Shown here in pieces: positions 1 through 64,000 of a stretch of DNA of 64,000 nt. The stretch lies in NCBI RefSeq assembly GCF_003626975.1, contig NZ_CP032616.1:5370001-5434000 (forward strand). The letters run 5' to 3'. The position numbers and the translations under genes were made by a program. Every line of letters begins with the position of its first letter. The first letter of the stretch is position 1. This DNA is from Pseudomonas sp. DY-1. Lineage in GTDB: Bacteria > Pseudomonadota > Gammaproteobacteria > Pseudomonadales > Pseudomonadaceae. The notes below the pieces were generated by a model. It ran no database searches. It saw nothing but the letters and a program-made list of their open reading frames with translations, and was not told the origin of the DNA.

Positions 1-1522
1 AGCCCTGGTCGTGCCATTCGCGAAGCTGGCGGCAGGCCTGGTCCAGCACCCACTCGCCGATGGGAATGATCGTGCCGTTCTGCTCGGCCAGCGGGATGAA
101 CAGGTCCGGCGGCACGAAACCGTGCTGCGGGTGTTGCCAGCGCAGCAGCGCTTCGACGCCCACTACACGGTGGTCGCGGTAATCCACCTGGGGTTGGTAG
201 ACCAGGTGCATCTCGCCTCGGTTGAGGGCTTCGCGTAGATCCTTCTCCAGTTCGCGGCGCCGCCGCATTTCGCTGTCGACGCTGGCGATGTAGAACTGGT
301 AACGGTTGCGCGAGCGGCTCTTGGCCAGGGTCATGGTCTGCTCGGCTTTCTGCAGCAGCTTCTCCGTGCTGTCGCCATCCTCCGGGAAGAGGGTGATGCC
401 GATGGTGGCGCGCAGGCGTACTTCCTGCTGTTCCAGGGAGAAGGCCACTTCGAGATCGTCCAACACGCTCTGGGCCAGTTCGGCGGCTTCGTAGGGCTGC
501 TCGATATCGGCCTGGACCAGGGCGAACTGGTCGCCCCCCAGGCGTGCCAGGGCGCCCAGTCGGCCGCTGTGGCTGCGCAGGCGGTCGGCCAGGGCAATCA
601 GCAACTGGTCGCCGGTCTGGTAGCTGAACTGTTCGTTGACGCCCTTGAAGTCGTCCAGGCCGACGCAGAGCACCGCCACGCGGCGCTGCAGACGGCCGGC
701 GTCTTCGAGAATCTGGTCGAGTTGTTGCTGCAGTTGCTGGCGGTTGGGCAGACCGGTGAGGAAGTCGTACTGGGCCATGCGCAGCAGGCTGTTCTCGGCT
801 TCTCGGCGCAGGTGGGTATTGCGTTCGATGGAGGCCAGCAGGTCGTTGGCCGTGTTTATCCACAGGCCCAGTTCGTTCTTCTCGTTGCCCTTGAGCATGG
901 GCAGCTTGTGCTCGCTGGGGCGGTCAGGGTTGATGCTGGAGAGGTGCTCGATGATCTTCGACAGCGGCTTGGTCAGCAGCCAGTGGTAAACGAGGTAGAG
1001 CACCAGGCCCATGGCCAGGGCGCGGAGTACACCGGAGATGAAGATGATCACCGAGCTGGTGACGAAGTCTTCGCCGTATGGGGCTGTATCTAGGGTGATG
1101 CTGAGGTCGCCGTAGTACTCGCTGTAGGGACTGCGGCCGACCAGTTGGGTGGTGAAGGTCTGTTCCTTGCCGAGGATGGGGTCGGTCAGCCAGCGGGTCG
1201 ACAGCTCCATCAGCGGCCGGTCCTTCTCCGCCAGCATCGGCTCGTTGGGGTGGCCGATGGAGGCGTGGCGCACTGATTCGTGCTGGAACAGGCCTTCGAT
1301 CACCTGCATGCCCATCTCGCGATCCAGGCTATAGACGGCCTGGGTCGAGGGGTCGCGGAACATGCCAAGGATCCGGTTGGCGTCGTTGGAAACCGCCTGC
1401 CGCGTCTTGTAGACATCGAACACGATCTGCGCGCAGCTCAGCACCACACCGACAACCAGTGCGGACAGCAGCACCACACGCAGCAGCTTCAGCGACAAGC
1501 TGTGTTTGAGATCCAGCTTCAA
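1..1522 (-). CDS. bifA: BifA-type membrane c-di-GMP phosphodiesterase (GGDQF-EAL), 3' end outside window
   Basis: The visible 507 residues are the N-terminal part of a dual-domain c-di-GMP enzyme. There is a membrane segment at about residues 12-32, a periplasmic region, a second membrane segment at about 157-183, then a GGDEF domain whose active motif reads GGDQF (about 329-333) and has no RxxD inhibitory site. The start of an EAL domain follows (VEALLRW near 456-462). A degenerate GGDQF joined to EAL is typical of BifA, which hydrolyses c-di-GMP and so lowers biofilm formation and favours swarming. The start is TTG at 1522, with AAGGAAT about 7 nt upstream, and there is no ATG in the right place. 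It lies upstream of sodB on the same strand order, as I recall for PA4367-PA4366. The rest of the EAL domain is not visible, so activity is inferred from the family. Confidence 0.9.
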
Positions 1523-1755
1523 ATGGAGATTCCTTGTTCGATGCCGCCAGGCGTCAGACGGGTGTGAGTATTGGCAAACAGGCCTTGGCCGTCAAAGGGC
1601 CAGTATGTGTATGCCACTATTCAAAGCATCGATCCACTCTCGGGACCGCCGCTTTCGATTCCCCCTCTCCTTTATGTCGGTGCGAACCGGTCCGACCTTG
1701 AGGGGGTGTCCGACAATTTTTCCCTTGTACCGCAACAAGACGACGAATGACGCGC

Positions 1756-1790
1756 AAAAATGAAGAAACCCGGCGAATGGCCGGGTTTCT
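1756..1790 (-). terminator. Rho-independent terminator of sodB
   Basis: An 11-bp perfect stem (1764-1774 pairing with 1780-1790, 5-nt loop) is followed on the minus strand by a T-rich run. It lies 20 bases beyond the sodB stop codon. Confidence 0.85.
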
Positions 1791-1809
1791 CTTACCGCTG
1801 GAGCGGGTC

Positions 1810-2391
1810 TCAGGCTGCGTAGTTCTTGGCTACGAAGTCCCAGTTGACCAGGTTCCAGAAGGCCTCTACGTACTTCGGACGCAGGTTGCGGTAGTCGATG
1901 TAGTAGGCGTGTTCCCAAACGTCGCAGGTCAGCAGCGGGGTGTCGCCGCTGGTCAGCGGAACGCCGGCACCAATGGTGCTGGCCAGGGCCAGGGAGCCGT
2001 CAGCTTTCTTCACCAGCCAGGCCCAGCCGGAGCCGAAGGTGCCGATGGCGGTCTTGGTGAACTCTTCCTTGAACTTGTCGAAGGAACCGAAGGCGGCGTT
2101 GATGGCGTCAGCCAGGGCGCCGGTGGGCTGGCCACCGCCGTTCGGGCTCAGGCAGTTCCAGTAGAAGGTGTGGTTCCAGATCTGGGCCGCGTTGTTGAAG
2201 ATGCCGCCGGAAGAAGTCTTGATGATCTCTTCCAGGCTCTTGCCTTCGAACTCGGTGCCCGGAACCAGGTTGTTCAGGTTTACCACGTAGGCGTTGTGGT
2301 GCTTGCCGTGGTGGAATTCCAGGGTTTCGGCGGACAGGTGCGGCTCAAGGGCGTTCTTTTCGTAAGGCAGCGGCGGCAATTCGAAAGCCAT
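1810..2391 (-). CDS. sodB: Superoxide dismutase [Fe]
   Basis: This 193-residue protein has the full Fe-SOD pattern: N-terminal [19 protein letters not shown], the [11 protein letters not shown] helix with the first iron ligand, a GSGWAWLV stretch, and C-terminal [13 protein letters not shown] carrying the Asp and His ligands. It converts superoxide to peroxide and oxygen in the cytoplasm. An in-frame ATG 18 bases upstream exists, but family alignment favours MAFELPPL as the start. The gene is monocistronic, with its own terminator. The 209-nt upstream gap also holds a strong stem-loop. Iron- or Fur-dependent control is known for the family, but I did not identify a Fur box. Confidence 0.97.
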
Positions 2392-2519
2392 GTCTATCTC
2401 CTTCATCATCAGGTCGGGATTTTTGCGCCAGGCGCGGGGCCGTTCACGGTCGGCCGAAAAAGCGGCTGCGAGTTTGTACTCTTTATTGCCGCGAAGTCCG
2501 GATCATAGCATCGGGCATG

Positions 2520-2554
2520 GGGCTTAACCACGCAGCAACTGTGTGGTTAAGCCC
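2520..2554 (-). terminator. 12-bp perfect stem-loop downstream of the argO-like gene
   Basis: GGGCTTAACCAC (2520-2531) pairs perfectly with 2543-2554 around an 11-nt loop. It lies just beyond the stop codon of the minus-strand exporter gene and upstream of sodB. No T-run follows, so it is terminator-like or a message stabiliser, not a clear Rho-independent terminator. Confidence 0.5.
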
Positions 2555-2600
2555 TGCCGCCAGGGCTCTGGCACGGTTATCTCATCTGGACCCGACGCAC

Positions 2601-3203
2601 TCAGATTCCGTTCACCAATTGAGCCGCCATGCCGAACATCATTACCGCCACTGCCAGATCGAGCAGGCGCCAGGTGGTTGGACGCGCCAGCCAGGGGGCG
2701 AGCCAGGCGGCGCCAAGGGCGAGGGCGAAGAACCATACCAGCGAGGCACTGGCAGCGCCCAAGGCGTAGGCGCCGGGGACAGCCTGTTGCGCACCGAGGG
2801 AGCCGATCAGCAGGACCGTGTCCAGGTAGACGTGGGGGTTGAGCAGGGTGACCGCCAGGGCCGCCAGCAGTACCGCGCGGCGCGATCGCGGTCCGGTTTC
2901 AGCGGACTGGTCGAGGATGCCGGGCTTAACTGCGCGACGCAGCGCCTGAATGCCGTACCAGAGCAGGAAGGCCACGCCACCCCAGCGGGCGATGGCCAGC
3001 AGCACGGGGTTCTGTGCCAGCAGGGTGGCCAGGCCGAAGACGCCGGCGCTGACCAGCAACGCATCGCACAGCACGCAGAGTGCGGCCACCGGCAGGTGGT
3101 GTTCGCGGCGCAGACTCTGGGCAAGGACGAAGGCGTTCTGTGCGCCAATGGCGATGATCAGGCCCGCCGCCACCAGTATTCCGTTCAGATAGCTCTGCCA
3201 CAT
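2601..3203 (-). CDS. argO: LysE/ArgO-family basic amino acid exporter
   Basis: A 200-residue membrane protein with about six hydrophobic helices and the family signature near the N-terminus (IAIGAQNAFVLAQSLRREH), plus the NPHVYLDTVLLIGS segment. The LysE family exports arginine or lysine when their levels are too high. The ATG at 3203 is chosen because AGGCGGAG sits about 9 nt upstream. A GTG at 3212 would overlap the upstream stop codon as GTGA, but it lies too close to that Shine-Dalgarno sequence. The gene follows an ACT-domain gene and is divergent from an ArgP-type LysR regulator, the normal activator of argO. This context supports arginine or lysine as substrate, which the sequence alone does not prove. 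Confidence 0.9.
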   Translation of the reverse strand: MWQSYLNGILVAAGLIIAIGAQNAFVLAQSLRREHHLPVAALCVLCDALLVSAGVFGLATLLAQNPVLLAIARWGGVAFLLWYGIQALRRAVKPGILDQSAETGPRSRRAVLLAALAVTLLNPHVYLDTVLLIGSLGAQQAVPGAYALGAASASLVWFFALALGAAWLAPWLARPTTWRLLDLAVAVMMFGMAAQLVNGI

Positions 3204-3208
3204 GTTGC

Positions 3209-3616
3209 TCACTCCGCCTGGGCGTTGGCCGCCAGGGCCCGCAGGGTAGAAAGGGCGCGTTCGGCGTCGGCGCTGGCAACGAACAGGTGATCGTGGAAAT
3301 AGCCCGCTACGACGTTGCAGCTGATGCTGGCTTGGGCCAGGGCGCCAGCGAAGGTCGCGGTCAGGCCTACTGCACTCAGGGAGGAATGCACTTCCAGGGT
3401 GATCCAGGCCGCGCTGTAGTCGTAGGCCAGGCCCAGGCGATCGGCCTCGCTGCGTTCAAGGATCACGGTCAGTCCTTCGCGCTCGCGGAAACTGCCCAGC
3501 GGCACGCTGCCTTGCAGGCGGGCGGCGTCTTCGAGGGTGCAGAACACGTACTGGCCGGGGTTGAGTTGCGGCGACATGTTGCGGATCAGAATGGAGAGTG
3601 CAGTTTCGCCGGCCAT
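3209..3616 (-). CDS. ACT-domain protein, possible amino-acid sensor
   Basis: 135 residues, made up of two ACT-like halves: LNPGQYVFCTLEDAARL in the first and a second with YSAAWITLEVHSSLSAVGLTATFAGALAQASISCNVVAG. The second half resembles the ligand-binding ACT fold found in amino-acid-regulated enzymes. The ATG at 3616 has GAAGGAAG 5 nt upstream. The stop overlaps or touches the start of the exporter gene, so the two are translated from one message. A role in sensing amino acids together with ArgP and ArgO is inferred from context. No catalytic residues were recognised. Confidence 0.8.
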   Translation of the reverse strand: MAGETALSILIRNMSPQLNPGQYVFCTLEDAARLQGSVPLGSFREREGLTVILERSEADRLGLAYDYSAAWITLEVHSSLSAVGLTATFAGALAQASISCNVVAGYFHDHLFVASADAERALSTLRALAANAQAE

Positions 3617-3716
3617 GGTGCTTCCTTCGCTACGACGGGTTGGGATGTGGCGAGTCTGCGGCGCGAAGATGTATAAGGAAAACGAATCTTGCTGATCTCT
3701 CATTAGGAAAACTGAT

Positions 3717-4607
3717 TTGTTCGACTACAAGTTGCTGGCCGCCTTGGCGGCCGTGGTGGAACAGGGTGGTTTCGAGCGCGCGGCCCAGTTGCTGGGGCTG
3801 TCGCAGTCCGCCGTATCGCAGCGCATCAAGCTGCTGGAGGCGCGGGTCGGTCAGCCGGTGCTGGTACGCGCGACGCCGCCAGCGCCCACTGAAGTGGGCA
3901 CGCGCCTGCTCAACCATGTGCAGCAGGTGCGCCTGCTGGAACGCGACCTGCAACGCCAGGTGCCGGCACTCGAGCAGGGCGACATGCCGGAACGCCTGCG
4001 AATTGCCCTGAATGCCGACAGCCTCGCCACTTGGTGGGCCGCCGCCGTGGGGCAGTTCTGCGCCGAACAGCGGGTACTGATGGAACTGGTGGTGGAGGAC
4101 CAGGAAGTGGGCCTGAAGCGCATGCGTGCTGGTGAGGTAGCGGCCTGTGTCTGCGCTGCTGAACGCCCAGTGGCCGGCGCCCGCAGTCTGCCGCTTGGTG
4201 CGATGCGTTACCGTGCCCTGGCCAGCCCCGCGTTCATCGAGCGGAATTTCCCCAAGGGCGTCACGCCGGGGGCATTGGCCCGCTCACCGGCAATCGTGTT
4301 CGGCCCGGATGATCTGCTGCAGCACCGTTACCTGGCAGCGTTGGGAGTCGAAGGCGGCTTCGTCCATCACCTTTGTCCCTCCTCGGAAGGCTTCGTGCGC
4401 TTGACGGAAGGCGGCCTGGGCTGGGGGCTGGTGCCCGAGCAGCAGGTGGGGGCGCAGCTGGCGCGGGGCGAGTTGCGGGAATTGATTGCCGACCAGCCCA
4501 TCGACGTGCCGCTCTATTGGCATCACTGGCGACATGGCGGCGAACTGCTGGGCCTGCTCACCGATCATCTGGCTGCGGCAGCCAGTCGCTGGCTGGTGCC
4601 GCTGTGA
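3717..4607 (+). CDS. argP: LysR-family regulator ArgP (IciA)
   Basis: 296 residues with an N-terminal winged helix-turn-helix (FDYKLLAALAAVVEQGGFERAAQLLGLSQSAVSQRIK) and a C-terminal effector-binding domain, the length normal for LysR proteins. It resembles ArgP/IciA, which switches on the arginine/lysine exporter in response to basic amino acids. It starts with TTG at 3717, with AGGA about 8 nt upstream and no closer ATG. It is divergent from the ACT-argO pair across a 100-nt intergenic region, which is the expected place for its binding site. The exact operator was not recognised. Confidence 0.92.
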   Translation: MFDYKLLAALAAVVEQGGFERAAQLLGLSQSAVSQRIKLLEARVGQPVLVRATPPAPTEVGTRLLNHVQQVRLLERDLQRQVPALEQGDMPERLRIALNADSLATWWAAAVGQFCAEQRVLMELVVEDQEVGLKRMRAGEVAACVCAAERPVAGARSLPLGAMRYRALASPAFIERNFPKGVTPGALARSPAIVFGPDDLLQHRYLAALGVEGGFVHHLCPSSEGFVRLTEGGLGWGLVPEQQVGAQLARGELRELIADQPIDVPLYWHHWRHGGELLGLLTDHLAAAASRWLVPL

Positions 4608-4739
4608 CGTTGCCGGCCCGGCGGGAACGATGATCGGGGATAACGTTCAGAGTCGTTCTATTGGCTCGCGACGCCACACCTGGCAGGCATCAGGGCTGCT
4701 AGAGTCGCGGGCATCACGAGGCATGGCAGGGGACCATCG

Positions 4740-5729
4740 ATGAAGATTCTGGTGACAGGGGCGAGTGGGTTCATCGGCGGACGTTTCGCTCGTTTCGCGC
4801 TGGAGCAGGGGCTCGACGTGCGGGTGAATGGACGCCGGCCGGAGGGCGTGGAGCATCTGGTCAAGCGCGGTGCCGAATTCGTCCAGGGCGACTTGTCGGA
4901 CACGGACCTGGTGCTGCGCCTGTGCGACGACGTCGAAGCGGTGGTGCATTGCGCAGGCGCGGTCGGCGTCTGGGGCAAGTACGAGCACTTTCACCAGGCC
5001 AACGTACAGGTCACCGAAAACGTGGTCGAAGCCTGCCTGAAGCAGCGAGTGAAGCGTCTGGTGCACCTGTCCTCGCCTTCGATCTACTTCGATGGCCGTT
5101 CCCATGTCGGTATTCGTGAAGAACAGGTGCCCAAGCGCTTCTCCGATCATTACGGCGCCACCAAGTACCTGGCCGAGCAGAAAGTGTTCGCCGCCGAAGA
5201 GTTCGGCCTGGAAGTGATCGCCTTCCGTCCGCGCTTCGTCACTGGCGCGGGGGATACCAGCATCTTTCCGCGCCTTATCGCCATGCAGCGCAAAGGCCGT
5301 CTTAAGATCATCGGCAACGGCCTGAACAAGGTCGACTTCACCAGCGTGCAGAACCTCAACGACGCCCTGCTCAGCGGTCTTCTGGCTGCCGGGCCGGCGC
5401 TTGGACAGGTCTACAACATCAGCAATGGCCAACCGGTGCCGATCTGGGATGTCATCAACTATGTGCTGCGCAAGCTGGGCGTCCCCCAGGTGACCCGGCA
5501 CGTTCCCTATGGCTTGGCCTACAGTGCCGCGCTCGTGAACGAGTCGGTCTGCAGGATTCTGCCGGGGCGGCCGGAACCCTCGCTTTATCGACTGGCCGTG
5601 GCGGTGATGGCCAAGGACTTCTCCCTGGATATCAGCCGCGCGCGGCAGTACCTGGACTACGATCCGCGGGTGAACGTCTGGACGGCGCTGGATGAGTTCT
5701 GTGCGTGGTGGGGCGCTCAGCAGCCCTAA
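4740..5729 (+). CDS. NAD(P)-dependent epimerase/dehydratase (extended SDR, 3-beta-HSD-like)
   Basis: 329 residues. The N-terminal Rossmann motif is TGASGFIG (about residues 6-13), and the catalytic tyrosine and lysine are in YGATKY, with the upstream serine in HLSSPSIY. The family oxidises, reduces, epimerises or dehydrates sugar nucleotides, sterols or similar alcohols using NAD(P). The active site is complete but the substrate is unknown. GGCAGGGG lies upstream of the ATG. The gene stands alone after argP, and its stop overlaps the stop of the convergent small gene (shared bases CTAA at 5726-5729). The 407-residue open frame on the other strand is a shadow. Confidence 0.88.
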   Translation: MKILVTGASGFIGGRFARFALEQGLDVRVNGRRPEGVEHLVKRGAEFVQGDLSDTDLVLRLCDDVEAVVHCAGAVGVWGKYEHFHQANVQVTENVVEACLKQRVKRLVHLSSPSIYFDGRSHVGIREEQVPKRFSDHYGATKYLAEQKVFAAEEFGLEVIAFRPRFVTGAGDTSIFPRLIAMQRKGRLKIIGNGLNKVDFTSVQNLNDALLSGLLAAGPALGQVYNISNGQPVPIWDVINYVLRKLGVPQVTRHVPYGLAYSAALVNESVCRILPGRPEPSLYRLAVAVMAKDFSLDISRARQYLDYDPRVNVWTALDEFCAWWGAQQP

Positions 5730-5983
5730 CCGCGCAAGGGACCGGCGTACTGGGTGTACTTGCGAACCAGTTCTTCTTCGCTCAGCACCGGCGGTTTGAG
5801 GCGAATGCCGGTCAGGATACTGAGGTGCTCGCCCAGCTCGCGGGTCGTGTCGCGCTGAGATTCGGCGCACGCATTGAGCATGGACAGGATGGCGTCGGGC
5901 TGGCTGAGGCGGATATCCACAGCCTGTTCGTCTCGAAGCTGGCGCCGCAGGGTTTGCATGCAGTCCAGCACAGCCTTGGTCAA
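5726..5983 (-). CDS. Conserved-looking small cytoplasmic protein of unknown function
   Basis: About 85 residues beginning TKAVLDCMQTLRRQLR, mostly helical and charged, with no membrane segment and no motif I recognise. The TTG at 5983 is chosen because AAGGAG sits 5 nt upstream. An in-frame ATG at 6004 has no Shine-Dalgarno sequence. The gene is convergent with the SDR gene, with overlapping stops, and divergent from the coiled-coil gene at 6295. Coding use looks like its neighbours. It is probably real because the frame is clean and the ribosome site is good. Function is unknown. Confidence 0.6.
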   Translation of the reverse strand: MTKAVLDCMQTLRRQLRDEQAVDIRLSQPDAILSMLNACAESQRDTTRELGEHLSILTGIRLKPPVLSEEELVRKYTQYAGPLRG

Positions 5984-6294
5984 TTCCACTCCTTCTTCCC
6001 CCATGGTCGAAGTGTGCTCCTGCCCTTCATGGCGACGAGCGAGAAGCCTGGCGGAGCCTTTGGCTCCGGATGGCGATTTCCTGGCATGGCCCCGTGCCGG
6101 GGCTGGCAACTGGCTAGCAAGCCCCGTACCAGGCTGTAAACCCCGGAACTGCTGGGCCCTGGCGTGGTCAATCGAGTGTCTCTGCCCCTGAGCAGTGCAA
6201 CCCGCACCGCCGTGGCGCGACGCTGAAGACCGCCGTGCGAACCGGTATACTCCCGGCCATTCGCGGTTCTGCGTTTCTCTCCAAAGGTCCCCCA
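5984..6294. other. Divergent intergenic region, 311 nt, probable promoters
   Basis: It separates the small minus-strand gene from the coiled-coil gene on the plus strand. A TATACT box at 6246-6251 could be the -10 element for the plus-strand gene, but the upstream -35 is poor. The stretch around 6080-6140 is rich in short GC inverted repeats (GCCCC...GGGGC). No convincing gene was seen. Confidence 0.4.
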
Positions 6295-7143
6295 ATGCGC
6301 AACGACGCTCTTGACGAAGTGGATGATGTCCCCAGCCTGACTACCGATGCCCGTGATCGCGACGAGTTCGGTCATCACCCGGTGGCTGAGCCCGTGCATC
6401 GCCACAACAATGGTTATTCAGCCGCTGCTCCCGTGGGCAAGGGAGCCAGCACCGGGCCGCTCTGGGCCCTGGTGGTTGCCCTGGTCGTCGCCCTCTGTGG
6501 CCTCGGCTGGTGGAGCTTCCAGCAGATCAGCCTGATGGAGCAGCAACTGGTGGCGACGCAGGAAAGCTTTGCCCGCATCAGTGAAGAGGCAGCCGGCCGC
6601 ATCCAGGACATCTCCGGTAAGGTGGTCGCCACCGAATCCAGCGTGACCAGCGGCAGTGAGTCCATGAAGCTGCAGATCAAGCAGCTGCAGGCCAAGGTAG
6701 TCGAACTGACCAAGCAGCAGCAGGCCGCTGGCGCTCAGCTTGGCAGCCAGGGCAAGCGAGTCGATCAGCTCGCGGCTGACGTCAAGGCTGCGCAGAGTGC
6801 GGCGACCCAGGTGGGCAGCCAACTGGGCAGCAAGCTCGACGGCCTGGCGAGCGAGCAAAGCAAGCTCAAGGCCGCCCAAGGCGATATGGCCCAGCTGGAC
6901 AGCCGTCTGAAGGGCCTGGGCAGTGATGTCGAGGCGCTGAAGAAGCAGGGCAATCCGAACCAGGCGATCAAGGGCCTGGAGCAGGACCTGCTGGTGCTGC
7001 GTAGCGAAATGGACAACCGTCCGGCACCGTCCCAGGGTGCCAGCACCGCCGAGTTCGATGCTTTCCGCGCGCAAATGACCCGCAATATCAGCACTCTGCA
7101 AAGCCAGGTGCAGAACCTGCAGCAGCAGCTGAACATGCGCTGA
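6295..7143 (+). CDS. Membrane-anchored coiled-coil protein, unknown function
   Basis: 282 residues: a polar, histidine- and aspartate-rich N-terminus of about 55 residues, one membrane helix (LWALVVALVVALCGLGWW, about 60-77), then a long Gln/Ala/Lys/Ser-rich region with heptad character to the end (for example QIKQLQAKVVELTKQQQ). A type II inner-membrane protein with a periplasmic coiled coil is predicted. The ATG at 6295 is preferred over an upstream start at 6235 because the intervening residues look non-coding. It is a single gene, closed by a strong terminator. Similar architecture is seen in cell-envelope spacer or division-associated proteins, but no family could be assigned. Confidence 0.8.
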   Translation: MRNDALDEVDDVPSLTTDARDRDEFGHHPVAEPVHRHNNGYSAAAPVGKGASTGPLWALVVALVVALCGLGWWSFQQISLMEQQLVATQESFARISEEAAGRIQDISGKVVATESSVTSGSESMKLQIKQLQAKVVELTKQQQAAGAQLGSQGKRVDQLAADVKAAQSAATQVGSQLGSKLDGLASEQSKLKAAQGDMAQLDSRLKGLGSDVEALKKQGNPNQAIKGLEQDLLVLRSEMDNRPAPSQGASTAEFDAFRAQMTRNISTLQSQVQNLQQQLNMR

Positions 7144-7158
7144 TCCAAGCTGCTTGAG

Positions 7159-7196
7159 AAAAGCCCCCGTGCCTTGTGGTTCGGGGGCTTTTTTAT
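7159..7196 (+). terminator. Rho-independent terminator after the coiled-coil gene
   Basis: An 8-bp stem (AAGCCCCC at 7161-7168 with GGGGGCTT at 7183-7190) is followed by TTTTTAT. Confidence 0.85.
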
Positions 7197-7629
7197 GGGT
7201 GATTCGAGGTTTCGGGAAGGTTTCGCATGTTATTGGCAATCTGGAGCCTGGGAGTCCAGCTCATTGACGAGCGGGCTCTGGCTTAATGTTTCACCTTCCC
7301 GGGCGACTCCCTTTTGCAGTCGCCCAAAAGGAAGCAAGTACGCTTGCCCCTGCATCCGGCCCGGCTTCGCCGGGTGCCCTCGCTCCATCATTGCGCCGGG
7401 CCCCTCTCGCCTCTCGCGGCATCGATGCCGCTCGTTCCCTCTGCAACGATTCCGCTCGGCCTTCTGAAGGGGCGGAATGGTTGCTTAGTTCCAGGTCGCG
7501 GGCTGCTTCAGGATTGTTAGGTCGTCGCCGGCGCGAGTCACCCCTCTAGGTTTGGGAGAGGGGGCGGGGGAGGGAGGCCCGGACACGCGCATAAATTTTC
7601 AATTCAAAGTGAAGATCGCGTCTCCAGCC
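7197..7629. other. Intergenic region with repeat-like sequence, no supported gene
   Basis: 433 nt without a convincing gene. It contains an 8-bp inverted repeat with 9-nt loop (GGGCGACT at 7301-7308, AGTCGCCC at 7318-7325), followed by a C-rich tract and a purine-rich GGGAGAGGGGGCGGGGGAGG tract near 7553-7574. Short overlapping open frames in all phases encode low-complexity Arg/Pro/Ser-rich peptides. From memory this type of sequence recurs between genes in pseudomonads. Confidence 0.5.
7301..7325. repeat. Short inverted repeat in intergenic repeat-like DNA
   Basis: Perfect 8-bp arms GGGCGACT / AGTCGCCC separated by 9 nt. There is no T-run and no neighbouring gene end, so it is not a terminator. 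It is probably part of a dispersed repeat. Confidence 0.5.
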
Positions 7630-8937
7630 TTAAAACCTGAATACGTAATTCAGATAAAACCGCTCGGCATTGTGGGTAATGATCCCTGCCGGGCCGCGGG
7701 AAGCGGTGGTGCGCTCGATGCCGTCCGGTTGGCCCTTGGTGTGGAACTCGTTGTGCAGCCAGACCAGGCTCAAGCCTTTCAGGGCGCCCGTGAAACTGTA
7801 CTGCAGCAAACTCTGGAATTCCCGGCGGGAAAACCCGTCGTAACCGGCTGCGTGATCGGAAAAGGCATAGTGAACATCCAGCCTGAGTTGTGGAAGACCA
7901 ATTGAACTGAAGTTGGTGCCGCCCACAAGTTTGAACATTTCCTCATCTTCCACGCCGAAGAAATAGAACAACTTTGCGCTGCTGTTCCAGGCGCCGTGAT
8001 CCTTGCTGAAGAACAAACGGTCGAAGTCGTCACCTCGAACTTTGTTGTAGGTCATGCCGGCGTAATAGTTCGTCGTACGGTATTTCGCGGAAAGATCGAT
8101 ATAGCGCGCGTCATGGGAGGTTTCTGCTTCGTAGAGTCCGGGTACGCCCTGGTAGTCGAACAGATCGCCGGCATCCTGCTGCATGCCCTGGGTGGCGTAG
8201 AGATCGATGAAGCGGCCGGCACCCAGGTCGAAGCTGTGCTCCAGCTTGATGGAGGCGGCGCGCAAGTAGTTATCGGACTCGGAGTATTCGGCCAGCAAGT
8301 TGCTGCCGAAGGGCATCCGGTAGGCAAGGGCGAACAGCTGCAGTTGGTCGATCTTCTCGCCGCGGAAATTGCTCAGGTCGTCGCCCCAGCCATTCTCGTT
8401 GCGCGGACTGAACTGGTTCACCCGGCTGTAGCGCAGGTTCAGGCTGCCTATGCGGTAGTCCGCATCGAGGCCCGTGGTACCGGCGGGGAGGATACGGGTG
8501 GCGTCATCGAAATACTGGGCATAGCGGCGGACCTTCTTGCCGCCGCCCACCACCAGTTCGCCTGCGTCTCCCTGCAGGCGGCCGCGCAGGTAGGCCTCCA
8601 GGGGCTTGGCAAGACCATGAGGTGACTGCACCGAGTCGTCGGGTTCGAGGTTGCTGATGCTGTTGGCGTCGTCGCCGATGCGCAGGTCATCGGCCAGGCC
8701 GTAGCTGTAGTCCACGCCCAGCACGTCCCGGTACCAGCCGGAATTGAAACTGAACTGAGTGCCCTGGACCCATTCGTCGCGGGTGGGGCCGACACCGTCG
8801 CCGTTGTTTTCCTTCCAGTAGAACTGGCTGTAGCGAAGTGACGTGATGCTGTCATTGATAAAGCCATCGGCACTTGCACTTCCTGCCAGTAAGAGTCCGG
8901 CAATCCCCGCCAGATACTCGCAGCGAACTCTGCACAT
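7630..8937 (-). CDS. OprD-family outer-membrane porin
   Basis: 435 residues with a signal peptide (cleavage probably after GSASA, about residue 23) and alternating beta-strand pattern to a C-terminal phenylalanine (YLNYVFRF), as required for barrel assembly. The segments FINDSITSLRYSQFYWKEN and WVQGTQFSFNSGW fit the OprD family of substrate-specific channels, which are usually about 420-450 residues. Members take up amino acids, peptides or organic acids. The gene follows the amidohydrolase-permease-amidase-iclR operon on the same strand, separated by a terminator. A palindrome 94 nt upstream matches one in front of that operon, so co-regulation by the IclR protein is likely. Confidence 0.88.
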   Translation of the reverse strand: MCRVRCEYLAGIAGLLLAGSASADGFINDSITSLRYSQFYWKENNGDGVGPTRDEWVQGTQFSFNSGWYRDVLGVDYSYGLADDLRIGDDANSISNLEPDDSVQSPHGLAKPLEAYLRGRLQGDAGELVVGGGKKVRRYAQYFDDATRILPAGTTGLDADYRIGSLNLRYSRVNQFSPRNENGWGDDLSNFRGEKIDQLQLFALAYRMPFGSNLLAEYSESDNYLRAASIKLEHSFDLGAGRFIDLYATQGMQQDAGDLFDYQGVPGLYEAETSHDARYIDLSAKYRTTNYYAGMTYNKVRGDDFDRLFFSKDHGAWNSSAKLFYFFGVEDEEMFKLVGGTNFSSIGLPQLRLDVHYAFSDHAAGYDGFSRREFQSLLQYSFTGALKGLSLVWLHNEFHTKGQPDGIERTTASRGPAGIITHNAERFYLNYVFRF

Positions 8938-9030
8938 CTCATCACCTTTATTCTTGTGTTATGACGAAAAGACCGATTTCCGGGTCGTGGTCTATTGTCG
9001 ATTCACGCGAATAAAGGGCAATTCAATTGG

Positions 9031-9047
9031 GTTCCGCGCTGTGGAAT
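9031..9047 (-). promoter_or_regulatory. Putative IclR operator upstream of the porin gene
   Basis: The 17-nt site GTTCCGCGCTGTGGAAT is an imperfect palindrome. It shares 12 of 17 positions, including GTTCC and GTGGAA, with the perfect palindrome at 14120-14136. It lies 94 nt before the porin start codon, and the other site lies 90 nt before the amidohydrolase start. Binding by the adjacent IclR regulator is inferred. Confidence 0.55.
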
Positions 9048-9064
9048 CACAACTTCAAGAGTGA

Positions 9065-9105
9065 ATGAAAAGTATCCGTCAGAGTTGTCGACGGATACTT
9101 TTCAT
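9065..9105 (-). terminator. 16-bp perfect stem-loop after iclR
   Basis: ATGAAAAGTATCCGTC (9065-9080) pairs perfectly with 9090-9105 around a 9-nt loop. It lies 20 bases beyond the iclR stop on the minus strand, with a T-rich 3' arm (CTTTTCATTC). It separates the operon from the porin gene. Confidence 0.7.
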
Positions 9106-9124
9106 CAAGACGGCGGTCGAGTGT

Positions 9125-9904
9125 TCAGCCGAGACTGTGCTGCAACTGGCTGACGGTGCTGGCCAGTCTTCCGAGATGGCGTTCCCTTACGCTCTCGACG
9201 CTGCCGGTATCCCGTGGCCAGTGCAGCGCGATGCTGCCGACCAGGCGGCCCCGGCTGAGTATCGGCAGCGCCACGGCGCGGATCAGGAAGGGCAGCCGTA
9301 TCGAGTATTCCCACGAGCCCTCGGTGCGCTCGCCAAAGCCGCGGTTGTGGGTCTGTTCGTGGGCCTGCAGCAGGTCATCACCGCTGAGCCGGTGGTGCTG
9401 CGCCAGGCGCTGTACCTCGGAACTGTCCAACTCGCCGAGGCAGGCCTTGCCCATGGCCGAATGGAACAGGCTGGCCCGCAACCCTATGACCAGACGATTG
9501 CCCGGATATCGCTTGCGCAGCACCTCCGGAATGGAGCTTTCCATCACATGCAGCTCGTCGCCGTCAAAGTACGACAGGTCGGCCACCAGCCCGGTGCTCT
9601 CGCTCAGGTCCAGCAGCAGCGGCGCAGCCTGCTCGACAAGGAGCCGGCTGAACCGCTGGGCGGGATTGCCGAACAGGCGGCGGGAGCATAGGCGATAGCG
9701 GCGGTCGCACAGTCCCCGGTAGAGCCAGCCCTGCTCCTGCAGGGTGTGCAACAGTCGCGAGACGGTCGCCTTCGGCAGTCCCGTGAGGTAGTGGAGTTCT
9801 TCCAGCCCGAGTTCCTGGTGTTCGCCCAATAGCTCGACTATCGCCAGCGCGCGTTCCACCGACCTGACCGTGCCACCATCGTCTTTACCCTGAGTCTCCG
9901 CCAC
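9125..9904 (-). CDS. IclR-family transcriptional regulator
   Basis: 259 residues: an N-terminal winged helix-turn-helix (TVRSVERALAIVELLGEHQELGLEELHYLTGLPKATVSRLLHTL) and a C-terminal IclR effector domain (SESTGLVADLSYFDGDELHVME, FHSAMGKACL). The family senses small aromatic or aliphatic metabolites and usually controls adjacent catabolic genes. The GTG at 9904 has GGGAGG 8 nt upstream. An ATG at 9979 lacks a ribosome site and would nearly touch the amidase stop. It is the last gene of the amidohydrolase-permease-amidase operon, so it is probably autoregulated. Confidence 0.88.
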   Translation of the reverse strand: MAETQGKDDGGTVRSVERALAIVELLGEHQELGLEELHYLTGLPKATVSRLLHTLQEQGWLYRGLCDRRYRLCSRRLFGNPAQRFSRLLVEQAAPLLLDLSESTGLVADLSYFDGDELHVMESSIPEVLRKRYPGNRLVIGLRASLFHSAMGKACLGELDSSEVQRLAQHHRLSGDDLLQAHEQTHNRGFGERTEGSWEYSIRLPFLIRAVALPILSRGRLVGSIALHWPRDTGSVESVRERHLGRLASTVSQLQHSLG

Positions 9905-9983
9905 CTGCCGCGCCTCCCGGATTTGCGTTCCGAAAACGCTGCAAGATCGGGACCCGAAGGCGCCAGAGATGCCGCCCATTGGC

Positions 9984-11465
9984 TTAATCAGCCTCTTTGA
10001 GCAACGGTGGCGGACAATTGCGTACCCATTGCGTGAGCTGCTCGTGGGCATGGGCCAGTTGCAGCACCGCCAGGTCAGCTTGCGCCGGGCCCATGATTTG
10101 CAGACCCATGGGCAGGCCGGCGGGGTTGAAACCAATCGGTACGCTCATGGCCGGGATACCCGCCAGGGTGGCGCCGATCACCACCTCCATCCAGCGGTGA
10201 TAGGTGTCCATCTCGTGGCCTGCTATGGCCTTCGGCCAGTGCAGCGTTGCATCGAAAGGAAACACCTGTGCACTGGGGAGCAGCAGGAAGTCGTAACGCT
10301 CGAAGAGTTTTTCCACGGCCCGGTACCAGTCGCTGCGGTCCACTGAGGCCTGAAAGACGTCGGCGGCGCTGAGGCCAAGGCCGCTTTCCACTTCCCAGAC
10401 TGCCTCGGGCTTGAGTCGGGCGCGCCGGGCAGGGTCGGTGTAGGCGGCGCCCAGGCTGCCGCCCACCAGCCATTGCCGGTGCACCAACCAGCAGCGCCAG
10501 AGCCGGTCCATGTCGAACGCAGGCTGACAGTCCTCGACCTGGCAGCCGAGGTCGCGGAAATCCGTCAGGGCGCTCTCACACAGAGCCAACAGGCCAGGTT
10601 CCATGGGCAGGCGACCGCTCAGGTCGCCCAGCCAACCAATGCGTGCACCGGCGAAATCGCGCTGCAGCGGCCCGATCAGGTCGGCGGTACTGGAAAGGGC
10701 CAGCGGCGTAGCACGATGAGGGCCGGCCTGGGTGCGCAACAGTGCCGCCACATCGGCCACGCTTCGGCCCATGGGGCCTTCCGTACCCAGTTGCTGGGCA
10801 AACAGCTCGGGTGTGGGGCCGAAGGGCACGCGCCCCTGGGACGGGCGCAGGCCGTAGACGTTGTTGAAGGCCGCCGGGTTGCGCAGCGAGCCCATCATGT
10901 CGCTGCCGTCGGCCACCGGCAGCAGGCGCAGCGCCAGGGCGGCTGCCGCTCCGCCGCTACTGCCGCCAGCGCAGAGGCTGGGGTCGTAGGCGTTGCCGGT
11001 CGTGCCGAAGACGCTGTTGTAGCTCTGCGAGCCGAGGCCGAACTCCGGGACGTTGCTCTTGCCGATGAAGACTGCACCGGCAGCGCGTACCCGCGAGACG
11101 GCGATGGCGTCGTGCTGGGCGATCTGCCCGGCGAACAGCGGAGAACCCATGCTGGTCGGCAGCCCGGCACAGGCAGCCAGGTCCTTCACCGCCTGTGGCA
11201 TGCCGTGCATCCAGCCCAGCCATTGGCCCCGGGCCAACTGGCGGTCGCGTTCATCGGCCTCGGCCAGCAGTTCCTCTGCCGGGCGCAGTGCAACCAGTGC
11301 ATTGACCCTGGGATTGAAGCGGTCGATCTGTTCCAGGTAGGCCTGCATCACCTCACGGCAGGACAGCTGGCGCGAGCGGATGGCCTCTGACAGAGGCAGC
11401 GCATCCAGTGCGACGATTTCCTGCTGCAGGGTGGCATGGGGAAGATTGGTTTCGAAACGAGTCAT
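9984..11465 (-). CDS. Amidase, amidase-signature family
   Basis: 493 residues with the complete Ser-cisSer-Lys machinery: Lys94 in AVKDLA, the glycine/serine-rich GGSSGGAAAALAL with cis-Ser near 169-170, and the probable nucleophile Ser193 in MMGSLRNPA. It hydrolyses a C-N amide bond to a carboxylate plus ammonia or an amine. The usual DTGGS sequence reads DMMGS here, which may reflect a particular substrate. The ATG directly follows the permease stop, with no gap. The context (permease, M20 amidohydrolase, IclR, porin) points to catabolism of an imported amide. The substrate cannot be read from the sequence. Confidence 0.9.
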   Translation of the reverse strand: MTRFETNLPHATLQQEIVALDALPLSEAIRSRQLSCREVMQAYLEQIDRFNPRVNALVALRPAEELLAEADERDRQLARGQWLGWMHGMPQAVKDLAACAGLPTSMGSPLFAGQIAQHDAIAVSRVRAAGAVFIGKSNVPEFGLGSQSYNSVFGTTGNAYDPSLCAGGSSGGAAAALALRLLPVADGSDMMGSLRNPAAFNNVYGLRPSQGRVPFGPTPELFAQQLGTEGPMGRSVADVAALLRTQAGPHRATPLALSSTADLIGPLQRDFAGARIGWLGDLSGRLPMEPGLLALCESALTDFRDLGCQVEDCQPAFDMDRLWRCWLVHRQWLVGGSLGAAYTDPARRARLKPEAVWEVESGLGLSAADVFQASVDRSDWYRAVEKLFERYDFLLLPSAQVFPFDATLHWPKAIAGHEMDTYHRWMEVVIGATLAGIPAMSVPIGFNPAGLPMGLQIMGPAQADLAVLQLAHAHEQLTQWVRNCPPPLLKEAD

Positions 11466-12791
11466 TCACAGGCTCCGGGCAGTGGCGAGCAGGTCGCGGC
11501 GTTGGCGGCGCTCCAGGGCGGCGGGGGCGCCTTCGCGCAGATAGCAGGTGGCGATGAGGCCGACGAAGGAGGCGAAGAGCACGTAGTAGGCAGGCGCTAC
11601 CGGCGTGCCGCCCACCTGGGTCAGCCAGGTGACGATGAACGGGGCGAAGCCACCGAACAGCATGACGGCGACGTTGTAGGCGAACGCCAGGCCGGTGGAG
11701 CGCACGCGGGTGGGGAACTGTTCGGCGACGGCTGTGGGTGCAGGGCCGTAGAACACGCCGATCATCGAGCAGAGCAGCAGTTGCATCACCAGCAGGCGTT
11801 CCAGGCTGGGGGCCTGGGCGACCCAGGAGAACAGCGGATAGACCAGGAGGAAGAAGGCCAGGGTGCCGCCGAACAGTACCGGGCGCCGGCCGATGCGATC
11901 AGACAAGGCACCGGATAGCGGAATGATGATGGTCATCAGCGCCACGGCCAGCATCTGCACCATGAACACCTGGTCCAGCGGCAGGCCCAGTTGTTTGTGG
12001 GCGAAGGTGGGCATGTTCACCAGCACCACATAGAAGGCCACGGTACCGCTGATGGTGCCGCCCATGGTCGCCAGCACTGCGCGGCGATGTTCGCGCACTA
12101 CTCGCAGCAGGCTGAAGGATTCGCCTTTGTGTTCTTCCTGGGCATAGATGAAGGCTTCTGTTTCCTCCATGTGGCGACGCATCCACAGCCCCACCGGACC
12201 GATCAGCAGACCGAGGATGAACGGAATCCGCCAGCCCCAGCTGTCCAGCGCTTCGGGGGACAGGCTGTGGGTCACCAGGGCGCCCATGCCCGCCCCAGCG
12301 AACACCGCCAGGCACTGGCCGAAGAGTTGCCAGGCGCCATAGAGGCCACGGCGGTTGGCGGGTGCGCTTTCCACCAGGAAGGCCGTGGCGCTGGCGTACT
12401 CGCCGCCGGTGGCGAAGCCTTGCAGCATGCGCGCGATGACGATCAGCAGGGGGGCACCGATACCGATGGCGGCGTAGTCCGGGGCGAAGGCGATCAGGGC
12501 GATGGACAGGGTCATCAGCAGGATGATCAGTTGCATGGCCGCCTTGCGTCCCTTGCGATCCGCGTACATGCCCAGCAGCACGCCGCCTACCGGGCGCATG
12601 AAGAAGCCGACGCCGAAGGTGGCCAGGGCCATCAGCAGCGAGGCGTACTCGCTGTCGGAGGGGAAGAACAAGCGGGCGATGATGCTGGACAGGAAGCCGT
12701 AGACGATGAAGTCGTACCACTCGAGCGCATTGCCGATGACGGCGGCGGTCACCTGACGGGCGCGCGAGGTTCCGCTTTGGGAAGCGTGCAT
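11466..12791 (-). CDS. MFS permease, metabolite:H+ symporter (MHS) type
   Basis: 441 residues and about 12 membrane helices. The N-terminus NALEWYDFIVYGFLSSIIARLFFP and the loop YADRKGRKAAMQ are diagnostic of the MHS group, whose members import citrate, alpha-ketoglutarate, betaine, proline, aromatic acids and similar solutes with protons. QGFATGGEYASATAFLVE is a second family motif. It lies between the M20 amidohydrolase (upstream) and the amidase (downstream, directly adjoining), so it probably imports the substrate or product of those enzymes. Confidence 0.9.
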   Translation of the reverse strand: MHASQSGTSRARQVTAAVIGNALEWYDFIVYGFLSSIIARLFFPSDSEYASLLMALATFGVGFFMRPVGGVLLGMYADRKGRKAAMQLIILLMTLSIALIAFAPDYAAIGIGAPLLIVIARMLQGFATGGEYASATAFLVESAPANRRGLYGAWQLFGQCLAVFAGAGMGALVTHSLSPEALDSWGWRIPFILGLLIGPVGLWMRRHMEETEAFIYAQEEHKGESFSLLRVVREHRRAVLATMGGTISGTVAFYVVLVNMPTFAHKQLGLPLDQVFMVQMLAVALMTIIIPLSGALSDRIGRRPVLFGGTLAFFLLVYPLFSWVAQAPSLERLLVMQLLLCSMIGVFYGPAPTAVAEQFPTRVRSTGLAFAYNVAVMLFGGFAPFIVTWLTQVGGTPVAPAYYVLFASFVGLIATCYLREGAPAALERRQRRDLLATARSL

Positions 12792-12818
12792 GGGGAATCT
12801 CCGGAATCTGGTGTTGGG

Positions 12819-14030
12819 CTAGGCGGCAGTGGCAGAAGCCTGGGAAGGCGCGGCGGGGTCCTGGAACCAGGTTTCCGTCAGCGCGGCCCAGTACGCGGCG
12901 CCGCGCACCAGGATTTCGTCGTTGAAGTCGTATCCGGGGTTGTGAACCATCGGCCGCCCGGCACCGCTGCCGTTGCCGATGAAGAGGTAGCTGCCGGGGC
13001 AGCGCTGGAGCATCCAGGCGAAGTCTTCGCTGCCCATCACGGTGGGGGCTTCGAACACCTGGTCGGCGCCGGCTAGCTCCACGCCTATTTGCCGGGCGAA
13101 GGCGGTTTCCGCTGGGCTGTTGATCAGCACCGGGTAGGCCGGACGGTGCTCGATGCTGGCGCGGCAGCCGAGGCTTTCGGCCTGGCTGTGGATGATCCCT
13201 TTCACGCGCGCCAGCACCTGCTCGCGCACGTGGGCATCGAGGGCGCGCAGGCTGAGGCGCAGCAGCGCCTGCTGCGGAATTACGTTGGCCGCTTCGCCTG
13301 CCTGTAGGGCACCGACGGTAACCACCGCCGCTTGTTGCGGATCGACATTGCGACCAACCACTGTCTGCAGCGCCATCACAGTGCTGGAGGCGGCTACCAG
13401 TGGGTCGACGGAGAGGTGCGGCATGGAGCCGTGGCCACCGACGCCTTCGATGACCACTTCCAGCAGGTCCTGGGAGGCCATCAGCGGACCTGCGTGGAAG
13501 CACAGGTGGCCGGCCTCCAGGCCCGGCATGTTGTGCATGCCGAACAGTGCCTCGCACGGGAAACGTTCCAGCAGGCCATCTTCGAGCATGGCTTCGGCGC
13601 CACCCTGGCCTTCCTCGGCCGGCTGGAAGATCAGGTTCAGGGTGCCCTGGAAGTTGCGGGTCGCGGCCAGGTAGCGTGCCGCCCCGAGCAGCATGACCGT
13701 GTGCCCGTCGTGGCCGCAGGCATGCATGCGGCCGGCGTGGCAGCTGCTGTAGGCCAGACCGGTGTTCTCGATGATGGGCAGCGCGTCCATGTCGGCACGC
13801 AGGCCAAGCGTGCGGTTGGAGGCGCCATTGCGCAGCACGCCGACTACGCCGGTGCGGCCGACGCCGCTGTGTACTTCATAGCCCCACTCCGTCAGCAGGC
13901 GGGCGACCAGGGCGGACGTGCGCTGCTCTTCGAAGCCGAGTTCGGGATGGGCGTGGATGTCCTGGCGCAGCGCTTTCAAGTCGGCGTCTACGTCATCGAG
14001 CCAGGCCTGGATGTGTGCGTAACGGGTCAT
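12819..14030 (-). CDS. M20-family amidohydrolase (hippurate hydrolase/N-acyl-amino-acid hydrolase type)
   Basis: 403 residues. Metal-binding residues are visible in HACGHD (Cys105, His107), the catalytic glutamate pair in QPAEEGQGG (139-140), and a later Glu in VMGSEDF. The cysteine ligand in HACGHD is characteristic of the subfamily that removes acyl groups from amino acids or splits hippurate and IAA conjugates. It is the first gene of the operon with permease, amidase and iclR. The ATG at 14030 has GAGGAG about 10 nt upstream. A longer frame from 14183 runs through repeat sequence and is rejected. Confidence 0.9.
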   Translation of the reverse strand: MTRYAHIQAWLDDVDADLKALRQDIHAHPELGFEEQRTSALVARLLTEWGYEVHSGVGRTGVVGVLRNGASNRTLGLRADMDALPIIENTGLAYSSCHAGRMHACGHDGHTVMLLGAARYLAATRNFQGTLNLIFQPAEEGQGGAEAMLEDGLLERFPCEALFGMHNMPGLEAGHLCFHAGPLMASQDLLEVVIEGVGGHGSMPHLSVDPLVAASSTVMALQTVVGRNVDPQQAAVVTVGALQAGEAANVIPQQALLRLSLRALDAHVREQVLARVKGIIHSQAESLGCRASIEHRPAYPVLINSPAETAFARQIGVELAGADQVFEAPTVMGSEDFAWMLQRCPGSYLFIGNGSGAGRPMVHNPGYDFNDEILVRGAAYWAALTETWFQDPAAPSQASATAA

Positions 14031-14119
14031 TGTTCTTGTTCTCCTCGTTGGGGCGGCTACCGCCTTTTGCGGCTGGCCCTCAGCTAACCGCGAGGACGAA
14101 ATGAGAACAATCGAAGGTG

Positions 14120-14136
14120 GTTCCACAGGGTGGAAC
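14120..14136 (-). promoter_or_regulatory. Perfect 17-nt palindrome, putative IclR operator of the amidohydrolase operon
   Basis: GTTCCAC-AGG-GTGGAAC has perfect 7-bp arms and a 3-nt centre, a layout typical of IclR-family operators. It lies 90 nt upstream of the first gene of an operon that ends with an IclR regulator. A related site precedes the porin gene at 9031-9047. Confidence 0.6.
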
Positions 14137-14154
14137 AGGGGGGGGGCGAGGGCC

Positions 14155-14236
14155 GCGTTGGGCTTCGCTCCGCTCAGCCGCAACCTACGGGGACGTCGGG
14201 GCGTTCCGTAGGTTGGTTTGAGTCCACGACGCCCAA
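14155..14236. repeat. Intergenic inverted repeat of the GTTGGGC...GCCCAAC type
   Basis: The element begins with GCGTTGGGC and TCGCTCCGCTCAGC and ends with ACGCCCAACG. Internal arms CCTACGG and CCGTAGG lie in the middle. It resembles dispersed intergenic repeats I know from pseudomonads. It lies between the amidohydrolase operon promoter and the gene ending at 14256. Confidence 0.5.
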
Positions 14237-14255
14237 CGGGCGAGGAACGAATGCC

Positions 14256-14588
14256 TCAGAGAGCACTGTTCGCGTTGGACATCAAGCGGCATCCCTGATG
14301 CGGGCTGACCCAGGCGGCAGTGCTGCTGCGCCCGAGGCCGCTGGCGGTCACGCGCTTGTGCTCAGCGTCGTCGAGAAAACCGCTGGTGGGTACGTACTGC
14401 TTCACGTAGCCCTGGCAGTAATCGGCGTCGTTGCCCATCACGTAGCGGCAGGAGCAGTACTCCTTGGCGGTGTAGGCGCTGATGATGTCGGGGAAGGCCG
14501 CAAGGTGCTGGCGATTTTGCCAGGCCAGCGCGGCCAGCAGGATGAGCGCCAGCACCAGCAGGCTGAGAACGGGACGACGGGCGATCAC
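14256..14588 (-). CDS. Small membrane-anchored cysteine-containing protein, unknown function
   Basis: 110 residues with an N-terminal hydrophobic helix (PVLSLLVLALILLAALAW, about 6-23) and a periplasmic-type domain carrying four cysteines (residues 45, 47, 58 and 100) in KEYCSCRYV, DYCQG and HQGC. The start codon overlaps the stop of the serine hydrolase gene as ATGA, so the two are translationally coupled. The partner relationship suggests a joint role at the outer face of the inner membrane. No family was recognised. Confidence 0.75.
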   Translation of the reverse strand: MIARRPVLSLLVLALILLAALAWQNRQHLAAFPDIISAYTAKEYCSCRYVMGNDADYCQGYVKQYVPTSGFLDDAEHKRVTASGLGRSSTAAWVSPHQGCRLMSNANSAL

Positions 14589-15697
14589 GGCTGCACCTCC
14601 GGGGCGAATGCGGCCAGGGCCAGCTTGAGGAAGTCGTTGTGGTGGTAGCTGCCGTCGCGGTCATCGGCGTAGCGCACGATCACCAGTTTCTGGCTGGGCA
14701 GCACGTACAGCGCCTGCCCCCAGTGGCCCAGGGCGGCGAAGGCATCTTCCGGGGCGTCCGGCCAGGGTTTGGCGCTGCCTTCGAGCTGGACGTTGAGCCA
14801 CCAATGGCCGCCGGGTACGGCCTCTCCGGGCTTGGCCGGATCGGTACGGTACTCGGCGAAGGGCTTGCGGTTGAAGGCGACCCAGTCCGCTGGCAGGAGC
14901 TGGCGTTCACCCCAGCGGCCGCCGCGCTGCATCAACAGGCCGACACGCGCCAGGTCGCGGGCTGTCAGGTAGCTGTAGGAAGACCCGACGTAGGTTCCAG
15001 CAGCGTCGGTTTCCCAGATTGCCGAGCGAATTCCCAGGGGCTCGAACAGCGCAGTCCAGGGGTACTCCGCGTAGGCCTTTTCCCCGACCATGCCGCGCAG
15101 CGTGGCGGACAGCACGTTGGTGTCGCCGCTGGAGTAGCGGAAGCGCTTGCCGGGCACCGCATCCAGTGGGTGCGCGGCGGCGAACGCGGCCATGTCGTCC
15201 CGGCCACGGGTATAGAGCATGGCCACCACCGAGGATTTCAGCGGTGCGTACTCGTAGTCCTCCTGCCAGGCGAGCCCGGAGGCCCAATGCAGCAAATGGT
15301 CGAGGCGGACACCGGGATGGCCTGCAAAGGCCGGGTAGTAACGTGAGACTGGCTCGTCCAACTTGAAGCGACCCTCGCCATAGGCGACGCCGAGGACGGA
15401 GGCCAGCAGGCTCTTGCTCACCGACCAGGTGAGGTGTGGGGTGTCTACGCGGGTGGGACCTGCGTAGTGCTCGTAGATGAGCTCGCCATCTCGGATCACC
15501 ACCACGGCATCGGTGCGCACGCCCTTGCGGCTGGCGTCGTCACGCTGCGGGAAGGCATAGGATTCGAGCGCCTTCACGGCGGCACTACTGGGCGCAGGGG
15601 CTTGTTGCCAGTCGGTGGCGGGCCAGGTTTCAGCCTGGGCCAGACCGGTGAGCAAGCCGAGCGCCATGGCCAGCGGTCGTAGAACGGGGATGGGCAT
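14585..15697 (-). CDS. Secreted serine hydrolase, beta-lactamase/class C-like (6-aminohexanoate-dimer hydrolase type)
   Basis: 370 residues with a signal peptide ending about AQA (residue 22). The SxxK catalytic tetrad is SVSK (92-95). A YSSGD motif replaces the usual YxN, and GHWGQ near the C-terminus takes the place of the KTG/HTG box, as in EstB/NylB-like esterases. It acts in the periplasm on an ester, amide or peptide substrate that is not identifiable. The ATG at 15697 is chosen over 15736 because it begins the signal peptide. It is coupled to the small cysteine-containing protein downstream. Confidence 0.85.
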   Translation of the reverse strand: MPIPVLRPLAMALGLLTGLAQAETWPATDWQQAPAPSSAAVKALESYAFPQRDDASRKGVRTDAVVVIRDGELIYEHYAGPTRVDTPHLTWSVSKSLLASVLGVAYGEGRFKLDEPVSRYYPAFAGHPGVRLDHLLHWASGLAWQEDYEYAPLKSSVVAMLYTRGRDDMAAFAAAHPLDAVPGKRFRYSSGDTNVLSATLRGMVGEKAYAEYPWTALFEPLGIRSAIWETDAAGTYVGSSYSYLTARDLARVGLLMQRGGRWGERQLLPADWVAFNRKPFAEYRTDPAKPGEAVPGGHWWLNVQLEGSAKPWPDAPEDAFAALGHWGQALYVLPSQKLVIVRYADDRDGSYHHNDFLKLALAAFAPEVQP

Positions 15698-15803
15698 TGT
15701 TCGGCCTCTTCTGGTTTCGAAGGGCGAAGCTAGCACGGGCCTTGTGACGGTAAAAAGCGCCGAACGCGCCGGCTGCTGTGGCTATTCGGCGCGATAAGTC
15801 AGT

Positions 15804-16589
15804 TCAGCGTGGCAGGCGGTAGTCGTCCGGACCGAGCAGGTCGAGGCCACATTCCAGGTTCTCGATCCAGTAGAGGAAGGCACTGATCATTTCCTGGCCA
15901 ACGAAGGGACGGCCGTGCTGCGGGACGATCATCTCCACGTCCATGCCGCGCACCATGTCGGCCCAGAGACGGCAGACCTTGTTGCTGGCCATGTAGCGAC
16001 GGTGGAAGCCTTCCATGTTCGGCACGTGATTGACGAAGTCGCGCACCGGCGTGGCGTCGTCAACCATGGAGGCGCCCATGTCGCCGGAGAAGAGGATACG
16101 GCTGACCGGGTCATAGAGCTGGAAGTTGCCCACCGAGTGGAGGAAGTGTGCCGGCACGGCCTTGAGCTGGCAGCGACCCAGATTGATGGACTGGCCGCGA
16201 TCGGGCAGGGCGATGATGCGGTCGTAGGTGGAGATGCCGTGGCTGATGGCCAGGTAGTTGGCGGTCAGGTGAGGCAGGAAACGAGCCCAGAGCTTGGAGC
16301 AGATCACTCGCGCACGGGTGTGCAGCAGCCATTTGTCGAGGGACGCGATGATGTCCGGGTCCTGGTGGGAGGCGAAGATGTAGGTCAGGTCCTGCACCGG
16401 CATGTGCTTGGACAATTCCAGCGACAGCGGCGTGTAGGTCAGGTCGCCGCCCGGGTCCAGCAGCAGGTACTGCTCGTGGTCAGTGATCAGGAACTGGTTG
16501 GACTGCACGCCGTCGCCGCTGACCAGATCGTCGAACATCAGGCATTGGTGGGAGCCGTTGTCGAACAGCACGATGGGGTCGCGACGCAT
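15804..16589 (-). CDS. Metallo-beta-lactamase-fold protein with di-iron oxygen-binding (ODP/FprA-like) domain
   Basis: 261 residues. FASHQDPDI corresponds to the metal motif, followed by a histidine in VPAHFLHSVGNFQLYD, an aspartate in FSGDMGAS and a C-terminal histidine in VPQHGRPF. This arrangement matches the oxygen-sensing di-iron branch of the MBL fold (flavodiiron-like, without a flavodoxin domain). Members reduce or sense O2 or NO. It stands alone with an REP-like repeat upstream. The function is a family-level inference. Confidence 0.8.
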   Translation of the reverse strand: MRRDPIVLFDNGSHQCLMFDDLVSGDGVQSNQFLITDHEQYLLLDPGGDLTYTPLSLELSKHMPVQDLTYIFASHQDPDIIASLDKWLLHTRARVICSKLWARFLPHLTANYLAISHGISTYDRIIALPDRGQSINLGRCQLKAVPAHFLHSVGNFQLYDPVSRILFSGDMGASMVDDATPVRDFVNHVPNMEGFHRRYMASNKVCRLWADMVRGMDVEMIVPQHGRPFVGQEMISAFLYWIENLECGLDLLGPDDYRLPR

Positions 16590-16681
16590 GTAAACCTCGA
16601 TAGGAAAAGCGACGCGCAGATGTAAGGCATTTCTGAAGGACGAGTGCTGACCTGAGTCAATTCAGGCTGAGGCGGGCTTTG

Positions 16682-16826
16682 CTGTGGGGCGATTTCAATC
16701 GCGAATGAATTCGCTCCCACAGGGACACAATCGGAACGTCTTCTGTGGGAGCGGTTTCAACCGCGATGCAGGCCGAAGGTCAGCCATTGATCATGGCCCC
16801 ATTCGTGAATGACTTCGCTTCTACAG
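16682..16826. repeat. Cluster of REP-like inverted repeats
   Basis: Three related units lie in tandem: CTGTGGGGCGATTTCAATCG with its inverted partner GAATTCGCTCCCACAG (16682-16722), CTGTGGGAGCGGTTTCAACC (from 16743), and ATTCGTGAATGACTTCGC followed by TTCTACAG (to 16826). They resemble the short dispersed repeats common between Pseudomonas genes. Confidence 0.65.
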
Positions 16827-16833
16827 GACCGCG

Positions 16834-17742
16834 TCAGAGCCCCAGGGCTGCACGGGCTTTCTCCAGCCGCTTGGCCCTTGGTCCACTGGCAATTTCCAGC
16901 ACGCCCTGGTCGCGCTGCCAGAGGTTGGCCCATTCCGCCGGACCGCTGGCGAAGGCGGCGTCCAACTCTGGCTTGAGTGCCTTGAACTCGGCGAAGAGGG
17001 CGGCCAGCAGCAGGTGCATCGTCGGGGTGGTAGCGCACTGGCGGGAGACTTCGGCGGCGCCACTGAGCAGGCTCAGCAGGCGCAGTTGCAGGAGCTGCGG
17101 CCAGGCGCTGTCGCGTCCCACGCCATAGAGCCAGGCGACCATCGCAGCGAGGATGTGGAGGTCTTCGATGCTGCGGAAGGGTTTCACGTATGCGTCCCAG
17201 CCATCGCCTGCCAGGCGCTCGCAATGGCTGCCTTCCAGGTGCAGGCGGGCATGGGGGACGTCGGGCATCAGCGGCAACGGCTTGAGCTGTTCGACGTGCA
17301 CGCCGGGAGCGCCATTGCGAACCACCACCAGCGCCAGGCGCGGTGACTCACCTTCGGCCTCCTCACGGGCCGCCACCAGCAACCAGTCGGCGGCGTCGCC
17401 AGCGGTGACGAAGTCCTTGCGGCCACTGAGGCTGAGACCCGCCAGGCGCGTCTGCATGTCCGCCGGGCGCACGCTGCGGTTCTCGGTGACGCACAGCGCG
17501 CCCAGGCTCAGCGGCGCCGATGGCCAGAGCAGGCGAAGGGCGCCCTGGTAACCCGCCAGGAAAGCCAGGCCGGGGGTAGGCGCCAACTTGCCGCCGAGGA
17601 CGGCGAGTTCGAAGGGCGTGACCTCGCCCAATCGGTCCAGCAGAGCGCCGTACCAGTCGTCCAGCGGATGGCCGGACGTTAGGCGGGCGGAAGCTTCGAG
17701 CAGGCGTTGCCAGGGCATTAGGGATTCCTCGAGGGCTGTCAT
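16834..17742 (-). CDS. Acyl-CoA dehydrogenase-like protein, shorter than usual
   Basis: 302 residues with acyl-CoA dehydrogenase-like segments (ALCVTENRSVRPADMQTRLAGLSLSGRKDFVTAGDAADWLLVAA, and a C-terminal helical half), compared with about 380 for a full enzyme. A clear catalytic glutamate was not identified. It may be a degenerate or specialised member. It is divergent from olsB across 112 nt, and I recall the same arrangement in other pseudomonads. The ATG at 17742 overlaps a candidate PHO box read on the other strand. Confidence 0.7.
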   Translation of the reverse strand: MTALEESLMPWQRLLEASARLTSGHPLDDWYGALLDRLGEVTPFELAVLGGKLAPTPGLAFLAGYQGALRLLWPSAPLSLGALCVTENRSVRPADMQTRLAGLSLSGRKDFVTAGDAADWLLVAAREEAEGESPRLALVVVRNGAPGVHVEQLKPLPLMPDVPHARLHLEGSHCERLAGDGWDAYVKPFRSIEDLHILAAMVAWLYGVGRDSAWPQLLQLRLLSLLSGAAEVSRQCATTPTMHLLLAALFAEFKALKPELDAAFASGPAEWANLWQRDQGVLEIASGPRAKRLEKARAALGL

Positions 17743-17764
17743 ACAAGCATCACTGGACCGTCAT
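17736..17764 (+). promoter_or_regulatory. Candidate PHO box upstream of olsBA
   Basis: CTGTCAT (17736-17742) and CCGTCAT (17758-17764) are 22 nt apart, two turns of 11 bp. A weaker copy, GCATCAC, lies between them at 17747-17753. PhoB binds CTGTCAT repeats with an 11-bp period. The site lies 91-119 nt upstream of the olsB ATG, and ornithine lipids replace phospholipids under phosphate limitation, which makes the call plausible. Confidence 0.5.
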
Positions 17765-17854
17765 GGTCGTGACACCGGGTCTACCTAGCCTGAGCTTGCA
17801 CAACAAGATCGTCCGGCTGCAACCGGGATCGAGCCGGCCTACGGAGGCTTATTC

Positions 17855-18625
17855 ATGACCCAGATCGCCATGACCCGCGACAGTGTCGCACCCAACGGGA
17901 AAAGCCCTCGCCGCCTGCAGGCCGAGCGCCTGGAAGGCATCGCTGCGCTGCGTGAGGCACAGGCCCTGCGTTTCCGCGTATTCAGCGCCGAGTTCGACGC
18001 CAAGCTGCAAGGTGCCGAATTCGGTCTCGACATGGATGACTACGATCCGCACTGCGAGCACATCGGCGTGCGGGATCTGGACAGCGGTGAGCTGGTCGCC
18101 ACCACCCGCCTGCTCGACCACCAGGCCGCCCGCGACCTGGGTCGCTTCTACAGCGAAGAGGAGTTCAGCCTCCACGGACTCGGTGAACTGCAGGGCCCGG
18201 TGCTGGAAATTGGTCGTACCTGCGTCGACCCGGCCTACCGTAATGGCGCGACCATCGCCGTGCTTTGGGGTGAGCTGGCCGAGGTGTTGAACCAGGGCGG
18301 CTACCGCTACCTGATGGGCTGCGCCAGCATTCCGATGCAGGACGGCGGCATCCAGGCCCAGGCCATCATGCAGCGTCTGCGCGAGCGTTATCTGTGCACC
18401 GAATACCTGCGCGCCGAGCCCAAGAACCCGCTACCCATCCTGGAGTTGCCGGGCAACGTGATTACCGAGATGCCGCCGCTGCTCAAGGCATACATGCGCC
18501 TGGGGGCGAAGGTCTGCGGCGAGCCCTGCTGGGACCCGGACTTCCAGGTGGCCGACGTGTTCATCCTGCTCAAGCGCGACGAGCTCTGCCCGCGTTACGC
18601 CCGCCACTTCAAGGCAGCGGTCTGA
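17855..18625 (+). CDS. olsB: L-ornithine N(alpha)-acyltransferase (GNAT)
   Basis: 256 residues with the OlsB hallmarks: a GNAT-like fold, the early [22 protein letters not shown] segment, [18 protein letters not shown] and [10 protein letters not shown]. It transfers a 3-hydroxyacyl group from acyl carrier protein to ornithine to make lyso-ornithine lipid, the first step in ornithine lipid synthesis. It is directly followed by olsA (8-nt gap), forming the usual pair. It is preceded by a candidate PHO box. Confidence 0.93.
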
Positions 18626-18633
18626 GGCCGGGC

Positions 18634-19407
18634 ATGCTGAAGTCCGTACGTTTCTACGCGCGCGTTGTCCGGCTGATGGCGGTGATTGGCCTCGGCCTGT
18701 CACTGGCTGCCTGGGTTTCCGTATTGGAGCGCCTGAGGCGTGCCGAGCTCATGGCCACCCGGCAGCGCCTGACCCGCTGGTTCCTCAACTGCCTGGCCGG
18801 TGCCTTGCCGTTTCGCGTACACGTCAGCGGAAGCGTGCCGGATCAGCCGATGCTCTGGGTGAGCAATCACGTGTCCTGGACCGATATTCCACTGCTCGGC
18901 GCCGTCGCGCCGTTGTCGTTCCTCTCCAAAGCCGAGGTGCGTACCTGGCCGGTTGCCGGCTGGCTGGCGCACAAGGCCGGCACGCTGTTCATCCGCCGCG
19001 GCTCGGGGGATAGCGGATTGGTTGGCCAGCAACTCGCCCGTCATCTGGGCGATGGGCGCAACCTGTTGATCTTCCCGGAGGGCACTACTACCGACGGTAG
19101 CCTCCTGAAGACTTTCCACAGTCGCCTGCTGACCAGCGCGGTCGAGACCGGTGTGCCGGTGCAACCGGTGGCCATCCGTTACCTGCGTAATGGCGAGCGT
19201 GACAATGTTGCCCCCTTCATCGGCGAGGACGACCTGCTTTCGCATCTGGTCCGCCTGTTGCGCAGTGATCTGGCAGAAGTGGAAATCCGGTTGCTCGAAC
19301 CAGTGTCGAGCCAGGGGCTGACCCGCACGGTGCTGAGTCAGAAAGCGAAGAGCGCCGTGCAACTGGCGCTCTTCGGCGAGGAGGAAGACGAGGCATTGGC
19401 CGCCTGA
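18634..19407 (+). CDS. olsA: Lyso-ornithine lipid O-acyltransferase (PlsC family)
   Basis: 257 residues with an N-terminal membrane helix (LMAVIGLGLSLAAWVSVL, about 13-30) and the acyltransferase motifs NHVSWTDI (NHxxxxD) and FPEGTTTDG. It adds the second acyl chain to lyso-ornithine lipid at the inner membrane. The ATG at 18634 starts 8 nt after the olsB stop. Longer upstream starts would run inside olsB. It is the second gene of olsBA, convergent with the universal stress protein gene. Confidence 0.9.
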   Translation: MLKSVRFYARVVRLMAVIGLGLSLAAWVSVLERLRRAELMATRQRLTRWFLNCLAGALPFRVHVSGSVPDQPMLWVSNHVSWTDIPLLGAVAPLSFLSKAEVRTWPVAGWLAHKAGTLFIRRGSGDSGLVGQQLARHLGDGRNLLIFPEGTTTDGSLLKTFHSRLLTSAVETGVPVQPVAIRYLRNGERDNVAPFIGEDDLLSHLVRLLRSDLAEVEIRLLEPVSSQGLTRTVLSQKAKSAVQLALFGEEEDEALAA

Positions 19408-19414
19408 TAGGTGG

Positions 19415-20296
19415 TCAGGCCTTGTCTTTGTCCGGCCAGCGGATTGGCGGCACCGCGAGGATGTCGCAGGCCAGCTCGCGTATGGCGGCATCGGCGACAC
19501 TGCCAATCAGTATCCGCTTCATACCCGTCAATCCACGCGTGCCCATGACCAGCAGGTCGACGGAGTCGCGTTCCAGTACGCGACGCAGCGCGGTCATAGG
19601 TTGGCCTTCCTCGATCAGGCGCTGGTCGACGTGTGCGCCCAGTTCCTCTCGGCGCAGGAACTCATCCAGCGCGGCTGTGGCTCGGCGGCGTTCGTCGGCA
19701 CTGTAGTCGCCCGGTATCGCCCCGGCGCCGGCAGAGGCCGCCAGCATCATCGCGCCACCCAGCGGGTCGAAGGCATGCAGCGCCTTGGTGCCAGTCTTCG
19801 GCAGCAGGCCCAGTTCTACGGCGGCACGCACCGCCTGGGCGGAAGCCGGGGAGCAGTCCAGGGCCAGGAGGGGCATCCGGTAGTCGTCTTCCGCCACTTT
19901 GTTCACTAGCAGGATGGGTACATGGCTGGTGCGCAGCAGACGTTCCAGGGTGGTACCCGCGAAGATGTCGCGCAGCGGGTTCTTGCGGTGGCTGCCGACA
20001 ACCAGCAGGTCGATGTCGGCCCAGCGGGTGCAGTCGGTGATGTGCTTGGCCGGATCACCCACTTCCACCCAGATTTCGGGTGCGCGGCCAGCCAGTTCGG
20101 TGAAGAGATCCAGCTGCTCGTTCAGGTAGCGGCGGACCTGCTCCACTTCCAACTCGATGCGCAATTGCGGCTGGTCTTCATCGACTACGTGAAGGATGAA
20201 CCAGGGGCAGTTGAACTGATGGGCCAGCCGGGCTGCTCGCCGCAGGGCACGGTCTGAACGGTTGGAAAGGTCGGTCGCGAGCATCAGGGCTTTCAT
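19415..20296 (-). CDS. Tandem UspA-domain universal stress protein
   Basis: 293 residues, two UspA domains in tandem. Each ends with an ATP-binding-type motif: VVGSHRKNPLRDIFAGTT in the first half and VMGTRGLTGMKRILIGSVAD in the second. Such double-domain proteins support survival in anaerobic or stationary conditions in pseudomonads. AAAGGAGG precedes the ATG. An Anr/FNR-type box 60 nt upstream agrees with induction at low oxygen. It is convergent with olsA. I recall the PAO1 counterpart being Anr-dependent. Confidence 0.92.
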   Translation of the reverse strand: MKALMLATDLSNRSDRALRRAARLAHQFNCPWFILHVVDEDQPQLRIELEVEQVRRYLNEQLDLFTELAGRAPEIWVEVGDPAKHITDCTRWADIDLLVVGSHRKNPLRDIFAGTTLERLLRTSHVPILLVNKVAEDDYRMPLLALDCSPASAQAVRAAVELGLLPKTGTKALHAFDPLGGAMMLAASAGAGAIPGDYSADERRRATAALDEFLRREELGAHVDQRLIEEGQPMTALRRVLERDSVDLLVMGTRGLTGMKRILIGSVADAAIRELACDILAVPPIRWPDKDKA

Positions 20297-20355
20297 CGGA
20301 CGCCTCCTTTAGCGGATTCCTAAGCTTATTCCACTGCAGGTGTAGGAAATTTCCC

Positions 20356-20369
20356 TTGATGCAGGTCAA
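20356..20369 (-). promoter_or_regulatory. Anr/FNR-type box upstream of the UspA-domain gene
   Basis: TTGAT-GCAG-GTCAA differs from the consensus TTGAT-N4-ATCAA at one position and is symmetric apart from that base. Its near edge is 60 nt from the start codon, and it overlaps the 3' end of the acpH gene. The distance fits activation from about -40. Confidence 0.6.
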
Positions 20370-20947
20370 GCGATGTTTGGCTGGCCGCCGGCGAACTGCT
20401 GGAGCTGTGGATAGAACTGCCGAAAATCCTCGCTCAGGGGGTGGTACAGCTGTTCCAGCTCGGCCATGGCGCCGGCCAGCGCTTCGGGACGCGAAAGGCG
20501 ACGGGATATGCCGGCAACGACCAGTTCCAGCGTCTCGAACTCCCGATAGCTGCCCAACCAATCCTGGGCCGCCATGCGTGGCGCGATGAGGGCCAGGCGG
20601 CCGGGCAGTTCGGGCTCGTTGCCCAGGACCTGGTAGACGTGGCGGGTGAAGGCGTCCAGCGGTTCGGTGGCGTAGAGCTTCCAGTCCCGAGCCAGGCAGT
20701 GGTCGAAGAAGACATCCAGCAGGATGCCGGCGAATCGCCGTCGCTCGTTGGGAAAGCGCAATCTGGCCTGGGTGATCAGGGGATGGCTGTCGGTGAAGAC
20801 ATCGATGCGCCGGTGCAGGCGGATTGCGGCTTCGATCTCCGCCGGCCAGCGTCCGGCCAGCGGCCCTTTGACGAAGTCACCGTAAAGGCTGCCGAGCAGT
20901 TGTGCAGGCTGCGAGCCGCCGAGATGGAGGTGGGCGAGGTAGTTCAT
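20366..20947 (-). CDS. acpH: Acyl carrier protein phosphodiesterase
   Basis: 193 residues beginning MNYLAHLHLGGSQPAQLLGSLYGDFVKG, with FTDSHPLI and the FFDHCLARDW motif typical of AcpH. It removes the 4'-phosphopantetheine arm from holo-ACP. The His/Asp residues in LAHLHL, RIDVFTDSH and FFDH fit the metal-dependent HD-like active site. The stop lies 70 nt from the UspA gene, and the Anr box overlaps its last codons. Same-strand order and memory of PA4353 support the call. Confidence 0.88.
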   Translation of the reverse strand: MNYLAHLHLGGSQPAQLLGSLYGDFVKGPLAGRWPAEIEAAIRLHRRIDVFTDSHPLITQARLRFPNERRRFAGILLDVFFDHCLARDWKLYATEPLDAFTRHVYQVLGNEPELPGRLALIAPRMAAQDWLGSYREFETLELVVAGISRRLSRPEALAGAMAELEQLYHPLSEDFRQFYPQLQQFAGGQPNIA

Positions 20948-20997
20948 TGGCTGAGCTTAACCCAGGGGCGGTTTTATCATGGCGGTCGATGATGACT

Positions 20998-21012
20998 ATC
21001 GTCACAAACGAT
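20998..21012 (+). promoter_or_regulatory. Short dyad upstream of the ArsR gene
   Basis: ATCGT-CACAA-ACGAT is a perfect 5-bp dyad with a 5-nt centre. It lies just upstream of a second dyad at 21018-21035. Both sit in the promoter region of the ArsR-MFS-xenB operon and may be regulator sites. Confidence 0.35.
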
Positions 21013-21017
21013 CTGCG

Positions 21018-21035
21018 TATCGATTTTGATCGATA
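21018..21035 (+). promoter_or_regulatory. Palindrome TATCGAT-TTTG-ATCGATA, probable ArsR operator
   Basis: Perfect 7-bp arms separated by four bases, AT-rich in a GC-rich genome, 36 nt before the regulator's ATG. ArsR repressors commonly bind such dyads to control their own operon. Confidence 0.55.
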
Positions 21036-21070
21036 TAAAGTTCGCTCCATCTCGATATGAGAACCCGGCC

Positions 21071-21379
21071 ATGAGCACACAGATTGACCTCGACGAAATC
21101 ATCAAGGCACTCGCCCATCCCGTGCGACGGGAGATGCTGCAGTGGCTCAAGGAACCGGAAAAGTATTTCGTCGAGCAGGACCACCCGTTCGAAATCGGCG
21201 TCTGCGCCGGCAAGTTCGACCAGCGTTGCGGACTGTCCCAGTCCACCGTCTCGACGCACCTGGCGACCTTGCAGCGCGCCGGGCTGGTGACCAGCCGCAA
21301 GGTGGGCCAATGGAACTTCTTCAAACGCAATGAAGCCGTCATCGCTGAATTTCTTCGCCAGATGAGCGACGAGCTGTAA
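21071..21379 (+). CDS. pyeR: ArsR-family regulator of the MFS-xenB operon
   Basis: 102 residues with a winged helix-turn-helix (IIKALAHPVRREMLQWLKEPE, CGLSQSTVSTHLATLQRAGLVTSRKVGQWNFFKRN). Two cysteines are present, Cys45 and Cys53 (C-x7-C), so thiol-based sensing of electrophiles or oxidants is possible. The ATG at 21071 is preferred over a TTG further upstream because it starts the conserved sequence. It heads an operon with a drug/metabolite MFS and XenB. From memory the P. aeruginosa counterparts are pyeR-pyeM-xenB. The sensing chemistry here is inferred. Confidence 0.85.
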   Translation: MSTQIDLDEIIKALAHPVRREMLQWLKEPEKYFVEQDHPFEIGVCAGKFDQRCGLSQSTVSTHLATLQRAGLVTSRKVGQWNFFKRNEAVIAEFLRQMSDEL

Positions 21380-21424
21380 CTGCAGCACCTGCCACAACCC
21401 GAAAATCTTCCCAGGAGCAGGCCA

Positions 21425-22588
21425 ATGCCTACTGCGCTTCTCGTCCTCGCCTTGTCCGCATTTGCGATAGGCACAACCGAATTCGTCATCATGGGCCTGC
21501 TGCCCGAGGTAGCTGCCGACCTTGGCGTGTCCATTCCCGGCGCCGGCTGGCTGGTCACCGGCTATGCCCTGGGCGTGGCCATCGGCGCACCGTTCATGGC
21601 GCTGGTCACCTCGAAGCTGCCACGCAAGCGCGCTCTGCTGGTCCTGATGGGCGTGTTCATCATTGGTAACCTGCTTTGCGCCATCGCCGCCAACTACGGC
21701 CTGCTGATGTTGGCTCGAGTCGTCACCGCACTCTGCCATGGCGCCTTCTTCGGTATCGGTTCTGTGGTGGCGGCGAGCCTGGTGCCGGCCAACCGCAAGG
21801 CCTCCGCCGTCGCCCTGATGTTCACCGGCCTGACCCTGGCCAACGTGCTTGGCGTTCCTCTGGGCACCGCCCTGGGCCAGGCCGCCGGTTGGCGCTCGAC
21901 CTTCTGGGCCGTGACCCTGATCGGCATCGCCGCTCTGATCGGCCTGTGGCGGGTGCTGCCGCGCCAGGACGATGAAGAAGCCACCGACATCCGTGCCGAG
22001 TTCGCCGCCCTGCGTGGTGCCGGGCTGTGGCTGGCTCTGTCCACCACCGTGCTGTTCTCCGCCGCGGTGTTCTGCATCTTTACCTACGTCGCGCCGTTGC
22101 TTGGCGAGGTGACCGGTATTTCGCCCCGAGGTGTGACCTGGAGCCTGTTGCTGATCGGGCTTGGTCTGACGCTGGGCAACGTGATCGGTGGCCGCCTGGC
22201 CGACTGGAAGCTGGCGCAGACCCTGATGGGGGTATTCGTCGCGCTGGCTGTTGCCTCCAGTGCCCTGACCTGGACCAGCGCTGCGCTGATCCCCACGGAA
22301 ATCACGCTGTTCCTCTGGGCGACGGCCGCCTTCGCCGCGGTGCCGGCCCTACAGGTCAACGTTGTGAACTTCGGCAGTGCCGCGCCGAACCTGGTTTCCA
22401 CCCTGAACATCGGTGCCTTCAACGTGGGCAATGCCCTTGGTGCCTGGGTCGGAGGCCTGGTCATCAGCCAGGGTTACGGCCTCACCACAGTTCCCCTGGC
22501 CGCTGCCGTACTGGCGATCCTCGCCCTGATAGCGACCCTGCTCACCTTCAGCAACCGTACTCCCGAGCTGCAAGCGGCTCTCGACTGA
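21425..22588 (+). CDS. pyeM: MFS drug/metabolite exporter (DHA1, AraJ-like)
   Basis: 387 residues and about 12 membrane helices, with the family start ALSAFAIGTTEFVIMGLLPEVAADLGVSIPGAGWLVTGYALGVA and motif VTSKLPRKRALL. This group exports sugars, arabinose-like compounds, or drugs. It lies between the ArsR regulator (46 nt) and xenB (15 nt), so it is probably part of a detoxification operon that exports a toxic compound or its reduced product. Substrate unknown. Confidence 0.88.
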   Translation: MPTALLVLALSAFAIGTTEFVIMGLLPEVAADLGVSIPGAGWLVTGYALGVAIGAPFMALVTSKLPRKRALLVLMGVFIIGNLLCAIAANYGLLMLARVVTALCHGAFFGIGSVVAASLVPANRKASAVALMFTGLTLANVLGVPLGTALGQAAGWRSTFWAVTLIGIAALIGLWRVLPRQDDEEATDIRAEFAALRGAGLWLALSTTVLFSAAVFCIFTYVAPLLGEVTGISPRGVTWSLLLIGLGLTLGNVIGGRLADWKLAQTLMGVFVALAVASSALTWTSAALIPTEITLFLWATAAFAAVPALQVNVVNFGSAAPNLVSTLNIGAFNVGNALGAWVGGLVISQGYGLTTVPLAAAVLAILALIATLLTFSNRTPELQAALD

Positions 22589-22603
22589 CCCGAGGTAAAC
22601 GAC

Positions 22604-23653
22604 ATGCCCACGCTTTTCGACCCCATCAAGATCGGCGATCTGGAACTTTCCAACCGCATCATCATGGCGCCGCTGACCCGCTGCCGCGCCGACGAGGGCC
22701 GCGTGCCCAATGCGCTGATGGCGGAGTACTACACCCAGCGCGCGTCCGCCGGGCTGATCATCAGCGAAGCCACTTCCGTCACTCCCCTGGGTGTCGGCTA
22801 CCCGGACACCCCCGGCATCTGGTCCGACGAGCAGGTGAAGGGTTGGAGCAACGTCACCAAGGCCGTCCACGCCAACGGCGGCAAGATCGTCCTGCAGCTG
22901 TGGCACGTAGGCCGCATCTCCGACCCCAGCTACCTGGGTGGCGACGCGCCCGTGGCGCCCAGCGCCATCGCGGCCAAGGGGCACGTCAGCCTGCTGCGCC
23001 CGCTGCGTGACTATCCGGTGCCGCGTGCCCTGGAAACCGAAGAGATCGCCGACATCGTCGAGGCCTATCGAGTCGGCGCGGAGAACGCCCAGGCTGCTGG
23101 TTTCGATGGCGTGGAAATCCACGCTGCCAACGGCTACCTGCTGGATCAGTTCCTCCAGGACGGCACCAACAAGCGCACTGACCAGTACGGCGGCTCCATC
23201 GAAAACCGCGCGCGTCTTCTGCTGGAAGTGACTGATGCCGCGATCAAGGTGTGGGGCGCTGGCCGCGTAGGCGTGCATCTGGCTCCGCGTGCCGATTCCC
23301 ACGACATGGGGGATTCCGACCTGGCGGCTACCTTCGGCTATGTCGCCCGTGAACTGGGCAAGCGTGGCGTCGCCTTCATCTGTGCCCGCGAGAAGGAGGG
23401 CGAAGACAGCCTGTCACCGCAACTGAAGGAAGCCTTCGGCGGCGTGTTCATCGCCAACGAGCGCTTCACCCGGGACAGCGCCAGTGCCTGGCTGGAAAGT
23501 GGCAAGGCCGATGCCGTGGCCTTTGGCATTCCCTTCATCGCCAACCCCGACCTGCCTGAGCGTCTGCGCCTGGATGCACCGTTGAACGAGCCGCGTCCGG
23601 AGCTCTTCTACGCCAAGGGTCCGGTGGGCTACATCGACTATCCGCGCCTGTAA
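22604..23653 (+). CDS. xenB: Xenobiotic reductase B, old yellow enzyme family
   Basis: 349 residues, FMN/NADPH-dependent. Family features: IKIGDLELSNRIIMAPLTRCRA at the N-terminus, the substrate His/Asn pair in HAANGYLLDQFLQDGTNKRTD, and RLDAPLNEPRPELFYA at the C-terminus. It reduces activated alkenes, nitrate esters and nitroaromatics. Its place behind an ArsR regulator and an MFS pump is the same as I recall for xenB in pseudomonads. The ATG is 15 nt after the pump stop, with GAGG ahead of it. Confidence 0.94.
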   Translation: MPTLFDPIKIGDLELSNRIIMAPLTRCRADEGRVPNALMAEYYTQRASAGLIISEATSVTPLGVGYPDTPGIWSDEQVKGWSNVTKAVHANGGKIVLQLWHVGRISDPSYLGGDAPVAPSAIAAKGHVSLLRPLRDYPVPRALETEEIADIVEAYRVGAENAQAAGFDGVEIHAANGYLLDQFLQDGTNKRTDQYGGSIENRARLLLEVTDAAIKVWGAGRVGVHLAPRADSHDMGDSDLAATFGYVARELGKRGVAFICAREKEGEDSLSPQLKEAFGGVFIANERFTRDSASAWLESGKADAVAFGIPFIANPDLPERLRLDAPLNEPRPELFYAKGPVGYIDYPRL

Positions 23654-23668
23654 CAGCGCAACAGGCCT

Positions 23669-23770
23669 TGTAGGGGTGAATTCATTCGACAAGGGCCGCG
23701 CCGCGGCCCCGAGGTGGCTTTGCCTGCGTGCAGGCCTTCGGCCTGCCTGGGAAATGAATTCGCCCCTACA
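23669..23770. repeat. Dispersed inverted repeat, TGTAGGGG...CCCCTACA family
   Basis: Outer arms TGTAGGGGTGAATTCATT and AATGAATTCGCCCCTACA enclose two more dyads: GGCCGCG-C-CGCGGCC (23694-23708) and GCAGGCC-TTC-GGCCTGC (23730-23746). It belongs to the same family as the elements at 34242 and 58011. It fills the gap between xenB and the yceI-like gene. Confidence 0.75.
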
Positions 23771-23929
23771 GTTATCTTGGCGAGATCAAATTTCCGATTC
23801 CTCTGGTAGCTTTGCTTCCATTGTCCGTCCGTCGGGATCGCCCCAGGGGGAACCCGGTGGCGATTCGTGTGACCAATGGAGTCCGGCCTGAGTCTCTGGG
23901 CCGTCAGCGACATGCCAAAGGAAGCCCGC

Positions 23930-24511
23930 ATGCACAAATCGATACGCCCCCTCGTTGCCCTGCTCGCCGCTCTGGCGTTGCCCGTCCACGCGAGCTGGTA
24001 CCTGGACAACGAGTCATCGCGGATCTCCTTTATCTCCACCAAGTCCGGCAGCATCTCCGAGGTACACCGCTTCCTCACCCTGCACGGCAAGATCGGCAAG
24101 GATGGCAAGGCCAACCTGCGCGTGGAGCTGGAGTCAGTGAGCACTGGCGTGCCGCTGCGCGACCAGCGCCTGCGGGATCAGTTCTTCGAAATCGCCAAGT
24201 ACCCCGAGGCCGAGGTCAGCGCCCAACTTGACCTGCGTCCGATCACCGACCTGGCACCTGGTGCACAACTGGAGCTGGGCCTGCCGCTCACCGTGAAGAT
24301 TCGCGAAAAGCAGCAGCAATACCGCGCGGAACTCCTGGCCACCCGCCTCGATGACCATCGCTTCCAGGTGGTGACCCTGGCGCCGCTGGTGCTCCAGGTG
24401 GAGGACTTCGGCCTGACCACGGCGCTGGATGGCCTGCGCAAGCTCGCCGGCCTGCCGGGCATCAGCCTGTCGGTGCCGGTGGGGGCCGTGCTGATCTTCA
24501 CGGAGCGCTGA
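23930..24511 (+). CDS. YceI-family periplasmic protein
   Basis: 193 residues with a signal peptide (MHKSIRPLVALLAALALPVHA, cleavage about residue 21) and a lipocalin-like YceI domain starting SWYLDNESSRISFISTKSGSISEVHRF. The family binds isoprenoid-type lipids in the periplasm, and some members are induced by base or osmotic stress. AAAGGAAG sits 6 nt before the ATG. The stop overlaps the next ATG by one base, so it is coupled to the phospholipase D-type gene, which suggests both act on envelope lipid. Confidence 0.85.
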   Translation: MHKSIRPLVALLAALALPVHASWYLDNESSRISFISTKSGSISEVHRFLTLHGKIGKDGKANLRVELESVSTGVPLRDQRLRDQFFEIAKYPEAEVSAQLDLRPITDLAPGAQLELGLPLTVKIREKQQQYRAELLATRLDDHRFQVVTLAPLVLQVEDFGLTTALDGLRKLAGLPGISLSVPVGAVLIFTER

Positions 24512-25665
24512 TGGGGCAGATCTTCCCCTGGAAGTCCGGCAACCGCCTCGAGTTGCTGATTGACGGCCCGCAGTTCTTCCCGATCATGCTCACCGCCATT
24601 GCACGGGCCGAGTACCAGGTTGCGCTGGAGTTGTACCTGGTGGAAGACGGCCGTTGCAGCGAAGCGCTGGTAGATGCGTTGTGCGTTGCTGCCGTGCGCG
24701 GAGTGCGCGTGCGTTGCCTGTTCGATGATTTCGGCAGCCTGAAACTTGGCAGGGTGCTTCGCGAGCGACTCAACGATGCCGGGGTGCTGCTGCAGTTCTA
24801 CAACCCGCTGCGCTGGCGGCGCGGCTTCAGGAACCTGTATCGCGACCATCGCAAGATCCTCGTGGTGGATGACCGACTGGCATTCGTGGGCGGCACCGGC
24901 GCCACCGACGAATTCTGGGACCCGGCGCAGGAAGCCAGCCGTTGGCACGAGGTGATGGTCGCAATCGAGGGCCCGCTGGTGGCGCACTGGCAATTGATCT
25001 TCGACTACCAGTGGCTGGCCAACCTCGGCCGCCGCCCCTGGAAATCGGGCGATGCGCCGGGCCTGGCGCATCTGCCACCCTATCCGGCGGTGGGCGAGGG
25101 GCTTGGTCGCCTGGCCTACGCCGATGCCAGCCAGCATCGCGACATTGTCCAGTCGCTGGTGCGCAGTATCCGCACGGCGCGCAATCGTGTGTGGCTGGCG
25201 ACGCCCTACTTCCTGCCGAGCTGGAAGGTTCGCCGTGCCCTGATCAAGGCCGCACGACAGGGGGTCGAAGTGCGCCTGCTGCTCACCAGCCGTCACACCG
25301 ACCACCCGCCGATACGCTTCGCTGGCCAGCGCTACTACCCGCGCCTCCTGCGTGCCGGCGTGCGGATATTCGAGTACCAGCAGCGCTTCCTGCATCTGAA
25401 AATGGTGCTGGCCGATGACTGGGTCAGCGTCGGCTCCTGCAACTTCGACCACTGGAACCTGCGCTTCAACCTCGAGGCCAACGTGGAGGCGCTGGACCAG
25501 AACTTCACTCAGGCGGTCGATGCCTGCATGCGCCAGGATTTCTCCGATAGTCGCGAGATCACCATGGACGACTGGCATGCCCGGCCCCTGATCAAACGCT
25601 TGCGCCAGCGCCTTTGGGGATGGCTGGACCGTCTGGTGGTGAATCTGCTTGACCGCCGCCGCTAG
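24511..25665 (+). CDS. Phospholipase D-family cardiolipin synthase-like protein (ClsB type)
   Basis: 384 residues with two HKD-type motifs: HRKILVVDD (first half) and HLKMVLADD with GSCNFDHWN (second half). The two halves together form a PLD active site. It is likely to join phosphatidylglycerol molecules to cardiolipin or exchange head groups at the inner membrane. There is no N-terminal membrane anchor of the ClsA kind, so ClsB is the closer relative. It overlaps the YceI gene by one base. A 90-nt gap separates it from the lipoprotein gene. Confidence 0.88.
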   Translation: MGQIFPWKSGNRLELLIDGPQFFPIMLTAIARAEYQVALELYLVEDGRCSEALVDALCVAAVRGVRVRCLFDDFGSLKLGRVLRERLNDAGVLLQFYNPLRWRRGFRNLYRDHRKILVVDDRLAFVGGTGATDEFWDPAQEASRWHEVMVAIEGPLVAHWQLIFDYQWLANLGRRPWKSGDAPGLAHLPPYPAVGEGLGRLAYADASQHRDIVQSLVRSIRTARNRVWLATPYFLPSWKVRRALIKAARQGVEVRLLLTSRHTDHPPIRFAGQRYYPRLLRAGVRIFEYQQRFLHLKMVLADDWVSVGSCNFDHWNLRFNLEANVEALDQNFTQAVDACMRQDFSDSREITMDDWHARPLIKRLRQRLWGWLDRLVVNLLDRRR

Positions 25666-25756
25666 CGGCACGGGAATGGCCGCCGCACTTTCGTCGGGTG
25701 TCTGCGGATCGATGCCGGGCTAGGCTTGCTCCACAACAACAAGAGGGAGTGGCTGC

Positions 25757-26368
25757 ATGGGCCGCCGATACCTGCCGATCCTGCTGCTGTGCGCCGTGCT
25801 GGGCGGCTGTTCCACCCCAGGTGCGTTCTTCGGTGCAACCGAGGGACCGGCCTTCCAGTCCATTGCGCCGAGCGATGGCGAGCACGCGCTGGTCTACCTC
25901 TATCGGCCGCAAAGCCAATGGGCCGACCAGGAACTGGAAGCACCTGGCATCTTCCTCAATAAGGAACTGATCGGCAGCCTGCCGAGCAATGGCTACCAGG
26001 CATTGGAATTCGAAGCCGCCAGCTACAAGCTGGAAGTGCGTCGGCCCCTGTTCGGCAGCTACTGGACCCTGTTCGCCGACGGTCCACTGGACTTCACCCT
26101 GGTCACTTCCTTTGCTCTGGACGCCAGCGCCGGTCGAACCTACTTCCTGCGCTACGACGAACTGGACCCGCCGCCGAAGAACAGCGAACAGCCCGGCGCG
26201 GGCAACGGTCCACTGCAACTGGTGGAGGAATCCCTGGGCAGCCAGGAAATCACTGCCACCCGTCAGGTGAAGCCGATCGAGCGGGTTGCCGCCAGCGGTG
26301 AAGTGGTACGCCCTCAGGAGGGTTTCTGGCGCGGCGTGGGCCGGGTGCTGGATAAGATTGGCATCTGA
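25757..26368 (+). CDS. Lipoprotein, DUF2846-like
   Basis: 203 residues with signal peptide and lipobox LLCAVLGGC (Cys about residue 18), a likely outer-membrane lipoprotein. The body has a beta-rich domain with LVYLYRPQSQW and FALDASAGRTYFLRYDEL, as in DUF2846 proteins. The unit has its own start region between the phospholipase D gene and the DJ-1 gene. No function is known for the family. Confidence 0.82.
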   Translation: MGRRYLPILLLCAVLGGCSTPGAFFGATEGPAFQSIAPSDGEHALVYLYRPQSQWADQELEAPGIFLNKELIGSLPSNGYQALEFEAASYKLEVRRPLFGSYWTLFADGPLDFTLVTSFALDASAGRTYFLRYDELDPPPKNSEQPGAGNGPLQLVEESLGSQEITATRQVKPIERVAASGEVVRPQEGFWRGVGRVLDKIGI

Positions 26369-26474
26369 CGCTTGGCATTCCAGTAGTAGGGGCCTATTAC
26401 CCGCGATCGAAAGACGCCGTGGATAATTGGCTACCCTTTGAAGCCTCAGGGCTTCCAATCCAGGAGGATGCGAA

Positions 26475-27056
26475 ATGGCCGCGAAGAAGATTCTGATGCT
26501 GGTCGGCGACTACGCCGAAGACTACGAAACCATGGTGCCGTTCCAGGCCCTGCTGATGGTGGGTCACACGGTGCACGCCGTGTGCCCGGACAAGATCGCC
26601 GGCCAGAGCGTGCGCACCGCCATCCATGACTTCGAAGGTGACCAGACCTACAGCGAGAAGCCTGGCCACAACTTTGCCCTCAACTTCGACTTCGCCAAGG
26701 TCAAGGCAGAGGACTACGACGCCCTGTTGATCCCGGGGGGGCGCGCGCCAGAGTACCTGCGCCTGAACGCTGCCGTGTTGGAGTTGGTGAAGGCCTTCGA
26801 CAAGACGGGCAAGCCCATTGCCGCGGTCTGCCATGGCGCCCAACTACTGGCGGCCGCCGGCGTGCTGGAGGGGCGCGAGTGCAGCGCTTATCCGGCGTGC
26901 GGCCCGGAAGTCAGGCTCGCCGGTGGCCAGTTTGTGGATATCCCGGTGGATGCTGCCCACACCCAGGGCAATCTGGTCACCGCCCCGGCCTGGCCGGCTC
27001 ACCCTGCCTGGCTGGCAGGTTTCCTCAAGCTGCTCGGGACGAAGATCGAGCTGTGA
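26475..27056 (+). CDS. DJ-1/PfpI-family protein
   Basis: 193 residues. The nucleophile cysteine is in AVCHGAQLL (Cys119), the glutamate in GDYAEDYE (Glu15), and the glycine-rich loop is [10 protein letters not shown]. Members act as glyoxalases, deglycases, chaperones or amidases, and cannot be told apart here. CCAGGAGGA precedes the ATG. It is followed by two short intergenic dyads and then an RHH gene. Confidence 0.9.
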
Positions 27057-27065
27057 GGTGCGTAG

Positions 27066-27142
27066 GGTGGAAACCGCTTTAGGTTTCCACCACCGAGGTC
27101 GTGCCGGCCTCCGAGGGTGGATTGGTGAAGCGTGATCCACCC
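27066..27142. repeat. Two adjacent stem-loops, GGTGGAAACC and GGGTGGAT families
   Basis: GGTGGAAACC-GCTTTA-GGTTTCCACC (27066-27091) is followed by GGGTGGAT (27115-27122) pairing with ATCCACCC (27135-27142). The first stem starts 9 nt after the DJ-1 stop and could end that transcript, although it has no T-run. Confidence 0.55.
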
Positions 27143-27179
27143 TGCGCCGATGCACCACACCATGAACCTGGAGGCACCC

Positions 27180-27482
27180 ATGTGCGAGCTGTACGTCAAG
27201 GCCGATCCCATCCTCTACGAGTCCCGCTCGCGCTCGCTGCGAATCCGCGGGGTCGTGACCACCCTGCGCCTGGAAAACCAGTTCTGGGACATCCTGCGAG
27301 AGATCGCCGAGGTGGATGGCATGACCACCAACCAACTCATCACCAAGCTCTACGACGAGGTGATGGAGTACCGCGGCGAGGTGATCAACTTTGCCTCTTT
27401 CCTGCGGGTGAGCTGCACCCGCTATCTGGCTCAGCGGCGCGCCACGGTCGTCGAGCTGCCAAAGGCGCGAGCGCAGGGCTGA
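27180..27482 (+). CDS. Ribbon-helix-helix domain protein
   Basis: 100 residues with the RHH-type core SRSLRIRGVVTTLRLENQFWDILREIAEVDGMTTNQLITKLYDE, in which VVTTLRLE is the DNA-contacting strand. It may be a small DNA-binding regulator. The ATG at 27180 has CCTGGAGG upstream. In-frame starts further upstream lie in the repeat region. It is convergent with the NTF2-like gene, with only 4 nt between stops. Target unknown. Confidence 0.78.
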   Translation: MCELYVKADPILYESRSRSLRIRGVVTTLRLENQFWDILREIAEVDGMTTNQLITKLYDEVMEYRGEVINFASFLRVSCTRYLAQRRATVVELPKARAQG

Positions 27483-27486
27483 GACC

Positions 27487-27885
27487 TTAAACCACCTGTT
27501 CGACCCAGTCGTTCAGGTTGTAGTAGTTGGTCACGCGGGCGATCTTGCCGCAGTGGATGTGGAAGAAGGCGCCCGCTGGCAGCACGTAGGTCTGGCCCTT
27601 GGCCGGCGGCAGGCCCTCATCGTCGGACAGGTACTGGCCGTGCACTACGAACTCGGCGGCGGCGCGGCTGCCGTCGGCACTTTGCATGACCACGATGTCT
27701 GACAGTCGCTCCTTATAGCAGCGGTTCATTTTGTCCATGAAAGCTGCGAAAGCGGCCTTGCCCTGCTGGCGTTCGCCCTGGTTGATGTCGTGCACCACAT
27801 CCTCGCTGAGCAGGGCGAGGAAGGCCGGCATGTCGCTGGCGTTGAAGGCGGCGTAATAGGCTTGCACCAGTTCGGTAGCGGTCAT
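27487..27885 (-). CDS. NTF2-like/SnoaL ketosteroid isomerase-related protein
   Basis: 132 residues forming one compact NTF2-like fold: LVQAYYAAFNASDMPAFLALLSEDVVHDINQGERQQGKAAFAAFMDKM at the start and GAFFHIHCGKIARVTNYYNLNDWVEQV at the end. The family includes ketosteroid isomerases, polyketide cyclases and many proteins of unknown substrate. It is divergent from the GNAT gene. Function cannot be narrowed. Confidence 0.82.
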   Translation of the reverse strand: MTATELVQAYYAAFNASDMPAFLALLSEDVVHDINQGERQQGKAAFAAFMDKMNRCYKERLSDIVVMQSADGSRAAAEFVVHGQYLSDDEGLPPAKGQTYVLPAGAFFHIHCGKIARVTNYYNLNDWVEQVV

Positions 27886-27998
27886 GGTTGGGTTCCTGTC
27901 GCAATGGGGTCATTCGGTCCGTGCCCGGCATGATAGGTTCTTGACCCAGACCCGGCTTAGCCAGGGGCGTCATCCACATCGCCAGAACGACCGCTCCC

Positions 27999-28589
27999 AT
28001 GCAGATCCGACTTCTCCAGGGCGCTGCCATCGCGCCCCACATTGAAGACCTCGCACGCCTTCGACTGACGGTTTTCCGCGAGTTTCCCTATCTCTACGAT
28101 GGCACGCTGGACTATGAAGCGCGCTACCTCTCGACTTATGCCGAGTCACCGGAAAGCCTCTTTGTCCTGGCCCTGGATGGCCAGCGCGTCGTAGGTGCTT
28201 CCACTGGCCTGCCGATGGCGGATGAAACGGAGGAGTTCCAGCGGCCCTTCCGCGAGCGGGGCTGGGACCCGAAGCGCATCTTCTACTTCGGTGAGTCCGT
28301 GCTGCAGGCCGAATACCGGGGCAGCGGTCTGGGCGTGCGCTTCTTCGCCGAGCGCGAGGGGTACGCACGGCGCCTGGGTCGTTTTCGCCATTGCGCCTTC
28401 TGCGCGGTGGAACGACCGGACGATCATCCACGACGGCCTCCGGGCTACCAGCCGCTCAATGAGTTCTGGGCGCGGCGTGGCTATAGCCACCATCCGGAGC
28501 TGCGCACCGAATACCACTGGCGCGACCTGGACGAAGATTCGCAGTCGGCCAAACCCATGTCCTTCTGGCTCAAGGAGCTCACTCCATGA
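27999..28589 (+). CDS. GNAT-family N-acetyltransferase
   Basis: 196 residues with a GNAT core: LFVLALDGQRVVGASTGLP and the acetyl-CoA-binding stretch YRGSGLGVRFFAEREGYARRLG (the Q/RxxGxG/A-like loop). The substrate is unknown. The stop and the next ATG overlap as ATGA, coupling it to the nitrilase-type gene, so the two enzymes may work in one small modification pathway. Confidence 0.83.
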   Translation: MQIRLLQGAAIAPHIEDLARLRLTVFREFPYLYDGTLDYEARYLSTYAESPESLFVLALDGQRVVGASTGLPMADETEEFQRPFRERGWDPKRIFYFGESVLQAEYRGSGLGVRFFAEREGYARRLGRFRHCAFCAVERPDDHPRRPPGYQPLNEFWARRGYSHHPELRTEYHWRDLDEDSQSAKPMSFWLKELTP

Positions 28590-29464
28590 TCAGGATCGCC
28601 GCCTGCCAGTACGCCATCGAACTGCATGAGAGCTGGGACGCCTACGCCGCACACCTGGAGGCAGTCTGCGCCGAGGCGTCAGCGACTGGCGCGAAACTGC
28701 TGGTGCTGCCCGAGTACGCCGGCCTGGTGCTGGCAGGCCAGTTGCCGCCGGATGAGCGGGGCGACCTGCAGGCGTCCATCGTCGGCATCCAGCCGCTCCT
28801 GCAGGACTGGCGAGCGCTGTGCGCCGGCATTGCCGCGAAGCTCGGTGTCTACTTGCAGCCCGGCAGCCTGCCGGTGCGTGACGCAGACGGGCGCTTTCGC
28901 AACCGCGCCTGGCTGTTCGGTCCGGGCGGCGAACTCGGCCATCAGGACAAGCTGATCATGACCCGTTTCGAGCGAGAGCAGTGGGGCATCGTGGCGGGGG
29001 AGGGGCTGAAGGTGTTCGACACGGCCCTGGGACGACTGGGCATCCTGATCTGCTACGACAACGAGTTCCCCATGCTGGCGCGTACCCTGGCCGAAGGCGG
29101 CGTCGACCTGATCCTCGCCCCCAGCTGCACCGACACCGAAGCCGGCTACAACCGTGTGCGCATCGGTGCCCAGGCGCGCGCACTGGAGAACCAGATCGCC
29201 GTGCTCCAGGCCCCCACCGTCGGCTTGGCGCCATGGTCGCCCGCGCTTGACGAGAACATCGGCCGCGCCGGCCTTTATGTACCGCCGGACTACGGCATGC
29301 CGAGCAATGGTGTTATCGCGGAAAGCCCCGAACTCTGCCCCGCTTCCAGCCAGTGGCTGATCTGCGATCTGGATCTGGAGGAGGTGCGCCGTGTGCGTAC
29401 GGAAGGGCAGGTGTTCACCCGGCGGGACTGGCCGGAGCAGTTTGGCCAGGCACAGCTCCAGTAA
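28586..29464 (+). CDS. Carbon-nitrogen hydrolase (nitrilase superfamily)
   Basis: 292 residues with the Glu-Lys-Cys triad intact: Glu43 in LPEYAG, Lys122 in HQDKLIM and Cys156 in LICYDNEFP. It hydrolyses an amide or nitrile C-N bond. Its start overlaps the GNAT stop. The pair is followed by an intergenic repeat and a bidirectional terminator shared with fumarase. Substrate unknown. Confidence 0.88.
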   Translation: MIRIAACQYAIELHESWDAYAAHLEAVCAEASATGAKLLVLPEYAGLVLAGQLPPDERGDLQASIVGIQPLLQDWRALCAGIAAKLGVYLQPGSLPVRDADGRFRNRAWLFGPGGELGHQDKLIMTRFEREQWGIVAGEGLKVFDTALGRLGILICYDNEFPMLARTLAEGGVDLILAPSCTDTEAGYNRVRIGAQARALENQIAVLQAPTVGLAPWSPALDENIGRAGLYVPPDYGMPSNGVIAESPELCPASSQWLICDLDLEEVRRVRTEGQVFTRRDWPEQFGQAQLQ

Positions 29465-29466
29465 GT

Positions 29467-29545
29467 TGGTGCGGGGTGGCGTTCCGCTTGCTCGGAGCGA
29501 AGTTCGGTATCGCTGTGTTCGGCCTCGTAAGCTCAGCGCCAACCT
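29467..29545. repeat. Intergenic repeat-like sequence after the nitrilase gene
   Basis: GTTGGTGCGGGGTGGCG at the left and CTCAGCGCCAACCTGCG at the right resemble the ends of the element at 14155-14236 (GTTGGGC / GCTCAGCC types). The match is partial, so membership is uncertain. Confidence 0.35.
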
Positions 29546-29556
29546 GCGGGTACAAC

Positions 29557-29587
29557 GAAAAAGCCCGGCACATGGCCGGGCTTTTTC
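29557..29587. terminator. Bidirectional Rho-independent terminator, nitrilase and fumarase genes
   Basis: A 13-bp perfect stem (GAAAAAGCCCGGC at 29557-29569 with 29575-29587) and 5-nt loop, with T-run on either strand. It lies between the convergent gene ends at 29464 and 29604. Confidence 0.9.
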
Positions 29588-29603
29588 ATGGAGCGATGTA
29601 GGC

Positions 29604-31127
29604 TTACTTCACTTCCACCGCCAGGTTCTCGGCGATCTTCTGTTGCCAGATCGCCGGGCCGGTGATGTGGACCGACTCGCCGTTGGTATCGACGGCGACG
29701 GTGACCGGCATGTCCTTCACGTCGAACTCGTAGATGGCTTCCATACCGAGTTCGGCGAAGGCCAGGACCTTGGACTTCTTGATCGCCTGGGCCACCAGGT
29801 AGGCGGCGCCGCCGACGGCCATCAGGTAGACAGCCTTGTTGTCCTTGATCGCTTCGATGGCGATAGGGCCACGCTCGGACTTGCCGATCATACCCAGCAG
29901 GCCGGTGCTTTCGAGGATCTGGCGGGTGAACTTGTCCATGCGGGTCGCGGTGGTCGGGCCAGCCGGGCCAACCACTTCATCACCGACCGGATCGACCGGG
30001 CCGACGTAATAGATGAAGCGGCCTTTCAGGTCCACCGGCAGTTCTTCGCCCTTGTTCAGCATGTCGACCATGCGCTTGTGCGCGGCGTCGCGGCCGGTGA
30101 GCATCTTGCCGTTGAGCAGCAGGGTTTCGCCCGGCTTCCAGCTCTGCACTTCTTCCGGGGTGATCTTGTCCAGGTCGACGCGGCGAGCGGACGGGCCGGC
30201 TTCCCAGACGATCTCCGGGTAGGCGTCCAGCGGCGGGGCTTCCAGTTCGGCGGGGCCGGAGCCGTCGAGCACGAAGTGGGCGTGCCGGGTAGCCGCGCAG
30301 TTGGGGATCATGCACACCGGCAAGGAGGCGGCGTGGGTCGGGTAGTCCATGATCTTCACGTCGAGCACGGTGGTCAGGCCGCCCAGGCCCTGGGCGCCGA
30401 TGCCCAGCTGGTTGACCTTCTCGAACAGCTCGAGGCGCATTTCCTCGATCTTGTTCTGCGGACCGCGGGCCTTCAGCTCGTGGATGTCGATCGGGTCCAT
30501 CAGGACTTCCTTCGCCATCACCGCAGCCTTCTCGGCGGTACCACCGATACCGATGCCGAGCATGCCCGGCGGGCACCAGCCGGCGCCCATGGTCGGGACG
30601 GTTTTCAGTACCCAGTCGACGATGGAGTCGGACGGGTTGAGCATGGCCATCTTCGACTTGTTCTCGGAGCCGCCGCCCTTGGCCGCGACGTCCACTTCCA
30701 CGGTGTTGCCGGGAACGATGGAGTAGTGGATGACCGCCGGGGTGTTGTCCTTGGTGTTCTTACGGCTGCCTGCCGGGTCGGCCAGGATGGACGCGCGCAG
30801 GACGTTCTCGGGCAGGTTGTAGGCGCGACGCACACCCTCGTTGATCATGTCGTCCACGCTCATGGTGGCGCCGTCCCAGCGCACGTCCATGCCGACGCGG
30901 ACGAACACGGTGACGATACCGGTGTCCTGGCAGATCGGGCGGTGGCCGGTGGCGCACATGCGCGAATTGATCAGGATCTGCGCCATGGAGTCGCGCGCGG
31001 CGGGCGACTCTTCACGCAGATAGGCCTCATGCATGGCCTGGATGAAATCCACGGGATGGTAGTAGGAGATGAACTGCAGGGCGTCGGCGACACTCTGGAT
31101 CAGATCATCTTGCTTGATCACGGTCAT
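29604..31127 (-). CDS. fumA: Class I fumarate hydratase (iron-sulfur)
   Basis: 507 residues, the iron-sulfur type of fumarase of the TCA cycle, converting fumarate and malate. Typical segments: RMCATGHRPICQDTGIVTVFV near the N-terminus with a cluster cysteine, KGGGSENKSKMAMLNPSDSI, CPPGMLGIGIGGTAEKA and PVCMIPNCAATRHAHFVLDG. The ATG at 31127 starts MTVIKQDDL, and the longer frame to 31343 lacks family residues. It is divergent from the SadC-like gene (214 nt). It ends at a terminator shared with the nitrilase gene. I recall PA4333 in the same place. Confidence 0.94.
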   Translation of the reverse strand: MTVIKQDDLIQSVADALQFISYYHPVDFIQAMHEAYLREESPAARDSMAQILINSRMCATGHRPICQDTGIVTVFVRVGMDVRWDGATMSVDDMINEGVRRAYNLPENVLRASILADPAGSRKNTKDNTPAVIHYSIVPGNTVEVDVAAKGGGSENKSKMAMLNPSDSIVDWVLKTVPTMGAGWCPPGMLGIGIGGTAEKAAVMAKEVLMDPIDIHELKARGPQNKIEEMRLELFEKVNQLGIGAQGLGGLTTVLDVKIMDYPTHAASLPVCMIPNCAATRHAHFVLDGSGPAELEAPPLDAYPEIVWEAGPSARRVDLDKITPEEVQSWKPGETLLLNGKMLTGRDAAHKRMVDMLNKGEELPVDLKGRFIYYVGPVDPVGDEVVGPAGPTTATRMDKFTRQILESTGLLGMIGKSERGPIAIEAIKDNKAVYLMAVGGAAYLVAQAIKKSKVLAFAELGMEAIYEFDVKDMPVTVAVDTNGESVHITGPAIWQQKIAENLAVEVK

Positions 31128-31341
31128 GTGGGCGCTCCTCTTGGAGGGAACATCAGGGAAGCGCCGGACCACGACCCGGCGCGCGAGGCTAAAAAAGGCG
31201 CGGCAGTATAGCGCGTGGTGCCATTCGGGCACAGTCGCCGGTAGTCGACCTTGGTCGGTTGTCGGCCACATCCTACAGGCTAGGAAATTTGTGATCACAG
31301 GCGTACATTGAAGGCATGGTGCCATTACGGGAAGGAGCCCC

Positions 31342-32469
31342 ATGAGCCCATCCAGCCAGCGGGTCAGCCATAGAGCCTTGCAGAGTTTGCTGTTGAAGCG
31401 CTTCGGTATGGCAGTGGCTACCTACTCGATGGTCCTGCTTTTGTGCTGGGTCGCGATGATCGGTGGCTTGTTCCGGGTTTCGGCGAGCACCGCCCTGATC
31501 GGCTCCGGCTTCGTCGCCCTGTCCCAGTTCGTCCTGTTCTGGCTGTTCATGAGCGGGCACAACCTGCGCTTTTCCGATCCCAGCCTGACCGAGCCCCAGG
31601 TGCTGCTGGCGCTGGCCTGGAACACTTGGCTGATGTCCATGGTCGACACCGCGAGGGGGACACTGCTGGCGGTTTATGTGCTGATCATGATGTTTGGCGT
31701 ATTCCAGCTCAAACCGCGGGTATTCGCCCGCTGCGCGGCAGTCGGCTTCTTTGCTTTCGCCGGCCTCAATCTGTTTGAAGCCTACTGGATGCGCTTGCCC
31801 GATCCGGCCCTGGCGTTGTTGCAGGTTTGCGTGCTGTTCGTGTTGATGGTCTGGCTGAGCTTGTTCGCCAGCTATGTCCAGGCGCTGCGCCAGCGCATGC
31901 GTCAACGTCGCTTTGCCCTCCAGGCGCACCAGGACACCCTGCGTGGAATGATGCGTCAGTTGGAGGACCTGGTAGCCACCGACGAGCTGACCGGGCTGTT
32001 CAATCGCCGTCATTTCCTACGCCTGGCCAGTCGCGAGCTGGAGAACCTGACGCCGAACCGCCGGCATGGGCTGGCGCTGATCGACCTGGACCATTTCAAG
32101 CGAATCAATGATGTCCATGGCCATGCCGCCGGTGATCGGGTGTTGCAGACGTTCGCCGCCGTTGCGCGGGCGTGCCTGCGTGATGGCGATGTGCTTGCGC
32201 GCTACGGCGGCGAGGAGTTTGTCCTGCTCCTGCCCAACTGCGATGCAGACCGCCTTACCGCTTGTTGCGAGCGCCTGCGCCAGGCCTTTGAACAGGCCGA
32301 GCCGGTGGGCGTGCAGGTTGAGCGGTTGAGTCTGTCGGCGGGCATGACTCTGCTGACGGCCGGCGACGATCTGGATGATGCGCTGCAGCGTGCGGATCAG
32401 GCACTCTATCGGGCGAAGCGCGGCGGACGTAACCGTTGCGATGCCGCCTGGGAGGGGCAGGGTGCCTGA
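31342..32469 (+). CDS. Membrane diguanylate cyclase, SadC-like by position
   Basis: 375 residues: about six membrane helices in residues 20-178, then a GGDEF domain with active motif YGGEEF (GGEEF at 289-293) and an intact RxxD inhibitory site (RDGD 280-283). It should make c-di-GMP from two GTP and be feedback-inhibited. It lies divergent from fumarase and upstream of the ferredoxin reductase, the place of sadC (PA4332) in P. aeruginosa. My memory of SadC is about 487 residues, so this one is shorter and may be a diverged ortholog. The stop overlaps the next start. Confidence 0.9.
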   Translation: MSPSSQRVSHRALQSLLLKRFGMAVATYSMVLLLCWVAMIGGLFRVSASTALIGSGFVALSQFVLFWLFMSGHNLRFSDPSLTEPQVLLALAWNTWLMSMVDTARGTLLAVYVLIMMFGVFQLKPRVFARCAAVGFFAFAGLNLFEAYWMRLPDPALALLQVCVLFVLMVWLSLFASYVQALRQRMRQRRFALQAHQDTLRGMMRQLEDLVATDELTGLFNRRHFLRLASRELENLTPNRRHGLALIDLDHFKRINDVHGHAAGDRVLQTFAAVARACLRDGDVLARYGGEEFVLLLPNCDADRLTACCERLRQAFEQAEPVGVQVERLSLSAGMTLLTAGDDLDDALQRADQALYRAKRGGRNRCDAAWEGQGA

Positions 32470-33403
32470 ACTTGAAGTTGCCGGAAAACACTGGAGCGTT
32501 GCACCTGCCAGCAACTTGCTGGATGCCCTGAATGCCGGCGGTTGCAACGTGCCCTTTAGCTGCCGCGCTGGCAGTTGCCACGCCTGCCTGGTTCGTTGCC
32601 TGTCTGGAGAACCGGCTGATGCCCTACCTGAGGCGCTGGATAGTGTCCGGCGTGCCGAAGGCTGGCGGTTGTCCTGCCAGTGCCTGGTAGTGCAGGACCT
32701 AGTGGTGGAGGTCTTCGATCCCGCTCGTGATGGTCTTGAGGCAGAAGTCGTCGGTATCGACTGGTTGGCTCCAGACGTCCTGCGCTTGCGGCTCGTGCCG
32801 CAGCGACCTCTGCGCTACAGCGCGGGTCAGCACCTTCTGCTATGGAACGACGAGGGTATTGCGCGGCCCTATTCCCTGGCCAGCCTGCCCGGTGTCGATG
32901 ACTGCCTGGAATTTCATCTGGATTGCCGCAAGCCCGGCCTCTTCAGCGATCGGGCTCGTCGTCTGGCATTGGGCGAGAAGCTGCGCCTGGGCGAACTCCA
33001 TGGCGGTGCACTTCACTACGATCCATCCTGGGATGCGCGGCCGCTACTGTTCCTCGCTTCGGGCACCGGTCTCGCGCCGCTCTGGGGGCTGCTGAGGGAG
33101 GCCTTGCGGCAGCATCACCAAGGCCCCATGCGCGTCATTCACCTGGCCCATGACGCCCAGGGCCACTACCTTGCCAACCCCCTTGCCGAGCTGGCCACAG
33201 CCCATCCAGGCCTGGAAGTCAGCCTGATCTCCCCGGCCGAGCTGCCAGAGGTTTTGGCGCAATTCCGCCTTGTTTCCCGCCAGACCATCGCCTTACTCTG
33301 CGGCCATCCTGCCAGCGTCGAAGAGTTTGCACGCCGGCTGTACCTGGCCGGCCTGCCCCGCAATCAGTTGCTGGCCGATACCTTCCTGACCCGCGAAGCC
33401 TGA
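32462..33403 (+). CDS. 2Fe-2S ferredoxin reductase (FAD/NAD type)
   Basis: 313 residues. N-terminal plant-type 2Fe-2S domain: CNVPFSCRAGSCHACLVRC followed by LSCQC. FAD-binding domain with RPYSLASLPG. NAD-binding domain with LASGTGLAPLWGLLREAL. It transfers electrons between NAD(P)H and a 2Fe-2S partner, as in oxygenase reductases. The GTG at 32462 overlaps the diguanylate cyclase stop, and GGGAGGGG sits just upstream. Its redox partner is not visible. Confidence 0.88.
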   Translation: MPELEVAGKHWSVAPASNLLDALNAGGCNVPFSCRAGSCHACLVRCLSGEPADALPEALDSVRRAEGWRLSCQCLVVQDLVVEVFDPARDGLEAEVVGIDWLAPDVLRLRLVPQRPLRYSAGQHLLLWNDEGIARPYSLASLPGVDDCLEFHLDCRKPGLFSDRARRLALGEKLRLGELHGGALHYDPSWDARPLLFLASGTGLAPLWGLLREALRQHHQGPMRVIHLAHDAQGHYLANPLAELATAHPGLEVSLISPAELPEVLAQFRLVSRQTIALLCGHPASVEEFARRLYLAGLPRNQLLADTFLTREA

Positions 33404-33435
33404 AGTCGCGGGCCAACACCCATCGAGGATTTGCC

Positions 33436-34209
33436 ATGAGCGAGCACATTCTGGTCGAGCGCGAACAGGGCCTGCTGACGCTGCGGATGAACCGTCCGGA
33501 CAAGAAGAATGCCCTGACCCGTGCCATGTACAGCGGCATGGCCGAAGTGCTGGACGCCGCGCGAAACGATGCTGGCGTACGTGTCGTGCTGATCACCGGC
33601 AGCGAGGAGTGCTTCACCAGCGGCAACGACATCGTGGACTTTCTGCAGGAACCGCCGAGCGGGATGGGCAGCCCGGTGTTCCAGTTCATGCGCGCGCTGT
33701 TCGACTTTCCCAAGCCTGTGGTGGCGGCGGTAAGTGGTCCGGCGGTAGGCATTGGCACAACCTTGTTGCTGCATTGCGATCTGGTCTTCGTGAGCTGCGA
33801 TGCCAAGCTGAAGATGCCATTCGTCAGCCTTGGCCTCTGCCCCGAATTCGGTTCCAGCTTGATCCTGCCGCGTCTGCTCGGTCACGCGAAGGCGTCGGAG
33901 TTGCTGCTTTTGGGTGAAGGCTTCACGGGTGAGCAGGCTGCCAGCTGGGGTATCGCCAACGCTGCACTGGAAAATGGGGCTGCGACTCTGGCCCGCGCCC
34001 GCGAGGCCGCACTGCGATTCCTCGACCTGGCGCCCTCGGCACTGGCGGTGAGCAAGCGCCTGATGCAGGCGCCGGGCCGCGAAGAGTTGCGCCGGGTGAT
34101 CGCGGAAGAGGGCGAGATGTTCAGCCAGCGCCTGCGTTCGCCTGAGGCGGTGGAAGCGCTGTCGGCCTTCACCCAGCGACGCAAGCCGGATTTCTCGAAG
34201 TTTGTATGA
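33436..34209 (+). CDS. Enoyl-CoA hydratase/isomerase family
   Basis: 257 residues, crotonase fold: LRMNRPDKKNALTRAMY at the start, the oxyanion motif VVAAVSGPAVGIGTTLLLHCDLVF, and a C-terminal helix FTQRRKPDFSKFV. The general acid/base pair of true hydratases (two Glu) is only partly evident, so an isomerase or delta3-enoyl-CoA role is also possible. It follows the ferredoxin reductase by 32 nt and is probably in the same transcript, closed by a terminator. Confidence 0.88.
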   Translation: MSEHILVEREQGLLTLRMNRPDKKNALTRAMYSGMAEVLDAARNDAGVRVVLITGSEECFTSGNDIVDFLQEPPSGMGSPVFQFMRALFDFPKPVVAAVSGPAVGIGTTLLLHCDLVFVSCDAKLKMPFVSLGLCPEFGSSLILPRLLGHAKASELLLLGEGFTGEQAASWGIANAALENGAATLARAREAALRFLDLAPSALAVSKRLMQAPGREELRRVIAEEGEMFSQRLRSPEAVEALSAFTQRRKPDFSKFV

Positions 34210-34241
34210 GGCTGCGAGAGCCGCTGTAGGGGAATCGATGC

Positions 34242-34269
34242 TGTAGGGGCGAATGAATTCGCCCCTACA
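34242..34269. repeat. Short copy of the TGTAGGGGCGAA repeat
   Basis: TGTAGGGGCGAA-TGAA-TTCGCCCCTACA, perfect 12-bp arms. A second, partial copy (GCTGTAGGGGAATCGATG) lies directly upstream at about 34223. It is the same family as 23669 and 58011. Confidence 0.8.
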
Positions 34270-34277
34270 AGAAAGCC

Positions 34278-34306
34278 AAAAGCCGCCCCGAAGGGCGGCT
34301 TTTTTC
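34278..34306 (+). terminator. Rho-independent terminator after the enoyl-CoA hydratase gene
   Basis: An 11-bp stem (AAAAGCCGCCC at 34278-34288 with 34293-34303, loop CGAA) is followed by further T residues. It may also serve pykA on the other strand. Confidence 0.85.
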
Positions 34307-34319
34307 GTTCCAGGCCAGG

Positions 34320-35771
34320 TCAGACCAGCAGGTCGCCGACGTGGAGGATCTTCATGGTGTTGGTGCCGCCCTGGGTGGTGTAGCTGTCACCCTTGGTCAG
34401 GATCACCCAGTCACCCTTGGTCACCACGCCGCGTTGCAGCAGTTCGTCCACGGCCATCTGGCTGACCTTCTCCGGGGGCAGTGCGGCGGCGTCGAAGGGG
34501 ATGGTCTCCACGCCACGGAACAGCGCCACGCGGGCCTGGGTCTCGCGGTGAGGCGAGTAGGCGAAGATCGGCACCGAGGAGCGGATGCGCGACATGATCA
34601 ACGGTGTGTAGCCGCTTTCAGTCAGGCAAATGATGGCCTTGATACCTGGGAAGTGGTTGGCGGTGTACATCGACGCCAAGGCAATGCTCTCGTCGCAGCG
34701 GTCGAAGGTCTGACCGATGCGGTGGTGGGAGCGGCGGGTATCCGGGTGCTTCTCGGCGCCCTGGCAAATACGCGCCATGGCTTGCACGGCCTCGACCGGG
34801 TACTCGCCAGCGGCGCTTTCGGCCGAAAGCATCACGGCGTCGGTGTAGTCGAGCACGGCGTTGGCTACGTCCGAAACTTCGGCGCGGGTCGGCATCGGGC
34901 TGTGGATCATCGACTCCATCATCTGGGTCGCGGTGATCACGGCTTTGTTGTAGCGGCGGGCATGCAGGATGATCTTCTTCTGGATACCCACCAGTTCGGC
35001 GTCGCCAATTTCCACGCCGAGGTCGCCACGGGCCACCATGACGGCGTCGCTGGCGCGGATCAGGCCGTCGAGGGCCTCGTCGTCGGCCACGGCTTCGGCG
35101 CGTTCGATCTTGGCCACCAGCCAGGCCTTGCCACCGGCTTCGTCGCGCAGGCGGCGGGCCAGCTCCATGTCTGCGGCGTCACGGGGGAACGAGACGGCCA
35201 GGTAATCCAGTTCCATTTCCGCGGCCAGCTTGATGTCGGCCTTGTCCTTGGCGGTCAGCGCCGGTGCAGTCAGGCCGCCGCCGCGACGGTTGATGCCCTT
35301 GTGGTCGGACAGCGGACCGCCGATCAGCACGGTGCAATGCAGTTCGTCAGCGGTGGTGGCGACGACGCGCATCACCACGCGACCGTCGTCCAGCAGCAGC
35401 TCGTCGCCGACGCCGCAATCCTTGATCAGGTCCGGGTAGTCGATGCCCACCACTTCCTGGTCGCCGGCGTCACGCGGATGGGTGACGGAGAAGCGGAAGC
35501 TGTCGCCTTCCTTCAGTTCGATGCGTTTGTTGGCGAACTTGGCGATGCGGATCTTCGGGCCTTGCAGGTCGCCGAGCAGCGCGACGAAACGGCCGTGCTT
35601 GGCGGCCAGTTCGCGGACCAGGCGGGCGCGTGCCTTGTGTTCCTCGGGGCTACCGTGGGAGAAGTTCAGGCGGGCGACGTTCAGCCCCGCGACGATCAGT
35701 TGCTCCAGGACCTCCGGGGAGTTGCTGGCCGGGCCGAGGGTGGCGACGATTTTGGTACGGCGAAAAGGCAT
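34320..35771 (-). CDS. pykA: Pyruvate kinase II
   Basis: 483 residues with typical pyruvate kinase sequence: RRTKIVATLGPASNSPEVLEQLIVAGLNVARLNFSHG, LLGDLQGPKIRI, MVARGDLGVEIG and ATQMMESMI with the substrate-binding residues. It makes pyruvate and ATP from phosphoenolpyruvate and ADP. A single gene, convergent with the enoyl-CoA hydratase gene. Position agrees with PA4329 in the same order. Confidence 0.95.
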   Translation of the reverse strand: MPFRRTKIVATLGPASNSPEVLEQLIVAGLNVARLNFSHGSPEEHKARARLVRELAAKHGRFVALLGDLQGPKIRIAKFANKRIELKEGDSFRFSVTHPRDAGDQEVVGIDYPDLIKDCGVGDELLLDDGRVVMRVVATTADELHCTVLIGGPLSDHKGINRRGGGLTAPALTAKDKADIKLAAEMELDYLAVSFPRDAADMELARRLRDEAGGKAWLVAKIERAEAVADDEALDGLIRASDAVMVARGDLGVEIGDAELVGIQKKIILHARRYNKAVITATQMMESMIHSPMPTRAEVSDVANAVLDYTDAVMLSAESAAGEYPVEAVQAMARICQGAEKHPDTRRSHHRIGQTFDRCDESIALASMYTANHFPGIKAIICLTESGYTPLIMSRIRSSVPIFAYSPHRETQARVALFRGVETIPFDAAALPPEKVSQMAVDELLQRGVVTKGDWVILTKGDSYTTQGGTNTMKILHVGDLLV

Positions 35772-35881
35772 GCGAAGACTCCATTTTTCAAGCAGAGCGC
35801 GAGGCTACTACGCGAGAAAACTGTAGTCATTGTTCCTTTGCACTACCCGCTGAATTGTTTCAGGTGGGCCGCTGGGCGGCG

Positions 35882-36685
35882 CTACGGACGACTCTGATTG
35901 AGGGCCTGGTCGAGGTGCTGCGAAGCCTTGCTGGCCAGGTCGCTGTCGGGGAACTGCACCAGTAGCCGGCGGAAATAGCCAATGGCCTTGTCGCGACTGG
36001 CGTGGGGATTGTCCGGCGCCAGGTACATCAGGCCCAGTTGATAGAGCGCCTTCTCCTTGATGTCAGGCTGTACGTGGGCGTCGGACAGTGCCAGCAGGTA
36101 GAGCTCCTCGGCTTCGGCCACGCGGTCCTTGAGTACTGCCCGGCGTGAAAGCAGGGTCATGTCCGGATCCAGTCCCGGCTTGTAGAGATCGAGGTTGTTG
36201 CTTGGCTGCCAGGTGGCGAGGAGTTCGCGGGACGTCTTCTGCACTGGCTCCCCGGCCCGCTGGCGAATGACCAGAATGCGCGCTTCGGCGCGTTGAGCCG
36301 CGCGGCTGCTGGGAAATTCGTCGAGCACCCGCTCCAGGTAGCCCAGCGCCTTGGCATCGTTGCGCTGCTCGTTGTAACGGCTCATATAGATCAGGCCGAT
36401 CTGGTAGAGGCTGATGGCGCGTACGTCGTCGCTGAACTTGTCGTCGCGGTAGCCGACCAGATACAGCTCTTCCGCCTCCGGACTCTTCGCGTCGCGGATG
36501 GCCATGGCGCTGTAGGTCAGCAGATCGCCTTCTTCCTCTACTGCCGCGGCCATCCGATTGCTTTTCATGGTCTTGTACTCCACCACCTCGTTGGTGGTGA
36601 CCTGGGCAATGAATAGCGGAGTGGTGGGCGAGCAGGCGCCCAGTAGCAGGCACAGGGCGAGAAGGGTGGGGCGCGTGGAGTGCAT
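35882..36685 (-). CDS. TPR-repeat lipoprotein
   Basis: 267 residues with lipobox LLLGAC (Cys about 18) and tandem helical repeats of TPR/Sel1 type: AISLYQIGLIYMSRYNEQRNDAKALGYLERVLDEFP and EKALYQLGLMYLAPDNPHASRDKAIGYFRRLLVQFP. The repeats resemble BamD/YbgF-like lipoproteins that bind other envelope proteins. It is divergent from another small lipoprotein with a TPR-like sequence across 169 nt. A partner or assembly role is inferred. Confidence 0.85.
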   Translation of the reverse strand: MHSTRPTLLALCLLLGACSPTTPLFIAQVTTNEVVEYKTMKSNRMAAAVEEEGDLLTYSAMAIRDAKSPEAEELYLVGYRDDKFSDDVRAISLYQIGLIYMSRYNEQRNDAKALGYLERVLDEFPSSRAAQRAEARILVIRQRAGEPVQKTSRELLATWQPSNNLDLYKPGLDPDMTLLSRRAVLKDRVAEAEELYLLALSDAHVQPDIKEKALYQLGLMYLAPDNPHASRDKAIGYFRRLLVQFPDSDLASKASQHLDQALNQSRP

Positions 36686-36854
36686 GGCGGGAGCGTGTCC
36701 TTGGGCGACTTCCGCAGTCTAGCAGTGGCCGCTTGCCCTCCGAGTCGCGCGCCAGCAGGACCAATCGGAGGTTATGCTTTGCACTTCTCGTTCGCCCAAC
36801 GGCCTGAAGAAGCGGCGCTCCCAGCCGATATCCCGTGGGACGGAGGAATTACCC

Positions 36855-37226
36855 ATGAGAACCCTGATCATCCTGACCCTGTTGGTGGCCGTGGGCGGTT
36901 GCACCCGCTGGTCCCTCGACCATCACCTGAACAGCGCCTACCGCTCCTACGAGAAGGGGGATTGCGAGGATGTGATGCTCGAGCTGTCCAAGGCAGAGCG
37001 CAAAAGCCGGTCCCGCCAGTACCTGCAACCGGAAATCTCTCTGTTGCGCGGCCAGTGCCTGGAGCGCCAGAGACTGTTCGTCGATGCAGCGCAGACTTAC
37101 CAGTTCATCATCGCCCGCTATCCCACCAGCGAGTACGCCTATCGGGCCAAGGCCCGCTTGGAGACCCTGGAGCAGCTCGGCCACCTTGGCGGCAGCGCTG
37201 CCCGCGCCAGCGCCACACCGCTCTGA
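36855..37226 (+). CDS. Small TPR-like lipoprotein
   Basis: 123 residues with lipobox VAVGGC (Cys about 16) and a helical repeat with TPR pattern: SEYAYRAKARLETLEQLG, preceded by YQFIIARYPTSEY as in BamD/YbgF. The ATG at 36855 follows GGAGGAATTACCC. It is the first of three small genes in a row, with DUF4124 and PilZ after it, and is divergent from the larger TPR lipoprotein. Confidence 0.8.
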   Translation: MRTLIILTLLVAVGGCTRWSLDHHLNSAYRSYEKGDCEDVMLELSKAERKSRSRQYLQPEISLLRGQCLERQRLFVDAAQTYQFIIARYPTSEYAYRAKARLETLEQLGHLGGSAARASATPL

Positions 37227-37309
37227 CCCGTAACCCGGCCGTCGGTCGTTGTCAGCTTGAGCTGCGTTCGGCCGGGGCTAAGCTGTGCGTCAATCCGAGG
37301 AACCCTGGA

Positions 37310-37732
37310 ATGCGCCACCTGCTGTGCTGCCTGTTGCTGGTTCCGGCCATCGCCGGTGCAGAGATCTATCGCTGGACTGATGCCCAGGGACAGGTGCATT
37401 TCAGCGAGACGCCCGGGGAGGGAGCCGAGCCGGTCTCGGTGAAGCCCCAGGTGGTGGAGCGTGACCAGGCGACTCGTGAGCGCGAGGCGCGCACCGCGAA
37501 ATTCTTCGATGCGCGCCGCCAGGAAAAGGCCGCTGCAGCTGACCAGGCCACGGAGGCTCGGGAGAAGCAGCAGAGAAGGTGCGGCCAGTTGCGTTCGCAG
37601 CAGGACCAGCTAAGTCGCGGCGGCCCGTTTTACCGGGTCGACGAGCGTGGCGAACGTCAGTACTACACTGATGAAGAGATCGAAACCTTCCATCGCAAGC
37701 TCGGCGAGAACATCTCCCGCGATTGCAATTGA
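37310..37732 (+). CDS. DUF4124 periplasmic protein
   Basis: 140 residues with a signal peptide (MRHLLCCLLLVPAIAGAE, cleavage about 17) and the DUF4124 core EIYRWTDAQGQVHFSETP, followed by a charged helix and a C-terminal segment FYRVDERGERQYYTDEEIETFHRKL. Widespread in pseudomonads with unknown function. CCGAGGAACCCTGGA precedes the ATG. Confidence 0.85.
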   Translation: MRHLLCCLLLVPAIAGAEIYRWTDAQGQVHFSETPGEGAEPVSVKPQVVERDQATREREARTAKFFDARRQEKAAAADQATEAREKQQRRCGQLRSQQDQLSRGGPFYRVDERGERQYYTDEEIETFHRKLGENISRDCN

Positions 37733-37792
37733 AGGTTGGTCTGGGGTTACAACGAGTTCATACTGAAGTGCCACCAATAGCGATTTGATATC

Positions 37793-38152
37793 ATGCCGAC
37801 CAAGCGCCATATCGAACGCCATCAGTTGCCTTATTACCTGAAGGTGTTCAATCGCATCACCGACAAGCCCATGGGTTACCTGGGCAATGTTTCGATGGAC
37901 GGCCTGATGCTGATCAGTCAGCTGCCCATGCTGGTGGGCGCGCGCTTCGACATGCAGCTGAAGATTCCGGGCAAGGATGGGCAGCTGCACTTCATCGATT
38001 TCTATGCCACCTGCCAGTGGTGCCATGAGGACGTGACTCCCGGGCATTACGATTCCGGCTTCTCGCTGGTTGCGCCGCCGTCGGAGTATGCCGACCTGAT
38101 CGATGCCCTGCGTTTCTATTTCAGCTTTCGTCCTTTGGCCGCCTCGGCCTGA
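37793..38152 (+). CDS. PilZ-domain protein (c-di-GMP binding)
   Basis: 119 residues. Both c-di-GMP contacts are present: RHIER (residues 5-9, RxxxR) and NVSMDG (32-37, D/NxSxxG). It is a single-domain PilZ protein, likely to bind c-di-GMP and act as a small receptor for partner proteins. The surrounding region also holds diguanylate cyclase genes, but no direct partner can be named. It is followed by a bidirectional terminator. Confidence 0.9.
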   Translation: MPTKRHIERHQLPYYLKVFNRITDKPMGYLGNVSMDGLMLISQLPMLVGARFDMQLKIPGKDGQLHFIDFYATCQWCHEDVTPGHYDSGFSLVAPPSEYADLIDALRFYFSFRPLAASA

Positions 38153-38214
38153 GTCTGCCTGAAAAAAGGTTGCCAGCCTGCTTCGAACTTTCCCTGATTC
38201 GTGCAATGGAAAAT

Positions 38215-38242
38215 AAAAAAGGCGCCATTTGGCGCCTTTTTC
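38215..38242. terminator. Bidirectional terminator, pilZ-like gene and L,D-transpeptidase gene
   Basis: Stem AAAAAGGCGCC / GGCGCCTTTTT around ATTT, with T-runs on either strand. Confidence 0.88.
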
Positions 38243-38255
38243 GCAGCAGATCGAC

Positions 38256-38759
38256 TCAGGGGCGGATTTCGATCAGCGTGCCATCTTTCACCAGGCTCCA
38301 GATTTCGCGCATGTCAGAGTTCTTCATGGCGATGCAGCCTTCGGTCCAGTCCAGGCTGTGGAAGTACCACTCGGGGTATTCCTCATCGAGCGGGGTGCCG
38401 TGGATCATGATCATGCCGCCCGGCGGCACGCCCTTGTCCCGTGCCTTGGCGGCGTCGCGGGCGTTGGGGTAGGAGATGTGCATGGCCAGGTTGAATTTGT
38501 CGCTGGTCTTTCGCCAGTCGATCCAATAGAAGCCCTCGGGAGTGCGCTGGTCTCCTTCACGCAGCTTGGGGCCAAGCGGTTGCTTGCCAAGGGAGATGCG
38601 GTAGGACTTGAGAATGTCGCCGCGATTCATCAGTAGCAGCTTGCGCTCCGATTTCACCACCAGGACCTTGTCGATGGATTTTTCACCCATAGTCGGCGTA
38701 GTGCTCGCTTGGGCGAGAGCGGCAAGGCTCATGGAAAGTACGACTAGCAACCAGCGCAT
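38256..38759 (-). CDS. L,D-transpeptidase (YkuD family), periplasmic
   Basis: 167 residues with a signal peptide (1-18, MRWLLVVLSMSLAALAQA) and a YkuD domain with active-site HGTP (His120) and TEGC (Cys142). It cross-links peptidoglycan through L,D-bonds or attaches lipoproteins to the wall. The ATG at 38759 is preferred over GTG 38765, since the G-rich ribosome site is 8 nt upstream. It shares a terminator with the PilZ gene. Confidence 0.88.
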   Translation of the reverse strand: MRWLLVVLSMSLAALAQASTTPTMGEKSIDKVLVVKSERKLLLMNRGDILKSYRISLGKQPLGPKLREGDQRTPEGFYWIDWRKTSDKFNLAMHISYPNARDAAKARDKGVPPGGMIMIHGTPLDEEYPEWYFHSLDWTEGCIAMKNSDMREIWSLVKDGTLIEIRP

Positions 38760-38802
38760 CGGCACAACAACCCCACAGTGTTCAAGTAAGCAGATATAGC
38801 GG

Positions 38803-39357
38803 TCAGGCTTTTTTGTAGTAGGCCCGCAACGGCGCGAGCGGCTCGTTGCGCACCGGGAAGACCTGCCCGGTGCGGTCGGCGAAGTAGCATTCTAAGGTAC
38901 GGCCCACGGTCGGAAAAGCCAGCTCCGACCAGGGAATATCCTGTTCGAGGAAGAGGCGCACTTCCAGGCTTTCGTCACCGGCGGCGAAGTTCAGATCGAC
39001 CAGTTCGGCGCGGAAGAAGGTGTACACCTGGCTGATGTGCGGCAGGTCGAACAGCGTGTAAAGGCTGAGATTGCTCACCCGCGCGCAGGCTTCTTCGAGT
39101 GTTTCGCGGGCGGCGGCCTGCTCCATGGTCTCGCCGTTCTCCATGAAGCCGGCGGGAAGGGTCCAGTAGCCCTTGCGCGGGTCGATGGCGCGGCGGCAGA
39201 GCAGTACCTGCTCGCCCCAAACCGGCAGGCAGCCGGCGACGATGCGCGGGTTCTGGTAGTGGATCGTGTGGCAACTGTCGCACACGTAGCGCAGGCGGTT
39301 GTCTCCGTCGGGGATGCGCTGGGCGATCGGGCCGCCGCACTGGCTGCAGTATTTCAT
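38803..39357 (-). CDS. Nudix hydrolase with N-terminal zinc ribbon (NADH pyrophosphatase-like)
   Basis: 184 residues. Zinc ribbon: CSQC (4, 7) and CDSC (26, 29). Nudix box GFMENGETMEQAAARETLEEAC; the usual final Gly is Cys here. The domain hydrolyses nucleoside diphosphate derivatives. The ATG at 39357 begins the zinc ribbon. It is divergent from a second Nudix gene with 169 nt between starts. Confidence 0.87.
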   Translation of the reverse strand: MKYCSQCGGPIAQRIPDGDNRLRYVCDSCHTIHYQNPRIVAGCLPVWGEQVLLCRRAIDPRKGYWTLPAGFMENGETMEQAAARETLEEACARVSNLSLYTLFDLPHISQVYTFFRAELVDLNFAAGDESLEVRLFLEQDIPWSELAFPTVGRTLECYFADRTGQVFPVRNEPLAPLRAYYKKA

Positions 39358-39526
39358 CGTGGTTCCTCGGGGGCAGGAGCTCATCTTGGCGCGGCACGGT
39401 GTCGCACGGCAAGCGACGTACCGGGCAAACCAAAGGTGGTGAATGGTGCGACCTGTCGGCGTGGGACTTGGGCGTCCCACAGGTTCATGCCATGATGCCC
39501 GGCAGTCGAGAACAACGAGAAAATCC

Positions 39527-40129
39527 ATGCTGGATGACCTGCTCCGTCGTGTGCAGAACTACTCCCCGAGAACCCTGGAAACCGATCACGACTTCCCCGA
39601 AGCGGCGGTACTGGTGCCTATCACTCGCAGCGACGAGCCTGAGCTTGTCCTGACGTTGCGCGCCAGTGGCCTGTCGACCCATGGCGGCGAGGTGGCCTTT
39701 CCCGGCGGTCGTCGCGACCCCGAGGATGCGGACCTGATCCACACCGCCCTGCGCGAAGCGGAGGAAGAAGTGGGCCTGCCACCAGGGCTGGTGGAGGTCA
39801 TCGGCCCGCTCAGCCCCCTGGTTTCCCGCCATGGCATAAAGGTCACACCTTATGTCGGGCTGGTTCCGGACTTCGTCCAGTACAAGGCCAACGATGGGGA
39901 GATCGACTCGGTCTTCAGCGTGCCGCTCGTGTTCTTTCGCGACGATCCGCGACAGGTGACCCACCGCATCGACTACCTCGGCCGCAGCTGGTACGTACCC
40001 AGCTATCAGTACGGCGAATACAAGATCTGGGGCCTGACGGCGATCATGGTCATCGAACTGGTCAACCTGGTCTATGACGCTGGAATCGATATGACTCGCG
40101 CCCCCGCGAGCTTCATAAAACTCAAATAA
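39527..40129 (+). CDS. Nudix hydrolase, CoA pyrophosphatase type
   Basis: 200 residues with Nudix box GGRRDPEDADLIHTALREAEEEVGL and the NuCoA-like segment LRASGLSTHGGEVAFPGG. It likely splits CoA or related pyrophosphates. The ATG at 39527 begins MLDDLLRRVQNY. It is followed by the gamma-carbonic anhydrase gene 21 nt downstream, so it is probably the first gene of an operon. Confidence 0.86.
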   Translation: MLDDLLRRVQNYSPRTLETDHDFPEAAVLVPITRSDEPELVLTLRASGLSTHGGEVAFPGGRRDPEDADLIHTALREAEEEVGLPPGLVEVIGPLSPLVSRHGIKVTPYVGLVPDFVQYKANDGEIDSVFSVPLVFFRDDPRQVTHRIDYLGRSWYVPSYQYGEYKIWGLTAIMVIELVNLVYDAGIDMTRAPASFIKLK

Positions 40130-40150
40130 GCCCCGTTTGAGGAGCGCCTG

Positions 40151-40675
40151 ATGAAATACCGCCTTGGAACCTCCCAGGTCGAAACCCATCCCGAGAGCTG
40201 GGTCGCACCTAATGCCACCCTGGTGGGCAAGGTGCGCCTGGATGCCGGTGCCAGCATCTGGTTCGGCGCCGTGCTGCGCGGTGACAACGAGCTGATCCAC
40301 ATCGGTGAGAACAGTAACGTCCAGGATGGCACGGTGATGCACACCGATATGGGCTATCCGCTGAACATCGGCCGCTCCGTCACCATCGGCCACAACGCCA
40401 TGCTGCACGGCTGTTCGGTGGGTGATTTCAGTCTCATCGGCATCAACGCCGTGGTGCTCAACGGCGCGAAGATCGGCAAGTACTGCATCATCGGCGCTAA
40501 CGCACTGATCCCCGAAGGCAAGGAAATTCCCGATGGTTCGCTCGTCATGGGCGCTCCCGGCAAGGTGGTGCGCGAGCTGACCGAGCAACAGAAGAAGATG
40601 CTCGAAGCCAGTGCCGCCCACTACGTACACAATGCCCAGCGCTACGCCCGCGATCTGGCCGAGCAGGACGACTGA
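40151..40675 (+). CDS. Gamma-class carbonic anhydrase-like hexapeptide protein
   Basis: 174 residues built of left-handed beta-helix hexapeptide repeats, with metal histidines visible in VMHTDMG and GHNAMLHGC. Such proteins reversibly hydrate CO2 or belong to the transferase-like group of the same fold. GAGGAGCGCCTG precedes the ATG. The stop overlaps the next ATG by one base. Confidence 0.87.
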
Positions 40676-40884
40676 TGGACGCCGAACGCCCCGTCCGCTC
40701 CCCCTGCGTGCAAGTCTGCGTGCTGGACGACCATGACATCTGCGGCGGCTGCCAACGCAGCGCCGACGAAATCACCCGCTGGGGCCGCATGGACAATGCC
40801 GAGCGCCGCGAAGTCCTGGCCCGCTGCTTCGAGCGCGCCAAGGCCAGCGGCCAGTTCATCAGCACTCCGCCCCAGGCTTCTTGA
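40675..40884 (+). CDS. DUF1289 small Cys-rich protein
   Basis: 69 residues with four cysteines (11, 15, 23, 26) in SPCVQVCVLDDHDICGGC, probably a metal-binding or Fe-S fold. The ATG overlaps the gamma-carbonic anhydrase stop (TGATG). Function unknown. It precedes purT by 18 nt. Confidence 0.85.
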   Translation: MDAERPVRSPCVQVCVLDDHDICGGCQRSADEITRWGRMDNAERREVLARCFERAKASGQFISTPPQAS

Positions 40885-40902
40885 CTCCCCCGAGGAAACG
40901 AC

Positions 40903-42084
40903 ATGTCCCGTATTGGAACCCCCTTGTCGCCCAGCGCGACCCGTGTGCTGCTGTGTGGCTCCGGCGAACTCGGCAAGGAGGTGGTGATCGAACTGCAGCG
41001 CCTCGGCTGTGAAGTGATCGCCGTTGACCGTTATGCCGATGCACCGGCCATGCAGGTGGCCCACCGCAGCCACGTCATCAGCATGCTTGACGGTGCTGCC
41101 CTGCGCGCAGTGATCGAGCAGGAGAAGCCGCATTACATCGTGCCGGAGATCGAGGCCATCGCCACCGCGACTCTGGTCGAACTGGAGGCCGAAGGCTTCA
41201 CCGTGGTGCCCACCGCCCGTGCGGCCCAGTTGACGATGAACCGGGAAGGTATCCGCCGTCTCGCCGCCGAGGAACTGGGCGTGCCCACCTCGCCCTATCA
41301 TTTCGCCGATACCTTCGAGGATTACAGCGCGGCAGTGGCCAGCGTCGGCTATCCCTGCGTGGTCAAGCCGATCATGAGTTCCTCCGGTAAAGGCCAGTCA
41401 GTGCTCAAATCCGACGCAGATCTGAAGGCCGCCTGGGACTACGCCCAGGAAGGTGGCCGCGCCGGCAAAGGGCGGGTCATCGTCGAAGGTTTCATCGACT
41501 TCGAGTACGAGATAACCCTGCTCACCGTGCGCCACATCGGCGGTACCAGCTTCTGCGCGCCTATCGGCCATCGCCAGGTGAAGGGCGACTACCACGAATC
41601 CTGGCAGCCCCAGGCCATGAATCCGAAGGCCCTGGCCGAGTCGGAGCGTATTGCCCAGCTAGTGACCGAAGCCCTGGGTGGCCGAGGCCTGTTCGGCGTC
41701 GAACTGTTCATCAAGGGCGACCAGGTGTGGTTCAGCGAGGTTTCGCCGCGTCCCCACGATACCGGCCTGGTGACCCTGATTTCCCAGGACTTGTCCGAAT
41801 TCGCCCTGCACGCGCGAGCCATTCTTGGCCTGCCGATCCCGGCTATTCGCCAGATGGGGCCGTCCGCTTCGGCGGTGATCCTGGTCGAGGGCAAGTCCAG
41901 CCAGGTCAGCTTCGGCAATCTGGGCGCTGCGCTCAGCGAGCCGGATACCGCGCTGCGCCTGTTCGGCAAACCGGAAGTGGATGGCCAGCGCCGCATGGGC
42001 GTTGCCCTGGCGCGGGACGAGTCCACCGACTTGGCGCGGGCCAAGGCGACCCGGTCCGCCCAGGCGGTCGACATCAAGCTGTGA
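40903..42084 (+). CDS. purT: Formate-dependent phosphoribosylglycinamide formyltransferase
   Basis: 393 residues, ATP-grasp fold: [52 protein letters not shown]. It formylates GAR using formate and ATP in purine synthesis. GAGGAAACGAC precedes the ATG. The stop overlaps the next gene (TGATG). Position agrees with purT (PA3751) in the second block. Confidence 0.95.
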
Positions 42085-42854
42085 TGCGCCTGGCCACGCT
42101 GTGCTGGTGGGTAGCGGCGTTGCCGCTGTTACCCTTAGCACTGCCCATGGCCATGCACACTCGTCGCACCGCCCTGCGCCTGGCACCGGCCGCTGGCTCG
42201 GAGCGCGGGCTTGCCGGAAGCGAGCTGCAAGGCGATCCCCTCCGGCTTTTATTGATTGGTGAATCCACCGTCGCCGGTGTCGGCGCGTCCTGCCTGGACT
42301 TCGCCCTGGCTGGTCAGCTGGCAGCCGCTCTGGCCTTGCGCCTGCGGCGCCCTGTGGCCTGGCGTGCCTGCGGCGAGAATGGCATCACCGCCGGCGAGGC
42401 CCTGAAGCGCTTGCTGCCGCAAGCGGCAGATGAACCCGTTGATCTGGTGCTGCTGGTCTTCGGCGTCAACGACACCACTCATTTCAGCTCCAGCCGTAGT
42501 TGGCAGGAGGCCCTGAATGGGATGGCTCGGCATTTCGTAGAGCGTGGCGCGCAAGTCGCCCTGGCCGGCGTGCCGCCGCTGCAGCATTTCACTGCATTGC
42601 CCTGGCTGTTGCGCCAGTTGCTCGGCTGGCGGGCCAGGCTGCTGGACCGTCAACTGCGAGCGTTGGCTGAGCGTGAGGGGCTGGTCTGTTGTGCCACCAG
42701 TCTGGAAATGCGCCCGGAGTTTCTGGCGTTGGATGGCTACCATCCTTCCGCACTTGGTTATCGCGTCTGGGGCGAGTCACTGGCGGACTGGTTCGTCGCC
42801 TCGGCCCAACCGTCTCCGGAGGCGGAGGGCCTGGCGCTCGACCTTAGCGTGTGA
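42084..42854 (+). CDS. SGNH/GDSL-type hydrolase
   Basis: 256 residues with a signal/anchor helix at the N-terminus and the SGNH blocks GESTVAG (Ser), CGENGITAG, GVNDTTHF and DGYHPS (Asp/His). It likely hydrolyses an ester or acts on cell-wall polysaccharide acetyl groups. It overlaps purT by one base, so it is in the same transcript. Its 3' end overlaps that of the convergent permease by 11 nt. Confidence 0.86.
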   Translation: MRLATLCWWVAALPLLPLALPMAMHTRRTALRLAPAAGSERGLAGSELQGDPLRLLLIGESTVAGVGASCLDFALAGQLAAALALRLRRPVAWRACGENGITAGEALKRLLPQAADEPVDLVLLVFGVNDTTHFSSSRSWQEALNGMARHFVERGAQVALAGVPPLQHFTALPWLLRQLLGWRARLLDRQLRALAEREGLVCCATSLEMRPEFLALDGYHPSALGYRVWGESLADWFVASAQPSPEAEGLALDLSV

Positions 42855-44157
42855 GGCTGAGGTCGCTGTCGCGGGTTTCCTTCAGGCAGAGGACGGCCAG
42901 CAGGCTGATTACTGCCGCTATCGACACATAGCCCCCGACCCAGCTCAGGCCACCCATGGCGACCAGCTTCTGTGCGAAGAAGGGTGCCACCGAGGCGCCG
43001 ACTATGCCCCCCAGGTTGTAGGCCGCCGAAGCGCCGGTGTAGCGCACGCGAGTTGGAAACAGCTCCGGCAGCAATGCTCCCATGGGTGCGAAGGTCACGC
43101 CCATCAGGAACAGCTCGATGCAGAGGAACAGCGCCACGCCGTAGGCCGAGCCCTGGGTCAGCAGGGGTTCCATGGTGAATCCGGAGAGGATCGCCAGTAG
43201 CGTGCCGCCGATCAGCACCGGCTTGCGCCCGAAACGATCGCTGAGCCAGGCGGATATCGGCGTCGCGAGGGCCATGAAGAGCACTGCAAAGCAGAGCAGG
43301 GCGAGGAAGGTCTCGCGGCTGTAGCCCAGGGTGGACACCCCGTAGCTCAGGGAGAAGACCGTGGAGATGTAGAACAGTGCGTAGCACACCACCATGGCCA
43401 GGGCGCCGAGAAGCAGGGGCCGCCAGTGTCCGGAGAAGGTGTCCAGCAGTGGCACGCGGGATTTCTCCTGGCGGGCCATGGCTTGGGCGAAGACCGGCGT
43501 TTCTTCCAGCTTCAGCCGCACATAGAGGCCGACTACTACCAGCACGGCGCTGAGCAGGAAGGGAATGCGCCAGCCCCAGCTGCGGAACTGCTCGTCATCG
43601 AGCTCCATGGCCAGACCGAGGAACAGACCGTTGGCGGCGAGGAAGCCGATGGATGGGCCGAGTTGTGGGAACATGCCATACCAGGCTCGTTTCCCGGGCG
43701 GAGCGTTTTCCGTGGCGAGTAACGCCGCACCACCCCATTCGCCACCCAGCCCGAGGCCTTGGCCGAAACGCAGCAGGCACAACAGGATGGGCGCCCAGGC
43801 ACCGATGCTCTCGTAACCGGGTAGTACGCCGATCAGGGTGGTGGACACGCCCATCAGCAGCAGCGAGGCGACCAGGGTGGACTTGCGCCCGATGCGATCG
43901 CCGAAATGGCCGAACAGCGCCGAGCCCAGCGGGCGGGCGAGGAAGGCTATGCCGAAGGTGAGGAAGGCCGAAAGCATCTGCGCGGTGCTGGAGGTCTGCG
44001 GAAAGAACACCGGACCAATCACCAGCGCGGCGGCGGTGGCATAGACATAGAAATCATAGAACTCGATGGCGGTGCCGATGAAGCTGGCGGTCGCTACCCG
44101 CACCGGGGAGTTGGCCGGTTGGGTGCCCGGGGTGTCGCTTAGGGCGGCGCTGGTCAT
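42844..44157 (-). CDS. MFS permease, MHS type
   Basis: 437 residues and about 12 membrane helices, with ATASFIGTAIEFYDFYVYATAAALVIGPVFFP and FGHFGDRIGRKSTL as in MHS symporters, and QGLGLGGEWGGAALLATENA. Substrate unknown; the group covers organic acids, betaine and aromatics. It stands alone between the convergent SGNH gene and the CorC-like gene, with a 259-nt gap upstream in which I see no gene. Confidence 0.88.
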   Translation of the reverse strand: MTSAALSDTPGTQPANSPVRVATASFIGTAIEFYDFYVYATAAALVIGPVFFPQTSSTAQMLSAFLTFGIAFLARPLGSALFGHFGDRIGRKSTLVASLLLMGVSTTLIGVLPGYESIGAWAPILLCLLRFGQGLGLGGEWGGAALLATENAPPGKRAWYGMFPQLGPSIGFLAANGLFLGLAMELDDEQFRSWGWRIPFLLSAVLVVVGLYVRLKLEETPVFAQAMARQEKSRVPLLDTFSGHWRPLLLGALAMVVCYALFYISTVFSLSYGVSTLGYSRETFLALLCFAVLFMALATPISAWLSDRFGRKPVLIGGTLLAILSGFTMEPLLTQGSAYGVALFLCIELFLMGVTFAPMGALLPELFPTRVRYTGASAAYNLGGIVGASVAPFFAQKLVAMGGLSWVGGYVSIAAVISLLAVLCLKETRDSDLSLTR

Positions 44158-44416
44158 CTGTGGATATCCCTTTGCATGGGCCGGACGTGCTCCTTGCGGG
44201 ATGCCCGGCGGGTCTCTGGAGCTGGCGATCGCTGAGGGATGGGCTGATGGCGCTGTGTCGCCATCGAATCCCGGGCTGCAGGCGGGTGGCCGCGGCGGAT
44301 GGTTCTCAGGTGGTCGCAGAGTGCGGCCGGTGGCGCGGCGTCGCGGGTGGCGACTGTGGCCGGAGGAGGGCGGGTAAGCCCGGGTCGATTATAGGAAGGG
44401 GCCCCGGCCGGGACTA

Positions 44417-45241
44417 CTAGGCCTTTGGCGTAAGTCCGGCGCGCCAGGCGAGCACACGCTGTACGCGGTTGTCGCCGGACTGGAGGATTTCCAGGCGGTA
44501 CGGGCCGACCTTCAGGCACACGCTTGAGTCGGGAATCTGCTCCAGGGCTTCGGTGATCAGGCCGTTGAGGGTCTTCGGCCCGTCGCAAGGGAGGTGCCAG
44601 CCGAGCACCCGATTCAGTTCGCGCAGATGAAGCGCACCGTCGAGCTCGTAGTGGCCGTCATCGCGCGATTGGATGCCGGGATTGGGAGCGAAGTCTTCCA
44701 GGCTGCCGAACTCGCCCACCAGCTCCTGGAAGATGTCTTCCAGGCTGACCAGGCCCACCACATCGCCGTACTCGTCGACCACGATGCCGAGGCGGCGCTT
44801 CTGCTTCTGGAAGTTCACCAGCTGCGTCAGCAATGGCGTGCTTTCCGGCACGAAGTAGGTTTCCCGGCTGACTGCCAGCAGCGATTCGGCGCTGGGCCTG
44901 CCCTCCGCCAGCAGGCGCGGTAGCTGGCGCAGGTGGAGGATGCCTTCGATCTGGTTGATGTCTTCGCGATACAGCGGCAGGCGAGTGTGGGTGGCGTTCT
45001 GCAGTTGGGCGATGAGCTCGTCTTGCGACGTGTCCAGGTCGATCCCCTGGATTTCGCTTCGGGGAATCATGATGGAACTGATACTGACCCGTTGCAGTGC
45101 ATCGGTCACAGCAACCGGCAACCGCGATTGCGGCTGGATCTCCACGCCATGGCGGCGGCGTGTCGTCAGCCATGCGACCAGCGCGCCGGCTACCAGGGAG
45201 AGAGTGATTCCGAGGAGGAGGCCGGCGAGCAGTCCGTGCAT
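44417..45241 (-). CDS. CorC/HlyC-type protein with CBS pair and one N-terminal membrane helix
   Basis: 274 residues: membrane helix (about 3-25), then CBS-pair (VSISSIMIPRSEIQGID and VVDEYGDVVGLVSLEDIFQELVGE) and the CorC_HlyC domain (GHYELDGALHLRELNRVLGW). Full HlyC transporters carry a large DUF21 domain that is missing here, so it resembles CorC (E. coli YbeX) more. CorC-type proteins act in magnesium/cobalt efflux or membrane integrity. It follows the CcsA-like gene by 7 nt. Confidence 0.83.
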   Translation of the reverse strand: MHGLLAGLLLGITLSLVAGALVAWLTTRRRHGVEIQPQSRLPVAVTDALQRVSISSIMIPRSEIQGIDLDTSQDELIAQLQNATHTRLPLYREDINQIEGILHLRQLPRLLAEGRPSAESLLAVSRETYFVPESTPLLTQLVNFQKQKRRLGIVVDEYGDVVGLVSLEDIFQELVGEFGSLEDFAPNPGIQSRDDGHYELDGALHLRELNRVLGWHLPCDGPKTLNGLITEALEQIPDSSVCLKVGPYRLEILQSGDNRVQRVLAWRAGLTPKA

Positions 45242-45248
45242 GGGATAG

Positions 45249-46049
45249 TCAGACGTGAAGGATGAATTCGCGGACCAGCTTGCTGCCGAAATACGCCAGC
45301 ATCAGCAGGCAGAAGCCCGCAAGGGTCCACCGTATGGCCTTGTGCCCGCGCCAGCCGAGCTGGTGGCGGCCCCACAGCAACACCCCGAACACGACCCAGG
45401 CGATGCAGGAAAGGATGGTCTTGTGCGCCAGGTGCTGGGCGAACAGGTTGTCCACGAACACCCAACCGGAGATCAGCGACAGCGACAGCAGGCACCAGCC
45501 GGCCCACAGGAAGCCGAACAGCAGGCTTTCCATGGTTTGCAGGGCAGGGAAGTTCTTTATCAGTCCGGAAGGATGCTTGTGCTTGAGCTGGTGGTCCTGC
45601 AGCAGCAACAGCAGCGCCTGGAACACCGCCATGGTCAGAAGGCCGTAGGCCAGGATGGACAGCAGGATATGCGCAAGGATGCCCGGCTCTTCATTGATGG
45701 CCTGGGACGTGCCGCCCGGCACCAGTACCGCCGCCAGCACCGTCAGGGTGCCAAGAGGCAGCAGCAGGAGCAGCAGGTTCTCGATGGGAATCCGCGCGAC
45801 CGCCACGATGGTCAGCAGAATCACCGCTGCGGCGATCAGGCTGGCGGCATTGAAGAAGTCCAGGTAGAGCCCGGCAGGGGTTATCAACTGGAGGAAAAGT
45901 GCAGTGCAATGGGCGAGCAGGGCCAGGCCGCTGCCGAGGATCAGCAGACGTTTGTCCGGCGTAGTGCGCTGGCTGAGGCGAAAGCCGTGGTAGCCAGTGG
46001 TGCCCATATAGAGGAATGCAGCCAGGAGGCTGGGCAGCAGAGGGTGCAT
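45249..46049 (-). CDS. CcsA-like (YpjD-type) inner-membrane protein
   Basis: 266 residues and about eight membrane helices, with the cytochrome c assembly signature region around GILAHILLSILAYGLLTMAVFQALLLLLQDHQLKHK and FLWAGWCLLSLSLISGWVFVDNLF. It is related to CcsA/CcmC but belongs to the YpjD branch whose function is unclear. The ATG at 46049 begins MHPLLPSLLAAF and has AAGGA upstream; a longer frame begins at 46091. It is divergent from ffh and upstream of the CorC-like gene, an arrangement I recall next to ffh in other pseudomonads. Confidence 0.82.
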   Translation of the reverse strand: MHPLLPSLLAAFLYMGTTGYHGFRLSQRTTPDKRLLILGSGLALLAHCTALFLQLITPAGLYLDFFNAASLIAAAVILLTIVAVARIPIENLLLLLLPLGTLTVLAAVLVPGGTSQAINEEPGILAHILLSILAYGLLTMAVFQALLLLLQDHQLKHKHPSGLIKNFPALQTMESLLFGFLWAGWCLLSLSLISGWVFVDNLFAQHLAHKTILSCIAWVVFGVLLWGRHQLGWRGHKAIRWTLAGFCLLMLAYFGSKLVREFILHV

Positions 46050-46205
46050 AAGTCCTTGTAAGGCAAGCCCGAAAGGCAGTGAGTGTGGCATACAAGGCTT
46101 GACGGTGAAAGACCGCTGGCGGTGTCGGCGGCGCCGACTCTTCGTTATACTCCGCCGCCTGCAGCAAGCTCAGCCGGGGCCCATGAGAGCCCGAAAGGAA
46201 CGCGC

Positions 46206-47579
46206 ATGTTTGAAAACCTAACCGACCGCCTCTCACAGACGCTGCGCCATGTCACCGGCAAGGCCAAGCTGACCGAGGACAACATCAAGGACACCCTGCG
46301 TGAAGTGCGCATGGCCCTGCTCGAGGCCGACGTCGCCCTCCCGGTGGTGAAGGACTTCGTCGCCAAGATCAAGGATCGGGCGGTCGGTACCGAGGTTTCC
46401 AAGAGCCTGACCCCGGGCCAGGCCTTCGTGAAGATCGTCCAGGCTGAACTGGTGGAGCTGATGGGCGCCGCCAACGAAGACCTGGCGCTTAACGCCGCGC
46501 CGCCGGCGGTGATCCTGATGGCCGGCCTGCAGGGCGCGGGCAAGACCACCACGGTCGGCAAGCTGGCGCGCTTCCTCAAAGAGCGCAAGAAGAAGTCGGT
46601 GCTGGTGGTTTCCGCGGACGTCTACCGCCCGGCGGCCATCAAGCAGCTGGAAACCCTGGCCAACGACATTGGCGTCACCTTCTTCCCGTCCGAAACCAGC
46701 CAGAAGCCGGTGGCCATCGCGCAAGCGGCAATTCAGGAAGCGAAGCTGAAGTTCATCGACGTCGTCATCGTCGACACCGCGGGTCGTCTGCACGTCGATA
46801 CCGAGATGATGGATGAGATCAAGCAGGTCCATGCCGCCATCAAACCGGTGGAAACCCTGTTCGTCGTTGACGCCATGACTGGTCAGGATGCCGCCAATAC
46901 TGCCAAGGCCTTCAACGATGCCCTGCCGCTGACCGGCGTGGTACTGACCAAGGTCGACGGCGACGCCCGTGGTGGTGCCGCGCTTTCCGTGCGCGCGATC
47001 ACTGGCAAGCCAATCAAATTCCTCGGCATGGGCGAGAAGACCGAAGCCCTTGACCCCTTCCACCCGGATCGTGTCGCTTCGCGCATCCTCGGCATGGGTG
47101 ACGTGCTTAGCCTGATCGAGCAGGCCGAGCAGAACATGGATCGCGAGAAGGCCGAGAAGCTCGCGAAGAAGATCAAGAAGGGCAAGGGCTTCGACCTCGA
47201 AGACTTCCGAGACCAACTGCAACAGATGAAGAACATGGGCGGTCTCGGCGGTCTGATGGACAAGCTGCCCATGCTCGGTGGCGTCAACCTGGCGCAGATG
47301 GGCAACGCGCAGAACGCCGCAGAAAAGCAGTTCAAGCAGATGGAAGCGATCATCAATTCCATGACCCCTGCAGAGCGTCGCGATCCCGATGTGATCAGCG
47401 GCTCGCGCAAGCGCCGCATTGCGCTGGGCTCCGGCACCCAGGTGCAGGACGTCGGTCGCCTCATCAAACAGCACAAGCAGATGCAGAAAATGATGAAGAA
47501 GGTCACCGCCAAAGGCGGCATGGCCAAGATGATGCGCGGCATGGGCAGCATGTTCCCCGGTGGCATGCCGAAGATGTGA
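46206..47579 (+). CDS. ffh: Signal recognition particle GTPase Ffh
   Basis: 457 residues: N domain, G domain with P-loop GLQGAGKTTT (about 107-116), VDTAGRL and TKVDGDARGG, then a methionine-rich M domain at the C-terminus (QMKNMGGLGGLMDKLPMLGG, MMRGMGSMFPGG). It binds signal peptides and 4.5S RNA and delivers ribosomes to FtsY. The ATG at 46206 has AAAGGAACGCGC upstream. It is followed by the rpsP operon after 136 nt containing a promoter. Confidence 0.97.
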   Translation: MFENLTDRLSQTLRHVTGKAKLTEDNIKDTLREVRMALLEADVALPVVKDFVAKIKDRAVGTEVSKSLTPGQAFVKIVQAELVELMGAANEDLALNAAPPAVILMAGLQGAGKTTTVGKLARFLKERKKKSVLVVSADVYRPAAIKQLETLANDIGVTFFPSETSQKPVAIAQAAIQEAKLKFIDVVIVDTAGRLHVDTEMMDEIKQVHAAIKPVETLFVVDAMTGQDAANTAKAFNDALPLTGVVLTKVDGDARGGAALSVRAITGKPIKFLGMGEKTEALDPFHPDRVASRILGMGDVLSLIEQAEQNMDREKAEKLAKKIKKGKGFDLEDFRDQLQQMKNMGGLGGLMDKLPMLGGVNLAQMGNAQNAAEKQFKQMEAIINSMTPAERRDPDVISGSRKRRIALGSGTQVQDVGRLIKQHKQMQKMMKKVTAKGGMAKMMRGMGSMFPGGMPKM

Positions 47580-47615
47580 GCCCTGGCCGCCGATCGGTGG
47601 CCGCCAAAAAGAGAT

Positions 47616-47651
47616 TTGCAATCGGCCGCATAATCCTTAGAATATGCGGCC
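47616..47651 (+). promoter_or_regulatory. Candidate sigma-70 promoter of rpsP operon with overlapping 9-bp dyad
   Basis: TTGCAA (47616-47621) and TAGAAT (47638-47643) are 16 nt apart. GGCCGCATA (47624-47632) pairs with TATGCGGCC (47643-47651), so a perfect dyad spans the -10. The dyad may be a binding site or the remainder of an ffh terminator. Confidence 0.5.
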
Positions 47652-47715
47652 TTTCGGGCCCATGGCCCATGTGTGTGCACAGCTTGAAAAGCACCGACTA
47701 TAGGAACGAAGTTCA

Positions 47716-47967
47716 ATGGTAACCATCCGTCTTGCCCGTGGCGGCTCCAAGAAGCGCCCCTTCTACCACCTGACCGTGACCAACAGCCGCAATGCGCGCG
47801 ACGGTCGCTTCGTTGAGCGCGTTGGCTTCTTCAACCCGGTTGCCCAGGGTGCAGAAGTCAAGCTCTCCGTAAATCAGGAGCGCGTCAGCTACTGGCTGAG
47901 CCAGGGCGCCCAGCCGTCTGAGCGTGTTGCTCAGCTGCTGAAGGAAGCTGCCAAGGCTGCTGCCTAA
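47716..47967 (+). CDS. rpsP: Small ribosomal subunit protein bS16
   Basis: 83 residues beginning [41 protein letters not shown], the standard bS16 sequence. It binds 16S rRNA in the assembling 30S subunit. First gene of rpsP-rimM-trmD-rplS, after the candidate promoter. Confidence 0.98.
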
Positions 47968-47975
47968 GCATCTTT

Positions 47976-48512
47976 ATGAGCACGACGCCGGCTCCCGCCG
48001 ATGAACTGATCGTTCTCGGCAAGATTTTCTCGGTGCATGGCGTACGTGGCGAGGTGAAGGTCTACTCCTTCACCGATCCGCTGGATAACGTGCTCGATTA
48101 CCGCCGTTGGACGCTCAAGCGTGACAACGAGGTAAAGCAGGTCGAAGTCGCCAGCGGACGTGTGCACGGCAAGGTCCTGGTAGTAAGGCTGAAAGGGTTG
48201 GACGACCGCGAGGTTGCACGAACCTACGCAGGTTTCGAAGTCTGCGTTCCCGTCAGCGAACTGCCGGAACTCGACGATGACGAGTTCTACTGGCACCAGT
48301 TGGAAGGTCTCAATGTGATCAACCAGGACGAGCAACTGCTCGGCCGAATCGATCACCTCCTCGAGACCGGTGCCAACGATGTGATGGTGGTCAAGCCCTG
48401 TGCTGGCAGCCTCGATGATCGTGAACGCCTGCTGCCCTATACGGACCAGTGCGTGCTCTCGATTGATCTGGACGCCGGCGAGATGCGGGTGGATTGGGAC
48501 GTTGATTTCTGA
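47976..48512 (+). CDS. rimM: Ribosome maturation factor RimM
   Basis: 178 residues: RimM N-domain (LIVLGKIFSVHGVRGEVKVYSFTDP) and PRC-type C-domain (EFYWHQLEGLNV, GRIDHLLETGANDVMVV). It helps mature the 30S head by acting on bS16/uS19 regions. 8 nt after rpsP. Confidence 0.96.
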   Translation: MSTTPAPADELIVLGKIFSVHGVRGEVKVYSFTDPLDNVLDYRRWTLKRDNEVKQVEVASGRVHGKVLVVRLKGLDDREVARTYAGFEVCVPVSELPELDDDEFYWHQLEGLNVINQDEQLLGRIDHLLETGANDVMVVKPCAGSLDDRERLLPYTDQCVLSIDLDAGEMRVDWDVDF

Positions 48513-48521
48513 GGGCCTGAC

Positions 48522-49274
48522 ATGAAAAGCATGCAGGTCGAAGTCATCAGCATCTTTCCCGAGATGTTCGCTGCCATCAGCGAGTACGGCATTACCAGTC
48601 GTGCGGTGAAGCAAGGGCTGCTCAAGCTCAATTGCTGGAATCCGCGGAGCTTCACCGAAGACCGCCACCAGACGGTGGATGATCGGCCGTTCGGCGGTGG
48701 CCCCGGCATGGTGATGAAGATACAGCCCCTGGAACGGGCCCTGGCAGCAGCCAAGGCCGCGACGGGGGAGAAGGCGAAGGTGATCTACCTCTCGCCGCAA
48801 GGGCGTCAGCTGAAGCAGGCGGCCGTGCGCGAGCTGGCGAACGAGGAAACATTGATCCTCATCGCCGGTCGTTACGAAGGCATCGACGAACGCTTCATTG
48901 AAGAGCACGTCGATGAGGAATGGTCGATTGGCGACTACGTCCTGTCCGGCGGTGAGCTGCCGGCCATGGTGCTGATCGATGCGGTGACGCGGTTGCTGCC
49001 CGGTGCGTTGGGCCACGCGGACTCCGCCGAGGAGGACTCGTTTACGGACGGCCTGCTCGATTGCCCGCATTACACCCGACCGGAGATGTATGCAGGCAAG
49101 CGTGTTCCCGAGGTGCTGCTCAGCGGCAACCACGAACACATCCGGCGATGGCGTTTGCAGCAGGCGCTTGGGCGCACCTGGGAACGTCGGGCCGATCTTC
49201 TGGATTGCCGCTCGCTTTCTGGAGAAGAGAAAAAGCTGCTGGAGGAATATGTCCGCCAGCGGAACGATAGTTAA
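48522..49274 (+). CDS. trmD: tRNA (guanine-N1)-methyltransferase
   Basis: 250 residues with the SPOUT trefoil-knot motifs: [21 protein letters not shown] and [15 protein letters not shown]. It methylates G37 of tRNA to prevent frameshifts. 9 nt after rimM, third gene of the operon. The first ATG at 48522 is used, and MQVEVISIF (9 nt later) would also fit. Confidence 0.96.
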
Positions 49275-49318
49275 CGTATCGATGGCACGCCCAGAAGGCC
49301 TGCCTTAGGAGCATAGCG

Positions 49319-49669
49319 ATGACCAACAAAATCATTCAGCAGATCGAAGCTGAACAAATGAACAAAGAGATTCCGGCTTTCGCCCCGGGCGACACCGTAA
49401 TCGTTCAAGTGAAAGTGAAGGAAGGCGACCGTGCGCGTCTGCAGGCCTTCGAAGGTGTGGTCATCGCCAAGCGTAACCGCGGCCTGAACAGCGCTTTCAC
49501 CGTACGCAAGATCTCCAACGGCGTAGGCGTTGAGCGTACCTTCCAGACCTACTCCCCGCTGGTCGACAGCCTGAGCGTCAAGCGCCGCGGTGACGTGCGC
49601 AAGGCCAAGCTGTACTACCTCCGCGACCTGTCCGGCAAGGCAGCTCGTATCAAGGAGAAGCTGGTCTAA
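49319..49669 (+). CDS. rplS: Large ribosomal subunit protein bL19
   Basis: 116 residues beginning [29 protein letters not shown], standard bL19. It lies at the 30S-50S interface. Last gene of the operon, 44 nt after trmD with TTAGGAG ahead of the ATG and a strong terminator after. Confidence 0.98.
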
Positions 49670-49685
49670 TCGCCAGAGTTTCTCG

Positions 49686-49722
49686 AAAAACCCGCCCAGG
49701 TTCGCCTCGGCGGGTTTTTTCT
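49686..49722 (+). terminator. Terminator of the rpsP-rplS operon
   Basis: Stem AAAACCCGCC (49687-49696) / GGCGGGTTTT (49709-49718) with T-run to 49720. Confidence 0.9.
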
Positions 49723-49862
49723 TGCCTGTGTGCAAGGGATAATCCGTGCCCCGCTGGCAGCGCCAGCCAGGAAGATTCCTGCCTACCAGGTAGCGCATAG
49801 AAGAATCACAAGAGTCGCCGCACGAGTGGCAGCCACATGGGTTCGATTCAGGTAGTAGTGGC

Positions 49863-50291
49863 ATGACCCCGAGAGAGCAAGAGATAGCCCGCCGGACCGA
49901 ACTGTCCGAGAGCCGGGTGACCAAGGCGGTGTTTCCGCCCAGCACCAACCATCACAACACCCTGTTCGGCGGTACCGCCCTGGCCTGGATGGACGAAGTT
50001 TCCTTCATCACCGCCACGCGCTTTTGCCGCCTGCCGCTGGTGACGGTGTCCAGCGACCGCATCGACTTCAAGCACCCGATCCCGGCAGGTTCCATCGTCG
50101 AACTGGTGGGACGCGTCGTGAAGGTGGGCAATACCAGTCTCAAGGTGGAGGTCGAGGTGTTCGTCGAGGACATGTACTGCGCCACTCGCGAGAAGGCCAT
50201 CACCGGCCTGTTCAGCTTCGTCGCCATCGACGGGGAGAAGCGACCGGTGCAGGTTCTGCCGGACCATCCGCGGACCGCCAGCGCCGCATGA
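49863..50291 (+). CDS. Acyl-CoA thioesterase, hotdog fold
   Basis: 142 residues with hotdog-fold features NHHNTLFGGTALAWMDEVSFITATRF and SDRIDFKHPIPAGSIVELVGRV. YciA-type thioesterases of this length cut medium- to long-chain acyl-CoA. The ATG at 49863 is preferred, although no strong Shine-Dalgarno is seen. It is convergent with the MshEN-type gene and has a shared terminator. Confidence 0.87.
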   Translation: MTPREQEIARRTELSESRVTKAVFPPSTNHHNTLFGGTALAWMDEVSFITATRFCRLPLVTVSSDRIDFKHPIPAGSIVELVGRVVKVGNTSLKVEVEVFVEDMYCATREKAITGLFSFVAIDGEKRPVQVLPDHPRTASAA

Positions 50292-50295
50292 ATGC

Positions 50296-50321
50296 AAAAG
50301 GCACCCGTCGGGTGCCTTTCT
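50296..50321. terminator. Bidirectional terminator, thioesterase and MshEN-type gene
   Basis: 10-bp stem AAAGGCACCC (50297-50306) / GGGTGCCTTT (50310-50319) with a 3-nt loop, T residues on both strands. Confidence 0.88.
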
Positions 50322-50336
50322 CGTATCCCGCCTGGT

Positions 50337-51017
50337 TCAGTTCCGCATGCTGATCTTCAGGGATGCCTGCGACAGATCGATGTTGTTCAGGGTCAGGCTG
50401 CCGAAACTCTGGTCCCGTGGTGCGCCGGCCACACGGATATTCTCGAAGCGCAACTCGCCGATCGAACTGGGCAGGCGCAGGTTCACCGAACCATCCGGGT
50501 TGACCACCGAGGTCATCTTGCTGGTGTCGTAGGCCACATCCTTCATCGAGGTCTCTGCGTCCAGGCCGTCCAGCACTGGCATCACCAGCCGCGCCAATTG
50601 CTTCACTGCACCCAACCCATCGCCCTGCTCCGCTTGCAGGAAAAGGCCCTGCAGAACGTCGTCCAGGCCCTGGGCGCTGACATTGCTCATCTCCAGGTCG
50701 CTCAGCGGACGCAGGCCCTGCGGGGTCTCCTGGCGGCTGATACTGGCCGGCGGCTGCAGGCGCTGGATATCGGCGCTGGCCATCTGGAAGGGGCTCATCA
50801 ACGCAGCCACAAGGGTAGCTGCCAGACGCAGATTGCTCTGTTTCTTCAGGGCCTTGGTCAGTTGCTTCTGGGTTAGCAGGCCTTGCGCTATCAGTACTTC
50901 ACCCAGCCGCATCTTGCAGGTGAGTTGCATCTTGATTGCGGCATCCAGCTGCTGGGAGTTGATTAGACCCTTGTTGATGAGGATCTGCCCCAGGCGGGAG
51001 TTCATTTGGTTGGCCAT
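50337..51017 (-). CDS. Stand-alone MshEN-type c-di-GMP-binding protein with membrane segment
   Basis: 226 residues. Residues 8-31 and 37-60 are two 24-residue RLGxxL...L...L..A(I/L)xxQ motifs separated by a 5-residue spacer (LTCKM), the known layout of MshEN domains, which bind c-di-GMP at the N-terminus of type II/IV secretion ATPases. Here the domain is not attached to an ATPase. A hydrophobic segment follows (LRLAATLVAALMSPFQMASA, about 64-83), then a mainly polar C-terminal domain (residues 84-226). It could be a membrane-attached receptor. The gene is single, with a bidirectional terminator. Function not known. Confidence 0.8.
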   Translation of the reverse strand: MANQMNSRLGQILINKGLINSQQLDAAIKMQLTCKMRLGEVLIAQGLLTQKQLTKALKKQSNLRLAATLVAALMSPFQMASADIQRLQPPASISRQETPQGLRPLSDLEMSNVSAQGLDDVLQGLFLQAEQGDGLGAVKQLARLVMPVLDGLDAETSMKDVAYDTSKMTSVVNPDGSVNLRLPSSIGELRFENIRVAGAPRDQSFGSLTLNNIDLSQASLKISMRN

Positions 51018-51112
51018 GGTCCGGTACCGGCGGTGGGTGATAGCAAGATGAAATCATCCACGGCCAGCCCAATCCTGTCACCAGACTAAGGATAGGCTGG
51101 CCATGCCGCCCG

Positions 51113-52951
51113 TCAGTGTGTTTGCGCCAGAGTGCGATCAGCGGTAACACCGGGTTGCGCTTCGGTTTCGATCAGGGACACGAGGGTCCAGTCCTTCTCG
51201 GGTACGAAGTCCGTCGGGTTGCCGATCAGGTGCACCCAGCCCCGTGGGTCTTGTGCCAGCAGCAGGGTCGCGCGGTTACCGTGCAATGCCTGGTATTCCT
51301 CCCAGCCGAAGGCGGCGGTCAGCGTAGTGGTCCGAACGTCGGCGCCCTTGGCCAAGTAGCTGGCGAATTGCGGAAAGGTCAGTGGCTGGTTGCCCAGCGG
51401 TCGGCCCCGGACCGTTTCACCGGCACGGTGCTTCTCGCTGCGTCGACTTTCATGGCCGCTGGGCAGGGTGAAGCGACGCTGGGCACTGAAGTCATGACGG
51501 AAATGCATGCAGGCCAGGGCATTGAGTTCACTGGAAGGTGATAGGGCCAGCAGATGGCCGAGGCCCACCAGGTCGAGGTGCGCTTCGGCGTGTTGCGATG
51601 TGGGATTGCCGAAGTAGGTGGGTAGGTTGTCCATGCGCGCGGCACGAATGTTTTCCCAGCTGGAGTCGGTTAGCAGCACACGGCTGCCCAGGTTCTGCAG
51701 CGCCTTGCCGACCTCCCGGGCCACAGGATTGGCGCCGATGATGAGAAAGCCCGAGGGGGCAGGTTCGGCAACCTTCAGGAGTCGAGCCAGCGGACGCGCG
51801 GTGGCGCTTTGCAGTACCACGGTGCCGATGATCACCAGGAAGGTCAGAGGGACCAGCAGTTGCGCTTGCTCGTGGCCAGCCTCGATCAGACGTAGGGAGA
51901 AAATCGCCGACACCGCCGCCGCGACTATCCCGCGCGGAGCGATCCACGCCAGCAGCGCCCGCTCGCGCCAATTGAGGCTGGATCCCCAAGTACTGACTGC
52001 GACGTTCAGCGGTCGTGCGATGAACTGGATCACTGCCAGTAACAGCAGAGTCGCCGGCCCCATGGCGATAAGGGCGGCGAAGTCCATGCGCGCGGCAAGG
52101 AGGATGAACAGTCCTGAAATCAGCAGCACGCTGAGGTTTTCCTTGAAGTGCAGGATCTGCCGTACATCCACGCCACGCATGTTGGCCAGCCCCATGCCCA
52201 TCACGGTCACCGCCAGCAGCCCGGACTCATGCACCAGTAGGTTGGCAATGATGAACACCCCGAGTACCGCCGCCAGGGCTGCAAGGTTCTGCAGGTACTC
52301 CGGCAGCCAATGGCGCCGCATGACCACGCCGAACAGCCAGCCTCCAACAGCCCCCAGCAGGCAGCCACAGGCGATAACACTGGTAAAAGTAGAGAGGCTC
52401 GCGATCCAGCCGCCGTCGTCGCGGCTGACGATGAAGCTGAACACCACTACCGCCAGCAGCGCTCCGATGGGGTCGATGACGATGCCTTCCCAGCGCAGGA
52501 TGTTGGCGATCGACGAGCGCGGTCGCACGACGCGCAGCATCGGAACAATCACAGTGGGACCGGTGACCAGGGTCAGGGTGCCGAACAGCAGCGCCAGTTC
52601 CCAGGAGAAATCCAGCAGCCAGTGCGTGGCGATCGCGATCACCGCCCATGTCAGAAGCGCGCCGACAGTCACCATTCGCCGCACCACGCTGCCGATTTCG
52701 CGCCATTCGGAGACGTGCAGGGTGAGGCTGCCCTCGAAGAGGATCAGTGCCACCGACAGGGAAATCAGCGGGAACAACAGCGGGCCGAACAGCGCCTCGG
52801 GGTCCAGTAGGCCGGTCACCGGTCCGCTGAGTATGCCGGCCACCAATAGGAAGAGGATCGCCGGCAGACGCAGGCGCCATGCCAGCCACTGGCTGAACAG
52901 CGCAGCCGCGCCTATACCGCCCAGGCCCAGCAAGATGTGGTGTTCGCTCAT
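51113..52951 (-). CDS. CPA1-type Na+/H+ antiporter with C-terminal nucleotide-binding (RCK-like) domain
   Basis: 612 residues. The first ~390 residues have about 12 membrane helices with GTLTLVTGPTVIVPMLRVVRP and APRGIVAAAVSAIFSL typical of CPA1/NhaP proteins. The C-terminal cytoplasmic part (GFLIIGANPVAREVGKALQNLGSRVLLTD) has a Rossmann-like TrkA-N motif. It exchanges Na+ or K+ for protons and may be regulated by nucleotide binding. It is divergent from xerD, 76 nt apart. Confidence 0.9.
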   Translation of the reverse strand: MSEHHILLGLGGIGAAALFSQWLAWRLRLPAILFLLVAGILSGPVTGLLDPEALFGPLLFPLISLSVALILFEGSLTLHVSEWREIGSVVRRMVTVGALLTWAVIAIATHWLLDFSWELALLFGTLTLVTGPTVIVPMLRVVRPRSSIANILRWEGIVIDPIGALLAVVVFSFIVSRDDGGWIASLSTFTSVIACGCLLGAVGGWLFGVVMRRHWLPEYLQNLAALAAVLGVFIIANLLVHESGLLAVTVMGMGLANMRGVDVRQILHFKENLSVLLISGLFILLAARMDFAALIAMGPATLLLLAVIQFIARPLNVAVSTWGSSLNWRERALLAWIAPRGIVAAAVSAIFSLRLIEAGHEQAQLLVPLTFLVIIGTVVLQSATARPLARLLKVAEPAPSGFLIIGANPVAREVGKALQNLGSRVLLTDSSWENIRAARMDNLPTYFGNPTSQHAEAHLDLVGLGHLLALSPSSELNALACMHFRHDFSAQRRFTLPSGHESRRSEKHRAGETVRGRPLGNQPLTFPQFASYLAKGADVRTTTLTAAFGWEEYQALHGNRATLLLAQDPRGWVHLIGNPTDFVPEKDWTLVSLIETEAQPGVTADRTLAQTH

Positions 52952-53027
52952 TGGAAGTCCTTGTCGGGGATGAATCGTATACAGCGCTATGAAAGACTAG
53001 CGTTTCGTACAGTCAAGGCCGCCATTC

Positions 53028-53924
53028 ATGCCCGCGCTAGACCATCCCCTGATCGACCGTTTCCTCGATGCCCTCTGGCTGGAGAAGGGACTTTCCGAAC
53101 ACACCCGCTCGGCTTATCGCAGCGACCTCGCGCACTTCAACAGCTGGCTGGACGATCGCGGTCTGGCGCTGGATAAAGCCGGACGCGATCTCATCCTCGA
53201 TCACCTCGCCTGGCGTTTGGAACAGGGCTACAAGGCACGCTCCACCGCTCGGTTTCTCTCCGGCCTGCGCGGTTTCTACCGTTTCCTGCTGCGGGAGAAC
53301 CTGATCATCGAGGACCCGACCCTGCAGATAGACTTGCCACAGCTGGGGCGACCGTTGCCCAAGTCGCTTTCCGAGGCCGATGTGGAGGCGCTGCTGGAGG
53401 CGCCGGAGCTCGACGATCCCATCGGCATGCGCGACCGCGCCATGCTCGAAGTGCTCTACGCCTGCGGCCTGCGCGTGACCGAACTGGTTAGCCTGACCCT
53501 GGAGCAGGTCAACCTGCGCCAAGGCGTACTCAAGGTCTTCGGCAAGGGCAGCAAGGAGCGTCTGGTGCCCCTGGGCGAAGAAGCAATTGCCTGGATCGAA
53601 CGCTACCAGCGCGAAGCGCGGCCCTTCCTGCTCGACGGCAAGCCCAGCGACGTGCTCTTCCCCAGCCTGCGTGGCGAGCAGATGACCCGCCAGACTTTCT
53701 GGCACCGCATCAAGCACCAGGCCCGGGTGGCCGGTATCGGCAAGTCGTTGTCGCCGCACACCTTGCGCCATGCCTTCGCCACTCACTTGCTCAATCACGG
53801 CGCTGACCTGCGCGTGGTGCAGATGCTACTTGGCCACAGCGACCTGTCCACCACCCAGATCTATACCCACATCGCCCGTGCCCGACTGCAGGAACTGCAC
53901 GCCCGCCACCACCCGAGGGGGTGA
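53028..53924 (+). CDS. xerD: Tyrosine recombinase XerD
   Basis: 298 residues with SAM-like N-domain and catalytic domain: Arg149, Lys173, His244 and Arg247 (HTLRHAF), His270 and the nucleophile Tyr279 (IYTHI). It resolves chromosome dimers at dif with XerC and FtsK. The order xerD-dsbC-hom-thrC matches the P. aeruginosa arrangement. No dif site was seen nearby. It is followed by a 104-bp tandem repeat. Confidence 0.95.
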   Translation: MPALDHPLIDRFLDALWLEKGLSEHTRSAYRSDLAHFNSWLDDRGLALDKAGRDLILDHLAWRLEQGYKARSTARFLSGLRGFYRFLLRENLIIEDPTLQIDLPQLGRPLPKSLSEADVEALLEAPELDDPIGMRDRAMLEVLYACGLRVTELVSLTLEQVNLRQGVLKVFGKGSKERLVPLGEEAIAWIERYQREARPFLLDGKPSDVLFPSLRGEQMTRQTFWHRIKHQARVAGIGKSLSPHTLRHAFATHLLNHGADLRVVQMLLGHSDLSTTQIYTHIARARLQELHARHHPRG

Positions 53925-53933
53925 GCCGGATCA

Positions 53934-54178
53934 GGCGACGCATGCGTCGCCCCGGCGAACGACCGGCCATGGATGGCCGGGCTGGGGTTGAACCGGGCAA
54001 AAGGGCGACGACAGGGGTGTCATGCACAAGCGCTGGACCTCGCGCATGCGTCGCCCCGGCGAACGACCGGCCATGGATGGCCGGGCCGGGGTTGAACCGG
54101 GCAAAAGGGCGACGACAGGGATGTCATGTACAAGCGCTGGACCTCGCGCATGCGTCGCCCCGGCGAACGACCGGCCTA
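53934..54178. repeat. Tandem direct repeat, period 104 bp, 2.3 copies
   Basis: Copies start at 53941, 54045 and 54149. Each begins CATGCGTCGCCCCGGCGAAC and contains the inverted repeat CCGGCCAT-GG-ATGGCCGG. The third copy stops after 30 nt. Copies 1 and 2 differ at only a few positions. 104 is not a multiple of three, so it is not a coding repeat. A perfect 18-bp palindrome (GGCGACGCATGCGTCGCC) starts the array at 53934. It lies between xerD and dsbC. Confidence 0.85.
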
Positions 54179-54292
54179 CGCAGCACCAGCCAGCAGCCTA
54201 CGCAATCCGCCGGGCGTCAGACGACTGCGTGTTGGGCCTTCTGTGGTAGGCTTGAGCGGTTTCCGTACGTCCGCCGCTCGACAGGAGTACCC

Positions 54293-55021
54293 ATGCGCGT
54301 GACCCGTCTTATCGCCGGCCTGGCCCTCGGCCTCGCCAGCACCATCAGCCTCGCCGACGATCCGGACCAGGCCATCCGCAAGACCCTCGATGCCCTGGAA
54401 CTTGGACTGCCCATCGAATCCATCGGTGAAAGCCCGATGAACGGCATCTACCAGGTGCAACTCAAGGGCGGTCGCATGCTCTACACCAGCGCCGACGGCC
54501 AGTACCTGATGCAGGGCTACCTGTATCACGTGCAGAACGGCAAGCCGGTGAACCTCACCGAGCAGGCCGAGAGCCGCTCCATCGCCAAGGAAATCAACGC
54601 CATCCCTGCTGGCGAGATGGTGGTGTTCTCGCCCAAGGAGCCGGCCAAGGCGCATATCACCGTGTTCACCGACACCGACTGCGGCTACTGCCAGAAGCTG
54701 CACAGCGAAGTGCCGGAGCTGAACCGTCGCGGGATCGAAGTGCGCTACGTCGCCTTCCCGCGCCAGGGCATCGGCAGCCATGGCTACAACAGCCTGGTCA
54801 GCGTCTGGTGCAGCAAGGACCGCCAAGCTGCCATGAACACGGCCAAGTCCCGCGAAGAACTTCCGGCTGCGACCTGCGATAACCCGGTGGCCAAGCAGTT
54901 CGAACTGGGCCAGATGATCGGCGTCAACGGCACCCCGGCCATCGTGCTCGGCAACGGCCAGATGATTCCGGGATACCAGCCGGCTCCGCAGCTGGCCAAA
55001 CTGGCCCTGGAAGCCAAGTAA
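54293..55021 (+). CDS. dsbC: Thiol:disulfide isomerase DsbC
   Basis: 242 residues with a signal peptide (MRVTRLIAGLALGLASTISLA, about 21), dimerisation domain and thioredoxin domain with CGYC (Cys130, Cys133). It repairs wrong disulfides in the periplasm. The ATG at 54293 begins the signal peptide with ACAGGAG upstream. A 366-residue frame reaching back to 53921 would include the non-coding repeats and is rejected. Order xerD-dsbC-hom-thrC as in other pseudomonads. Confidence 0.94.
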   Translation: MRVTRLIAGLALGLASTISLADDPDQAIRKTLDALELGLPIESIGESPMNGIYQVQLKGGRMLYTSADGQYLMQGYLYHVQNGKPVNLTEQAESRSIAKEINAIPAGEMVVFSPKEPAKAHITVFTDTDCGYCQKLHSEVPELNRRGIEVRYVAFPRQGIGSHGYNSLVSVWCSKDRQAAMNTAKSREELPAATCDNPVAKQFELGQMIGVNGTPAIVLGNGQMIPGYQPAPQLAKLALEAK

Positions 55022-55052
55022 TCCGGGCGCCCAGCTTGATTGACCAATAAAC

Positions 55053-55080
55053 AGCCGCTTCGTAAAGTGCGGCTCTTTTC
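55053..55080 (+). terminator. Probable weak terminator after dsbC
   Basis: AGCCGC (55053-55058) pairs with GCGGCT (55069-55074), followed by CTTTTCC. A second GC-rich hairpin (CGGCCGGGG / ACCCGGCCG) lies just beyond, before hom. Confidence 0.5.
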
Positions 55081-55131
55081 CTCGGCCGGGGTACACCCGG
55101 CCGTTTTCGCAGTGATGATGGGGAGTTCAGC

Positions 55132-56436
55132 GTGAAGCCGGTAAAAGTAGGCATCTGTGGCCTTGGGACCGTCGGTGGCGGCACCTTCAACGTACTCAAA
55201 CGCAACGCCGAGGAAATTGCCCGCCGTGCCGGGCGTGGAATCGAAGTTGCCCAGATTGCCGCTCGTCGCCCCAACCCGAAGTGTGAAACCGGCGCCACCC
55301 CCATCACCGCCGATATCTTCGACGTGGCCAACAACCCGGAAATCGACATCGTCATCGAGCTGATCGGTGGCTACACCCTGGCCCGTGAGCTCGTAATGAA
55401 GGCCATCGAGAATGGCAAGCACGTGGTCACCGCCAACAAGGCGCTGATCGCCGTGCACGGCAACGAAATCTTTGCCAAAGCGCGCGAGAAGGGTGTCATG
55501 GTCGCCTTCGAGGCTGCCGTTGCCGGCGGCATCCCGGTGATCAAGGCGATCCGCGAAGGACTCGCTGCCAACCGCATCAACTGGCTGGCCGGCATCATCA
55601 ACGGCACCGGCAACTTCATCCTCACCGAAATGCGTGAGAAGGGCCGCGCCTTTGAGGACGTGCTGAAGGAAGCCCAGGCGCTGGGTTACGCAGAAGCCGA
55701 CCCGACCTTCGACGTCGAAGGCATCGACGCCGCTCACAAGCTGACCATCCTTGCATCCATTGCCTTCGGCATCCCGCTTCAGTTCGACAAGGCCTACACC
55801 GAAGGCATCTCGAAGCTGACCAGCGCCGACGTCAACTACGCCGAGGCCCTGGGCTACCGGATCAAACACCTGGGTGTGGCACGTCGCACCGATAGCGGCT
55901 TCGAGCTGCGCGTGCATCCGACCCTGATTCCGGCCGACCGCCTGATCGCGAACGTCAATGGCGTGATGAACGCTGTGATGGTCAATGGCGACGCCGCCGG
56001 CAGCACCCTTTACTACGGCGCTGGCGCTGGCATGGAGGCCACTGCCTCTGCCGTGGTCGCCGACGTGGTGGACGTGGTCCGCGCGCTGACCACCGACCCG
56101 GAAAACCATGTGCCGCACCTGGCGTTCCAGCCGGACTCCCTGTCCGACCACCCGATCCTGCCGATCGAAGCCTGCGAGAGCGCCTACTACCTGCGCATTC
56201 AGGCCAAGGATCATCCGGGCGTGCTGGCACAGGTCGCGACCATCCTGTCGGAGCGCGGCATCAACATCGAATCCATCATGCAGAAAGAAGTCGAAGAGCA
56301 GGACGGCCTGGTGCCGATGATCCTGGTTACCCACCGGGTCGTCGAGGCGCGCGTCAACGACGCCATCGCCGCGCTGGAAGCTCTGGAAGACGTGGTAGGC
56401 AGCGTAGTGCGCATCCGCGTCGAGCAACTGAACTAA
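55132..56436 (+). CDS. hom: Homoserine dehydrogenase
   Basis: 434 residues: NAD(P)-binding GLGTVGGGTFNVL at the N-terminus, catalytic middle domain (FEAAVAGGIPVIKAIREGL, ADPTFDVEGIDAAHKL), C-terminal ACT domain for feedback (YYLRIQAKDHPGVLAQVATILSERGINIESI). It reduces aspartate semialdehyde to homoserine. The GTG at 55132 begins VKPVKVGICGLG. It pairs with thrC 88 nt downstream. Confidence 0.96.
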   Translation: MKPVKVGICGLGTVGGGTFNVLKRNAEEIARRAGRGIEVAQIAARRPNPKCETGATPITADIFDVANNPEIDIVIELIGGYTLARELVMKAIENGKHVVTANKALIAVHGNEIFAKAREKGVMVAFEAAVAGGIPVIKAIREGLAANRINWLAGIINGTGNFILTEMREKGRAFEDVLKEAQALGYAEADPTFDVEGIDAAHKLTILASIAFGIPLQFDKAYTEGISKLTSADVNYAEALGYRIKHLGVARRTDSGFELRVHPTLIPADRLIANVNGVMNAVMVNGDAAGSTLYYGAGAGMEATASAVVADVVDVVRALTTDPENHVPHLAFQPDSLSDHPILPIEACESAYYLRIQAKDHPGVLAQVATILSERGINIESIMQKEVEEQDGLVPMILVTHRVVEARVNDAIAALEALEDVVGSVVRIRVEQLN

Positions 56437-56524
56437 GCAGCCACCGGGCGCTGGTGCCGCCGCGAGGGGCGATCCCCCGGAGCGACGCACCAGCCCCGGC
56501 CGCTCGAAACCAAGGTTTTAAGAC

Positions 56525-57934
56525 ATGCGCTATATCAGTACCCGCGGCCAGGCTCCGGCCCTGAACTTCGAAGACGTGCTGCTGGCTGGCCTGGCCAGTG
56601 ACGGCGGCCTCTACGTACCGGAAAACCTGCCGCGCTTCACCCAGGAAGAAATCGCCTCCTGGGCCGGCCTGCCGTACCACGAACTGGCCTTCCGCGTGAT
56701 GCGCCCCTTTGTTGCCGGCTGCATCAATGACGCCGACTTCAAGAAGATCCTCGAGGAAACCTACGGCGTCTTCGCCCACAACGCCGTGGCGCCGCTGCGC
56801 CAGCTGAATGGCAATGAGTGGGTGCTCGAGCTGTTCCATGGTCCGACCCTGGCGTTCAAGGACTTCGCCCTGCAACTGCTGGGTCGCCTGCTCGACCACG
56901 TGCTGAGCAAGCGCGGCGAGCGTGTGGTGATCATGGGCGCCACCTCGGGCGACACCGGATCGGCTGCGATCGAAGGCTGCAAAGCCTGCAAACACGTCGA
57001 TATCTTCATCATGCACCCGCACAATCGCGTGTCCGAAGTGCAGCGCCGCCAGATGACCACCATCCTCGGCGACAACATCCATAACATCGCGGTCGAGGGC
57101 AACTTCGACGACTGCCAGGAGATGGTCAAGGCGAGCTTCGCCGACCAGGGCTTCCTCAAGGGTACTCGCCTGGTCGCGGTCAACTCGATCAACTGGGCGC
57201 GGATCATGGCCCAGATCGTCTACTACTTCCACGCAGCCCTGCAGCTGGGTGGCCCGGCGCGCTCCGTGGCGTTCTCCGTGCCCACCGGCAACTTCGGCGA
57301 CATCTTCGCCGGCTACCTGGCGCGCAACATGGGCCTGCCGATCAGCCAACTGATCGTCGCCACCAACCGCAACGACATCCTGCACCGCTTCATGAGCGGC
57401 AACCAGTACGTCAAGGACACCCTGCACCCGACCCTGTCGCCGTCGATGGACATCATGGTGTCGTCCAACTTCGAGCGCCTTCTGTTCGACCTGCACGGTC
57501 GCAACGGCGTCGCCATCGCCAGCCTGATGGATACCTTCAAGCAGGGCGGCGGCTTCAGCGTCGAGGAAGACCGCTGGACCGAAGCGCGCAAGCTGTTCGA
57601 CTCTCTGGCCGTGGATGACGCAGCTACCTGCGAAACCATCGCCGAGGTGTACAAGGAGTGCGGCGAGCTGCTGGACCCGCACACCGCGATCGGCGTTCGC
57701 GCTGCCCGCGAGTGCCGCCGCAGCCTGGCCACCCCGATGGTCACCCTGGGTACCGCTCATCCGGTCAAATTCCCGGAAGCGGTGGAAAAGGCTGGCGTTG
57801 GCCAGGTCCCGGCCCTGCCGCCGCACCTCGCCGACCTGTTCCAGCGCGAGGAACGCTGCACCGTGCTGCCGAACGACCTGAAGCAGATCCAGGCCTTCGT
57901 CAGCCAGCATGGCAACCGCGGCAAGCCGCTGTAA
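56525..57934 (+). CDS. thrC: Threonine synthase
   Basis: 469 residues, PLP enzyme. The PLP lysine is Lys112 in FHGPTLAFKDFALQ, and GATSGDTGSAAIEG is the phosphate-binding motif. It converts O-phosphohomoserine to threonine. It follows hom, closing the aspartate-to-threonine branch, and ends at a strong terminator. Confidence 0.96.
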   Translation: MRYISTRGQAPALNFEDVLLAGLASDGGLYVPENLPRFTQEEIASWAGLPYHELAFRVMRPFVAGCINDADFKKILEETYGVFAHNAVAPLRQLNGNEWVLELFHGPTLAFKDFALQLLGRLLDHVLSKRGERVVIMGATSGDTGSAAIEGCKACKHVDIFIMHPHNRVSEVQRRQMTTILGDNIHNIAVEGNFDDCQEMVKASFADQGFLKGTRLVAVNSINWARIMAQIVYYFHAALQLGGPARSVAFSVPTGNFGDIFAGYLARNMGLPISQLIVATNRNDILHRFMSGNQYVKDTLHPTLSPSMDIMVSSNFERLLFDLHGRNGVAIASLMDTFKQGGGFSVEEDRWTEARKLFDSLAVDDAATCETIAEVYKECGELLDPHTAIGVRAARECRRSLATPMVTLGTAHPVKFPEAVEKAGVGQVPALPPHLADLFQREERCTVLPNDLKQIQAFVSQHGNRGKPL

Positions 57935-57950
57935 TCCAGGCGCCAGAACG

Positions 57951-57986
57951 AAAAGGCCGGCTCCCGAAAGGGGCCGGCCTTTTTTA
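57951..57986 (+). terminator. Terminator of hom-thrC
   Basis: 11-bp stem AAAAGGCCGGC (57951-57961) / GCCGGCCTTTT (57973-57983) with T-run. Confidence 0.9.
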
Positions 57987-58010
57987 TGGCAGCCATTGCG
58001 TCGAGACCTC

Positions 58011-58106
58011 GTAGGGGCGAACTCATTCGCCAAGGGATGTGCAGCATCCCCCTTAGGTATCGCGGGGCAACTCTTCGACCTGCTTGGCGAATGAATTCGC
58101 CCCTAC
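58011..58106. repeat. Long dispersed inverted repeat, GTAGGGGCGAA... family
   Basis: Arms of 25 bp (58011-58035 and 58082-58106) pair with a single mismatch, enclosing about 46 nt that hold a smaller hairpin (GGGATG-TGCAG-CATCCC). Same family as 23669 and 34242. It lies between thrC terminator and the CoA transferase stop. Confidence 0.85.
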
Positions 58107-58134
58107 AGGAAAATCGGCTCTGTTCCAGCGGCGA

Positions 58135-59334
58135 TCAGATCGCCCCATTTCCCTTCAGCGCCGTAACCTGCTCGGCGTTGTAACCCAGGGCGGCCAGCAC
58201 CTCTGCGTTGTGCTCTCCAAGTTCCGGACCGATCCATTCGGTCGAACCGGGCGTGTCGGAGAGCTTGGGGACGATGCCCGGCATCTTGAATGGCTTGCCA
58301 TCCGGCAGCTTTGCCGAGAGGAACATTTCCCGGGCGAGGAACTGCGGGTCGGCGAACATGTCTTCGGCAGAGAAGATGCGGCTGGCCGGCACTTCGGCGC
58401 GGTTCAGCACGGCCAGCACCTCGTCCAGCGGCAGCGAGCCCACCCAGCGGTCGATCACCCCATAGAGTTCTTCGCGACGTGCGTCGCGACCGTCGTTGCT
58501 GGCCAGGGTCGGATCGTTGGCCAGGTCCTCGCGGCCGATGGCCAGCATGAAGCGTTTGAAGATGGCATCGCCGTTGGCGCCGATCTGTACGTGACGGCCA
58601 TCGGCGGCGGTGTGGATAGAGGAGGGGGTGATGCCGGGCATGATGTTGCCGGTGCGTTCGCGAATGAAACCGAACACGTCGAACTCCGGCACCATGCTTT
58701 CCATCATGGCGAATACCGCTTCGTAGAGCGCCACGTCCACTACCTGGCCCAGGCCGCCATTCACCTCGCGGTGGCGCAGCGCCATGAGCGCGCCGATCAC
58801 GCCCCACAGGGCGGCGATGGAGTCGCCGATGGAGATGCCGGTGCGCACCGGCGGGCGATCCTCGAAACCGGTGATGTAACGCAGGCCACCCATGGACTCA
58901 CCCACCGCGCCGAAGCCCGGTTGGTCCTTGTAGGGGCCGCTCTGGCCGAAGCCGGATAGCCGTACCATCACCAGCTTGGGGTTAAGGGCATGAATCACGT
59001 CCCAGCCCAGGCCCAGCTTCTCCAGCACGCCGGGGCGGAAGTTCTCGATCAGGATGTCCGCTTCGGTCAACAGCTTCTTGAGGATGTCCCGGCCATCGGG
59101 GTGTTTCAGGTTCAGCGTCAGCGACTTCTTGTTGCGCGCCTGTACGAACCACCAGAGCGACGTGCCTTCGTACAGCTTGCGCCACTTGCGCAGTGGGTCG
59201 CCGCCATCGGGGGATTCGATCTTGATGACTTCGGCGCCGAACTCCGCGCACAGGCGCGAGGCGAAGGGACCGGCGATCAGCGTGCCGAGCTCGATTACTT
59301 TGAGGCCGGCGAGTGGTTTGGCGGGGGCGTTCAT
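58135..59334 (-). CDS. CoA transferase, family III (CaiB/BaiF)
   Basis: 399 residues with family sequence LAGLKVIELGTLIAGPFASRLCAEFGAEVIKIE and GDPLRKWRKLYEGTSLWWFVQARNKKSLTLNLKHPDG. The nucleophile aspartate of the family is not certain from reading alone. It moves CoA between carboxylic acids. The ATG at 59334 is used, and 59346 is an alternative. It is divergent from the second diguanylate cyclase. Confidence 0.86.
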   Translation of the reverse strand: MNAPAKPLAGLKVIELGTLIAGPFASRLCAEFGAEVIKIESPDGGDPLRKWRKLYEGTSLWWFVQARNKKSLTLNLKHPDGRDILKKLLTEADILIENFRPGVLEKLGLGWDVIHALNPKLVMVRLSGFGQSGPYKDQPGFGAVGESMGGLRYITGFEDRPPVRTGISIGDSIAALWGVIGALMALRHREVNGGLGQVVDVALYEAVFAMMESMVPEFDVFGFIRERTGNIMPGITPSSIHTAADGRHVQIGANGDAIFKRFMLAIGREDLANDPTLASNDGRDARREELYGVIDRWVGSLPLDEVLAVLNRAEVPASRIFSAEDMFADPQFLAREMFLSAKLPDGKPFKMPGIVPKLSDTPGSTEWIGPELGEHNAEVLAALGYNAEQVTALKGNGAI

Positions 59335-59536
59335 CGGGATGTCCATGGGCCAGGCAATGGCGGCGACTCTACTCCCTTGGAGGTTGTTGCGAACAGCCTG
59401 GATTGTCGCTGGCGCGCCATTCCCGGGCGACTTAAAGTTCTTGGCAGGCCCCCGATTCGAACGCGTCGACGACCATGCCAGATCGCCTTGCCAGCCGCAG
59501 CCACTTGTCGCCCGGAACGTATCGGGAGGAGGGTGC

Positions 59537-60691
59537 ATGCAACTGAATGTCCCCACGCTGGTGCTTGTGGATATCTATGTCCTCGCCCTGGTCGGCCTGC
59601 TCATGCTGCACGCCTGGCGTCGTGGTCGTCGCGAACCGACGCTCGGTTACCTCGCCGCCATGCTGCTGCTCGGTGCCCTGGGCACGGTGCTGGGCAGCCT
59701 GCGCGGCATGGGCATGGACTTCGTTCCGCTGGTGCTGGGCAATGTGGTGCTTCATTTCTGCGCGGCCATGAACTGGACCGCCATGCGTGTGTTCGCCGGG
59801 CGCCAGCCGCACCTGTTGGGTATCTGCGCCGGCTCGCTGGTCTGGATGCTGCTCTGTCTAAACCCGGCGTTCTACGAATCCCTTACCGTGCGCATTGCGG
59901 TCAGCTCGCTGATCACAGTCTGTTACTGCGGGCTGAGCGCCCATGAGCTGTGGCGCAGTCGCCAGTCGCTGGAAGTGGCCTACATGCCTGCTTTGGTACT
60001 GACCCTCTTCCACATGGTTTTCTACAGCGCGCGCATTGTGATCGATCGCGGCATGCCGTTCGATGCAGCCATGGCCAGCAGCGGCCAGGGCACCAGTTTC
60101 TTCTCCCTGCTGGTGTTCGAGACCCTGCTGTACGCCATCGGCATTGCCTTCGTCACCCTCGCGATGGTCAAGGAACGCGCCGAACTGAAGTTTCGCGCTG
60201 CCGCCTATTGCGACCCGCTTACAGGGGTCGGCAACCGGCGCGCCTTCATGACCACTGGGGAATACCTGCTGGAAAGTTGTGAGCACCGGCGCGAACCGGT
60301 TGCACTACTGCTCTGCGACCTCGACCACTTCAAGCGGCTGAATGACAGCTACGGCCATGCTGCCGGCGACGAGGCCCTGGTCGCGTTCACCCGTATTGCC
60401 GTCGGCAGCATGCGCAAGCAGGACGTCTTCGGCCGCATCGGGGGCGAAGAATTCGCCTGCCTGCTGGCCGATGCCGACGACGAAGCCGGTGCCCAGGTGG
60501 CCGAGCGCATCCGCCGCGAGTTCGCCGAACTGCCATTCCAAGAGCCGGGGGAGCTCAGCGTCAGCATCGGAATCGTCAGCTCCAAGGAAGCAGGTTACGA
60601 CCTGTTCCGCCTGCTCTCGATGGCCGACGACGCCCTCTACGCGGCGAAAGACAAGGGGCGCAACCGCATCCAGCGCTACCCCGCCGATTAG
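59537..60691 (+). CDS. Membrane diguanylate cyclase (GGEEF)
   Basis: 384 residues: about six to seven membrane helices in residues 8-210, then a GGDEF domain with RIGGEEFACLL and intact RxxD inhibitory site (RKQD) five residues before it. It should make c-di-GMP. GGGAGGAGGG precedes the ATG. Together with the SadC-like protein it is the second active-looking cyclase in the window. Confidence 0.9.
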   Translation: MQLNVPTLVLVDIYVLALVGLLMLHAWRRGRREPTLGYLAAMLLLGALGTVLGSLRGMGMDFVPLVLGNVVLHFCAAMNWTAMRVFAGRQPHLLGICAGSLVWMLLCLNPAFYESLTVRIAVSSLITVCYCGLSAHELWRSRQSLEVAYMPALVLTLFHMVFYSARIVIDRGMPFDAAMASSGQGTSFFSLLVFETLLYAIGIAFVTLAMVKERAELKFRAAAYCDPLTGVGNRRAFMTTGEYLLESCEHRREPVALLLCDLDHFKRLNDSYGHAAGDEALVAFTRIAVGSMRKQDVFGRIGGEEFACLLADADDEAGAQVAERIRREFAELPFQEPGELSVSIGIVSSKEAGYDLFRLLSMADDALYAAKDKGRNRIQRYPAD

Positions 60692-60763
60692 CTGGAAGCC
60701 CCAGCCAAGGCAATGGAATCAGGGTAGACTTGCGCCCCTCCGCGAATCACCAAGAAGCCCGTC

Positions 60764-61303
60764 ATGGCCCTCCAAGCGACCCCCTACAAAGTCGAACTCA
60801 ACCTCACTGACCTGGATCGCAGCGTCTACGAGAACCTGCGTTTCACCGTCGCCAAGCACCCCTCGGAAACCGAGGAACGCCTGGCCGTGCGGTTGATCGC
60901 CTACGCGCTGTGGTACCACGAGCAGCTGGCTTTCGGCCGTGGCCTGTCGGACGTAGACGAGCCGGCTTTGTGGGAAAAGAGCCTGGATGACCGCGTCCTG
61001 CACTGGATCGAGGTGGGGCAGCCGGACGCCGAGCGCATCACCTGGTGCTCGCGCCGCACCGAGCGCTTCAGCCTGGTGGCCTATGGCAACCTGCGCGTCT
61101 GGCAGACCAAGGTCCTGGACGGCGTGCGCAGCCTGAAAAACATCAATGTCGTCGCCGTCGGCCAGCAAGCCCTGGAAGAACTGGCCCGCGACCTCCCGCG
61201 CTCGATCAGCTGGAGCGTGATGATCAGCGACGGCGAGCTGTTCGTCACCGATGAGCGCGGCCAGCACGAAGTTCCCTTGGAGTGGCTGGCCGGGGAGCGC
61301 TGA
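60764..61303 (+). CDS. yaeQ: YaeQ-family protein
   Basis: 179 residues beginning MALQATPYKVELNLTDLDRSVYENLRFTVAKHPSETEERLAVRLIAYALWY, the YaeQ signature. YaeQ has a restriction-endonuclease-like fold and was linked to RfaH suppression, but its role is not settled. It lies 72 nt after the diguanylate cyclase and 100 nt before recJ. Confidence 0.9.
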   Translation: MALQATPYKVELNLTDLDRSVYENLRFTVAKHPSETEERLAVRLIAYALWYHEQLAFGRGLSDVDEPALWEKSLDDRVLHWIEVGQPDAERITWCSRRTERFSLVAYGNLRVWQTKVLDGVRSLKNINVVAVGQQALEELARDLPRSISWSVMISDGELFVTDERGQHEVPLEWLAGER

Positions 61304-61304
61304 T

Positions 61305-61323
61305 CGGAAATCCGGAAGATTTC
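61305..61323. repeat. Small stem-loop between yaeQ and recJ
   Basis: GGAAATC-CGGAA-GATTTCC is a perfect 7-bp hairpin 2 nt beyond the yaeQ stop. It has no T-run. A C/G-rich stretch (CCCTTTCCCGGGAGGGAGAG) follows. Confidence 0.5.
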
Positions 61324-61403
61324 CGGGGCAGGGCGCCAAGCCCTCGCCCCAAGGCCCTTTCCCGGGAGGGAGAGGGGAAGTCGATTCAAAGATTGGACCT
61401 TTC

Positions 61404-63119
61404 ATGCGTATCGAACACCGCGTCCTACCCGATGTCCTGCCTGACCTGGGCGAGCTGCCCCCGCTGCTGACCCGCCTCTACGCTGCCCGTGGCGTACAGT
61501 CCGTGGCGGAGCTGGACAAGAGCCTGGCGCGGTTGATTCCTTACCAGCAGCTCAAGGGCATCGACGCTGCGGTGGAACTGCTGGTCGAGGCCCTGGAAAA
61601 GCGCCAGCGCATCCTTTATGTCGGCGACTTCGATGCCGACGGTGCGACTGCCAGCAGCGTTGGCGTACTCGGCCTGCGCATGCTCGGTGCCTTCCATGTC
61701 GATTACCTGGTCCCCAACCGCTTCGAGTACGGCTACGGCCTGACGCCAGAAATAGTTGCCGTTGCCCTGACCCGCCAGCCGGACCTGCTGGTGACGGTGG
61801 ATAACGGCATTTCCAGTGTCGAAGGCGTGGCAGCCGCAAAGGCTGCGGGGCTCAAGGTGCTGGTCACCGACCACCACCTGCCGGGGCCGGAATTGCCCGC
61901 GGCGGACGCCATCGTCAATCCCAACCAGCCTGGCTGCGACTTCCCGAGCAAGTCTCTGGCCGGCGTCGGCGTGATCTTCTACGTGTTGATGGCGCTGCGC
62001 GCTCGCCTGCGTGAGCTGGACTGGTTCAATCGTGCCGGCCTCAAGGAACCCAACCTCGGCGACCTGCTCGACCTGGTGGCGTTGGGCAGCGTCGCCGACG
62101 TGGTGCCCCTGGACGCCAACAACCGCATCCTCGTGCACCAGGGCTTGGCGCGCATCCGCGCCGGCCGTGCCCGTGCCGGCCTCAAGGCGATCCTCGAAGT
62201 TGCCGGGCGTCCGGCAGGGCGCATCACCTCGACCGACCTCGGCTTCATCCTCGGTCCCCGCCTGAACGCTGCCGGCCGCCTGGACGACATGAGCCTGGGC
62301 ATCGAATGCCTGCTTTGCGAAGACGAGGCCCTGGCCCGCGACATGGCCGTGCAACTGGACCAGCTCAACCAGGACCGCAAGGCCATCGAGCAGGGCATGC
62401 AGCGCGAGGCGCTGGCGCAACTGAAGAACCTGCCTATCGAAGACATGCCATTCGGGCTCTGCGTATTCGAGCCGGACTGGCACCAGGGCGTGATTGGCAT
62501 CCTCGCCTCGCGCCTGAAGGAGCGCTACCACCGTCCGACCATTGCCTTCGCCGATGCTGGCGACGGTCTGCTCAAGGGCTCGGCACGCTCAGTGCCGGGC
62601 TTCCACATCCGTGACGCGCTGGATGCCGTCGCCGCCCGCCATCCGGGTCTGATCAGCAAGTTCGGTGGTCACGCCATGGCCGCTGGCTTGTCCCTGCCTG
62701 TGGAAAACTTTGGTGCCTTCGCTGCCGCGTTCGACGCCGAGACCCGCCGGCAGCTCGATGAAGACGACCTCACCGGCCGCCTGCTTTCCGACGGTCAACT
62801 GAGTATCGAGGAGTTCCACCTGGAGCTTGCCCGTGCCCTACGCCTGGCCGGCCCCTGGGGCCAGCACTTCCCCGAGCCGCTGTTCCATGGCGTATTCCAG
62901 ATCGTCCAACAGCGCCTGGTCGGCGAGCGCCATCTGAAGCTGGTGCTGAAAAGTGAATGCGGTTCGGTGCAACTGGACGGCATCGCCTTCAACATCGACC
63001 GCGAGCAATGGCCCAACGCCAGCGTCCGCTGGGCCGAAGTGGCCTACAAGCTGGACGTCAACGAATACCGTGGCCAGGAAAGCGTGCAGCTGATGGTCGC
63101 TCACATCGCCCCGCGTTGA
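61404..63119 (+). CDS. recJ: Single-stranded-DNA-specific exonuclease RecJ
   Basis: 571 residues with DHH-phosphoesterase motifs: VGDFDADG (73-80), DNGISS and TDHHLPG (DHH at 156-158), later DHHA1 domain LISKFGGHAMAAG and OB domain at the C-terminus. It degrades 5' single-stranded DNA in recombination and mismatch repair. The ATG at 61404 begins MRIEHRVLPD, and the longer frame from 61251 overlaps yaeQ. Confidence 0.95.
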   Translation: MRIEHRVLPDVLPDLGELPPLLTRLYAARGVQSVAELDKSLARLIPYQQLKGIDAAVELLVEALEKRQRILYVGDFDADGATASSVGVLGLRMLGAFHVDYLVPNRFEYGYGLTPEIVAVALTRQPDLLVTVDNGISSVEGVAAAKAAGLKVLVTDHHLPGPELPAADAIVNPNQPGCDFPSKSLAGVGVIFYVLMALRARLRELDWFNRAGLKEPNLGDLLDLVALGSVADVVPLDANNRILVHQGLARIRAGRARAGLKAILEVAGRPAGRITSTDLGFILGPRLNAAGRLDDMSLGIECLLCEDEALARDMAVQLDQLNQDRKAIEQGMQREALAQLKNLPIEDMPFGLCVFEPDWHQGVIGILASRLKERYHRPTIAFADAGDGLLKGSARSVPGFHIRDALDAVAARHPGLISKFGGHAMAAGLSLPVENFGAFAAAFDAETRRQLDEDDLTGRLLSDGQLSIEEFHLELARALRLAGPWGQHFPEPLFHGVFQIVQQRLVGERHLKLVLKSECGSVQLDGIAFNIDREQWPNASVRWAEVAYKLDVNEYRGQESVQLMVAHIAPR

Positions 63120-63520
63120 CGCGAATGGTTGTGGGGACGAATTCATTGGCTATGCCTGCGTTTGGTGTTGCAAGCAGCTGCATTGCCCGTAGGAGTTGGC
63201 TTGCCAGCGAATGGCCCCGTATCGCTGGCAAGCCAGTTCCTACAAGCCTCTTGGCCCGCTGGTCAATCTCTCGCAACAGCTAGCGCAGACCCGCGAGGCA
63301 GACCTTCGGTCTGCTTGGCGATTGAAATCGCCCGCACTTGCTCATCCGTCACCCCGTCCGCGCAAACCTCCGATCCGGGTCTACGCTGATCCAGTCCTGC
63401 GCCCCCGAGAAAAAAATTTCGGCCTGTTGTCGATCTCGTCGATTCCCCATCGACCATTAAGCACAGTCAGCAGGCAACGGTCGCAGGCTGATGTTCATGC
63501 AACCCAACAGGAGAACAACA
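63120..63520. other. Intergenic region with two repeats, no gene
   Basis: 401 nt with no convincing open frame. It holds the inverted repeat at 63189-63243 and a degenerate piece of the GACGAATTCATT repeat near 63136. AAAAAAATTT near 63410-63419 is an AT-rich tract that may belong to the promoter of the next gene. Confidence 0.5.
63189..63243. repeat. REP-like inverted repeat GTAGGAGTTGGCTTGCCAGCGA
   Basis: Left arm 63189-63210 and right arm 63222-63243 (TCGCTGGCAAGCCAGTTCCTAC) pair over 22 bp with one or two mismatches around an 11-nt loop. The layout matches Pseudomonas REP elements I know (TGTAGGAGC...GGCTTGCC type). Confidence 0.75.
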
Positions 63521-63943
63521 ATGCGCTTCATGGTGATTGTCAAAGCAACCAAGGAATCGGAAGCGGGCATCATGCCCAGCACGGAACTGCTCACGGCCAT
63601 GGGCCAGTACAACGAAGAGCTCGTCAACGCCGGCATCCTGCTTGCTGGTGAGGGACTGCATCCCAGTTCAAAAGGAGCGCGAGTCGTGTTCAAGGGCAAG
63701 GACCGCACTGTCATCGACGGCCCCTTTGCAGAAACCAAGGAACTGATCGCCGGCTTCTGGCTGTTCAAGGTCAATTCCCTGGAAGAGTGCGTCGAGTGGG
63801 TCAAACGCTGCCCCAACCCCATGATCTCCGAGTCCGAGATCGAAATTCGCCAGGTGTTCGAGGCCGAGGACTTCGGCGCGGAGTTCACTCCTGAGCTGCG
63901 CGAGCAGGAACAGCGCGTTTTCGAGAAAGCCCGGCAGCAGTGA
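63521..63943 (+). CDS. YciI-like (DGPF/PhnB-associated) domain protein
   Basis: 140 residues with the YciI/DGPF pattern: MRFMVIVKATKESEAG, VIDGPFAETKELIAGFWLFKVNSLEECVEWVKRCP and EIEIRQVFEAEDFG. Small ferredoxin-like fold with unknown catalysis; often beside VOC/PhnB proteins and sigma-70 ECF regulators. The ATG at 63521 has AACAGGAGAACAAC upstream. It leads into the next gene in the same strand after 29 nt. Confidence 0.86.
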   Translation: MRFMVIVKATKESEAGIMPSTELLTAMGQYNEELVNAGILLAGEGLHPSSKGARVVFKGKDRTVIDGPFAETKELIAGFWLFKVNSLEECVEWVKRCPNPMISESEIEIRQVFEAEDFGAEFTPELREQEQRVFEKARQQ

Positions 63944-63972
63944 CCGCCATCCACCACGGACAGGAGACCATC

Positions 63973-64000
63973 ATGAAAATCGATCCCTACCTCACGTTCG
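63973..64000 (+). CDS. Start of a gene, possibly VOC/PhnB-type, truncated by window end
   Basis: Nine codons (MKIDPYLTF) after a GACAGGAGACCATC ribosome site. The start resembles that of PhnB-like VOC proteins, and the preceding YciI-like gene often has such a neighbour. Too short to confirm. Confidence 0.45.

Follow-up and report, generated by a model that had tools for sequence, protein, structure and literature searches.

A signal-peptide-like segment and a FilA-like module behind the MshEN domain of the PA3740 family: a candidate c-di-GMP input into the Fil filament system of Pseudomonas

The gene, its surroundings and its orthologue PA3740

The window, which is the whole stretch of 64,000 nucleotides from Pseudomonas sp. 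DY-1 that was analysed, contains a gene for a protein of 226 amino acids (P0001) that is read on the minus strand from 51017 to 50337. The initial annotation had these coordinates right, but the strand has to be amended; frame 1 of the plus strand is interrupted by two stops across 50337..51017. The following features were assigned:

50337..51017, minus strand: whole gene (226 amino acids), PA3740 orthologue, consisting of MshEN domain, signal-peptide-like segment and FilA-like module
50838..50996, minus strand: MshEN c-di-GMP domain, residues 8-60 (24+5+24), assigned by pattern and by NF053729
50772..50837, minus strand: signal-peptide-like segment, residues 61-82 (SNLRLAATLVAALMSPFQMASA), with R64, a hydrophobic core at 65-77 and A-S-A at 80-82
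50715..50771, minus strand: variable linker, residues 83-101, with low conservation and gaps (residues 83-99)
50670..50714, minus strand: FilA-type (C39-like) leader LRPLSDLEMSNVSAQ, residues 102-116, with conserved Q116, assigned by profile-profile alignment to the FilA leader
50340..50669, minus strand: FilA/DUF6160-like module, residues 117-226, predicted to be exported, assigned by hhalign, profile A5 and BLASTP
50296..50316, minus strand: inverted repeat resembling a terminator, GGCACCC-GAC-GGGTGCC with TTTT behind it, 3' of the stop, found by eye and unflagged by the scan

A thioesterase gene lies on one side and a cation/proton antiporter gene on the other, with rplS (named by eye) and xerD further out. 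P0001 is identical over its full length to 73% with P0049 of P. aeruginosa and to 75% with the homologue of P. aeruginosa PA7, at whose locus five of five genes are matched (this gene, rplS, the thioesterase gene, the antiporter gene and xerD). P0049 carries LKKALKKQTNLR, with L55, L59 and Q62 at the positions published for PA3740. Because of the full-length identity, the matched PA7 neighbourhood and the presence of the published peptide in P0049, the gene is, judged by sequence, the orthologue of P. aeruginosa PA3740, and L55/L59/Q62 of the latter correspond to L53/L57/Q60 in P0001. Both have the same MshEN signature, full-length similarity and a common neighbourhood, and no essential difference between them was seen. 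Among the 26 loci that were fetched from relatives, xerD was matched within 4 kb in all 26, and the thioesterase gene was without useful match in seven, two of which are short. For the antiporter gene (window positions 51113-52951, minus strand), blastn gave nothing useful in 14 of the 26 loci.

PA3740 itself has been described before. A passage of a 2016 paper states that the c-di-GMP-binding motif 55-LxxxLxxQ-62 was identified in PA3740 and uses the protein to illustrate how MshEN can be fused to a domain that is uncharacterised (PMC5013675), so that the view of the present gene as a new free-standing MshEN protein has to be given up. The L55/L59/Q62 motif and c-di-GMP binding of PA3740 also appear in a passage of PMC8789108, and a 2026 paper terms its MshEN domain “probably functional” (PMC12943098). 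According to further excerpts, a relA spoT double mutant has increased PA3740 (PMC7122816), whereas fleS or fleR mutants, in which c-di-GMP is high, did not form less biofilm when PA3740 was deleted (PMC8335546). The latter source places PA3740 among PilZ domain-containing proteins, while a MshEN domain is what is found in the sequence. Neither a link between PA3740 and Fil nor the nature of the PA3740 output domain was found in literature searches, which covered open-licence papers.

The MshEN domain and the segment behind it

The MshEN consensus used here, RLGxxL[LVI]xxG[LVIF][LVI]xxxxLxxxLxxQ, was taken from a figure legend in PMC12943098. Residues 8-31 of P0001 agree with it at 10 of 11 positions, I28 replacing a leucine, and residues 37-60 agree at 11 of 11, with LTCKM as the five-residue spacer; the full 24+5+24 signature that had been read from residues 8-60 is thereby confirmed. 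The profile NF053729 (c-di-GMP_motif) is matched at 53 of 53 positions with 75 bits (cut-off 38) and an E-value of 2.9e-21, which places the match far beyond chance. Invariant in an alignment of 92 sequences, which reaches down to 29% identity to P0001, are R8, L9, G10, L13, Q31, L38, G39, E40, L53, L57 and Q60. The N-terminal domain also has the MshEN fold, as the initial annotation had expected. It has the signature and the fold in common with the N-terminal domains of MshE, PilB and GspE, but whereas these proteins possess a C-terminal ATPase, profile searches of the 226 amino acids of P0001 gave no match to an ATPase domain after MshEN, and the earlier statement that none follows agrees with this. 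Full-length PA3740 reportedly binds c-di-GMP, and for its orthologue P0001 such binding is predicted. Signature, fold and the reported binding of PA3740 also speak for the earlier suggestion of an ATPase-less c-di-GMP receptor that may act on the envelope by another route.

Several homologues from Marinobacter (P0243, P0251, P0257, P0268 and others) are annotated as “pilus assembly protein PilB”. With 239-248 amino acids they are too short for the ATPase, and the name has probably been carried over from the MshEN domain. In family f7, the homologue (L047:2358-3215 and L048:2402-3247, minus strand) adjoins a protein with a PilZ-like motif, recognized by eye, which is possibly a second c-di-GMP protein.

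Residues 61-82 correspond to the membrane-like segment of the initial annotation. A hydrophobic stretch is indeed present, in which a single arginine is followed by some 13 residues, hydrophobic for the most part, and by A-x-A at the end. Its best 19-residue Kyte-Doolittle mean of 1.22 is weak for a transmembrane helix and lies below the 1.39 of the FilA signal peptide, and the stretch has more the look of a Sec signal peptide than of a plain transmembrane anchor. In 121 close homologues, A82 is found in all and A80 in 118. Among 120 distant homologues, position 80 is occupied by alanine (98) or serine (22), and P76 and Q78 are retained; position 82 is variable there, with asparagine in 58 and alanine in 49, so that the position of the putative cut site, if there is any, is uncertain. 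The export of the C-terminal part is best supported by loci L062 and L063 of G339 and G248, which belong to a different family. In both genomes, tandem paralogues of this part that lack an MshEN match lie directly 3' of a full MshEN fusion. These paralogues (L062:6125-6658, L062:6852-7373 and L063:6959-7552) start with ordinary-looking signal peptides, as judged by eye. By position, a like pattern of match places is present in G275 and G319.

The FilA-like module and the distribution of Fil genes

The “polar C-terminal domain” of the initial annotation is present, but it is better read as a FilA-like module than as an unknown domain. FilA (DUF6160, PF19657) is a putative pilus system protein that possesses a signal-peptide-like segment ahead of its leader, as does P0001, and its leader and module align with the P0001 family over 113 columns. 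In the hhalign comparison of 121 close and 120 distant homologues with FilA, these columns extend from the leader to the C-terminus with Prob 91.5 and an E-value of 8.6e-7, and the score of 42 compares with at most 19 for 60 column-shuffled targets; an earlier run had been limited to the final 46 columns (Prob 86-88.5). With the diverse profile A5, the FilA of the own genome (P0122) is recovered at an E-value of 5.3e-6 over positions 14-144 of 147, and BLASTP aligns residues 180-222 of P0001 with P0122 at 42% over 43 amino acids. The Pseudomonas-only profile A3 missed P0122 in the own genome and found there only an ORF of a DUF6160 cluster (E 0.008). The FilA profile matches 7 of 20 ORFs that were found by the C-terminal profile and no other ORF in those loci, and an intermediate (L079:1329-2144) combines MshEN with a FilA-like “..VSGQGGINV..” (“..AIDDAGLESVSGQGGINV..”) and matches the FilA profile with an E-value of 1.8e-8. 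From these profile comparisons we infer that the C-terminal part is homologous to FilA/DUF6160. The Pfam model of DUF6160 (PF19657, gathering threshold 27 bits) gave no match to P0001 even at E-values up to 10, and because it is below Pfam detection, P0001 is called FilA-like here and not a member of DUF6160. It further differs from FilA in the MshEN domain in front, in a longer linker before the leader and, in the close set, in an alanine in place of a glycine. Structure models of the C-terminal part were poor, with mean pLDDT values of 50 and 58.

This alanine is found at the end of the leader. Q116 is retained in 116 of 121 close homologues (arginine in the other five) and in 119 of 120 distant ones, and is preceded by alanine in all 121 close homologues and by glycine (84), alanine (35) or serine (1) in the 120 distant ones. 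In 120 aligned FilA sequences, a glycine precedes the leader-end glutamine in every case, a Gly-Gln end that P0001 does not have, as it carries Ala-Gln instead. On its own, the P0001 leader scores 10.0 bits and ranks at the top of 565 frames of the window, with 18 of 5000 shuffles reaching its score, but an unrelated frame in another locus (L004) outscores it with 11.4 bits.

The own genome has DUF6160 matches at six places. At 1.69 Mb, P0122 (FilA, 59 bits) is followed by genes with matches to FilB (a C39 peptidase, 284.9 bits), FilC (338 bits) and FilD (524 bits). Each of the four matches is under the high cut-offs of these models; the FilC-matching gene also matches FapF with 72 bits. The present gene, at 5.42 Mb, does not adjoin fil genes. 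The DUF6160 cluster at 5.20 Mb (L033:5096-10106) comprises four adjacent ORFs with DUF6160-type starts (348, 361, 202 and 774 amino acids), one of them just below the Pfam cut-off, and these may encode additional Fil-like proteins that are exported; FilB is matched nowhere else in the genome than at 1.69 Mb.

With an E-value of 9e-9, P0122 matches 9xfv, a solved chain that is labelled “bacteria pilus (like)” (25 chains). The first residue of 9xfv aligns to residue 44 of P0122, directly after ..DDSALSGVTGQ, although this N-terminal stretch alone is a weak match (i-E 0.025). A chain start just after GQ would fit the removal of a leader at this point, as expected beside a C39 peptidase, and FilA-type proteins resemble filament-subunit precursors in sequence. 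The direct profile comparison of the C-terminal module of the P0001 family with 9xfv was non-significant (E 1.9 and 1.1).

The distribution of the gene was followed in a family sample of 148 genomes, with E <=3.5e-65 for the full-length gene and E <1e-100 for strong FilB. P0001 has matches in 58 of these genomes, 38 of them full length, 19 weak in long frames (mainly MshEN) and one a remnant; DUF6160 occurs in 40 (39 above the cut-off) and strong FilB in 39. All 38 genomes with the full-length gene have FilB and DUF6160, and of the 110 without it only one has FilB, which gives a table of 38, 0, 1 and 109 and a Fisher value of 1.3e-34 that is not corrected for phylogeny. As a control, weaker C39 matches, which are presumably FapD-type and were found in 44 genomes, are unassociated with the gene (table 13, 25, 31, 79; p 0.54). 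FilB, a protein separate from P0001, is a candidate partner by co-occurrence. In the own genus (18 genomes), 15 genomes have both gene and FilB, and G078 and G127 have neither. The last of the 18, G086, lacks strong FilB and has a weak DUF6160 match (1.5e-4); what it retains at the syntenic place is a remnant of the C-terminus. In G032 of the family sample, FilB and DUF6160 are present but the gene is missing. At this G086 locus (L069) only the broken C-terminal remnant is left, and most of the antiporter stretch is also without match.

An order sample comprised 244 genomes, with E <1e-14 for strong A5 matches; FilB was searched for in the family, in the DUF6160-positive genomes and, among DUF6160-negative genomes outside the family, in G154 and G230. 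A5 gave 26 matches, and all 22 strong ones come from genomes that have both DUF6160 and FilB. Leader-less MshEN fusions from one family (L066 in G154 and L080 in G230) are weak A5 matches, and their genomes have no DUF6160 or FilB match. Conversely, 11 of the 33 DUF6160-positive genomes lack a strong A5 match, and eight of these 11 have FilB (E <1e-70). In a class sample of 274 genomes, A5 matched only in G000 and G181, both members of the order; FilB-type peptidases occur beyond the order too. Since Fil systems without the gene exist, it can be at most an accessory regulator.

Possible roles at the envelope

We propose, with a probability of about one half, that P0001 serves the Fil filament system as an inside-out receptor of c-di-GMP, anchored by its signal sequence. 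Its MshEN domain would bind c-di-GMP in the cytoplasm, as reported for PA3740, and residues 61-82 would act as a Sec signal sequence that brings the remaining chain to the periplasm. The FilA-type leader (..LSDxEMSxVSAQ) and the FilA-like module may there engage the Fil machinery, likeliest FilB or FilA, as homology and co-occurrence suggest. Binding of c-di-GMP could then shift the anchoring or presentation of the module, and thereby tune how the Fil filament matures or assembles. C39 peptidases generally need a glycine at the second-last leader position, and because the close set has alanine where FilA has glycine, the Pseudomonas leader might be a pseudo-substrate or a slow substrate of FilB, and the protein not an ordinary pilin.

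It is also conceivable, but in our view unlikely, that P0001 is a c-di-GMP-gated minor subunit, whose chain, once exported, would be cleaved by signal peptidase behind A82 and by FilB behind Q116 and leave a module that serves as minor or initiating Fil subunit, with the MshEN domain of the precursor gating export. The A-x-A with which the segment ends in the close set would suit such a route, as would the nearly invariant glutamine at the leader end, the glycine before it in 84 of 120 distant homologues and the start of the 9xfv chain after a GQ leader; the invariant alanine of the 121 close homologues, set against the invariant glycine of the 120 FilA sequences, does not, and asparagine, found at position 82 in 58 of 120 distant homologues, suits signal peptidase less. 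The same alanine makes a pseudo-substrate plausible, and a membrane-bound receptor might sequester FilB via the leader, c-di-GMP setting whether FilB is free. LapD, a c-di-GMP receptor that controls the periplasmic protease LapG, offers a precedent, which would be an analogy in the way of working only (a cytoplasmic c-di-GMP domain, a periplasmic output and a periplasmic cysteine protease), as its domains are presumably unrelated to those of P0001. That strong leader-bearing homologues are confined to FilB genomes, and leader-less fusions occur in two genomes without FilB match, would agree with such a control, but the leader ends in GQ and is presumably cleavable in those 84 distant homologues, and we regard this possibility as doubtful too.

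A cytoplasmic role in swarming or flagellar functions, with residues 61-82 as a mere membrane anchor and a C-terminus unrelated to Fil, would be in keeping with passages that term PA3740 a swarming motility protein (PMC5013675) and report its transcript, like that of AmrZ, as down in a motABmotCD mutant (PMC3174259). The conservation of the leader, the homology to FilA, the co-occurrence and the signal peptides on the MshEN-less paralogues argue against this role, which we hold to be quite improbable. Hardly probable either is that the co-occurrence with Fil reflects shared ancestry only and the likeness to FilA a convergent composition of beta-strands and signal peptide. The Fisher test ignores phylogeny, the single-sequence leader score is modest and a Pfam match is lacking, but gene and FilB are concordantly absent within genera that hold positives (g1: G078, G127; g9: G068, G135; g14: G014, G030, G054), the remnant in G086 is decayed where strong FilB is missing, and the control C39 matches are unassociated with the gene; convergence is further opposed by the profile-profile score, which none of the 60 column shuffles approached.

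That the PA3740 family contains MshEN was already known; what the sequence comparisons would add is the nature of the output domain and a tie to Fil. Tentatively, and with less confidence than in the receptor for the Fil system as such, we suggest a c-di-GMP receptor that is placed directly ahead of the Sec signal peptide in a precursor resembling a filament subunit, so that the messenger would act on export, anchoring or C39 processing as a dedicated input into Fil in Pseudomonas and its order. If this is true, c-di-GMP would take a route across the inner membrane that is unlike both the MshE/PilB motors and LapD. With a FilA-like module as its uncharacterised second domain, PA3740 would point to a concrete c-di-GMP target in Pseudomonas and relatives, which would be a little-studied envelope filament, kin to the Fil and Fap systems.
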